Below, in pieces: positions 1-35,299 of a stretch of DNA of 35,299 nt. Position 1 is the first letter of the stretch, and every line of letters begins with the position of its first letter. Under the pieces are notes generated by a model. It made no database searches, had not been told where the DNA came from, and saw nothing but the letters and a program-made list of their open reading frames with translations. The stretch is from a virus, in the IMG/VR virus record IMGVR_UViG_3300040801_006078, positions 1-35,299 of that record, one strand, 5' to 3'. Both the position numbers and the translations under genes were made by a program.

Positions 1-1182
1 GTGCTGTTCGCGGTCGGCCTCGTGGCCGGTCTCAGGCTGCGTCCGGGCACGGCCGAAGCGCCGGCGGCTGCGGTCAACGCACCGCTGCCCCCGCGTCGGC
101 CGCCGCCCGGCACCGTGACCCTGGCCGACGTGCCCGACGCCTCCGCCGTGCGTATCGACATGCCCATGGCCGAGGGGGCATCGCCCGAGGTGCTGCATGC
201 CCCGGCCGCGCCGGCGCGCGTCGTGGTACCGGATCGCTCCATTCTCGCCAGCCGTCTGCCCGAACCCGCGCCGCCGCCCGGTCACAAGCCCGAGCAGGGC
301 CATCTCCCGGTCCCCGAGGTTTCTCCCGAGGCGTCCCCCGAGGCGTCCCCCGGGGTGTCCCCCGGGGTGTCGGTCGCGTCGAGCCCGCCCCCAGGTCCAG
401 TCCCAACGGCACCGATGTCGATCACGCCGGCCGGCCTGACCACGCCGGCCGCGCCGCGCGCGCCCCTATGGCTCGCCAACGCGCTGAACGTGCCCGACCC
501 GGGACGCCACCCCATGGTCGCGGTGGTGATCGACGATCTGGGCCTGGACCGTGCCCGCACCCAGCGGGTGCTGTCGTTGCCGGGTCCGTTGACGCTGTCC
601 TTCATGTCCTACGCCGAGGATTTGCCGGCGCAGGCGGCGGCCGGCCGCGCGCGCGGCCACGAACGCATGCTGCACATGCCCATGCAGCCGAGCAGCGCCG
701 GCATTGATCCGGGGCCGGGCGCGCTGATGGTCGAACAGGCGCCGGACGAGATCCGGCGCCGGCTGGAACGTGCCCTGGCGGCGTTCTCCGGATACATCGG
801 GCTGAACAACCACATGGGCTCGCGCTTCACCGCGAACGCTGGCGGCATGCGCGTGGTGATGGAGGTGGCGCGCCGCCGCGAGTTGCTGTTCCTGGACAGC
901 CGCACCACCGGATCGTCGGTGGCGCCCCGGCTGGCCCCGGCGGCCGGCGTGCCGTTCCTGGAACGCACGGTGTTCCTGGATCACGATCCCCAGCGCGGCG
1001 CGGTGGACCGGCAACTGGCGGCACTGGAGCGGCTGGCGTCCCGCCATGGCCACGCGGTGGCCATCGGCCATCCCCGCGACGCCACCATCGCCGCCCTGGC
1101 GGCATGGATCGAGCCGGCCCGGGCGCGCGGCCTCGCCCTGGTGCCGGCCAGCGCCATCGCCCGCTTCGCACGCTCGGCGTAG
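1..1182 (+). CDS. Divergent polysaccharide deacetylase family protein (5' end at window edge)
   Basis: Host gene. The C-terminal half, from about residue 170, has the hallmarks of the divergent polysaccharide deacetylase family (PF04748): VVIDDLG with paired aspartates, then LHMPMQP, the GLNNHMGS motif, LDSRTT, FLDHD and a closing AIGHPR motif. These are the metal-binding and catalytic segments of a NodB-like barrel fold. Before it lies a low-complexity Pro/Ala linker with a tandem SPEA/SPGV repeat (nt 322-370). The window starts inside a hydrophobic stretch (LFAVGLVAGL), so the GTG at base 1 is probably not the true start and an N-terminal membrane anchor or signal is likely cut off. Substrate is unknown; a periplasmic cell-envelope glycan is the usual inference. 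Confidence 0.85.
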   Translation: MLFAVGLVAGLRLRPGTAEAPAAAVNAPLPPRRPPPGTVTLADVPDASAVRIDMPMAEGASPEVLHAPAAPARVVVPDRSILASRLPEPAPPPGHKPEQGHLPVPEVSPEASPEASPGVSPGVSVASSPPPGPVPTAPMSITPAGLTTPAAPRAPLWLANALNVPDPGRHPMVAVVIDDLGLDRARTQRVLSLPGPLTLSFMSYAEDLPAQAAAGRARGHERMLHMPMQPSSAGIDPGPGALMVEQAPDEIRRRLERALAAFSGYIGLNNHMGSRFTANAGGMRVVMEVARRRELLFLDSRTTGSSVAPRLAPAAGVPFLERTVFLDHDPQRGAVDRQLAALERLASRHGHAVAIGHPRDATIAALAAWIEPARARGLALVPASAIARFARSA

Positions 1183-1206
1183 CGCAGCGTCACGGACCGC
1201 TCGTTT

Positions 1207-1238
1207 GTCGGCGAGGCGAAGGACGGCCTTCGCCCGAC
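1207..1238. other. GC-rich hairpin downstream of the deacetylase
   Basis: An 8-bp perfect stem (1215-1222 with 1227-1234, loop ACGG) is extended by an outer GTCG/CGAC pairing across a bulge. No T-run follows, so it is not a standard intrinsic terminator; it may stabilise the mRNA end. Confidence 0.4.
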
Positions 1239-1295
1239 CACCCCGCGCGGGCTCGATCCACCGGACAGAAGCACGATCCCGCGGGACCGAAGAAA

Positions 1296-1327
1296 AACGC
1301 CCCACCGGAGCCGGCAGGGCGTTGTTT
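1296..1327. terminator. Bidirectional intrinsic terminator between host deacetylase and tRNA-Met remnant
   Basis: AACGCCC (1296-1302) pairs with GGGCGTT (1317-1323), with an inner CCGG/CCGG pairing. Read rightwards the stem is followed by GTTT. Read leftwards it ends in a GTTTTTC run, a good terminator for the leftward tRNA-Met whose 3' end is at 1341. It therefore probably ends both the rightward deacetylase and the leftward tRNA transcript. Confidence 0.65.
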
Positions 1328-1340
1328 CATTGGCGAATTT

Positions 1341-1386
1341 TGGTAGCGGAGGAGGGACTCGAACCCCCGACACGCGGATTATGATT
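1341..1386 (-). other. attL core: 3' half of tRNA-Met(CAT)
   Basis: On the minus strand these 46 bases read as the 3' half of an elongator tRNA-Met: anticodon CAT at 1383-1381, the 3' strand of the anticodon stem TCCGC, a variable loop, GGGGGTTCGAGTCCC as T-arm, CTCCGC of the acceptor stem and an encoded CCA. The matching 5' half (GGCGGAG acceptor strand and D-arm) is absent; the sequence diverges right before the anticodon loop. This is the remnant left when a phage tyrosine integrase recombines in an anticodon loop, so it marks attL. The intact tRNA-Met should be restored at attR, beyond the right edge. Confidence 0.85.
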
Positions 1387-1510
1387 ACAGTGCTTTTCAT
1401 TCGATTTCAAAGCATTGCCGGAGAAAACCGCCATATGTCCGGCAACCAAAATCAATAACTTACGGCCAAGTTGGAAAACCCGACAGCCGCGTAGGTCGGG
1501 GGTGTTGGCG

Positions 1511-1527
1511 TGTGTATGCGCTACACA
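1511..1527. promoter_or_regulatory. Dyad upstream of the rightward promoter
   Basis: TGTGTA and TACACA are perfect 6-bp inverted arms around TGCGC. Together with the dyad that overlaps the -35 box this could be an operator for the nearby XRE protein. Inference from symmetry only. Confidence 0.35.
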
Positions 1528-1542
1528 AAATAACGACAAAAC

Positions 1543-1584
1543 GGCGCATTTGTCCTTGCGCCAAGCGACGAAACGACGTATAAA
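1543..1584 (+). promoter_or_regulatory. Sigma70-type promoter with operator-like dyad over the -35 box
   Basis: TTGCGC (1556-1561) and TATAAA (1579-1584) are separated by 17 bp, a strong match for this GC-rich context, with a predicted start near 1591. A GGCGCA/TGCGCC inverted repeat (1543-1548 and 1557-1562) covers the -35 box, a natural site for autorepression by the downstream XRE protein. This would be the lysogen-expressed rightward promoter. The stretch 1387-1540 is prophage sequence with no gene visible. Confidence 0.55.
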
Positions 1585-1630
1585 GAAACTGTGAGGGGCG
1601 GATGGGCCACCCCTCCAGACGAGAAAGGAG

Positions 1631-1714
1631 GTGAGACCACTGAAGCTTCCGAGGCGGTTCCGCTTCGCTCTCAAGTTCTTCGGCCTAGCAATCCGACTTG
1701 AGATCGACTGGTAG
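1631..1714 (+). CDS. Putative 27-codon leader peptide
   Basis: A very strong Shine-Dalgarno (AAAGGAGGTG, 1624-1633) precedes a short frame ending in TAG at 1712. No ATG is available. GTG at 1631 lies inside the SD, so initiation may instead be at the CTG at 1640, about 8 bases past the SD core. The product would be a basic, hydrophobic peptide (PRRFRFALKFFGLAIRL in its middle). No family is recognised. It sits in the leader of the XRE gene, between two hairpins. Its SD is complementary over 9 bases to the segment that also masks the XRE gene's SD, so it is best read as a regulatory leader peptide. It could equally be a small toxic or membrane peptide. Confidence 0.4.
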   Translation: MRPLKLPRRFRFALKFFGLAIRLEIDW

Positions 1715-1720
1715 GAACCG

Positions 1721-1786
1721 GGGGAGGGTCGGAACACCGATCCTCCCCACCTCGGGAAGCGGCCCAGGGCTCACCTCCGATGGAGG
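1721..1786 (+). promoter_or_regulatory. Leader hairpins controlling the XRE gene
   Basis: A 12-bp stem (1721-1732 with 1737-1748, one G-U pair, loop AACA) follows the leader ORF stop and lacks a T-run. Just downstream CCTCC (1774-1778) pairs with GGAGG (1782-1786) across a 3-nt loop, hiding the SD of the XRE gene. CTCACCTCC (1770-1778) is also perfectly complementary to GGAGGTGAG (1627-1635) of the leader ORF's SD. The two pairings are mutually exclusive, as in translational attenuators. Confidence 0.45.
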
Positions 1787-1795
1787 ATATATACC

Positions 1796-2059
1796 ATGAC
1801 GCTCGCGGAATTGATAGCCCTGCGCAAGGCGCTGGGCCTGACCCAGGAGGAGATGGCGACGCAGATCGGCCTCTCGCACCGGGCCTATCAGCGGATCGAG
1901 GCTGGAGAATCCGCGCTCCGAACCGTGCACACCCAGGCGACCGAACGCGCTGCCCTGCGGCACGCGATCGCACGCCGTGACCCGATGCTGGCGCCGGCGG
2001 CGATCCGGCGCGACGCGCTCGATCTGGCCCGGCTGATCACCGGAGAGCGCGCGGCCTAA
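1796..2059 (+). CDS. XRE-family helix-turn-helix regulator
   Basis: An 87-aa protein. Residues 1-45 form an XRE/Cro-type HTH: LIALRKALGLTQEEMA followed by IGLSHRAYQRIEAGES, with the typical Gln, Arg and Glu positions. The C-terminal half (alanine- and arginine-rich) has no recognised fold. The ATG at 1796 is preceded by GGAGG with an 8-9 nt spacer. It is one of very few rightward prophage genes, has its own promoter, and is convergent with the lysis operon, overlapping the terminal lipoprotein gene by 4 bp. Likely a lysogenically expressed repressor or moron regulator, possibly binding the dyads at 1511-1562. The main CI repressor is expected elsewhere, beside the Cro-like gene at the right edge. 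Confidence 0.8.
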   Translation: MTLAELIALRKALGLTQEEMATQIGLSHRAYQRIEAGESALRTVHTQATERAALRHAIARRDPMLAPAAIRRDALDLARLITGERAA

Positions 2060-2592
2060 TCGGCCGCCCCGCACGCCTGGGCCACGTCCTCGGCGGGGTC
2101 CAGGATCAGATCCCATTCGGCCGGGGTCGGGTCTCGGCCGGCGGTGACGGCCTCGGCCAGCACGGCCTTGCCCACGTCGATCTGGACGGCGACACCGGGA
2201 ATCGCCGGCAGCGCCAGGGCGACCCGCGCCAGCGCCGTCGCCTGGGTCACCGGCCCGCCGGCCGCCACCATCGGCACCGCCCGCGCCACGGTCAGCAACA
2301 CCCGGCTCGTCAGCCCCAGCGCGAGCGCGAGCCCCTGACCGGATTCGGCCAGCGCCCGCACCTCCAGCATTGTCGCCGCCGCCTCGCACGCCGCGCGGCG
2401 CGCCGTCGGGCTGTGGCTGTGGGCCATCTCGATCAGCGGCGCCGCGTACAGCGCCGCCCGAAACGCGCGCTGTCCGGCCGTGTCGGCCGGCGCGAGGCGG
2501 TCGGCGGCCCGGTCGAGGGCACCCTCCCCACCCGCGCACGACGCCAGCGCCAGCGCGATCAGCGCGATCATCAAACTCCGCATATCCGTCAC
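2056..2592 (-). CDS. Putative phage lipoprotein
   Basis: A 178-aa product with a lipoprotein signal: a short N-terminus, a hydrophobic core (LMIALIALALASC) and a lipobox ending in the cysteine of LASC. The mature part is alanine-rich and helical and is not a family I recognise. The start is taken as GTG at 2592 (GTGA overlap with the previous stop; SD GGAGAGGA); ATG at 2583 is an alternative that shortens the n-region. As the last gene of the lysis cluster it could be an outer-membrane spanin subunit, but it is longer than typical o-spanins and no i-spanin partner is obvious. Confidence 0.65.
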   Translation of the reverse strand: MTDMRSLMIALIALALASCAGGEGALDRAADRLAPADTAGQRAFRAALYAAPLIEMAHSHSPTARRAACEAAATMLEVRALAESGQGLALALGLTSRVLLTVARAVPMVAAGGPVTQATALARVALALPAIPGVAVQIDVGKAVLAEAVTAGRDPTPAEWDLILDPAEDVAQACGAAD

Positions 2593-2906
2593 TCCTCTCC
2601 CAATCGGGTGAATCGCGTGCTCGCCATTTGTACGAGGCCGCCCAGCGCGCCCAGCACGATGGTGCCGGCAGCGACGATCAGCGTGCGCAGCGCGCCCTCG
2701 GCCTCACCGTCCAGCGGCAGCGTCGCGACCCACGGCCACCACGCGATCACCAGGTCGGCCGCCGCCGTGGTGACCGTGGCACCGCTGAGGCCACCGATGA
2801 CCAGCCCGGAGCCGGCCCTCATGCGCCGACGGGCGCGGATTTCGCCGGGGATGGGCATGCCGTCCCCGCTCGCCGGCGCCGTCGGCACCGCCGTGGTCTC
2901 GCTCAT
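2589..2906 (-). CDS. Small membrane protein, holin candidate
   Basis: A 105-aa protein with a polar N-terminus (about 30 residues) and two hydrophobic helices: roughly residues 33-58 (including GLVIGGLSGATVTTAAADLVIAW) and 72-95 (LIVAAGTIVLGALGGLVQMA), ending in a charged tail. It has a good SD (GGGAGA) and ATG at 2906. Its place next to the endolysin fits a holin or pinholin. The gene at 3681-4010 is an equally good holin candidate, so the two may be holin and antiholin. Family not recognised. Confidence 0.6.
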   Translation of the reverse strand: MSETTAVPTAPASGDGMPIPGEIRARRRMRAGSGLVIGGLSGATVTTAAADLVIAWWPWVATLPLDGEAEGALRTLIVAAGTIVLGALGGLVQMASTRFTRLGEE

Positions 2907-2954
2907 GATGATGTCTCCCGTGATGATAGCCCGCCGCTGGCACCCCGCCGGCGG

Positions 2955-3182
2955 TCAGGCGAACAGTCGCGCGTCCGTCGCCGGATCACGGTGCCCGGTT
3001 GCCGACAGCCCGGCCTCGACCTGCCAGCGCTGGAGGGCGGCGCGGGTGCGCGGCCCCTCCTGGCCGTCCACCGCCCCGGGGGCGTGCCCCAGATCAGCCA
3101 GCCGCTGCTGGATCAGCGCCGCCTTGGCCGACGCGGACAGGGGTGCGAGCCTCGGCCATGGCCTAGCCCGCCAGCGCGTCAA
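2955..3182 (-). CDS. Peptidoglycan-binding domain protein (out-of-frame partner of endolysin)
   Basis: From about nt 3130 to the stop the frame encodes a PG_binding_1-type repeat: ALIQQRLADLGHAPGAVDGQ, then PRTRAALQRWQVEAGL and DPATDARLF, the usual three-helix wall-binding module. It lies directly after the amidase but in the +1 frame, and the frame stays open back through the amidase's end. No ATG is available: TTG at 3182 or a CTG near 3135 could start it, each with a weak SD. It may be a C-terminal endolysin domain separated by a frameshift, or a separately translated binder. Start coordinate is a guess. Confidence 0.55.
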   Translation of the reverse strand: MTRWRARPWPRLAPLSASAKAALIQQRLADLGHAPGAVDGQEGPRTRAALQRWQVEAGLSATGHRDPATDARLFA

Positions 3183-3684
3183 GCGCCGCGCGCACGCCGT
3201 TCGCCGGCGGCCCGTCGCCCGGCATACTGCCATCGGGCGACAGGCCCAGCAGCGCGCGATAGTCGAACACCGGGCAGGTCTTGGGCGACACCTCGCAATG
3301 GCCGTGGAACGTCACCCAGCCGCCGTGGCTGCGGTCGATCGCGCGGCAGAGCGTCTGCACGCTGCGCAGGCTGGCCTCCGAAAACATCGTCAGGCCGTGA
3401 ACCATGATGGCCAGCGTGCCCTTGTTGTGCCCACGCTGGGCCGCCGGCGCTCGCTCCAGCGACCGGCCGGGCAGGATCAGGCCGGTGGGGTCGATCAGCC
3501 AGTGATAGCCCACGTCCGACCAGCCACGCTGGCCGACGTGCCAATCTCGCACCGTTGCCACCAGCCCCTCGCCCTCATAGGCCGGGCCGGTGGCGTCGGA
3601 GGCGGAGCAATGCAGGAACACCCGGTCGATGCGGCGGCCGGGTGGCGTGTACCAGGTCACGGGGTCCTCGATCAGCGTGGTCAC
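3163..3684 (-). CDS. Endolysin, N-acetylmuramoyl-L-alanine amidase (Amidase_2 type)
   Basis: A 173-aa enzyme predicted to cut the bond between MurNAc and L-Ala of peptidoglycan at lysis. Visible zinc-site segments of the Amidase_2/PGRP fold are FLHCSAS near the N-terminus and the later FHGHCEVSPKTCPVFD (second histidine plus the conserved K-x-C-P ending); WSDVGYHWLIDPTG lies between. GTG at 3684 overlaps the holin stop as GTGA with GGAGGG upstream. No signal peptide, so it would need a holin for export. Many homologues carry a C-terminal PG-binding domain; here that domain follows in another frame. Confidence 0.9.
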   Translation of the reverse strand: MTTLIEDPVTWYTPPGRRIDRVFLHCSASDATGPAYEGEGLVATVRDWHVGQRGWSDVGYHWLIDPTGLILPGRSLERAPAAQRGHNKGTLAIMVHGLTMFSEASLRSVQTLCRAIDRSHGGWVTFHGHCEVSPKTCPVFDYRALLGLSPDGSMPGDGPPANGVRAALDALAG

Positions 3685-4010
3685 TCCCTGCCCTCCGGGT
3701 AGTAGTGATCCAGAACCCGCGTCACAGCACTCTCGATGCCGCGCGGGCCGAGCAGCGACACGATACCGACCAGCGCCGCCGTGCCGGGTTCGCCGACGTG
3801 CCAGCCGAGCCACTGGGCTGCGCCAGCCCCGACGACGGCACACAGAGCGGCGGTGGGGACCTCCCAGATCAGAGACCATGACCAGAGCCGCCGCCGGCCC
3901 ATCTCGACCAGGCGATGGTGGTGCAGCGCGCGCGCCACGCCAGCCACCACCAGCAGCCACGGCGCCCATTGCAGCATCTCGCGCCATTCGGGGGGTGGGT
4001 GGTCGCTCAT
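3681..4010 (-). CDS. Putative holin
   Basis: A 109-aa membrane protein. After a short polar N-terminus (SDHPPPEWREM) there is a first hydrophobic segment (WAPWLLVVAGVARAL), then a Trp-rich stretch and a long hydrophobic region (about residues 45-85), closing with a conserved-looking DHYYPEGRE tail. The length, the topology and the position directly before the endolysin fit a LydA-like holin. It overlaps both neighbours by 4 bp (ATGA at the start, GTGA at the end), so translation is coupled to the amidase. Confidence 0.65.
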   Translation of the reverse strand: MSDHPPPEWREMLQWAPWLLVVAGVARALHHHRLVEMGRRRLWSWSLIWEVPTAALCAVVGAGAAQWLGWHVGEPGTAALVGIVSLLGPRGIESAVTRVLDHYYPEGRE

Positions 4011-4306
4011 CGCGTCCTCTCTTTCATTCCGGTCGCCAGCAGCAACGCCAACGCCGGCCAAAACACAGGCTGCGCACCGCCGATCATGAACGTCGCGTCC
4101 TCAACACAGTCGCCCGGATCGGCATCGCGGAACACCAGTTGGCTCGTCTCCCAAGCGACCACCACCACGGCCCCGCCCCACAACGGCAACACCAACGCCA
4201 GCGCCGCGCCGACGCACAGGTGGCCAAGCTGGTTGAGGGCGTGCCCGACCGGGTCGCCCCTGAACGCCATCGGCCGCGACCAGAGCGTCAGCAGATACCG
4301 GATCAC
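4007..4306 (-). CDS. Phage membrane protein of unknown function
   Basis: A 99-aa protein starting with GTG in a GTGA overlap. Hydrophobic helices are seen around residues 28-52 (HLCVGAALALVLPLWGGAVV) and 78-93 (PVFWPALALLLATGM). The middle holds an acidic loop (FRDADPGDCVEDATFMIGG). It lies between the tail-fibre-associated gene and the holin in the lysis block. It could be a holin/antiholin partner or an immunity or exclusion factor; family not recognised. Confidence 0.55.
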   Translation of the reverse strand: MIRYLLTLWSRPMAFRGDPVGHALNQLGHLCVGAALALVLPLWGGAVVVVAWETSQLVFRDADPGDCVEDATFMIGGAQPVFWPALALLLATGMKERTR

Positions 4307-4758
4307 AGCAGCGCCGCCTGACGGAACAGGTCGTCGACCTGTTCGTCCGACCAGGCCAGCGCCGCCTGGGCGTCGGTGACGAATGGGTCGGAGCGCGGGA
4401 TGTAGTTCGCCAGCGCCCAGTCCTCTTGCGCTGCGTCACTCAGTGTGCCGATCCAGGGCTTGACGTGCGTTTCCCAAATGCCGGCCTGCCGCAGCGCCCG
4501 GACAAGCTGGATTTTGGAGACCTGATCGGGCACCGGCTCCGGCGCCGGCGGCGGCGGCTCGGGGACCGGCTCGACGATCCACTCCGTGCCGTCCCAGCGT
4601 GCCCGTTCGTGGTCGGCCACGGCCGGCGCGGGGGCGTCGATAAAATCGGCGGCCGGCTCATGCGCCAGGGTGCCGATCAGGCCGGCGATAAACGCCGCAT
4701 GGCGTGGCGTGCCGGCGATGGCATCCAGGTCCGCGCGGCTGTTGATGATGGTGCTCAT
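4303..4758 (-). CDS. Putative tail-fibre-associated or chaperone protein
   Basis: A 151-aa soluble protein. Its middle has a proline/glutamate linker (EPVPEPPPPAPEPVP) followed by a helical C-terminal part (VSKIQLVRALRQAG, then WETHVKPWIGTLSDAAQEDW). The sequence ARWDGTEWIVEP resembles the motif in tail-fibre assembly proteins that sits before a linker, and the C-terminal module resembles short domains at the ends of phage tail-fibre accessory proteins. It overlaps the RT stop by 4 bp, so it is co-translated with the DGR. A role in folding or attaching the variable fibre is inferred, not shown. Confidence 0.5.
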   Translation of the reverse strand: MSTIINSRADLDAIAGTPRHAAFIAGLIGTLAHEPAADFIDAPAPAVADHERARWDGTEWIVEPVPEPPPPAPEPVPDQVSKIQLVRALRQAGIWETHVKPWIGTLSDAAQEDWALANYIPRSDPFVTDAQAALAWSDEQVDDLFRQAALL

Positions 4759-5732
4759 CGCTCGATCTCCAATGCGGTCAGCAGGTGGTGGGCGTCAGCC
4801 CATTGCGCGTGCCCGCGCCAACTCGCGACAAAGCGGGCCAGGGCCTCGTCGTCGCCGCGCGCCCGCAACGCCCGGATCGCGCGCTTAGCGCCGGTCACGC
4901 TCTGCCGGCGCAACAGCTTGTGGGTGGGCCAGATCCGATAGCCGAGAAAATTGACGCCCCGCGTCACCGGCTGGACCGACCATTTCGACAGCCGCAGCCC
5001 CAGGGCCTCGCCGACGAACGCCACGATCCGCTCTTTCAGCGCCCGCAGCTCCGCCGCCGAATGGCCGAAAACCACCGTGTCGTCCATGTAACGGACAAAG
5101 TCGCGCCAGCCCTCAGCGATCAGCCAGCGGTCAAAGGCGGTGGCGTAGACGTTGGCATAAAGCTGGCTGGTCAGGCTGCCGATGGGGATGCCGCGCCCCT
5201 CCGGCGGCGTGATTTCCTCCATCAAGCGCAGGGTGGCGCGGCACGCCACCTTCTTCCGCAACATGGCGTGCAACCGCGCGCGGTCGATGCTGTAGAAGTA
5301 GCCCGCAAAGTCCACCTTCAGCACATGGACCGGGCCAGCGCGCCCCAGGTGGCGCATCAGGGCTTGCGTCCGCACCGCCCCCGCGTGCGTGCCCCGGCCG
5401 GGCCGACAGGCATAGGACTGATGGGCAAAGCCCTGCTCGAATATCGGCTCGATCACGTTGCACAGCGCGTGCTGGGCCAGCCGGTCGCGGAACGGCAGCG
5501 CCATGATCCGCCTGGGCTTCGGCTCGCGAATGGTGAATTCGCGATAGTCGCCGCGCTGGTATCGCCCGGCCGCCATGTCATCGGCCAGCCGCGCCAGGTT
5601 CGCCTCCGCGTGCTCCTTGAACTCCAGATAGCCGGGCGTCCGCCGCTTGCCCTTGGCCGTCTGGCGATAGGCCCGGCGCATGTTGTCGGGCGCCACGATC
5701 AGCGGCATCAGGTTTCGGTGTTTGGTTCCCAT
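4755..5732 (-). CDS. DGR reverse transcriptase
   Basis: A 325-aa RT of the DGR clade, which copies the TR RNA into cDNA with random errors opposite adenines. Motifs in order: PKPRRIMALPFRDRLAQHAL (about 71-90), catalytic VLKVDFAGYF with D141, the DGR-type IPIGSLTSQ (182-190, where group II intron RTs have a QG-containing motif), catalytic YMDD (215-218), then LRLSKWSV and NFLGYRIWP of the thumb side. There are no maturase, endonuclease or RNase H domains, and the length is normal for DGR RTs. The ATG at 5732 gives MGTKHRNL, like the typical DGR RT N-terminus; the frame is open further upstream, but that region is the TR. It is the last DGR gene, 147 bp after the TR. Confidence 0.95.
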   Translation of the reverse strand: MGTKHRNLMPLIVAPDNMRRAYRQTAKGKRRTPGYLEFKEHAEANLARLADDMAAGRYQRGDYREFTIREPKPRRIMALPFRDRLAQHALCNVIEPIFEQGFAHQSYACRPGRGTHAGAVRTQALMRHLGRAGPVHVLKVDFAGYFYSIDRARLHAMLRKKVACRATLRLMEEITPPEGRGIPIGSLTSQLYANVYATAFDRWLIAEGWRDFVRYMDDTVVFGHSAAELRALKERIVAFVGEALGLRLSKWSVQPVTRGVNFLGYRIWPTHKLLRRQSVTGAKRAIRALRARGDDEALARFVASWRGHAQWADAHHLLTALEIER

Positions 5733-5879
5733 GACAATGCCGGCGGCGGGTTTCGATGTTGCGCTACTCCCCGCCGGCCCGGACCTCTCAATGTATTCGC
5801 CGAAGCAGGATGACGGGGCTGACCACCTGGATTGGAGGCCGGCGCCGGGGGCCGTAACCCACCGGCAGCGGAAATGGGC

Positions 5880-5995
5880 GGTCACTGCGGCCCCGCGCGC
5901 CGATGTTGTTGTTGGAGTTGCTCGGCGCGTTGTTCCAATTCGCGCAACGCGACCCGGAGTACGAGCCATTGTCCCAGTTGCCGCCGAATCGGGGC
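5880..5995 (-). repeat. DGR template repeat (TR)
   Basis: A 116-bp copy of the VR lying between avd and the RT gene. Read on the coding strand in the VR frame it has nine AAY asparagine codons. It has 25 adenines, and the VR differs from it at 11 positions, all adenines in the TR. The 3' part (about 5880-5902) is identical to the VR and very GC-rich, fitting the initiation-of-mutagenic-homing (IMH) segment. It is not translated as part of the RT and serves as the RNA template. Confidence 0.95.
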
Positions 5996-6012
5996 GCATG
6001 ACGTATCCCCCG

Positions 6013-6420
6013 TCACCCTTTGCGCGACTTGGTCTTGATCCAGGCGCCGGTCATCCCGCCCACCTCCGCCAGATGGATCGAGCCCACCCGGTGTTGGTTC
6101 TGCGAGATCAACCGGCGGCCCGGATCGGCCAGGAAGCGCAACCAGAACCGCAGGGTCGCCAGCCCGGCATCGGCGGCGTACAGCCGCGACACCTGACCGC
6201 TTTTGCCTGCGGTAACGAATAGCCCCACCTGCGCGAACATGGCCCGCAAGAACTCGTCGCGGGCGATGCCGTGTTTTCTGGGTATGTTTTGCGCGATGGG
6301 ATACATGTAGTTGATAAATCCCTCGTATTTCTCAATGATCGCCAAGTGGCGATAGCCGCCCAACTCGTCGCGAACCACGCCATCGTCCGCGCGGGGGCGG
6401 CTTTCGCCGCCCCTAGACAT
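6013..6420 (-). CDS. avd: DGR accessory variability determinant (Avd)
   Basis: A 135-aa, basic, all-helical protein matching the Avd four-helix bundle: IIEKYEGFINYMYPIAQNIPR (helix 1), DEFLRAMFAQVGLFVTAG (helix 2), LATLRFWLRFLADPGRRLIS (helix 3) and VGSIHLAEVGGMTGAWIKT (helix 4, with the family's GxMxGxWIK ending). Avd forms a pentamer that binds the RT and the TR RNA and is essential for cDNA synthesis and homing in BPP-1. The ATG at 6420 overlaps the end of the target gene by 8 bp, so it is translationally coupled. The frame continues upstream through the VR in a non-target frame, which I take to be non-coding. The TR starts 17 bp after its stop. Confidence 0.9.
   Translation of the reverse strand: MSRGGESRPRADDGVVRDELGGYRHLAIIEKYEGFINYMYPIAQNIPRKHGIARDEFLRAMFAQVGLFVTAGKSGQVSRLYAADAGLATLRFWLRFLADPGRRLISQNQHRVGSIHLAEVGGMTGAWIKTKSRKG
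6394..6413 (-). promoter_or_regulatory. DGR target-site hairpin with GAAA tetraloop
   Basis: On the coding strand GGGGCGGC-GAAA-GCCGCCCC forms a perfect 8-bp stem with a GNRA tetraloop, starting at the last base of the target stop codon and 17 bp after the VR end. BPP-1 and other phage DGRs have a GC-rich stem with a 4-nt GAAA-type loop just downstream of the IMH, needed for efficient homing. This element matches in size, loop and place. Confidence 0.88.
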
Positions 6421-7891
6421 GGCACACGTGGTCACTGCGGCCCCGCGCGCCGATGCTGCTGCTGGAGTCGCTCGGCGCGTGGCTCCAAACCGCGCAACGC
6501 GACCCGGAGTACGAGCCACCGTCCCAGTAGCCGCCGAATCGGGGCTTATTGGGCTCTAGGTAATAGCTGCCGCGCCCTTCCGTGCTCGCCGACCATGACG
6601 AGCCAGAGCCGCTGCTGCCGTCGCCCAGCCCCCACTCCCACATGCAGCCGGTCGCCATATCCATGCCGCAGTCGCTTTCTCGCGCCGCGATGTATTGCGT
6701 GGTCACCGGATCCGACCCGATGGACGACGCCTCGGCGGATCCGTACCGCGCGACGCAGCTTTCGCCTTGCGACAACAACTGCTTGCCTTGCGCTACCATA
6801 ACCTCATTGGCCTCGTACCAAGTAAAGCTGCCGTAGTTGGTCGTTCCATCACCACCAAACTTTGTTGGTATCTTCGGCGGACTGGCGTCATCGGCAATGG
6901 TCGCGCCATATTTACTTGTGCCGTTGGTGTCCGGGTCCGTGTTGCACGGGTAACAGTCTACCCAGGACGTTTCGTTCAAGTTCAGCACCATGCCGCGCGG
7001 GTCAGTGGCGGCCGGCCGAAACTTCAGGTCCCAGAAGCTGCGCGCCTTGATCTTTGGTTCGCCGTCATAATGAAACCCGCCGATCTTCCGCCAGCTACCA
7101 GCGCCGGGAGCGGCAGTAAAGCTGGCGTCGGCCCGAATACTGCCGTCGTCTTTTACCCAGATGGCGTAGTCCGTGCCGGCGGTGAGCGTCGGCATCGTGA
7201 TCGCCGTCGCCGACGAAAACTCCACGATGGTTCCGGCCACCTCGACTTTCGTCCCGGCCTTGATTTCCGCCGTGCCGGCGCCTGTCTTGGTAAATGCGAC
7301 CGCCTCCCAGTCAGCCTTGTGAAACAGGCCGTCCACCGCCGCGTCCGGCGTCAGCGCAGCGACTGCCTGCCCCACCCGCTCTGGCGTCCAGGCGTAGGGT
7401 GTGTCAGAGGTGCCTGCCTCGGCCTCGGCCTGGGGGACGACAGTGGCGTTGGAGAGGTCGGCATTGGCGGCCCGGCGCCCCGGAACCACCTCCACCCAGT
7501 CGGTCCCCTGCCGCAGCAGCAGGAGCGTCACGCCAGTCACGAGGTCCAGATTGGCTCCGTCCCGCAGGACAATTTGACCCAGCCCCCCGGCCGCGTGCTG
7601 GACCGTCACAACCCGCGCCGGGTCCGCCCCCCAAAGCGCCAACAGGGACCCCTCGTTCAGGTTGGCTTGGTCGATGTGCGCCAGCGTATCCGTGGGCGCG
7701 GCGGCCTCGGTATCCACGCTGTGGGCGCCGCCGGTGGGGGTGATCGCGTTTCCGTTGACGGTCAGTTCCGTCGGGGCACCGCTGCCCAGCCGCTCCGCAA
7801 GGAACCCAAGCAGCGGCGCCCACACTCGGGCGATACCCTCGCTACCGCTCATAGATGGGCTAAAAACAGACAAGTCCGGCAAGCTGCTCAT
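6413..7891 (-). CDS. DGR target protein: variable tail-fibre / tropism determinant (C-type-lectin/FGE-like C-terminus)
   Basis: A 492-aa protein predicted to form the receptor-binding tip of the tail. The N-terminal ~180 residues look like a phage fibre attachment region (NLNEGSLLALWG, then a beta-rich segment); the middle is beta-rich. The C-terminal ~200 residues resemble the formylglycine-generating-enzyme/CLec fold used by Mtd and other DGR targets: SWVDCYPC, GCMWEWGLGDGS, and the variable FGGYWDGGSYSGSRC...IGARGRSD ending. Ligand contacts come from the variable positions. Start: ATG at 7891, sharing one base with the stop of the J-like gene (GTG at 7894 is an alternative). Only four codons follow the VR. 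Confidence 0.9.
   Translation of the reverse strand: MSSLPDLSVFSPSMSGSEGIARVWAPLLGFLAERLGSGAPTELTVNGNAITPTGGAHSVDTEAAAPTDTLAHIDQANLNEGSLLALWGADPARVVTVQHAAGGLGQIVLRDGANLDLVTGVTLLLLRQGTDWVEVVPGRRAANADLSNATVVPQAEAEAGTSDTPYAWTPERVGQAVAALTPDAAVDGLFHKADWEAVAFTKTGAGTAEIKAGTKVEVAGTIVEFSSATAITMPTLTAGTDYAIWVKDDGSIRADASFTAAPGAGSWRKIGGFHYDGEPKIKARSFWDLKFRPAATDPRGMVLNLNETSWVDCYPCNTDPDTNGTSKYGATIADDASPPKIPTKFGGDGTTNYGSFTWYEANEVMVAQGKQLLSQGESCVARYGSAEASSIGSDPVTTQYIAARESDCGMDMATGCMWEWGLGDGSSGSGSSWSASTEGRGSYYLEPNKPRFGGYWDGGSYSGSRCAVWSHAPSDSSSSIGARGRSDHVCHV
6430..6545 (-). repeat. DGR variable repeat (VR)
   Basis: A 116-bp segment encoding residues ~449-488 of the target protein, almost at its C-terminus. It matches the TR (5880-5995) at 105 of 116 positions. 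The 11 differences alter all nine TR asparagine codons: N to Y, G, V, S, H, D, S, S, S in order. Bases outside AAY codons are unchanged. The 3' ~25 bp (IMH) are identical to the TR. Confidence 0.95.
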
Positions 7892-10800
7892 CACACATAT
7901 CCCTGTATTCGGGCGTCTACACTGGCCCCGGTTCCAGCCCCGGCGGTATTCAGCGCCTCCACCAGCGGGCCGATGGTCAATTTGTCTTTCACGCGGGCTG
8001 TGACGGCCGCGCCGTCGTCATCCTGTAGCGTCAGGTGGACCGCCTTGATGGCCGCCCATGGCGTCGCCGTCGGCAGGCGCGTGCCACCGGGCGCGATCAC
8101 TACATCGGCCAGCACTTCCTCGCTGTCGGGCACGTCCACGATAAGGGTCAGCGCCTCAATCCGGGTTCGGGCCGACCCTGGCGGGCACGACAGGCGAATA
8201 GTGTAGGCACTGCGCGTGATCGGCATCCGCGCCGGGAGCGGACGCCAAGTCGGCGCGCTCTCCGGCCACCAAATGTCTTCGGTGTCGCCCGGCCACCACG
8301 CATCGGCCGTGTCGCCTGGCCACACGACAGCGGGCCAAACCTCCGCAATCTCCAGCGTGTACTCGCCGGGCGGCGCGGCCGCGACAGGTGCGGGCTCAGG
8401 CCCCCACGTATCGCCCACGTCTCCAGGCCACCACTCGTCACCGCTGTCACCCGGCCAGGACGCGCTGGGCCAACGGTTCGCGGTGTCCAGCGTGCCGTCC
8501 GGAGCATCGACCGTCACTGCCACCACCAGGTCGCCGGCACGCTCAGGCGTCCACAGTGCCTCATACATCAGCGGCGCGGTGTTAGACCCCCACCACACGC
8601 CATCCGTATCGCCCGGCCACCACGCATCGGCCGTGTCGCCCGGCCACCACGCATCCGTGATGGTCGCTGCGAGGTGGCCGTCCTCGATGGCGCCGCCGCT
8701 GATGGTGCCCGGCCACGTCGGATGCAGGGCCGTCTCCTCCACCACATTCGCAAGCACCGGATCGCCGAATCCATAGGTCAGCACAGCCGGCTCGGCCGAC
8801 TCATTGCCGACGATGTCCACGGCCGTGACCATGATGCTGACGGTTCCGGACAAGCCGCCGATTCGGAAAGGCGGCGCTGAGACCAGGCCGCTATGCAGCA
8901 GCGCGGCGGCACCAAGCGCACGGGTCACGCCGGTGGCCGCGCGAATGCGGAACCCAGCCAAATCGGCGGGGGCGTTCGGGTACGGCCACGACAGCCAGTC
9001 GCCCTCCAGGTACAGTCCCGGCACGTCGGGCGGCAGCGTCGAAAACCCCACAATGGTGTGGCCGGTGACCGTGACCCATGGCGACACATCCCCGGTACGG
9101 GATCGCGCCCGCAGCCTCACGTCATAGGCCGCGCGTTCCTCGACCTCGCTCCAGACCAGGACCCCCACGCGGTCGGGCTGCCGCAGTGTGCCCATCCAAT
9201 CGCCGCCGTCCTGGCGTCGGATTTGCCCCTCCACCTCAGTGGTCAGCTCCCCCCAGCCCCTGGCTATGCGATATGCCACACGCAGCGCGACCAGCAGGTG
9301 ACCCGTGCGCCGGCGGATCAGTGCGGTTTCGTCGCTCCGGATGGACTCGATGACGGGCGCGGGCGGCACGCCCCATTGTACCGGGGCCGTGATCTGGCTC
9401 TGCCACGGCGGAATCGGCTCGTCCTCGGCCGTGAACACGCCTGGTCCATAATCCATCAGCGTCACGCGCGCCGACAGATCCGGTCCCGGGTCAATCGACC
9501 GGACCAGCAAATCCGCATGCGTGTGCCCGGCCGGGCCAAACGACACCAGATCGCCCTCGGTCGGACCCAGGGCTTCGGGGACCGCCACGGCAAAGGTCAG
9601 CGTCGAGACCAGCCCCGACCCCCCGACCAGGGACCGCGACAGCGTCGTGCTATCTGCCAGCGTGATCAGCACGGCATACGACGCGTCAGCAGCCATGGGC
9701 ACGGCGGTATCGAGCCGCACCCCCGTGGCGACCGGGTCGCCGGTCTCAGGGTCAGCGCCCCCCAACACCTCCAGCACCCGGCCAGACGCCAGGCCGAACA
9801 TGGGCGTCGAGTGGTTGACCGCCACCAGATCCCCGCGCTGGCACATCAGGTGCCGATAGGACGTGGTCAGGACGTACTCACCCAGGCGCAGCTTCATCTC
9901 CGCCAGGCGACGCCGACCGATACGCTGGATTTCCGCCGGGTCGTCGACGCCGAACATCTCGATGTCGCGGATTTCCGTGGCATTGGCGGCGCTATATCCG
10001 TCCGCGTACACGATCCGCTCGTCTTGATCCCAGCCCACATAGCGGTTGCGGAACGACACGCGCAGGCCATGGACCGGCTCTATATAGTTGTGCTTGCCGC
10101 TGAACTTCGCGCTGTTCCGCTCGGTGAAGACCTGAGCGTAAGAGTCGCGCGGCTCGTCCAGCCCCACCGTCAGCTGGCCGTCGGCGTCATGCCAATAGGC
10201 GCGCCCGGCCAGAGCGACATCGCCAAGCGCCTCCGACAGCGCGGTTTGGAAATCGTATACGGCGGCGAACGACCACCCGCGCGCGATGCACCGGTCCGCC
10301 CAGATTTCCAGCGCGGCCCAGTCGATTTCGCCGTCGTCCATCGGGTGCCGCAAATGCGGGCCGGTCGCCGCGTGCGCGAACAGGGCAGCGGGGCTCGAAG
10401 TGGCCCGCGTCACCCAGGCGGAGCCGTTCCAGTCCCGGCAAACCGTCTGCTGGATCGCGGACACCGTGTCCACGATGCCGTCCAGCTGGTCGCTGGCCTT
10501 GATTCTCAGAGCTGTCGCCGTCACCCACGGAATCGTGATGGGGCGATCCGCTGCGATGGACCGCACAGAGGTCCAGTAGGGCTCCCACGACACGTACTGA
10601 CTGGTGCTGCGCCCGTCCTCCAGTCGGACCCGCACGTCATACGCGCCCTCTGCCAGGCCGCCGATGCGAAAGCCCCGGCGCAGCGTGTCCGCAGTGTTGG
10701 CGCGGATCGTCTTCGGGTACCCCGGCGCATTGCTCCATCCGCCACCGGTGGCCCTGCGATACTGGACACCGACGCGGACGCTGTACGCTCGCGTGCTACC

Positions 10801-11772
10801 TGTCTGTTCGTCAATCTCTCGCAGGCCAGCGGGAAACAGGAAGTCGCCCTGAATTTCCACCGTGCGCGGGTCGGTTGTGCGGTGGTGCCATGCCCCCTCC
10901 CTGGTCAGGGCCACCCGCATGGATTCCTCGGTCACCGCCCGAGGATACAAGCGGAAATATGGCACGTCGGCTGACCCCACGTGGGTCTCGACCTCGACGC
11001 CGTCGTACCGCCCGATTGGCGTGTCGCCGATGCGAATGTCGCTGATATCGTAGGCGCCCATCCCCCACAGCAGCAAAATGCGCAAATACTGGTCGTTGCC
11101 GACGACCTCGGTATAGGTCGGCGCTGCCAACGGCGGCCTGTGGCGGATGCGGCCCAGGACCAGCGGCACGCCGTCCCAGGGCCGAAGTTGGTTTCGAGCC
11201 CCGGTCAGGCTGGGGCTGCGCCGGCCAGCGGCCAGCGCCGCCGGAGACTGCCCCCCGGATGACCGGTTCGCGCCCGCAGCGGACAGGTTCAGCTTCGGCT
11301 TCTGCTGGGGAATCAGCATCTTGCCGAGGAATGAAATCGCGCCGGACGCAAGCGCACCCAACACGCCGGCCAGCGTGGCGCCAAGGATGGCGGAGGTCGC
11401 CGCTGTCACGGCCGCGCCAGCGACCGACGCCACGACGCCGATGGCCAGGGCGGCGATAGGCGCGCCGACGTAGGCCCGCACCACCACGCGGCACCCCGCT
11501 TTGGGCCGCGCCCCGCCCCATCGGTCGCGCGGGACGATCCACACCTGCCGATCCCGCTCAATCGCCACCGAGACATGGCGCCGCAACTCGGCGCGGGGCT
11601 GGACACGCTCCACCACCTCCGACAGGGACAGGCCGGCCGGCAGCCACAGCCGCACTCGCTCCGAGCGCAGCGGGTGCGGGCGCGCAATGACCTCGACCTG
11701 GGCCTCGCCCGGCGGCAGCACCTCCACCGCATCCGGGCGCACGGCGTGCGCGACCGTCGTCACCCCTGCCAT
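7891..11772 (-). CDS. Tail tip / host-specificity protein J homologue
   Basis: A 1293-aa protein, the usual size for lambda J-like tail-tip proteins, which close the tail tube end and carry fibres. Features: an N-terminal beta domain, a hydrophobic alanine/glycine-rich segment (about residues 100-155), the conserved core GVPLVLGRIRHRP...LRILLLWGMGAYDISDIRIGDTPI typical of J/TipJ, a long central region with WVTATALRIK and FN3-like modules (AYDVRLRARSRTGDVSPW), and an unusual Trp-rich repeat zone (about 1037-1172) built on WWPGDT. The ATG at 11772 overlaps the NlpC gene by 13 bp. The DGR target follows immediately, consistent with it docking on this protein. Confidence 0.88.
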   Translation of the reverse strand: MAGVTTVAHAVRPDAVEVLPPGEAQVEVIARPHPLRSERVRLWLPAGLSLSEVVERVQPRAELRRHVSVAIERDRQVWIVPRDRWGGARPKAGCRVVVRAYVGAPIAALAIGVVASVAGAAVTAATSAILGATLAGVLGALASGAISFLGKMLIPQQKPKLNLSAAGANRSSGGQSPAALAAGRRSPSLTGARNQLRPWDGVPLVLGRIRHRPPLAAPTYTEVVGNDQYLRILLLWGMGAYDISDIRIGDTPIGRYDGVEVETHVGSADVPYFRLYPRAVTEESMRVALTREGAWHHRTTDPRTVEIQGDFLFPAGLREIDEQTGSTRAYSVRVGVQYRRATGGGWSNAPGYPKTIRANTADTLRRGFRIGGLAEGAYDVRVRLEDGRSTSQYVSWEPYWTSVRSIAADRPITIPWVTATALRIKASDQLDGIVDTVSAIQQTVCRDWNGSAWVTRATSSPAALFAHAATGPHLRHPMDDGEIDWAALEIWADRCIARGWSFAAVYDFQTALSEALGDVALAGRAYWHDADGQLTVGLDEPRDSYAQVFTERNSAKFSGKHNYIEPVHGLRVSFRNRYVGWDQDERIVYADGYSAANATEIRDIEMFGVDDPAEIQRIGRRRLAEMKLRLGEYVLTTSYRHLMCQRGDLVAVNHSTPMFGLASGRVLEVLGGADPETGDPVATGVRLDTAVPMAADASYAVLITLADSTTLSRSLVGGSGLVSTLTFAVAVPEALGPTEGDLVSFGPAGHTHADLLVRSIDPGPDLSARVTLMDYGPGVFTAEDEPIPPWQSQITAPVQWGVPPAPVIESIRSDETALIRRRTGHLLVALRVAYRIARGWGELTTEVEGQIRRQDGGDWMGTLRQPDRVGVLVWSEVEERAAYDVRLRARSRTGDVSPWVTVTGHTIVGFSTLPPDVPGLYLEGDWLSWPYPNAPADLAGFRIRAATGVTRALGAAALLHSGLVSAPPFRIGGLSGTVSIMVTAVDIVGNESAEPAVLTYGFGDPVLANVVEETALHPTWPGTISGGAIEDGHLAATITDAWWPGDTADAWWPGDTDGVWWGSNTAPLMYEALWTPERAGDLVVAVTVDAPDGTLDTANRWPSASWPGDSGDEWWPGDVGDTWGPEPAPVAAAPPGEYTLEIAEVWPAVVWPGDTADAWWPGDTEDIWWPESAPTWRPLPARMPITRSAYTIRLSCPPGSARTRIEALTLIVDVPDSEEVLADVVIAPGGTRLPTATPWAAIKAVHLTLQDDDGAAVTARVKDKLTIGPLVEALNTAGAGTGASVDARIQGYV
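8256..8665 (-). repeat. Internal WPGDT-repeat zone of the J-like gene
   Basis: Three blocks encode runs of WWPGDT-type units, each unit preceded by AD, GD or VV and ending in WW or WG. The first and third blocks share an identical 32-bp stretch (8285-8316 and 8609-8640), so the blocks arose by recent duplication. Between them are beta-strand-like spacers of about 45-65 residues. Confidence 0.7.
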
Positions 11773-12185
11773 CGGCCGACCGCCTCCATCCGCTCCTGCC
11801 AGACCACGCCGAGGTAGCGGCGGCGCAACGGCGTCACCGTGGCATCAATCCCGCGATGGACGTGCAGCATCGTTTTCGCGTCCACCATCACGCCCATGTG
11901 GCCCGGCGTGCCGTCGGCGTAGCGCAGCAGGGCCACGTCGCCCGCGACGGCCTCCGCCTGCGGCACCTCCCGCCACAATCGGCGCCGGTCACCGTCGATC
12001 AGACCCAGCACCTCGGCGCGGTCCTCTGCGGTGGCATAGGTGTAGTCCGGGAGTGCGGCCCCCAGCACCTCGGCATAGACCAGGCGGATCAGCCCCCAGC
12101 AGTCGCAGCCCGTGCGGTCGCGGCCGCCGTCGCGGTAGGGGATGCCGGCATAGCCGCGTGCCCAGCCCACCGGCCACCCGCTCAT
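11760..12185 (-). CDS. NlpC/P60-family tail peptidase (lambda K-like)
   Basis: A 141-aa cysteine peptidase-like protein. The catalytic cysteine lies in GCDCWGLIRLVY (about residue 30) and the catalytic histidine in PGHMGVMVD, with a following HVHRG segment, the classical NlpC/P60 layout. In lambda-like phages the K protein belongs to the tail tip complex and may open peptidoglycan during DNA entry. ATG at 12185 shares one base with the preceding stop; GTG one codon earlier is an alternative. Position between the L-like and J-like genes is canonical. Confidence 0.88.
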   Translation of the reverse strand: MSGWPVGWARGYAGIPYRDGGRDRTGCDCWGLIRLVYAEVLGAALPDYTYATAEDRAEVLGLIDGDRRRLWREVPQAEAVAGDVALLRYADGTPGHMGVMVDAKTMLHVHRGIDATVTPLRRRYLGVVWQERMEAVGRWQG

Positions 12186-12664
12186 CACGATTGTCTCCAG
12201 GTCGCCGGGAACGCGCCGGGTGTGATCAGCACGCCCAGCAGGTTTTGTTCTTGTCCGCTGCGCTTGCCGATCTGGCCGACCAGCCGGAGGCCCTCGTATT
12301 CCACATGATGCAGCTCAAAATTACTGTATGCCGCCTCAACCACATCGGGCTGAGACGCCAGCACCACTTCCATCGTCACCGACGGCGGTGTCGCCACGGA
12401 TCGCACCAGGGCCAGGGCGCTCTGATCCACCACGCTGATTTCGATGCGCGCGGTTGGGGCCTCGCCCTCGATCTGGCGGGGCAGTTGGGGTGCCATGTAG
12501 ACGCCACGATAGGTCTCGCCACGACTGACCGTGTCCACGGCGTCGTCACACAGACGGGCAGGTGCCGCGAAGTCCTCGTGCGCTATTGTGACCAGCGTCA
12601 CGAACACCTCATCCGTCTGATCACGGGCGGCGGCAGCGGTGAGCGCGGCAGACACGGGCCTCAT
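12185..12664 (-). CDS. DUF1833-family minor tail protein (lambda L position)
   Basis: A 159-aa protein with features of DUF1833 phage proteins: EVFVTLVTIAHEDFAAPARLC near the N-terminus, then YMAPQLPRQIEGEAPTARIEISVVD and a beta-rich end. Gene order (M-like, this, NlpC, J) puts it in the lambda L slot, a tail-tip component. In lambda L is an iron-sulphur protein; here no cysteine cluster of that type is seen. The ATG at 12664 is chosen because of its ATGA overlap with the previous stop. Confidence 0.75.
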   Translation of the reverse strand: MRPVSAALTAAAARDQTDEVFVTLVTIAHEDFAAPARLCDDAVDTVSRGETYRGVYMAPQLPRQIEGEAPTARIEISVVDQSALALVRSVATPPSVTMEVVLASQPDVVEAAYSNFELHHVEYEGLRLVGQIGKRSGQEQNLLGVLITPGAFPATWRQS

Positions 12665-13020
12665 GCCGGCCACACCAGCATGGGCAGCGTCAGGCGGCGA
12701 TACATCGGCCCCACAAAGGCGCGCTTGAACTTTTCGCGGAACTGCAAGGTTGCCGGGCCGGCCGCGGGAAACGCCGGATCCACCCAGGAAAACTTGAGCG
12801 CGCCGAACGCCAGATCGCCGGTCCAGAACGCCACGAATATGGCGTCCTGATCCGGCGTCACCAGAATGGTGCCGGTCACAGGGCGGACCGCCACGGAATA
12901 GCGCGGGCGGGTCTCCGGCGCGCCAGCGTCCGTCGGGTCGCGGTGGGTGTTATCAGGCCCCTCGTCCTGATACCCGGAGACCTCCAAGCGCTGCGGCAAA
13001 CTGGCTGGCCAGGTCGGCAT
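12661..13020 (-). CDS. Minor tail protein (lambda M position)
   Basis: A 119-aa beta-rich protein starting MPTWPASLPQ and containing RPRYSVAVRPVTGTILVTPDQ, FVAFWTGDLAFGALKFSWVDP and FKRAFVGPMYRRLTLPMLVW. The size, beta content and place right after the tape measure match the M-type distal tail family, which links the tape-measure end to the tip. I recognise the pattern as a common phage protein but not a precise Pfam name. Confidence 0.65.
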   Translation of the reverse strand: MPTWPASLPQRLEVSGYQDEGPDNTHRDPTDAGAPETRPRYSVAVRPVTGTILVTPDQDAIFVAFWTGDLAFGALKFSWVDPAFPAAGPATLQFREKFKRAFVGPMYRRLTLPMLVWPA

Positions 13021-13032
13021 TCGCCCGCCCTC

Positions 13033-15579
13033 CTATCGCGTCGTGCCCGGCGCCACGCCATAGGCTTGGCGCATGGTCGCGCGCGTGCGGGGGCCGGCCG
13101 CCAGCGCGCCCGCGACTTGCTCGTCCATGAACACGTCGATCCGGTTGCCGCGCCGTTCGACGCGGGGCTGGCGCTCGCCGTCGCCGTGCACGTGGACCTC
13201 GACCACTGGTGGCGGAACCGTGATGGCCATCGGCTGACCGGCTGGCGTGATGCGCTCACCAACTTCCGCTATGATCGGCCGTTCGTTCGGCGCCAGGCCA
13301 ACGATACCGCCCGTATGGTAGCGCGGCGCGCCGATGAAGATGTCGCTGTCCACCCAACGCTGCGGGGCCGCGCTCGACCCGACAATGCCGCCGTCGTGCA
13401 GAACCGGCGCCGGGACAGACAGCGACGACCCGCCCCAGTTCATGTTCCCCGTGCTGCCGTAGCCAGTCTGTGAAGGGCCGAAAAGGTCATCGAACAGACC
13501 GCCGAACAGATCCCCACCGGTGGGCAGGTCGGTGCCGAGCACGGCGTTTTTCAGCGGATTGATCATGCTCATTTGGAGCATCATGTTGTTGATGTCGGTC
13601 AGCGCCGCCGTGGCCACGTCCCACAGGCTGGTAAACCCGTCCTCGCCGACGCGGGTCATGTCCATGATCGCGCCGCCGACGGCATCGAACGTGCTTTCGC
13701 CGACCCGCCCGACCTCCCGCAGGATGGGGGAGGCATCGCGCAACGTCTCGTTGGCGGCCTCGGCGGCCCGCCCATAGGTCTCCTGGCTGATGGCGCCGAC
13801 CGCCAGCAGTTCGTTCAGGCGGGCGACTTCGTTGTTGTAGGCCTCAAGCGGGGTCCGCATCTGTTCATGCAACGCGGCGCCGGCGCGCAGCGCGGCTTCG
13901 CGGTTAGCTGCGGCCTCGCGCTCCCGCCCGATCATCTCGACCCGCATCCGCACCAAATCCGCCTCGGCCGAGCCCGGCGCCACACCGGCCTCCAGTTGCG
14001 CGGTGTACACCTCTCGCGCCAGCGCAGCCTCCTCCAGGCTCAGGCGCTCATCGACCAGGGCCTGGGTATAGCGGGCCTGCACCGCCACCGCCTGGCCGCT
14101 GGTGTCCAGCCAGCGCTTCAGCGCGTCGGTCTTCGCGCCGGCGCTGCTGGTGCTGCTGTCCAGCGCGGCGGCATGCTCGCGCTCGGCAGCGGCCATGGCC
14201 TCGATATAGTCGGCCGTGCCGGCCTCATAGGTCGACGCAATCAGGGCGCGCCTCTCCGCCAGCAAGGCATTGGCGCGCGCGACGGGATCGGCCTGGCTCT
14301 CGATCAGGGCGGCGATCTCGGTTTCCGCCTGGGCCTGCTGGCGCGCCGCCGCGACCGCCTCACGGGTGGCGGCTGCCTCGGCCTCCAGGGACAGCCACCG
14401 CGCCCTGCGCTGGATCAGCTCATCCTGGATCGCGTTGATCTCGGCCTCTTTCTGCCGGATCTCCCGCGCCCGCGTCTTCCCGGCCCGATTGTCGACGATC
14501 TGCGGGGCCGTCTCCTTCAGCGCGGCGAGCGAGGCCTGGTCGTCCGCCAACTGCATTTGCAGCGTGACGGTCTGCCGGTCGCCGATCTCGCGCCACACGT
14601 CCAGCAGCCGCGCGCCGGCGGCGGTGGCCTCGGCGAACCAGCGCGCCAGATCAACCAGCACCGGCCCCAGGGACACCAGGGCTTTGTTCAGCTCGACCTC
14701 GGCAATCTGTTGCATGAGCCGCAGTTGCCTGTTGGACTCGCGCGCCTGCTCGACCAGATCGGCCTCGTAGACCAGCCCCAGCTCGCGCGCCTCCTGGCGA
14801 AGCTCGCGCAGGGCGGCCGCGCCGGCGTTCACCAGGGCCGCAAACTGCTCGCCACCTTCGCCGCCGAACAGCTCGTCGGCCAGCCGCAGCCGGCTGGCGG
14901 CGTCCATTTCGCCCATGCGGGCAATCACGTCCTCCAGCAGGGCCGGGGTGTCCCCCAGCATCTGGTTTAGCTCCGCCGCCGAATAGTCCAGGTCCTTGAA
15001 CGCGTCCGCCGCCGGGCCGGCGCCGGTGTCGGCGAACTCGTCGGCGCGCATCGACAACTCTTTTAGGGCATCGGTCAGGGCGCCGGTCGTTACGCCATAC
15101 CGCTGTGCGGCGTAGCTCAACTCCTGATAGGCCTCGACACCCACGCCAGCGATGCTGGCCTCACGGCCCAAATCGGCCACGTCCGCCAACGCCTGCTGGG
15201 TGGCCTGGCTCAGCTCGCGTGCCGCCAGCACAGCGCCGCCGAGGCCGGCGGCCGCGACCAGCCCGGCCGGCCCCAAGCCGCGCAAGGCCATGCCCAGGGC
15301 GCCGCCCTGCACGGCCAGATCCTCCAGGCCATCGCGGGCCCCCTCGCCGGCCCGCGTCAGGGCCACGAGGCCGCGCCCGCCACGGTCAGAGGTCGTCCTG
15401 AGCTGGCGGCCCAGGCTTTCCGCATCCCGCTCCGACCGCCGCAGAGCGTTCGCCAGCTGAGGGGCCGAGTCCTCGATGCGCGCGAACGCCTGGGCGCCAG
15501 CAGGCCCCAGGGCCTCCAGGTCGCGGCGTAGCTCGTCGACGCCCTCGGACGTCAGGCGAAAGCTGATCCGTTTTGCCAT
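13033..15579 (-). CDS. Tail tape measure protein
   Basis: An 848-aa protein that sets tail length and is ejected with DNA. Residues 1-60 are helical and heptad-like (VDELRRDLEALGPAGAQAFARIEDS), followed by a hydrophobic stretch (MALRGLGPAGLVAAAGLGGAVLAA), long alanine/glutamate-rich coiled-coil-like regions (about 240-620, for example REIRQKEAEINAIQDELIQRR) and a glycine-rich C-terminus with a hydrophobic patch. By the lambda rule of about 0.15 nm per residue, the tail would be on the order of 120-130 nm. Two copies of a 12-bp sequence lie immediately upstream of the start. Confidence 0.9.
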   Translation of the reverse strand: MAKRISFRLTSEGVDELRRDLEALGPAGAQAFARIEDSAPQLANALRRSERDAESLGRQLRTTSDRGGRGLVALTRAGEGARDGLEDLAVQGGALGMALRGLGPAGLVAAAGLGGAVLAARELSQATQQALADVADLGREASIAGVGVEAYQELSYAAQRYGVTTGALTDALKELSMRADEFADTGAGPAADAFKDLDYSAAELNQMLGDTPALLEDVIARMGEMDAASRLRLADELFGGEGGEQFAALVNAGAAALRELRQEARELGLVYEADLVEQARESNRQLRLMQQIAEVELNKALVSLGPVLVDLARWFAEATAAGARLLDVWREIGDRQTVTLQMQLADDQASLAALKETAPQIVDNRAGKTRAREIRQKEAEINAIQDELIQRRARWLSLEAEAAATREAVAAARQQAQAETEIAALIESQADPVARANALLAERRALIASTYEAGTADYIEAMAAAEREHAAALDSSTSSAGAKTDALKRWLDTSGQAVAVQARYTQALVDERLSLEEAALAREVYTAQLEAGVAPGSAEADLVRMRVEMIGREREAAANREAALRAGAALHEQMRTPLEAYNNEVARLNELLAVGAISQETYGRAAEAANETLRDASPILREVGRVGESTFDAVGGAIMDMTRVGEDGFTSLWDVATAALTDINNMMLQMSMINPLKNAVLGTDLPTGGDLFGGLFDDLFGPSQTGYGSTGNMNWGGSSLSVPAPVLHDGGIVGSSAAPQRWVDSDIFIGAPRYHTGGIVGLAPNERPIIAEVGERITPAGQPMAITVPPPVVEVHVHGDGERQPRVERRGNRIDVFMDEQVAGALAAGPRTRATMRQAYGVAPGTTR

Positions 15580-15580
15580 C

Positions 15581-15604
15581 TATCAGTCCGCCTATCAGTC
15601 CGCC
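15581..15604. repeat. 12-bp tandem duplication at a gene junction
   Basis: TATCAGTCCGCC occurs twice in a row. On the coding strand each copy contains a TGA stop: the first-read copy ends the DUF6441 gene and the second lies in the 15-bp spacer before the tape-measure ATG. It looks like a replication-slippage product without coding effect. Confidence 0.6.
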
Positions 15605-16341
15605 GCCTGTGAAATCATCCGATCAACCAGCCCCGGCACGCGGTCGGCCCACCGTGACCAGACCGCCTCCGGGTCCACCACCTGCGCGCGCCGCACCTGC
15701 GGCAGCAGCAAAAACATCGGCACAAACCCCCGCGAAAGCGCAGCTTCGGTGCGTCGCGCGCGGCCGGACCCGAGCACCACCTGCTCCAACCGGCCAGAGC
15801 GACCGCGCGTGAAAAAGTCGCCCGCCGTCGCCACGTCACGGACGCGGCCGGATTTCTGCTGTCGGCGCTGGCTGCGATGGACCCGCACGCACCACAGCAG
15901 CCCTCCGCCGCGCATCGGCAGCGTGAAGGTCTGGCCTCGGCCGGCCGCCGCCATCCGCTCCGTGGTCACCAGCACACGATCCCCGCGCCCCCGGTGCCCT
16001 CGCGCCACGTTGAAGCCGGTCGGCACCGCCAGATAGCGGCCCCGCCGTGGCAAAATCACGCTGTCGCTGCCCAGGACGGACGACAGGATGTCGTCAGCGG
16101 CGCGACCACGCGAATGCAGTGTGCCGGCGGCGCCGAGGCTGACGGTGTGTTTTGGGAACACCTGCCCGCCCAGCATGTTGCCCACCTTCGGGCTCATCCC
16201 GGCGCCAGTGATCGCCTGCCTGATCTCTGTCTTGGCCCCGTCGGCGGCCAGGCGCATCGCCTGAGTCACCGCCCAGGCCATGCCCCGCTCGGTCTCCCTG
16301 GCCCAGGCGCCGATATCGCCGTCGAGTTTCGCCGTTACCAT
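15595..16341 (-). CDS. DUF6441-family phage tail protein
   Basis: A 248-aa protein resembling the DUF6441 family found in alphaproteobacterial phages. The N-terminal part is helical (WARETERGMAWAVTQAMRLAADGAKTE). The middle has the signature GRYLAVPTGFN, and the C-terminal part ends FVPMFLLLPQVRRAQVVDPEAVWSRW. The position between the G/GT chaperone and the tape measure suggests a tail-tube or tail-completion role. Its start is separated from the GT stop by the rightward moron (16387-16986), which interrupts the leftward operon at this point. ATG at 16341. Confidence 0.75.
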   Translation of the reverse strand: MVTAKLDGDIGAWARETERGMAWAVTQAMRLAADGAKTEIRQAITGAGMSPKVGNMLGGQVFPKHTVSLGAAGTLHSRGRAADDILSSVLGSDSVILPRRGRYLAVPTGFNVARGHRGRGDRVLVTTERMAAAGRGQTFTLPMRGGGLLWCVRVHRSQRRQQKSGRVRDVATAGDFFTRGRSGRLEQVVLGSGRARRTEAALSRGFVPMFLLLPQVRRAQVVDPEAVWSRWADRVPGLVDRMISQAAD

Positions 16342-16386
16342 GTGCTACCATCCCGCGCTTTTTTCAGATTGCCCCCGGAGACCGCC

Positions 16387-16986
16387 ATGCGCGCACCAGC
16401 TTTCTCCGCAGCCTTGCTGGCTCTGACTCTGCCCTTCCTTGCCCTTGCGGCCGATGACGCACCCGGCGACCGAGCTTCCTGGCGCGACATTTACCTCGGA
16501 CAACCGGCCGATGACGCGGCCGAGATACTGGACGGCATGACGCCACGCGGCGGCGACGCACCCGAACGAATCCGCGACGACACCATCGTCCGTCACGACG
16601 TCCTGATCGGTGGCGGCATGATCGTGCCGCAACTCCTGCCCGACACACCCATAACCGGCACCGTCGACTTGGCCGTAAAGGACGACCGCATCGCTGGCAT
16701 TTTCATCTCCGCCAATCTGCCCCTCAGCAGCTCGGATGGTTTGACCCGCATGCAAGAGATGGATTGGCACTGGTCCTGGCTGATGGACTCGCTCGCCATG
16801 CGCTACGGCCCGCCGCTCCGTGTCACCACCGAGATCGGCAACTATCATCTGGACCCCTGGGTGGGCCGCGCGATCTGGCGCCTTCCCGGCGGCGCCATGG
16901 CCCAGGCCGGCGTCCGCTACCCAGGCTTGGACGACGCCAGGTATCATTTCGAGATCATCCCCTGGCTCGGAGACGCGATGCCCTAG
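16387..16986 (+). CDS. Secreted protein of unknown function (moron, opposite strand)
   Basis: A 199-aa product with a clear Sec signal peptide: MRAPAFSAALLALTLPFLALAADD, cleavage probably after ALA. The mature part begins DAPGDRASWRDIYLGQPADDA, suggesting a periplasmic or secreted protein; a short segment (EMDWHWSWLMDSLAMRYGPP) resembles motifs in small exported bacterial proteins. The family is not recognised. It is the only rightward gene in the structural block, squeezed between the GT stop (3 bp gap) and the DUF6441 start (45 bp gap), with GGAG before its ATG. A possible extended -10 (TGCTACCAT, 16343-16351) lacks a clear -35. Likely a lysogenic-conversion moron expressed in the lysogen. 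Confidence 0.75.
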   Translation: MRAPAFSAALLALTLPFLALAADDAPGDRASWRDIYLGQPADDAAEILDGMTPRGGDAPERIRDDTIVRHDVLIGGGMIVPQLLPDTPITGTVDLAVKDDRIAGIFISANLPLSSSDGLTRMQEMDWHWSWLMDSLAMRYGPPLRVTTEIGNYHLDPWVGRAIWRLPGGAMAQAGVRYPGLDDARYHFEIIPWLGDAMP

Positions 16987-16989
16987 CCG

Positions 16990-17966
16990 CTACCGGTCAC
17001 CCCGCTCCGGCTCAAGCGCTCGCGCGGCGCCCTCCATCACGGACAGCGCAGCCATGACGATGGCCGGCTGTTCGGCCGTGCCGCCCCCAAACGGCAACGG
17101 TCCGGCACCCATGCCACCGCCACGCCATTGGACCCAGATGCCGATCAGGCCCAGCACGTCGGCGGGCAGGGAGCGGGCCGGGTGCTCGACCAGCCCCTCC
17201 AGCGACAGGGCCGGCACGCTGTAGCCTTCCTCGGGCGGCGGCTCGTCAGGCCCGCCGAACGCGGCCGGCGCCACCGCCCAGGCCGCCGCCCATCTCAGTT
17301 TTTTGCCGTCGCCTCCGGCGGCGCCATCAGCGCCCGCGCGCGCCGACCGATGGTCACGCGGTGCCCGGCGCTCAGCCGCCCGGCGGCGGTTTCCTCCATC
17401 AGACCATCCAGCCCGCGCGGCGGCGCCGAGGCTCCGCCGGGGATCTGCTGCCAGCCCTCGACCAGCAGGCGGGCGGCGCACAGACCCTCGATCTGCGGAT
17501 AGACCTGTTCGTCGCCCATCATGTTTGCCAAACGCGGATCGTGCTCCTGACAGACGCGCAGCAGCGGCGCCACGGCCTCGTCGGCCTCGGCGAGGGCGGC
17601 GAACGCCGTGCGCGTTTCCTCCGCACCCCAGCCCTGCGCCTGGCCGGTCTCCAGCCAGGCCGTGAACGCGGCGGCGTGGTCCTCCAGCGCCGCCTGCCAA
17701 CCATCCACGTCGACGGCGTGCCCCTCGGGCAGCGCAGCGCGCAGCCGCGCGAACGACGCCTGCAGCGCCTGGCCCATCGCCGCCATGCCATGACGTCGCC
17801 CACCAGCCGCCGCGATCAGGCGATCCAGCCTGATCTGGTCGGTCACACTCGGCGTGCGCAGCCAGACGCGTCGGCGCGCCGGCTCCGGCAATGCAGTGTC
17901 CTGGGGGTCGTCGACGGCGTGCCGGTCGGCCGGATGCGGCAGCACGGTCTCGGCGTCATCCCGCAT
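16990..17966 (-). CDS. Tail assembly chaperone, GT-like frameshift product
   Basis: Ribosomes slipping back one base on A AAA AAC (17304-17298) continue in the -1 frame as KKLRWAAAWAVAPAAFGGPDEPP and end at TAG 16990, giving about 325 aa (977 nt plus one re-read base is exactly divisible by three). The T-like tail (~100 residues) contains LEGLVEHPARSLPADVLGLIGIWVQWRGGG and MAALSVMEGAARALE. In lambda the T domain recruits tube subunits to G-coated tape measure, and the G:GT ratio is critical. No independent start is needed for the T-like frame. Confidence 0.85.
17295..17966 (-). CDS. Tail assembly chaperone, G-like short product
   Basis: A 223-aa protein in the lambda G position, between the tail tube gene and the tape measure. 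It is mostly helical: TDQIRLDRLIAAAGGRR, AFTAWLETGQAQGWGAEETRTAFAALAEADEAVAPLLRVCQ and YPQIEGLCAARLLVEGW are visible. Such chaperones bind the tape measure before tube assembly and are absent from virions. The ATG at 17966 has GAGGTG upstream and lies 7 bp after the tube gene stop. The last codons GCA AAA AAC TGA contain a -1 slippery heptamer, so a fraction of ribosomes make the longer GT form. Confidence 0.85.
   Translation of the reverse strand: MRDDAETVLPHPADRHAVDDPQDTALPEPARRRVWLRTPSVTDQIRLDRLIAAAGGRRHGMAAMGQALQASFARLRAALPEGHAVDVDGWQAALEDHAAAFTAWLETGQAQGWGAEETRTAFAALAEADEAVAPLLRVCQEHDPRLANMMGDEQVYPQIEGLCAARLLVEGWQQIPGGASAPPRGLDGLMEETAAGRLSAGHRVTIGRRARALMAPPEATAKN
17298..17304 (-). promoter_or_regulatory. 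Programmed -1 frameshift site (A AAA AAC)
   Basis: The coding strand reads GCA AAA AAC TGA: a canonical X XXY YYZ heptamer immediately before the zero-frame stop. A -1 slip leaves both tRNAs with good pairing and opens about 100 further codons. The following GC-rich sequence could hold a stimulatory structure, but none was identified with confidence. Confidence 0.9.
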
Positions 17967-17973
17967 CACCACC

Positions 17974-19143
17974 TCACCACACACAGATGCGAATGGCGTC
18001 GTCATTCCGCGACGCCTCGAACGCGATGCCCTCGGCCGCCAGCCCCTGCAGGTCCTCGCGCGTCACCTCCTTGAGGCGAGCGCCGGCCAGGAACACGCTG
18101 ATGCGATTTCCGGCGCTCGGCCCCCAACTGGTCCAGATCGGCCACGCCGTCGCCGCCAGCCAGTCGGCCATCGCGTCGCGCGTGGACAGCGCCGCCATGC
18201 GCGGCGTGATGCGCCCCTCGGGCTCGCGGGCAATGACCAGCCCCCGGTCGGTGCCATAGGTCGCGGCCGGGTCCTCCGGCAGAATGATCCGGTTGCCCAT
18301 CTGAAACGACAGCTCGCCATAGGCCACGGCACCGCCGTCCGTATAGGCCTGCGCCGCCTGCAGCGGCCGGGCGATTCCGGACGGCGTGGTCGGACTCGGC
18401 CGCGTCACCTCATCGTCATTGCCGGCCAGCGCGCCCTGCAACTGGACCTCCAGCGTCGCCAGCCGACGCGGCTGGAGCTGAAGTCGGAACGTCCCCACCA
18501 GCCCGACATAGCGGCGGCGGCGGCTGTCGCCCCCGACCTGCCCCTGATAGTGCGCGGCGCGCAGGGTCTCGTCGGCCTCACTGGTGGGCGCGTACAGCAC
18601 ATTGACGGGAATCTCGTACTCCGTCGTCGCATCCGGTGTGGTGTCCCAGGCCGGCGTCACCGTCGCCACCAGGGTGGCGCCGTCATAAGCGCTGATGACC
18701 CGCGTCTGGCCGCTGCCGGTGCCGGCCGTGGTGACGATGGGCATGCCGACATAAGCGCCGTCCGTCGCGCTGGCGCCCAGCGCCAGAGTGATGCTATCCG
18801 CCGTCCCGGCGTCCGCCGTCCCGGTCACGGCCGCCGCCGTGATCGTCTCGCCCATCCCGCAGGCGCGCAACAGCCGGCCCCAGTCCGGCGCCACGCCGGC
18901 GGTGCCGGTGCCGCACAGATAGGTCTGCACCCGCAGGCTGCCGTCGATCCCGCCGGGCAGGCCCTGGTCCACGTCCAGCTTGCCGGTCGCGTATTCGGTC
19001 TGGATCCAGTCCAGATTGAGGCCCGGCTGCGCATCCGTCGTCCGCACCATGTCGGTGGCTGGATCCGGGTCAGACCAGGTCTCCGCCGGGGTGGTTTCCA
19101 GCTCGGCCAGCAGCATCTGGTCGCGCGTGCGATAGGCGCCCAT
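17974..19143 (-). CDS. Major tail tube protein
   Basis: A 389-aa beta-rich protein that would polymerise into the tail tube. Early residues (YRTRDQMLLAELETTP, then GLNLDWIQTEYATGKLDVDQG) and the internal YVGLVGTFRLQLQPRRLATLEVQLQGALAG resemble siphovirus tube proteins with a large domain insertion (about residues 105-180, TGTADAGTADSITLALGASAT). Larger than the lambda V protein (246 aa), but the syntenic position directly upstream of G/GT is diagnostic. ATG at 19143. Confidence 0.82.
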   Translation of the reverse strand: MGAYRTRDQMLLAELETTPAETWSDPDPATDMVRTTDAQPGLNLDWIQTEYATGKLDVDQGLPGGIDGSLRVQTYLCGTGTAGVAPDWGRLLRACGMGETITAAAVTGTADAGTADSITLALGASATDGAYVGMPIVTTAGTGSGQTRVISAYDGATLVATVTPAWDTTPDATTEYEIPVNVLYAPTSEADETLRAAHYQGQVGGDSRRRRYVGLVGTFRLQLQPRRLATLEVQLQGALAGNDDEVTRPSPTTPSGIARPLQAAQAYTDGGAVAYGELSFQMGNRIILPEDPAATYGTDRGLVIAREPEGRITPRMAALSTRDAMADWLAATAWPIWTSWGPSAGNRISVFLAGARLKEVTREDLQGLAAEGIAFEASRNDDAIRICVW

Positions 19144-19174
19144 GGTCAGGTCTCCTCAGTGTCGCGGGTCGCGC

Positions 19175-19636
19175 TCAGGTCGCGAAGGTTTCCGGCGCGT
19201 CTTCGCGCCCGACATAGGTCATCGTCCAGGTGATCTCGTGACCGGCGATCACATCACTTCCGGTCAGGGCGCCGTCCAGCGGCCCTCGGCCGGCCTCATC
19301 CACGGCCACTAAGGGCATCGCGGCATCGGCCAGCAGACCAGCAGGCACCGCCGCCGCAATATCAGCCGCCAGGGTCTGGGCAGCGGCCAGCGCAGCGGCG
19401 CGGGTGGCCCCGTTGGCGGCCACCTCGACGGCCACCGTCAGCGGCACCAGCACGGCGCCGGTCGTAAATTCCTCCGGGGCATCGCGGCCCCGGTCGAACA
19501 CGGCCGCACGCGGCAGCCCGCCGTCGTCGATGGCCGTCATGGGCCGGTCGTCAACCGGCAGGGCCGGGTCTGTCCGCACCCCGGCCACCAGGGTGGCGAC
19601 GGCGGCCAGAATGGTCTCGGTCGCGGGCGTGGTCAT
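19175..19636 (-). CDS. Putative tail terminator (lambda U-like)
   Basis: A 153-aa protein. The N-terminal helix (ETILAAVATLVAGVRTDP), the central strand pair (TGAVLVPLTVAVEVAANG) and the helix after it (RAAALAAAQTLAADIAAAVP) with a C-terminal strand (IAGHEITWTMTYVGRED) fit the alpha/beta fold of tail terminator proteins, which cap the tube and join it to the head. It sits between the joining protein and the tube gene. The ATG at 19636 is in an ATGA overlap. Confidence 0.65.
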   Translation of the reverse strand: MTTPATETILAAVATLVAGVRTDPALPVDDRPMTAIDDGGLPRAAVFDRGRDAPEEFTTGAVLVPLTVAVEVAANGATRAAALAAAQTLAADIAAAVPAGLLADAAMPLVAVDEAGRGPLDGALTGSDVIAGHEITWTMTYVGREDAPETFAT

Positions 19637-19956
19637 GGCCCCTCCCGCACCACCGGCGCCGACCAAAGCAGGCCCTCGGCGTCACGCTCCGGCGCGCCCG
19701 TGATGCGCCAGACCACGCCGTCGACCTCCAGTGTGTCGCCGCGTGACAGGGTGGCGACCTCGGCCGTGCGCACCTGGGCGCGTGCATCCCCGGTCACCAC
19801 GTCCAGCCCGCCGCCCAGGCCGCCGTCCGTCAGCGGCGCCGACCACAGCACGGCCACCGCCACGCCGTCCCCCGCGCCGGCGGCCCGCCACAGGGCGGGC
19901 ACGCCGAACGCCGGGTCGTCGCAGATGGCATCGATGGCGTCAGACCAGAGGGTCAC
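19633..19956 (-). CDS. Putative head-tail joining protein (lambda FII-like)
   Basis: A 107-aa protein starting VTLWSDAIDAICDDPAFG, with a beta-rich remainder (VAVAVLWSAPL; ARAQVRTAEVATLSRGDTLEVDGVVWRITG; ERDAEGLLWSAPV). The start is a GTG at 19956, two bases after the decoration gene's stop. Small size, a beta-barrel-like pattern and place between capsid and terminator genes fit gpFII-type joining proteins. Confidence 0.65.
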   Translation of the reverse strand: MTLWSDAIDAICDDPAFGVPALWRAAGAGDGVAVAVLWSAPLTDGGLGGGLDVVTGDARAQVRTAEVATLSRGDTLEVDGVVWRITGAPERDAEGLLWSAPVVREGP

Positions 19957-19958
19957 GA

Positions 19959-20321
19959 TCAGGCGACCGTGCCGACGCCGGTGTTGATTTTGACCAGGAC
20001 CGTGGTCGTGGTCGCGGCGGCATCCTCCCAGGCCGTGCAGGCGCCAGAGACGTCGCCGGTCGCAGGCGTTGCCTGATCGTCCTCGCACGCCCCCTCGCTG
20101 GCGTCCCAGATGACGCTCTCGCCCTGGGCGATCACGGCAGCCGACACCTTCGGCAGCGCAAACACGCCCTCCATGACGACCGTGCCGCTCGCGCCGTCGG
20201 CAATATCGACCGCCGCGACGCCGATCTGGCTGCCGACCACGACCACATCACCGGACGACACATCGGCGCCGGTGTCGTTGGTCCATGTGAGGGACCGGCC
20301 CTCGTATCGGAAATTCTTCAT
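19959..20321 (-). CDS. DUF2190-family capsid decoration (cement) protein
   Basis: A 120-aa protein matching the DUF2190 pattern: MKNFRYEGRSLTWTNDTGADVSSGDVVVVGSQIGVAAVDI near the start, then GTVVMEGVFALPKVSAAVIAQGESVIWD and a small C-terminal strand. Members are small beta-barrel proteins that stabilise HK97-type capsids. It lies right after the capsid gene, with a strong hairpin in the 71-bp gap between them. Confidence 0.82.
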   Translation of the reverse strand: MKNFRYEGRSLTWTNDTGADVSSGDVVVVGSQIGVAAVDIADGASGTVVMEGVFALPKVSAAVIAQGESVIWDASEGACEDDQATPATGDVSGACTAWEDAAATTTTVLVKINTGVGTVA

Positions 20322-20343
20322 CGTCTCGTCCCTTCATGCGAAC

Positions 20344-20364
20344 GGGGCGGCCAGCGGCCGCCCC
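20344..20364. terminator. Strong hairpin between capsid and decoration genes
   Basis: GGGGCGGCC and GGCCGCCCC form a perfect 9-bp stem with a 3-nt loop, followed leftwards by GTTCGC rather than T-rich DNA. It may act as a partial terminator or an mRNA stabiliser setting the ratio of capsid to downstream tail-connector transcripts. Confidence 0.45.
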
Positions 20365-20392
20365 ATAAAGGCATCACGTGATCGGCGCGCGC

Positions 20393-22456
20393 CTACGTGC
20401 CGGCGTTCTTGTACGCGCCCCGGTGATCCACCGGGGCGGCGGCGAAGTCCAGCCAGGTGTCATACTCGATCCCCATCGGATCGGCGGTATCGCGCTGGCG
20501 AAGCTGCGGCCCCGGCGCCCCCTCCAGGTAGGCAAACACGATGGTCGCCAGCGCGGCCGGATCGACCATCAGATACCAGGCCGTCGCGCTGGCGGCATCC
20601 AGCAGCGGCTCCACCACCAGTCCCAGGGACCGGTGGCTGCCCGGCACCACATTGGCCGACGTACCCGGCACCAGAGTGTCGGACAGGTACTGCTCCGCCG
20701 TGGTCTCCAGCGCCGCCGGCACAATCAGCAGGCGCGGGGTATAGTTCAGCGTGTTGCCGTCAATGGACGTTTGGGTCCGAATCGCCTCCTTGCCCTTGCC
20801 AACCGCCGTCGCGCTGATGGCGGCGGCGGACGAAGCCAGATTTTTGTGGCTCGCAGTGTGGAACAGCGCCACACCGTCGGACAACGCGGTGTTGTTGGTG
20901 ACAACACCCCACACCTTTTTATTCTCATACCGCGCGGCCGCCTGGCCGGCCTTGCGGGCCAGGTCGGCAAAGCTGCCGAGATCGTCATTGATCAGAGCCT
21001 GACGGGTCAGGCGGAGGCGCCGACCGACCGTGGTCAGCGTCAGGCTTTCGCTCGACTCGCTCAGGCTGCCCTGCTGCAACTCACCGTGTTCGTTCAGCTC
21101 GGCGAAGTCCGGAAAATCGCCGTCCCGCACCAGGGTCTTGGCGCGGAAGTCGGGCGCGCTCATTTCGCGCGCGATCTGGCGATACGTCGTCGGCGCCATC
21201 TCGTAGGCCGCCATCAGCATCCGGTTGCCGGTGTCCTGCAGCAGAATGGGCAGATCCGACGTCGTCATCGCGCGGGTGATGATCTCCGGCGTCCGCTCGC
21301 GGCGGCCGACCCGCTCCCCGCGCGCCGCCAGCAGGTCGCGCGCCAGATCGGCCACCGACAGGCCGACATACTCGCGCGAGGCCTCCGGCACCTCGGCGCC
21401 GGTGTGCCGCGCGGCCAGGGCATCCGTCATGCGACGCACCATCACGGCCGGGTCGTCGCCGGACTCGTCACCGGCCTGCACCACCACGCCGCGCGTGGCC
21501 GGCTGGCCGGGCTGATCGGCGAGGCGGTCGATCATGGCGGCGCGCGCCTGATCCAGGGTCACGCCGTCCGTGACCAGGCCGTCGGCGACCGAGCGCTCCA
21601 GGCCCAGCGTCTCCGCCGCGCGGTAGATACCGGCAATGCGGGCGCGCTCGGCCAGCACAGGGTCATCCTGACCGGTCGGCCGGGCCTGATGACGGGCCGG
21701 CGCTTCCGGCCGCTGGCTGGTCGCGCCACCGGGCGCGGCGCGGGTCTCCGAGGTCTCGGCCGTGCGGGTCTGCGCGGTCGGCTCGGTGCCGTGCCCGTCG
21801 GTGCCGGGCTGAATGTCTTTCGGATCCATGTCTCGCTCCTCATGGTGTGTGGCACCCGGCCGCCGGTCGATGATTTCGCAGGGATGGGTTTGGTCCGCGC
21901 CCCCTGCTGCGCGTGTGCCGGCCCCGGTATCGGCCGGAATCGGGACCATGGAGATCTCGGCGGGCTCCCAGTCCACGGCCGTGCGGACCTCGACCTGCCC
22001 CTCCTCCTCGATCACCTCATAACGCCGGACCTGGTAGCCGACGCTGACATTGCGGATAATTCCCGCCTGGATGTCGCGCCAGTACGGCTCGACGTCTTCG
22101 CGGTCCGAAAACCGCAGGATGGCGCGGCCTTCGCCGTTGGCGATCCAGGCCCGCTCGACCACGCCGATGATCTGGCTCAGGTCATAGCGGCCGTGCGTGT
22201 TGAGCACCGGCGCGCCGGCGTTCAGCCGGCCCAGATCGACATGGGCCGGGTCCACGCTCAGCCGCTCCCGGTAGCGAACTTCGCCGTCCCACCAGCGGCG
22301 TACCACCTCGGCACCGGTGGTCCAGACCACCTCGACCGTGCGCGCGTCGGCGTCAACGGTGTCCGGTGCGACCGGTGCCTCGCGCGAGCGCATGGGCAGG
22401 TCGTGGACCCGCCGCGTCTGTTCGACCGGCCGCTGGGCCGGCGCTCCATCAGGCAT
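20393..22456 (-). CDS. Prohead protease - major capsid protein fusion
   Basis: A single 687-aa frame combining two functions. Residues ~15-190 resemble an HK97-type (S78) prohead protease: APVLNTHGRYDLSQIIGVVE with the catalytic histidine and GIIRNVSVGYQV with the likely nucleophile serine. A linker rich in Thr, Arg and Pro follows. The C-terminal part from about residue 350 is an HK97-fold capsid protein (MTTSDLPILLQDTGNRML; YENKKVWGVVTNNTALSDG; RLLIVPAALETTAEQYLSD). The ATG at 22456 overlaps the portal stop by 8 bp. An internal ATG at 21829 (MDPKDIQPG) with SD AGGAG could yield the capsid part alone. Confidence 0.88.
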   Translation of the reverse strand: MPDGAPAQRPVEQTRRVHDLPMRSREAPVAPDTVDADARTVEVVWTTGAEVVRRWWDGEVRYRERLSVDPAHVDLGRLNAGAPVLNTHGRYDLSQIIGVVERAWIANGEGRAILRFSDREDVEPYWRDIQAGIIRNVSVGYQVRRYEVIEEEGQVEVRTAVDWEPAEISMVPIPADTGAGTRAAGGADQTHPCEIIDRRPGATHHEERDMDPKDIQPGTDGHGTEPTAQTRTAETSETRAAPGGATSQRPEAPARHQARPTGQDDPVLAERARIAGIYRAAETLGLERSVADGLVTDGVTLDQARAAMIDRLADQPGQPATRGVVVQAGDESGDDPAVMVRRMTDALAARHTGAEVPEASREYVGLSVADLARDLLAARGERVGRRERTPEIITRAMTTSDLPILLQDTGNRMLMAAYEMAPTTYRQIAREMSAPDFRAKTLVRDGDFPDFAELNEHGELQQGSLSESSESLTLTTVGRRLRLTRQALINDDLGSFADLARKAGQAAARYENKKVWGVVTNNTALSDGVALFHTASHKNLASSAAAISATAVGKGKEAIRTQTSIDGNTLNYTPRLLIVPAALETTAEQYLSDTLVPGTSANVVPGSHRSLGLVVEPLLDAASATAWYLMVDPAALATIVFAYLEGAPGPQLRQRDTADPMGIEYDTWLDFAAAPVDHRGAYKNAGT

Positions 22457-24014
22457 CGTCTGCGTCCTCCTCTTCGGTGACTTCCGGCGCGTCGGCCTCC
22501 GCCGGGCTTCCGCCCGCCGCACGCGCCTGCCCGGTCGTGGTGGTCTGGCTCGGGTCGCTGTCCAGCACCAGGCCGGACGCTGCCAGGGCGTCCCGCACAG
22601 CCGCCAGCTCGGCCAGGTGCTCGTCCCAGTCCCGACCCCTCGCCCGCACCGCCTCGGCCAAGGTGCGCCGACCCATGCGCAGGTCGCGCTGGATCGCCGC
22701 ACCGTCCTTCTGCGGGTCGACCATGGCGCGCTCCGGGGCGATCCAGTCGGCGCCGATGGACCGCGACCGCCGCCCCATGGCCACCAGCAGGTCGTCGACC
22801 CGGCGCCACACCGGCCGGCACAACTGATGCGCGATCATGTGCGCCTGCCAGACGTCGACCTGCGCCCACAGGTCCAGCTTGCCGGCGCGCAAACTGCTGT
22901 AGTTGGCCTGCCGCAGATCGCCGGTCAGGCCGTGATAGGGCAGGCCCAGGCCGGCGGCGATCAGATGCAGCTGCATCGTCAGCCATTCGGCGTCACCCTC
23001 GCTGCCGCTCGGGTTGGCAAAGCTGACCGCCTCGTCTTCGCCCAGGTAATAAATCGCGCCCGGCGCCATGGACTCCAGGCGGTTGCCGGTGCGATCATCC
23101 GTGGTCGGCGTAGTTAGAGGGCCGTCCGGATTTTGTTTCGTCACGAACGCGGCAAAACACGCCTCGATCTTTTTCTTGACCAGGCGCGCGTCGTCCAGAT
23201 CATCGACATCGCGCATCTTCATCAGGACCGGCGCAAACCACGGCACGCCATGCACCTGGCCGGGCCGGCGAATGTCAAAGACCGGCAGGATCCATTTGGC
23301 GGCGACCCGGCGCGCCTGTCCGGCCGTCCGCCAGACCACGTCGCCGGGGTGCTCGTCATGCAGCCAGTAGGCCACGCGCCGGCCGGCCGCATCGAACTCA
23401 ACGCCCTGGATGATGGCGCCGCCGCCGGGCAGAACGCGGGTCTGGCTCAGATCGATATGGTCCGGCTCCAGGACGCGGAGCTGGATCGGCACCCGCAGGC
23501 CGTCGCGCGACGGCCGGGGAATGATCTGCACCAGCGCCTCGCCGCTCTCGACCACACAGCGCGCGACCTCCATCTGGATGGCGCCGAAACTGCGCAGGCC
23601 CTCCGGATCACACTCCTCATCGAAACGCGCCCAGTCCTCGCGGATGCGGGCGCGCTCGGCCGGGTCGGTGGTGCGCGGGCTGGCGCGCAGGCCGGTGCCG
23701 ACCATGTACGTCGACAGCTTGGCGACCGCGCTGGAGGCCAGCGGATTGTTGCGCACCGCGTCGCGGGTACGGGCGCGAATGCGATGCAGCGCCGGGCCGA
23801 CCTCGGCATTGGCGCTGCCGCTGGTCGCCGTCCAGCCGTCCGTCCGGCGGCTCACCCGCGCGGCGTCATAGCCCCGCGTCGCCGCCACCTGGGCCACCTC
23901 GCGCAGCGTCAGGCGGGCATGTGCCCGGCGCAGTGCCGCACGCGGCGCAAAATAGCCAATCGCCCGATCCAGGCCGGTCAGGATCGGGCGAGGGGCTGTG
24001 TCAGGGCGGGGCAT
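22449..24014 (-). CDS. Portal protein (lambda B family)
   Basis: A 521-aa portal subunit; twelve form the DNA channel at the capsid vertex. Visible family features: N-terminal GLDRAIGYFAPRAALRRAHAR, RTRDAVRNNPLASSAVAKLSTYMVGTGL, IQLRVLEPDHIDL, the GVEFDAAGRRVAYWLHDEHPGD region, and the conserved LGLPYHGLTGDLRQANYSSLRAG motif before the C-terminal helical part. The ATG at 24014 is chosen over the longer frame because gpW ends at 24022. Residues after ~480 are charged and probably disordered. Confidence 0.93.
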   Translation of the reverse strand: MPRPDTAPRPILTGLDRAIGYFAPRAALRRAHARLTLREVAQVAATRGYDAARVSRRTDGWTATSGSANAEVGPALHRIRARTRDAVRNNPLASSAVAKLSTYMVGTGLRASPRTTDPAERARIREDWARFDEECDPEGLRSFGAIQMEVARCVVESGEALVQIIPRPSRDGLRVPIQLRVLEPDHIDLSQTRVLPGGGAIIQGVEFDAAGRRVAYWLHDEHPGDVVWRTAGQARRVAAKWILPVFDIRRPGQVHGVPWFAPVLMKMRDVDDLDDARLVKKKIEACFAAFVTKQNPDGPLTTPTTDDRTGNRLESMAPGAIYYLGEDEAVSFANPSGSEGDAEWLTMQLHLIAAGLGLPYHGLTGDLRQANYSSLRAGKLDLWAQVDVWQAHMIAHQLCRPVWRRVDDLLVAMGRRSRSIGADWIAPERAMVDPQKDGAAIQRDLRMGRRTLAEAVRARGRDWDEHLAELAAVRDALAASGLVLDSDPSQTTTTGQARAAGGSPAEADAPEVTEEEDADDA

Positions 24015-24021
24015 GGTGGCC

Positions 24022-24225
24022 TCAGTCGCGGCGGTGTGTGGCGTAGGACACGCGGGTCGGCGCAGCGCCGGCCTGTTCGGCCAGCTCGGCGCGCACGGTG
24101 CGGATGGCCTCGCGCAGCTCGGCCGTGCTACGATACTCAACGGTCTTGCCGTCGACCGTCACACGGGTCGTGCCGCGCGCCAGCGCCTGCTGTAAACGCG
24201 TCAGATCGGCCTCGGTGTACGCCAT
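24022..24225 (-). CDS. Head-tail connector, gpW family
   Basis: A 67-aa protein matching gpW in length and pattern: MAYTEADLTRLQQALARGTTRVTVDGKTVEYRS followed by a second helix (TAELREAIRTVRAELAEQAG), i.e. helix-hairpin-helix. gpW plugs the portal after packaging. It is found between the terminase large subunit and the portal, as in lambda. ATG at 24225 lies two bases after the previous stop. Confidence 0.9.
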   Translation of the reverse strand: MAYTEADLTRLQQALARGTTRVTVDGKTVEYRSTAELREAIRTVRAELAEQAGAAPTRVSYATHRRD

Positions 24226-24227
24226 CC

Positions 24228-24401
24228 TCAGCGCTCCGGCGGGGAGCGATGGCGCGGCGGGTTTTTGGGCCCCTCCGCGCTGTGTGGCGGCTGATATCCG
24301 CTGCCCCACTCGGCATAGGTGACCTCACGCTCTGCGCCCTCATCGTGTCTTTTGTCGGACGGGCACGCCCGGCTGAGCCACATCAGCACGCGCCGTATCA
24401 T
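24228..24401 (-). CDS. Small phage protein of unknown function
   Basis: A 57-aa frame starting MIRRVLMWLSRACPSDKRHD, with a short hydrophobic N-terminus and a polar, proline-rich C-terminus (ending RHRSPPER). Its ATG overlaps the terminase stop (ATGA) and is preceded by GGGGAGG. It ends two bases before the gpW ATG, so it fills the gap exactly. The tight packing and SD support a real gene. No family recognised. Confidence 0.55.
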   Translation of the reverse strand: MIRRVLMWLSRACPSDKRHDEGAEREVTYAEWGSGYQPPHSAEGPKNPPRHRSPPER

Positions 24402-26416
24402 CGTCGCCTCCCCATCCAGTCGTCGCGGCGCGGCAGCCAGCCACCGCCCTGGCCGCCCTCGGCGGGCCGGGATGCGGGTGCCGGGCGGGTCTGTTCCGAC
24501 GCACGCCGTGCGTCTTGCGGCTCGACCGTCCTGACGGGCGCCATCGCTCGCTGCGCCAGGTCGTCGGCACGGCCGGCTGCGGGGGCGCCGCGCTCGGCCT
24601 CCACCTGTGCCCAGTCATCCTCGGTCAGCGTCGCCAGCCCCAGCCGATAGGCCAGCGCCAGATTGTATCGCCGGCAGTCGTGGTAGTGGTTGGCCTCGCG
24701 TATCGCGACCCATTCGCGGCGCGCCACGCCCTTGACCGTGCGCGTCGTCAGGGCCTCGGCGGTCAGCTGCTGGAAATACCCGGCGTCGAGGAACGCGCCG
24801 AAGTGGCAATAGCCCGGCGGGTCATCCTCCGCGCCCTCGCGGACGCCGGCCTTGTGCAGGTAGCCATAGATCTCGGCCGACAGGCCCCAGGTGCCGACGC
24901 TCCACACCTTCAAGCCGCGCCGCTTGGTCTTGCCGCCCCATGTCACGTCCTGGGCTGCCGGCGTGCCCATCGGTGGCCGGCTCCAGCCCGGCACACCCTT
25001 GAGCGCATACGCTTTCGGATGTCGGCGCACCCAGGCATAGACCGCCGTCGTGGCGTACCCGCTGTCCACGCCGATGGCGTCGGCCGCCATCGTGGTCCCC
25101 CAAGCCGTCGGCCAGTGCCGCTCGGCCAGGGTGTCCAGCGCGTGCCAGGCGCTGCCGCCGGGCTCGCGCGTCTCGCCGGGCAGGAATCGGGCCTCGACCA
25201 CCCAGCTCCGGCGTTCGCGGCCCCAGCCCACGACCTCGACGTACAGGCCGTCCTGCTGCACATCGACCGCCATGGTCAGCACCAGCGCGCCATGCGGCAC
25301 CGTGCCGGCCGGATAATCCACCGTGCGGGCCAGCAGCCGTTCCCATTCCGGAGCGTCACCGCGCGCCTCCCAGGCCTGCCCCAGCCACAGATTCGTGAAC
25401 GTCTTGAGTTTGGCCGGGTGGTCCTTGGCGGCCAGGAAGGCCACCGCGATGTCATCCCAGCGCACCAGCAGACTATGCAGGGCGTCGATGTGATAGCTCG
25501 GGTGCCGTCCCGGCTCGTCGGCCTCGGCCACCCAGCGGCCGGTCTGGATCATGGGCCGGCGATGGTGCTCCTCGATCACGCCGCCGCAGTGGCGGCAGAC
25601 ATAGTGCGCCTGGTGCGGCCAGCTGCGCTCGAACTTCAGGCCCCAGGCCGAGTCCTCGCCGCCGAACTCCAGCCGCTGATACTCGCCGCAGTGCGGGCAC
25701 GGACAGTGCCAATAGCGCTGGTCGCCGGCCTCGAACGCGGCATCGACGCGGCTGCCGCCCTTGATCGTCGGTGTGCTGCCCTCGATCCGCTTCCAGTCAC
25801 CGCTGGCCAGGTACGACATCTGGCGCGCCGTCACCATCTCCAGCGGATCGCCCTGGCCGTCCAGGTCGGCCGGCCACTCGTCCACCTCGTCGCACAGCGC
25901 GTACTGAATCGTTTTCGACCGCAGGTCGGCGGCCGAATTGGCGCCGGTGATGACGATGGAGCCGCCGGGGAAGCGCTTCGACAGCGCGGTCGACCCACCG
26001 CTGGAGCGACTGACCTGACGGCGCACCTTGCGCCGCAGCGTCGGGGTCTCATCGATGGACGGCTGCAGTTTCTCCCGGTTGAAGTCCTGCGCCGCCGGCA
26101 CCGTCGGCAGCACCATCATGGTCCGGGTCGGCGCCACGTCGACGATGTAGCCCAGCCACGCCTGACCGATCTGGGTGAATCCGGTCTGCGCCGACTTGCG
26201 GACCACGACGCGATTGGTCGCCGAGGCTGGCGCCAGGTGATCCAGGATCTCCGGCAGGTACGGCGTCAGGCTCGGGTCCCAGGTCTCGCCGGCGCGCGGG
26301 CCGTCCGGCACCACCAGCGTCTGCGCCGCCCACGCGCTGGGCGCGATGTCCGGCGGCGGCGCCAGGCCAGCGGCCAGGGCGCCCAGAACGACGCCGAAAG
26401 CGCGGGCGCGGTCCAT
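24398..26416 (-). CDS. Terminase large subunit (GpA family)
   Basis: A 672-aa packaging motor and nuclease. The ATPase has a deviant Walker A (RKSAQTGFTQ, 73-82) and a Walker B-like CDEVDEWP (175-182). A zinc-ribbon follows (CPCPHCG 238-244 with CRHCG 274-278), as in GpA-type terminases. The nuclease half contains MAVDVQQDGLYVEVVGWG and DAIGVDSGYATTAVYAWVR, with the acidic residues of an RNase H-like fold. The ATG at 26416 shares one base with the small subunit's stop. GpA-type enzymes usually act at cos sites, so cohesive ends are probable. Confidence 0.95.
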   Translation of the reverse strand: MDRARAFGVVLGALAAGLAPPPDIAPSAWAAQTLVVPDGPRAGETWDPSLTPYLPEILDHLAPASATNRVVVRKSAQTGFTQIGQAWLGYIVDVAPTRTMMVLPTVPAAQDFNREKLQPSIDETPTLRRKVRRQVSRSSGGSTALSKRFPGGSIVITGANSAADLRSKTIQYALCDEVDEWPADLDGQGDPLEMVTARQMSYLASGDWKRIEGSTPTIKGGSRVDAAFEAGDQRYWHCPCPHCGEYQRLEFGGEDSAWGLKFERSWPHQAHYVCRHCGGVIEEHHRRPMIQTGRWVAEADEPGRHPSYHIDALHSLLVRWDDIAVAFLAAKDHPAKLKTFTNLWLGQAWEARGDAPEWERLLARTVDYPAGTVPHGALVLTMAVDVQQDGLYVEVVGWGRERRSWVVEARFLPGETREPGGSAWHALDTLAERHWPTAWGTTMAADAIGVDSGYATTAVYAWVRRHPKAYALKGVPGWSRPPMGTPAAQDVTWGGKTKRRGLKVWSVGTWGLSAEIYGYLHKAGVREGAEDDPPGYCHFGAFLDAGYFQQLTAEALTTRTVKGVARREWVAIREANHYHDCRRYNLALAYRLGLATLTEDDWAQVEAERGAPAAGRADDLAQRAMAPVRTVEPQDARRASEQTRPAPASRPAEGGQGGGWLPRRDDWMGRRR

Positions 26417-27018
26417 CAGGCGTCCTCCCCGTCGTCATCGGTTTTGCCCAGCGCAGCGTCCAGCCGCAGGGCTTCAGCCATCTGGGCGCGCAGCTCGCGC
26501 GCCTGGTCCCGCATCAGGCGGCGCACCGCCTCCACGCCGCCATCGCGAGCCGCGGCGGTGATTTCGTCGGCGCGCGTCGCCAGCCGGTCCAGCCCCTCGG
26601 CCATGCGCCGGCCGGCGGTGGTCATGGCCTCGGCGACGTCATCGACGCGCAGCACCTGGCCTTTCAGCTCTGCGAGCTTCAGTTCCTCCCGCTCGCGAAT
26701 GACGCGCTCGGTCAGGGCCTTCTCATCGTAGTACCCGCCGCCAGCCGAGCCGCGCTTGGGCTCGCCGCCGGCTGCCGCCGGCGCGTCGATTGGCAGGGAC
26801 GGCGCGCCGTCCAGGCTGATGACGCCGCGCTCGGCCAACCGCGCCAGGCTGGGCGCGACCAGGATCCGCTTGCGGTCGTCGCGCACCAGGTGACGGTCCT
26901 GCGCCACGGCCTGCTTCGTGCGCGCGACGCCATAGCGCTCAGACAGCAGGCGCACGAAGGCCGTCGGCCCGCACGCCTCCGGCACGGCGCCGGCCTGCTG
27001 GTCGCTCGCTGTCGTCAT
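26416..27018 (-). CDS. Terminase small subunit (Nu1-like)
   Basis: A 200-aa protein. The N-terminal part reads FVRLLSERYGVARTKQAVAQDRHLV...RKRILVAPSLARLAERG, a winged-HTH-like DNA-recognition region of the Nu1 type. A glycine-rich hinge is followed by a helical, charged dimerisation and TerL-binding half (YYDEKALTERVIREREELKLAELKGQVLRVDDVAEAM). It would recognise the cos/pac site, most likely in the 194-bp non-coding gap upstream. ATG at 27018. Confidence 0.82.
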   Translation of the reverse strand: MTTASDQQAGAVPEACGPTAFVRLLSERYGVARTKQAVAQDRHLVRDDRKRILVAPSLARLAERGVISLDGAPSLPIDAPAAAGGEPKRGSAGGGYYDEKALTERVIREREELKLAELKGQVLRVDDVAEAMTTAGRRMAEGLDRLATRADEITAAARDGGVEAVRRLMRDQARELRAQMAEALRLDAALGKTDDDGEDA

Positions 27019-27212
27019 CGTCAACCTGTCGTCAAGACGGTCAAGGCCGTCAACAAATGTGACCGGCCGCAAAACTGGCGGACTTCCGCACTCTGTCCAC
27101 CCGCATACGACATCGGGCGGGAAGGACCCGTTGACTGTGCCCCAACGCAACGCGCCGGCGCGGGGTGTCCCGGCCGGCGCGTACGTGTGTCATCGTGCCT
27201 ACAGCCATACGC
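27019..27212. other. Non-coding gap upstream of terS with a strong hairpin; candidate cos region
   Basis: This 194-bp gap has no gene. At 27151-27181 CGCGCCGGC pairs with GCCGGCGCG, and an inner CGGG/CCCG pairing makes a near-continuous 13-bp stem around ACAC, with one bulge. It may terminate the transcript of the gene at 27213-27797 or belong to the packaging site, since cos lies just before terS in lambda-like genomes. No cosN sequence could be identified by eye. Confidence 0.4.
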
Positions 27213-27797
27213 CTATCGCGGCAGCGGTGGCAAGGACTTTTTTCGTGCCGCCCACTCTGACCACGCGCGGCGAAGCCCGACCTCGTCATCCGCACCAGCG
27301 GCGATCAGCACGGCACGGGCATCCCCGACGCCCATCTCTCGCCCCAGCAGACGCACCGCCTCATGCTCGGCGGCGGCCCGGATCGCCCTCAGCGCCCGGT
27401 CCGACCGTGGATCGCGCAGGCGCTCCCGGATCACCCGCACCGGCACCCGCAGCGCCTGGCCGATGACCAGCGCGCGATACAGCGCACGGAGCCGCCCCAC
27501 GGCGGCCATGACCGCCTCGGCCAGGTCCAGCTCCCACGGCTGCGGGCGGATCGGCGCACAGGTCGCGGCCTCGTGGCCGTAGCCCTCCCAGCCGCGCACC
27601 GGCGCCGGCATCATCGACGGCAGCCGGCCGAGACCCGCCACCTCGCGTGGCATCGGCGAGCGGCGGTAGACCCCGACCGCCCAGGCCACCAGCGCAGCCA
27701 TGCCGACCGCCGCCTCGGTCGCCTGGACCGCGCCCGCCCCGCCGTCTGGAGGGTTTGGAGGGTTTTGGAGGGTTGATTTCAAACCTTCCAGCCGCAT
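27213..27797 (-). CDS. Hypothetical protein in the late-regulator (Q) position
   Basis: A 194-aa, arginine- and alanine-rich protein. A hydrophobic N-terminal patch (VGMAALVAWAVGVYRR) leads to PAPVRGWEGYGHEAATCAPIRP, then a helical region (WELDLAEAVMAAVGRLRALYRALVIGQALRVPVRVIRERL) with a sigma-4/HTH-like periodicity. Lying between replication and terminase genes it occupies the slot where lambda-like phages keep late antiterminator Q or its analogues; DUF6362-type phage proteins have a similar pattern. Function is inference only. ATG at 27797 (SD AAGGGG) is preferred to upstream non-ATG starts that fall in the repeat/dyad region. Confidence 0.5.
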   Translation of the reverse strand: MRLEGLKSTLQNPPNPPDGGAGAVQATEAAVGMAALVAWAVGVYRRSPMPREVAGLGRLPSMMPAPVRGWEGYGHEAATCAPIRPQPWELDLAEAVMAAVGRLRALYRALVIGQALRVPVRVIRERLRDPRSDRALRAIRAAAEHEAVRLLGREMGVGDARAVLIAAGADDEVGLRRAWSEWAARKKSLPPLPR

Positions 27798-27984
27798 TCT
27801 TGTGACCCCTTTCAATGACTTAGGTGTATCCCCTGGAGGGTTGGAGGGTTTCCCCGGAAACTTCACGTATGTGCGCGCGCGCACATATGGGACTTTCCGC
27901 AAAACCCTCCAAACCGTCCAACCCTCCGAACCCCTTGATCCGGCGGCCTTTTTCCGCTGGACGGTTGCGGAGGGTTGGAGGGTT
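27748..27984. repeat. GGAGGGTT iteron-like repeats around a 72-bp nested dyad
   Basis: Seven direct (27748, 27757, 27767, 27835, 27843, 27969, 27977) and two inverted (27903-27910, 27920-27927) exact copies of GGAGGGTT lie in 237 bp, many 8-10 bp apart. In the middle are nested inverted repeats: 27841-27851 with 27902-27912 (11 bp), CGGAAA/TTTCCG (27855-27860, 27894-27899), and a perfect 20-bp palindrome at 27868-27887. Located just downstream of the helicase gene, it could be the replication origin or a regulatory site for late genes. The left part overlaps codons of the gene ending at 27213. Confidence 0.6.
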
Positions 27985-28007
27985 TTCCCCGCCAGCCCCG
28001 ATCTCCG

Positions 28008-29696
28008 CTAGAACTCCGGCTCCTCTGGCGGGCCATCCAGGTCGCGGATCAGATCGTCATCGACGATCTCGACACGCCACGACACCGTGCCGATCTTGGA
28101 GCGCTCGACTCCCATCTGCCGGAGCGACCGGCCGAATCCGGTCTGCGATAGCGGATCGATGGCCGCCTCTCGGCACCACGCCGCATAGGCCCGGTACAGC
28201 CGCGCCGCCTGGGTCCACCGATCCCCGCCGACGCGGCAGCAGCCCGACAGGAATTGCCCCATCGGATTGCTCTCGGCTCGGTAATCATCGGTCAGCGCGC
28301 GCACGCACTCGGGCGTCGCCAGCCCGACGCGGCCCCACTCCCGATACCCCTCCAGCAGCCAGTTCAGCACGCCGGGCAGCTCCCCGCGCAGGGCCTCCAT
28401 CAGCCTGGTATCCTTGCGCGGCGCACTCGGAAACTTGTCCCGCTCCCACGGGTCGATGAACGTCGCCTCCCACCCCACCAGATCAATGCGCCGCCAGATG
28501 CCGTGGTCTTGCCCGCGCACCCTGGGCCGCGCGTTGAACGCCGCCCACAGGCGGAACTGCGGCCGGAACTCGAACTGCGCGCCGTACAGTGGCCGCGCCT
28601 GAAGGGTATCGGCGCCGGTGATGCGCTTGACCATCGCCTCGGAAAACTGAGCGTTGCCCTCGGGCTCTCCGGTGCGGCAGAAGCGCACCCCGGGCAGGCG
28701 CGCCAGGTCGGGCGTCGCCTGCCCGCCGGATCGCCGCTCATCGACCAGAAAGGTCTCGAACGGCAGCGATATGGCGTAGCTGCCGAACACCTCGGCCAGC
28801 ACCTCCAGAAACACGCTCTTGCCGTTCGAGCCGCCCCCGTGATGCAGGAAGATTTTCTCCTCCCGCACATGCCCGGTCATGGTGTAGCCGGCGGCGCGCT
28901 GCACATACAGCCGCTGTTCCTCATCGGCATGGGTTTCGGCGACAAAGCGCCGCCAGCGCTCCGCCGGAGCATCGGGGTCGTAAACCACGGGGGACACCCG
29001 GGTCAGGTAGTCGCCGGGGCGATGCTCGCGGCACTGCCAGGCGCCCTCGGGCAGGGCGTCGCCGGTGTCGGAAACGGTCAGCTCCAGCGTGCCGTTGGCG
29101 ACGTTGAACAGCTCCGGCCGGGCGTCCAGCCGCTCCACCGGCACCGCCAGATGGGGCGCGGCGGCCTCCAGCATGGCCTTGGTGCGCGGCCACATGCCCG
29201 ACGTGTTGGCCCAGGCGCGCCGCGCCGCCACGCGCTTCTCGAACGCTTTGTCGTCCTCCACCGGGTGCGGCCCCTCCGCCTCGATAACCCCGACCTCCTT
29301 GCGAATCAGCGCCGCCGTGCGCTGCGCCCAGGTCTTGGCCAGCCGCTCCCCGTCTGTGCTCGACCAGTGCGAGCCGACCCAGGCCAGCCAACCCCAGCCC
29401 TCGACCCAAATCAGCCGATGACCATAGCGCAGCTTGAGTCGTCCGGCATTGCCGGTGTCGTTCTGCGGCAGCCTGCTGCACCGATGCAGCAGCTCGCCCC
29501 CGCCCCCGGACTCGGCCGGGGGCGAGTAATCGCTGATCTCGACCACCTCGGCCGCCGCCGCCGCGTCGCGGATGGCCTGCTCGGGGCCATCGCCGTCGGA
29601 CGAAGCAGCGGCGGCCTCCGGCGCGCGGGGCGCGGGGTGTGAGGCGCCCTCAGGCGTCTGCTTGGGCGGCGTCTGTTTAGGGTCGGGCGCCATCAT
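28008..29696 (-). CDS. Phage/plasmid primase-helicase, D5/P4-like SF3 helicase
   Basis: A 562-aa replication helicase. After a disordered N-terminus (1-65) comes a D5_N-like region (LIWVEGWGWLAWVGSHW; KAMLEAAAPHL; LFNVANGTLEL), then the SF3 ATPase: Walker A GGGSNGKS (287-294), and LPGVRFCRTGEPEGN, HxQFRLWAAFNARPRV and GIWRRIDLV segments as in P4-type helicases. The C-terminus resembles a winged helix. ATG at 29696 overlaps the primase stop (ATGA); the second Met at 29693 is an alternative. With the adjacent CHC2 primase it would form the replisome core that P4 alpha has in one protein. Confidence 0.92.
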   Translation of the reverse strand: MMAPDPKQTPPKQTPEGASHPAPRAPEAAAASSDGDGPEQAIRDAAAAAEVVEISDYSPPAESGGGGELLHRCSRLPQNDTGNAGRLKLRYGHRLIWVEGWGWLAWVGSHWSSTDGERLAKTWAQRTAALIRKEVGVIEAEGPHPVEDDKAFEKRVAARRAWANTSGMWPRTKAMLEAAAPHLAVPVERLDARPELFNVANGTLELTVSDTGDALPEGAWQCREHRPGDYLTRVSPVVYDPDAPAERWRRFVAETHADEEQRLYVQRAAGYTMTGHVREEKIFLHHGGGSNGKSVFLEVLAEVFGSYAISLPFETFLVDERRSGGQATPDLARLPGVRFCRTGEPEGNAQFSEAMVKRITGADTLQARPLYGAQFEFRPQFRLWAAFNARPRVRGQDHGIWRRIDLVGWEATFIDPWERDKFPSAPRKDTRLMEALRGELPGVLNWLLEGYREWGRVGLATPECVRALTDDYRAESNPMGQFLSGCCRVGGDRWTQAARLYRAYAAWCREAAIDPLSQTGFGRSLRQMGVERSKIGTVSWRVEIVDDDLIRDLDGPPEEPEF

Positions 29697-30946
29697 GCCA
29701 CCTCACTCGCCCCGCCGTCCCGCAGCACGTCGTTCCAGTCCCGCCCCTCGGGCGGGCGCGCGATCCGCATGGTCACGCCCCGCGCGGCAAACCGCGCGGC
29801 GGCCCGGCGCAGCATGGGCTCATGCGCGCGCGGGTCCTTGCTGTCGCCGTCCGCCCACCAAGTCACGTCTGCCACCCCCTCGGGCGGCAGCCAGCCGGGC
29901 CGCTCCGGATCGGGCGCGCGCGACGGCAGCCGCCGGCCCGGCCGGTCGGGGTGGCGCGCGCCCTGGCCGAGCCCGCCGCCACACAGATTCCCCAGGCTGT
30001 ACAGCGCCCAGACCACCGCGCCGGGACCATCCAGGGCCTGGATCACGGATGCCGCCGTCTCGATGCCCTCGGCCGCGCCCAGCACCGTCTGACCGGCGGG
30101 CAGCGGACGCAGGCGAATACAGCCGCCGCCGGCCGGCCCCTGCACCTTCTTGGCCGGCAGCGCGCCGCCGGTGACCGGATCGACCACCAGGCGCTTGGAT
30201 CGCCCGTTGTCGGCGATCCAGGTGCGGTGGACGGCCTGAAATCGCCCGTCCGGCCCGACAATGGCCGCCAGCATGGCGGGCCAGCGGCCCAGCAGCTCCG
30301 GGCGTGCGTCCCTGGCCCGGGGGGCATCGTCGGCCGACGCCGGCGGCATCCACCAGTAGGGCACCGCCGGATGGAACCGCAGCCCGGACAGTGTCGCCGT
30401 CGTCTCCGGCCGGAGCCCGCGCAGACCCAGATACACGTCGGCCGGGGTGCCCGGCAGGGCCGCGCCCGCGCGCCACAGTTCATAGGCCCGCGCGCGGTCG
30501 CGCTCCCGCCGGGCCACGTGATCCGCGCGGTCGGGCGGAGGCGGCGCCGGGGTCGCGCCCGCCGTGCGCGCGGGGCCGGGCGCCCCCGCCGCCACCCCTG
30601 TTGGGGTGGTCGGCGCGACAAGCGGCGTGCCGTCCGGCATCGGCAGACCGGCGCGCGCCGCCAGCTCCGCCACCGCGTCGCGGAACTCCAGCCCGCGCGT
30701 CTCCTCCAGATAGCGGATGGCGTCGCCATTGGCGCCACAGCCGAAGCAGTGGTAGAATCCCCTATCCGCCACCACCGTGAACGACGGGGTGCGCTCCTGG
30801 TGGAACGGGCACAGGCCGATATACTCGCGGCCGTGGCGCCGCAATGTCACGTCCTGGCCGATCAGCCGCGCCAGATCGGTGCGCGCGCGCACCTCGCGCA
30901 CAAACGCCTCCGGCAGATGGGCGCGCCGCGCCTCGAAATCGGTCAT
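29693..30946 (-). CDS. DNA primase with CHC2 zinc finger and Toprim-like domain
   Basis: A 417-aa primase. The zinc ribbon is C46-P-F-H49 ... C67-F-G-C70 within GLCPFHQERTPSFTV and FYHCFGCGANGD, the classical CHC2 signature. A proline-rich linker (about 105-145) follows, then a Toprim-like half: AVHRTWI, GAAEGIETAASVIQAL (acidic Toprim motif) and WWADGDSKDPR (DxD-like motif), ending with RDWNDVLRDGG. ATG at 30946. It would make RNA primers for the SF3 helicase encoded next, with which it overlaps by 4 bp. Confidence 0.93.
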   Translation of the reverse strand: MTDFEARRAHLPEAFVREVRARTDLARLIGQDVTLRRHGREYIGLCPFHQERTPSFTVVADRGFYHCFGCGANGDAIRYLEETRGLEFRDAVAELAARAGLPMPDGTPLVAPTTPTGVAAGAPGPARTAGATPAPPPPDRADHVARRERDRARAYELWRAGAALPGTPADVYLGLRGLRPETTATLSGLRFHPAVPYWWMPPASADDAPRARDARPELLGRWPAMLAAIVGPDGRFQAVHRTWIADNGRSKRLVVDPVTGGALPAKKVQGPAGGGCIRLRPLPAGQTVLGAAEGIETAASVIQALDGPGAVVWALYSLGNLCGGGLGQGARHPDRPGRRLPSRAPDPERPGWLPPEGVADVTWWADGDSKDPRAHEPMLRRAAARFAARGVTMRIARPPEGRDWNDVLRDGGASEVA

Positions 30947-31203
30947 GGGTGGTGCTCCCGCCAATGCACCCCACACCACCAGACGCCGAGATCCCGCGCC
31001 GCGCGCGTCTCCAGCGCCCGGCGCAGGGTGACGCCCTCGCCCCGCACCGCCGGGCGATCACACCCCGGCACGGCGCAGCGCGTGATCAGCCGCCCGCCCT
31101 GGAGCGAGGCCGACGACCGCAGCCCGGGCGGCGCCGGCCGCTCGGGCGGTGGCGCGGGCGGCGCCTCCAGCGGCGCCAGCAGATCGAGGGCGTGCGTGCT
31201 CAT
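30943..31203 (-). CDS. Small zinc-finger-like phage protein
   Basis: An 86-aa protein of unknown family. A proline/alanine-rich N-terminus precedes a likely metal-binding unit: C-A-V-P-G-C, then WWCGVHWREHHP with a third cysteine and several histidines. The gene overlaps both the methyltransferase stop and the primase start by 4 bp, so it is a coupled member of the early operon. A DNA-binding or adaptor role is a guess. Confidence 0.6.
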   Translation of the reverse strand: MSTHALDLLAPLEAPPAPPPERPAPPGLRSSASLQGGRLITRCAVPGCDRPAVRGEGVTLRRALETRAARDLGVWWCGVHWREHHP

Positions 31204-31844
31204 GGCCCCCCCACCCCGACCGCTTTGCGCCGGCCGGCGTCAGCACTATGGTCGCCGGCCGGCGCGAACCGGTCGGTCTGGTTGCCCCACACGTCCCAGC
31301 CCGGCCGCGTGGTCCGCGCGAACAACTCCAGACGCGGGCCGGCGCAAAACCGCTCGATCCGGCCCGCTGCCTCATCCGGCTTGCGGCTGTGCTCACGCAC
31401 CGGCGCGATCAGGGTTTCCGGCACGCCGGCATCCAGCCGAGCCGGGCGGCCGCGCCGGCCCAGCAGGCAGGGCTCGGAATTGGCGCGCGTGGTATAGCCC
31501 AGGCCGATATGCAGATCGGCCGGCGCCAGGAACAGGCGCGGGTCGGACCCCCGGCGCAGCTTGACCCACAGCAGGCCGAGGCCGGAATAGTCAAACCCCC
31601 ACGCGGACAGCGTCGCCAGGCCCTCGCCGATCAGCGGCCAGGTGCACCACAGCCACAGCCAGCAGTCGTCCGCCGCCACCTCCGCCACGGGCAGCGCCTG
31701 GATCGCGGCCAGGTCCATGCAGCCGTAGTGCGCTTGGGGCGCGCGACCCTCGCCGGCGGCCGAGCGCACGCGAAACGTCCACGGCGGATCGGCGACGATG
31801 CAGCCATAGCGCCCGGTCGGCCAGTCGGGGGGACGCGCCGCCAT
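31200..31844 (-). CDS. MT-A70 family adenine methyltransferase
   Basis: A 214-aa putative N6-adenine methyltransferase. It has the catalytic DPPW (residues 19-22, in IVADPPWTF), then WLWLWCTWPLIGEGLATLSAWGFDY, LLWVKL, HIGLGYTTRANSEPCLLG and KPDEAAGRIERFCAGPRLELFARTTRPGWDVWGNQ, the ordered motifs of phage MT-A70 enzymes. It would methylate phage DNA, and is often thought to protect it from host restriction; no partner nuclease is nearby. ATG at 31844 shares a base with the upstream stop; longer starts are less likely. Confidence 0.92.
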   Translation of the reverse strand: MAARPPDWPTGRYGCIVADPPWTFRVRSAAGEGRAPQAHYGCMDLAAIQALPVAEVAADDCWLWLWCTWPLIGEGLATLSAWGFDYSGLGLLWVKLRRGSDPRLFLAPADLHIGLGYTTRANSEPCLLGRRGRPARLDAGVPETLIAPVREHSRKPDEAAGRIERFCAGPRLELFARTTRPGWDVWGNQTDRFAPAGDHSADAGRRKAVGVGGP

Positions 31845-32278
31845 CACACACCCCTCCGCGCGTGCGTCCACCCCACCAGCCTCCGCCACCAGGGGAGCCG
31901 GGGCGACGCTTTTGCCCGCCGCCCCGTCCCGCGACCCGGAGTGGGATCCCCGGGCCGCCCCTCAGCCGCCGGGCTGGTCCCGGAACGGCCCCCGGCCGGG
32001 TCTGGCGTAGCCGCGCCCCCGGCCAAGCTCCTCTGTTCCTCCCCTCCCTGTCGTCTCGCGCGTTCCGTCGCCCACCCCATGATCTGCCCGACCACGCGCT
32101 TGGCGACACTCCGCCGCAGCCGGCGGTCGGCACCGCGCGTCACCCAGTCAGGATGTGCCGTGATCGCGTCGGCCACGGCCCCATCCACCAGCCGCCAGAG
32201 CTGACGGCGGGCGCGGTCGCCGTGGATCTGCGGCGTGCGCCGGGATCGGCTGTGGGGCCTGGATCGCGCGCCGGTCAT
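31844..32278 (-). CDS. Hypothetical early protein, basic
   Basis: A 144-aa protein. The N-terminal half is strongly basic and helical (RARRQLWRLVDGAVADAITAHPDWVTRGADRRLRRSVAKRVVGQIMGW), ending in a Gly/Pro/Arg-rich tail. The first half could bind nucleic acid. No family recognised. ATGA overlap with the preceding gene at 32275-32278 fixes the start. Confidence 0.5.
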   Translation of the reverse strand: MTGARSRPHSRSRRTPQIHGDRARRQLWRLVDGAVADAITAHPDWVTRGADRRLRRSVAKRVVGQIMGWATERARRQGGEEQRSLAGGAATPDPAGGRSGTSPAAEGRPGDPTPGRGTGRRAKASPRLPWWRRLVGWTHARRGV

Positions 32279-32505
32279 GGCGCGCACACCAGCGCGCGGT
32301 CGATCTGGGCCATGGCGCCCAGGATCGCCGCCTTGACCCCGTCCGGGCTCGACGCGCGCGGATGCACCGGGCCGATGAACACGCCGTCGCGCCCGACCTG
32401 AATACACATCTCCCCGCCACTCTCCCACACCGTGACCTGCCAGCGGTCGCGGCTGTGGCGCGCGGCCAGGGCCTCGGCCTGGGCAAGGAGGCCGGGCGCG
32501 GTCAT
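32275..32505 (-). CDS. Hypothetical small phage protein
   Basis: A 76-aa protein: a helix (LLAQAEALAARHSRDRW), a strand pair (QVTVWESGGEMCIQVGRDGVFIGPVHP), and a final helix (PDGVKAAILGAMAQIDRAL). A compact alpha/beta fold is plausible, function unknown. It overlaps both neighbours by 4 bp (ATGA) in the early operon. Confidence 0.6.
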   Translation of the reverse strand: MTAPGLLAQAEALAARHSRDRWQVTVWESGGEMCIQVGRDGVFIGPVHPRASSPDGVKAAILGAMAQIDRALVCAP

Positions 32506-33014
32506 GACGACGCCTCCCCGCGCCCCTCGCACAGTGCGGCGATCAGGCCATAGCCGCCGATGTCCAGCGCGTCGTCCGGATCGTCCAGCCGCAGCTGCTG
32601 CCGGTGCGCCGCGCGGGCGATCTTGAGCCCGGCCATCATGTAGGCCACGTCCTGCGCCTCCAGCGCGTCGCCGGCGCCCATCAGACCGGCGGCGTGTAGA
32701 TAGACCGTCCACACCGCCGCGATACTGGCGGACATCACCACCGCATCGCCCCGGCCGGCGCCGCGCGCGGCCAGCGTCTCGCGCAGCACGTCGACCCATC
32801 CGTCGAGGGCGTCGGGCGCCACCGCCGACTCCCCCCCCCGGTCGGGGGGAGACTGGGAGGGGGGCGCCTGAGGCGCCGCGAGCCACCCCAACGCCGCCAG
32901 GCGATCCAGCAGGTCCCCGACCTGCGCCCTGGACAGACGCGGCCCATCCGGCCCCAGCTCCATCAGCGCGCCCATGACATCCTCGCGCCCCGGCCAATGC
33001 CGCCACCCGCTCAT
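32502..33014 (-). CDS. DUF6378-like phage protein
   Basis: A 170-aa protein. The C-terminal ~80 residues carry the pattern of DUF6378-type early phage proteins: IAAVWTVYL followed by DVAYMMAGLKIARAAH and DDALDIGGYGLIA (in relatives, W-x-x-Y-L, then M-x-x-LKIAR and D-x-x-GY). The N-terminal half has a helix-turn-helix-like stretch (SRAQVGDLLDRLAALGWL) and a low-complexity linker. Function unknown; relatives sit in early operons of alphaproteobacterial and other phages. ATG overlaps the gcrA-like stop (ATGA). Confidence 0.6.
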   Translation of the reverse strand: MSGWRHWPGREDVMGALMELGPDGPRLSRAQVGDLLDRLAALGWLAAPQAPPSQSPPDRGGESAVAPDALDGWVDVLRETLAARGAGRGDAVVMSASIAAVWTVYLHAAGLMGAGDALEAQDVAYMMAGLKIARAAHRQQLRLDDPDDALDIGGYGLIAALCEGRGEASS

Positions 33015-33937
33015 TCCGCCGCCTCCAGGTTTTTGGTTTTGATCGCCGCAGCGCCCCTGCGGGACGCGCGGCTCCGGGCCTTCAGCCCGCCCGGCCGGTC
33101 GGCCGGGCCGACCGGCTGCGCCGGTCGGATGCGTCGTACCCCCTCCGGGCGTCCGCCCGGCGACCCCTCTGTCGCGGCGTCACCATCCCTCTCGGCTGGC
33201 GGCAGACCCCGATACGCCCGCGCGTGGTGCGCCGCGCAGTAGCTCGACCCCGCCCGCCGGGGCGCGCCGCAGGCGCCCTCGCCCGGCTCACCCTCGATCC
33301 AGCGACAGGTGTCGGCGTCCAGCGCATCGGCGCTGCGGTGATGTCGCCGCCCCGCATCGACCCAGCCGTCGAACACCGCACCGACAGCCAGCACATCCGT
33401 TCGCGCGGCCCCCTCGAGCGCCCCCGTGCCGGCCCCCATGCCGGCTTCCGCCTCCCCCTCACAGGGAGAGGGTCGGGGCGCTGCATACGCCGGCCCGCCC
33501 CCGGCCGGGATCGACGCACCCACCCCCTCACTCCGCCGGGGGCGGACAAACAGTCCCAGCCGGTGCCGCATGCGCGCGACCGTATCGGCCGACCGGCCGA
33601 TGTGGTCCCCGATGGCACGATCATCCAGGCCGGCGGCGACTCCGCGCCGCACGCCCTCCAGATCCCGCTCGGACCAGCGCGGCCGGGAGCCGGTCTTCTT
33701 GCGCGGGGCGTTCGGGGCCGTCGGCTTCAGGGAGGGGGGCTTCAGGGACGGCGCCTCCAGGGGCGGGGGGGCCGGTGTGGCCGGTGACGCCTCTGTCGCG
33801 GTCGGCGCGCGGCCCAGCGCCGCCAGCCGCCTGCGCGTGGCTTGCAGCGACAGCCCGCAGCGCGCGGCGATCTCGACCACCCCGTGGCCGCGCCGCGCCA
33901 ACAGGCGCAGCCGGCGCGCGGACACGGTCTCCGTCAT
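33011..33937 (-). CDS. GcrA-like transcriptional regulator
   Basis: A 308-aa protein. Two HTH-like segments occur: SARRLRLLARRGHGVVEIAARCGLSLQATRRRLAALG (6-42) and SERDLEGVRRGVAAGLDDRAIGDHIGRSADTVARMRHRLGL (about 85-125). A Cys/His module near residue 230 (CRWIEGEPGEGACGAPRRAG, YCAAHHARAYRG) closely matches the C-terminal module of GcrA. Caulobacter GcrA is a sigma70 cofactor controlling genes with CcrM-methylated promoters. Here the last ~45 codons come from structured repeat A, suggesting an extended or replaced C-terminus. ATG at 33937, SD GAGG. Confidence 0.75.
   Translation of the reverse strand: MTETVSARRLRLLARRGHGVVEIAARCGLSLQATRRRLAALGRAPTATEASPATPAPPPLEAPSLKPPSLKPTAPNAPRKKTGSRPRWSERDLEGVRRGVAAGLDDRAIGDHIGRSADTVARMRHRLGLFVRPRRSEGVGASIPAGGGPAYAAPRPSPCEGEAEAGMGAGTGALEGAARTDVLAVGAVFDGWVDAGRRHHRSADALDADTCRWIEGEPGEGACGAPRRAGSSYCAAHHARAYRGLPPAERDGDAATEGSPGGRPEGVRRIRPAQPVGPADRPGGLKARSRASRRGAAAIKTKNLEAAE
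33031..33163. repeat. Five-hairpin repeat, copy A (inside the gcrA-like 3' end)
   Basis: A ~130-bp element in the same orientation as copy B at 33953-34080. It contains the hairpins CCGACCGGC-TGC-GCCGGTCGG and CCGGGCG-TC-CGCCCGG in perfect form, plus weaker versions of the other three. It is translated as the C-terminal tail of the gcrA-like protein. Confidence 0.75.
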
Positions 33938-34173
33938 GGCGACCTCGTGGGGTGTTTTTGTTTGATCGCCCCAGGCGCTTCGCGCCGGGGCTCCGGCCCT
34001 TCGGGCCGCCGGGCCACTTGGCCCGGCCGACCGGCTACGCCGGTCGGATACGTCGCGTTCCCTCCGGGCGCCCGCCCGGAAGACACACGCGCCAGCCACC
34101 GACTCACGCGGCCCCACCAACACACCGGGATGGGAGAGCAAAACGCCAGATACTCGTCCTTGGCGCGGCCCAT
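33934..34173 (-). CDS. Small protein with repeat-derived C-terminus
   Basis: A 79-aa frame. The unique part is MGRAKDEYLAFCSPIPVCWW and the short amphipathic stretch GRVSRWLARV; the other ~45 residues are encoded by structured repeat B. It starts 3 bp after the CII-like stop with GAGGG upstream and ends in a 4-bp overlap with the gcrA-like ATG, so it is well placed for a real gene. No function recognised. The repeat is read here in a different frame from copy A in the next gene. Confidence 0.5.
   Translation of the reverse strand: MGRAKDEYLAFCSPIPVCWWGRVSRWLARVSSGRAPGGNATYPTGVAGRPGQVARRPEGPEPRREAPGAIKQKHPTRSP
33953..34080. repeat. Five-hairpin repeat, copy B
   Basis: Five consecutive perfect hairpins: GGCGC/GCGCC (33974-33986), CGGCCC/GGGCCG (33994-34008), GGGCC/GGCCC (34011-34024), CCGACCGGC/GCCGGTCGG (34027-34047, 9 bp), TCCGGGCG/CGCCCGGA (34063-34080), with loops of 2-4 nt. 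Direct copy of the element at 33031-33163, about 920 bp apart. Probably a REP/BIME-like mobile or structural repeat. Confidence 0.75.
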
Positions 34174-34176
34174 CCC

Positions 34177-34686
34177 TCAGCCCTCCCGCTCGGCCAGCAG
34201 GGCGTCGAGCACCGCCAGCGCGTCCATCTGCTCGCGCACCTCGCGGCGCAGGCGGCTCGCCTCGGCCGCGTCCACCTCGCCGTCATCGGCCAGCGCCTCG
34301 CCCAGGGCACCCACCACGTCGCCGCCCTCGCGCGCCACGGTGGCGAGCTGCCCGATCCAGTCCGCCCGCGCCGGCAGCGCCGCGCCTTCCGCCCGCACCG
34401 GCACCAGCGCATGGCCGGACAGCGCTGCCAGGGCACGGGTGACGATGGGCTCGCCCGCGTCCGCCTCCAGATCCGCGATCACATCGACCGGCGCCCAGCG
34501 GTCGTGGCAGTGCCGGTCGCCGTAACGGCTCAGGCGCGGCTCATCGGCGCGGGTCAGGCTCGCCGCCCTCCGCCCCCCGCCACAGGCGGCCAGCAGGTCG
34601 CGCGTGGCCGCCGCGATGGCGGCATAATCGCGCGCCGGCAGCAGGCGGGCGGGGGTCGGACTCGGGCCGGCGTGGCGTCTGGTCAT
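34177..34686 (-). CDS. CII-like phage regulatory protein (Phage_CP76 type)
   Basis: A 169-aa protein with a pattern typical of the phage regulatory CII/CP76 family in alphaproteobacteria: DYAAIAAATRDLLAACGGGRRAASLTRADEPRLSRYGDRHC (HTH) followed by WAPVDVIADLEADAGEPIVTRALAALSGHALVP, then a coiled C-terminal part (AAEASRLRREVREQMDALAVLDALLAERE) likely for oligomerisation. Position after the cro-like gene parallels lambda cII, which activates lysogeny promoters. ATG at 34686, SD GAGGGA. Confidence 0.75.
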   Translation of the reverse strand: MTRRHAGPSPTPARLLPARDYAAIAAATRDLLAACGGGRRAASLTRADEPRLSRYGDRHCHDRWAPVDVIADLEADAGEPIVTRALAALSGHALVPVRAEGAALPARADWIGQLATVAREGGDVVGALGEALADDGEVDAAEASRLRREVREQMDALAVLDALLAEREG

Positions 34687-34718
34687 GGTGGCAATCCCTC
34701 GTGGTGTTCTTGTCGTGC

Positions 34719-34739
34719 GGCCCGCTCGTCGGGCGGGCC
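34719..34739. terminator. Hairpin between early genes and the CII-like gene (tR1-like position)
   Basis: GGCCCGC/GCGGGCC form a 7-bp stem with a 7-nt loop in the 65-bp gap before the CII-like gene. It lacks a T-run, so at most a weak or Rho-assisted terminator. In lambda, tR1 lies between cro and cII. Confidence 0.35.
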
Positions 34740-34751
34740 ACTCTGATGGGG

Positions 34752-34967
34752 TCAGGATCCGCTCTGTCTGCGAAAGGACGCCCCGCCATGCGCCATGACC
34801 GCCCCGCCGCCCTCCGCTGCGCCCTGGACACTCTCGCCTGGGTCCAGGCCCTCGCGGACCAGGGGGACGATGACGACCGCGACCAGCCGCCAGACCCACC
34901 ACGCCAGCCACAGCAGCGCGGCGATCTCGGCGACCACGATCCAGTCGTGACTCGGGACGGTGGGCAT
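34752..34967 (-). CDS. Small membrane protein
   Basis: A 71-aa protein with one strong transmembrane segment (about residues 10-37, VVAEIAALLWLAWWVWRLVAVVIVPLV) and a polar glycine-rich C-terminus. It lies in the early operon between the cro-proximal gene and the CII-like gene. Superinfection exclusion or host-takeover roles are common for such genes, but nothing in the sequence shows which. Confidence 0.6.
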   Translation of the reverse strand: MPTVPSHDWIVVAEIAALLWLAWWVWRLVAVVIVPLVREGLDPGESVQGAAEGGGAVMAHGGASFRRQSGS

Positions 34968-34970
34968 CGA

Positions 34971-35162
34971 TCAATCCTCCTGTCCGAGGGCGCGGGCATG
35001 GCTGGCGTGTCGGTCGCCGGCGCGATAGGCGCCGTGCTCACGCCGCCGCGCCCAGGCCGCGCCCCGGTCCAACACCCAGGCGGCCTTGCGCCAGACACAC
35101 CAGGCGAGGCCGTCGAGCAGGTGCATCATCGCGCGGTGATAGAGACGGGTGAGGCCGACCAT
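34971..35162 (-). CDS. Small early protein, hydrophobic helix
   Basis: A 63-aa protein starting MVGLTRLYHRAMMHLLDGLAWCVWRKAAWVLDRGAAWARRR: an amphipathic or membrane-interacting helix rich in Trp, Arg and His, then a polar tail. ATG at 35162 shares a base with the Cro-like stop and is preceded by GAGGAGG. Family not recognised. Confidence 0.55.
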   Translation of the reverse strand: MVGLTRLYHRAMMHLLDGLAWCVWRKAAWVLDRGAAWARRREHGAYRAGDRHASHARALGQED

Positions 35163-35299
35163 CACGCGGCCTCCTCGGGGGTAGGGTGGGTGAAGACGTC
35201 GGGCCGCAGCTTGTGCCTGGGCACGCCCGTCGCGCGTTCGACGGCCACCACCCGGTTGACCGGGCACTCCTTCCATTGGCTGATCGCCGAATGGGTCAC
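35162..35299 (-). CDS. YdaS-like / Cro-type HTH repressor (partial; 5' end outside window)
   Basis: The 45 visible residues read AISQWKECPVNRVVAVERATGVPRHKLRPDVF, closely matching the recognition helix and wing of YdaS/Cro-like prophage proteins (SQPAISQW...RVxxVExATGxxRxxLRPDxF). The N-terminus continues past the edge. As first gene of the leftward early operon it should oppose a CI-type repressor encoded rightward just outside the window. Confidence 0.82.
   Translation of the reverse strand: MTHSAISQWKECPVNRVVAVERATGVPRHKLRPDVFTHPTPEEAA

Follow-up and report, generated by a model that had tools for sequence, protein, structure and literature searches.

The 35,299-base stretch of DNA analysed here (the window; a complete IMG/VR record with 70.9% G+C) almost certainly carries a complete and apparently intact diversity-generating retroelement (DGR) of the BPP-1 type, borne by a temperate siphovirus. 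DGRs are well known from Bordetella phage BPP-1, a podovirus, and use an error-prone reverse transcriptase (RT) to rewrite the tip of a receptor-binding tail protein. In a global survey, these elements fall into six clades, three of which are almost wholly viral (PMC8144416).

Organization of the cassette

All elements of the DGR lie on the minus strand (Table 1), where the Mtd-like target with its variable repeat (VR), avd, the template repeat (TR), the TR-RNA spacer and the RT follow one another in the order of BPP-1, and the frames of RT, Avd and target are all open. A sequence-only reading of the same DNA had placed a complete DGR with target, avd, TR and RT in the BPP-1 arrangement here, and its arrangement and coordinates both proved right. 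It had also described coupled reading frames. This stands for J and target (TGATG, 7893-7889, minus strand) and for RT and the next gene (ATGA overlap, 4758-4755, minus strand), whereas target and avd (ATGTCTAG, 6420-6413) are coupled or not according to where avd begins; its start is uncertain, and translation could begin at an internal GTG. The small gene coupled to the RT stop likely belongs to the phage tail region, outside the DGR proper.

We assign the cassette to the BPP-1 type because of its A-only TR/VR mismatches, DGR-clade RT, Avd, spacer, IMH-like element, hairpin and Mtd-like target; every sequence feature that could be tested supports this assignment. In a blastn search of 50,697 phage records, the cassette was matched by BPP-1 and its close kin only.

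Table 1 Coordinates of the DGR elements and neighbouring features in the window.
Feature	Position	Strand	Evidence or remark
3' half of tRNA, CAT anticodon, ending CCA	1341-1386	-	starts at the anticodon loop; between host deacetylase gene and prophage
Small gene coupled to RT stop	4303..4758	-	phrog_6034, unknown function
DGR reverse transcriptase	4755..5732	-	8ub7, E 3e-115; phrog_1423, E 1e-116; tree
TR-RNA spacer (Rfam Phage_DGR RNA)	5739..5869	-	RF03022; aligned to BPP-1 spacer
Template repeat (TR), 25 adenines	5880..5995	-	gap-free repeat of VR
avd, accessory variability determinant	6013..6420	-	NF033474; Pfam bAvd; 4dwl, E 3e-36
DNA hairpin/cruciform, 8-bp GC stem, GAAA loop	6394..6413	-	GGGGCGGC GAAA GCCGCCCC
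Mtd-like receptor-binding tail protein (DGR target), 493 residues	6413..7894	-	1yu3 Mtd; Pfam mtd_2nd; phrog_11262
IMH-like element, 21 nt, directly before target stop codon	6416..6436	-	AGTGACCACGTGTGCCATGTC
Variable repeat (VR), 3' end of target gene	6430..6545	-	116-nt repeat of TR
GC-only tract, 15 nt, counterpart of BPP-1 (GC)14	6437..6451	-	GGCGCGCGGGGCCGC, exact search; BPP-1 alignment
J-type central tail protein, immediately upstream of target	7891..11772	-	phrog_31; NF040662

Repeats and cis elements

TR and VR align without gaps over 116 nt at an offset of 550, with 11 mismatches, all of which fall on TR adenines (8 A>G, 2 A>T, 1 A>C). The probability of such an A-only pattern arising by chance is 5.7e-9 (hypergeometric). 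When the whole window was scanned at all offsets under a rule by which only A may differ, no second TR/VR pair or VR was found. We therefore regard the DGR observation as real, given a 116-nt pair with mismatches at A only that is the sole one in the window. At the protein level, 15 target codons have a TR adenine in the first or second position (456, 458, 459, 462, 469, 471, 472, 475, 476, 478-481, 487 and 488), of which nine currently differ from the TR; in the alignment with Mtd, these codons fall opposite its variable end.

The spacer between TR and RT was matched by the Rfam model for Phage_DGR RNA with 88.5 bits (gathering threshold 50) over the full model (1-127/127). Published work describes hairpins with GRNA loops behind the VR and found the BPP-1 hairpin necessary for efficient homing (PMC3240598). 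In agreement with that description, the window holds a GC tract, an IMH-like element and a GRNA-loop hairpin behind the VR. The hairpin, which the sequence-only reading did not mention, starts at the last base of the target stop codon. The IMH region reads CACGTG, and most relatives carry CACCTG at the matching place.

Since 14 of the 25 TR adenines are unchanged in the VR, the element could have been active once and have decayed since, with the VR now fixed and frozen under selection for one receptor. We consider this unlikely: an old frozen TR/VR pair should show non-A mismatches, and none have accumulated, while the RT, Avd and target frames are intact and the RT motifs, hairpin and spacer are all present.

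Target protein and tail context

Residues 187-490 of the target (of 493) match the Mtd crystal structure 1yu3 (E 3.2e-74, phmmer) and probably correspond to Mtd domains 2 and 3 (C-type lectin). Pfam mtd_2nd scored above its cut-off and the tail protein family phrog_11262 matched with E 4e-104. Residues 1-186 are unlike the first domain of Mtd. Judged by these alignments, the target is a mosaic in which Mtd domains 2 and 3 are preceded by an N-terminal module of its own. No counterpart of this module occurred on any of 47 other DGR targets compared, nor was it found in a DGR-free relative (G399, see below); phage records yielded one weak match (38.8% identity over 45% of the query, E 1e-4). It is tempting, if rather improbable, to imagine that the 186-residue module docks the Mtd head onto the siphovirus J tip and that the overlap of avd start and hairpin links translation to target-site use.

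The J-type tail operon that had been proposed to adjoin the cassette is indeed there, with the J gene directly upstream of the target (phrog_31, central tail fiber J, E 1e-96; NF040662, TipJ, above cut-off). The structural genes further include NlpC/P60, tape measure, lambda-type portal, a capsid/protease fusion and gpA terminase. A scan of IMG/VR with the J protein gave no relative confirmed by that method; J kin are present in known phages and in G399, the nearest phage by terminase (59%), whose J protein is 35% identical over residues 399-1293. G399 contains neither DGR nor Mtd, and a different protein follows its J gene. The DGR and Mtd head thus behave as an exchangeable module.

The target would act in adsorption. 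A different task, for example as a decoration or surface-binding protein, might be suspected from an N-terminal module that has no informative relative, yet this is very unlikely given the target's kinship to Mtd, its position directly behind the tail-tip gene in a tail operon, and the different protein that DGR-free G399 carries at that place.

Mtd-like proteins without an annotated RT close by are also encoded by Synechococcus and Marinomonas phages. A further Mtd match, in the tail fibre gene of a phage T7 record (LR745707), comes from a chimaera of T7 gp17 with BPP-1 Mtd that was made in the laboratory and deposited; it is no natural locus.

Reverse transcriptase and Avd

The RT carries the motifs IPIGSLTSQ and YMDD, as the sequence-only reading had noted, and its best match among solved structures is the BPP-1 RT (bRT, 8ub7) with 388 bits, against 69 bits for the next class. 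We set its start at 5732, where the bRT-like sequence begins, and dropped the first ATG of the ORF at 5999, inside the TR. A maximum-likelihood tree of BPP-1 and its relatives, with five RTs of group II introns as the outside class, grouped the window RT with that of locus L002 as sisters (100/98) within the set containing BPP-1, and split off the group II intron RTs with 100/100 support. Placement in the DGR clade, on which the earlier interpretation depended, is thus borne out. Avd scored 107 bits against NCBIfam NF033474 (DivGenRetAVD; cut-off 80) and also matches Pfam bAvd and the Bbp7/Avd structure.

That TR and VR are a simple gene-end duplication beside an RT of another class has a negligible probability, for although the RVT_1 domain is common to all classes and TIGR04416 matches below its cut-off, every TR/VR mismatch lies at an adenine, Avd and the Phage_DGR RNA are present, and a group II intron or defence RT is ruled out by the scores and the tree.

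Related loci and activity of the family

RT searches yielded 110 related loci: 80 of the 279 confirmed in IMG/VR, plus 30 in GTDB genomes. Under a pairing rule that admits mismatches at TR adenines only, a TR/VR pair was found in 85 of these, some of them near-copies of each other; since the rule itself imposes the A-only pattern, the number of pairs is the evidence, not their purity. The remaining 25 gave no pair under the strict rule, several owing to cut contigs. Most of the loci with a pair share the layout of the window, with the VR mostly 520-610 nt upstream of the TR. Behind the VR, 50 of 87 pairs (BPP-1 and the window included) have a perfectly paired stem of 6 bp or more, mostly with GRNA-type loops, and many other pairs have an imperfect stem. 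Six loci (L005, L012, L039, L055, L085 and L095) have two VRs per TR, the second about 0.85-1 kb further upstream, so that one TR serves two targets.

The comparison of identical TRs with variable VRs, by which activity was to be judged, gave a positive outcome on a sister element: L018, L019 and L026 have identical TRs, and any two of their VRs differ at either 6 or 13 sites, each of which is a TR adenine. As the VRs differ while the TRs are identical, elements of this family are active. No relative in IMG/VR shares the TR core of the window, and the scan of GTDB genomes returned no RT above 57% identity to the window RT. From the state of its sequence, we infer that the window copy may be active or have been so recently.

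Host and prophage state

A temperate siphovirus, as previously proposed, fits the J protein, tape measure, lambda-type portal and gpA terminase together with a probable attachment site in the 3' half of a tRNA. Functions of the lysogeny type comprise CII-like and HTH regulators in addition to this site. The tRNA half is probably attL; ARAGORN detected no whole tRNA in the window, and Rfam gave only a sub-threshold tmRNA match at this position. No integrase was found among the scanned ORFs; it may lie beyond the right-hand limit of the record.

The proposed alphaproteobacterial host is consistent with a GcrA-type regulator and with matches of the flanking host gene. This polysaccharide deacetylase gene (1-1182) has its best matches at about 50% identity in a comparison with 385 genomes, restricted to the class of one alphaproteobacterial MAG (G008). 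The early region, on the minus strand, encodes an MT-A70 methyltransferase (31200-31889) and a GcrA-domain regulator of 376 aa (33011-34141), and the host's cell-cycle control by methylation may be a target of the phage.

Comparison with known systems

The DGR of BPP-1 (mtd-avd-TR-brt; AY029185) and that of the window share their gene order, a nearly equal TR/VR spacing (556 and 550 nt, respectively), the spacer RNA, GC tract, IMH region, GAAA-loop hairpin, Mtd domains 2 and 3, Avd and bRT; where the two can be matched, their DNA is about 65% identical. Unlike BPP-1, the window has a J-type siphovirus tail, a probable alphaproteobacterial host, a 186-residue module in place of Mtd's own first domain and an avd start that possibly lies upstream of the hairpin.

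The nearest RT (74% identity) is that of the tree sister L002 in IMG/VR record 3300029199_000279 (G402), whose Mtd-like target is 58% identical to that of the window but has another N-terminal module, other neighbours and a TR of different sequence. The G402 record, the virus of this nearest DGR relative, also holds a second, different RT (locus L230, 528-2018, IMGVR_UViG_3300029199_000279) with GLPIGNLSSQ and YVDD in a 496 aa ORF.

As in the window, a J-family protein stands directly upstream of the Mtd-like DGR target in L018/L019 and L046, with RTs 53-54% identical to the window RT and different N-terminal modules. In the kappa-prophage of Vibrio cholerae HE-09, reported in 2012, RT, atd, TR, VR and part of mtd were transferred together and became fused to the tail fibre gene of another phage (PMC3521204); this prophage is of another phage lineage and is likened to the window by its published description, not by sequence. 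The J and Mtd DGR layout occurs in other loci as well, and an Mtd fusion by module exchange was published in 2012.

Proposed mechanism and significance

In BPP-1, whose DGR has been reconstituted in E. coli, the spacer primes cDNA synthesis on the TR-RNA by RT and Avd; errors arise at adenines, and the product then replaces the VR (PMC12875486). By analogy, one transcript would carry the TR of the window along with the spacer and the end of avd. RT with Avd would then copy the TR, with priming from the spacer and random bases inserted opposite adenines. The cDNA would take the place of the VR in the 3' part of the Mtd-like gene, with the GC tract, IMH-like element and hairpin directing it there. 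The tail tip would thereby gain a changed surface for receptor binding, altered in up to 15 codons, while the TR stays constant.

The window adds one well-formed example to the large family of BPP-1-type DGRs and leaves the view of their mechanism unchanged. It again shows the DGR passing, together with its Mtd head, as one module between tail types that are not related, and the related elements with identical TRs provide natural evidence of activity in the context of a J-type tail.
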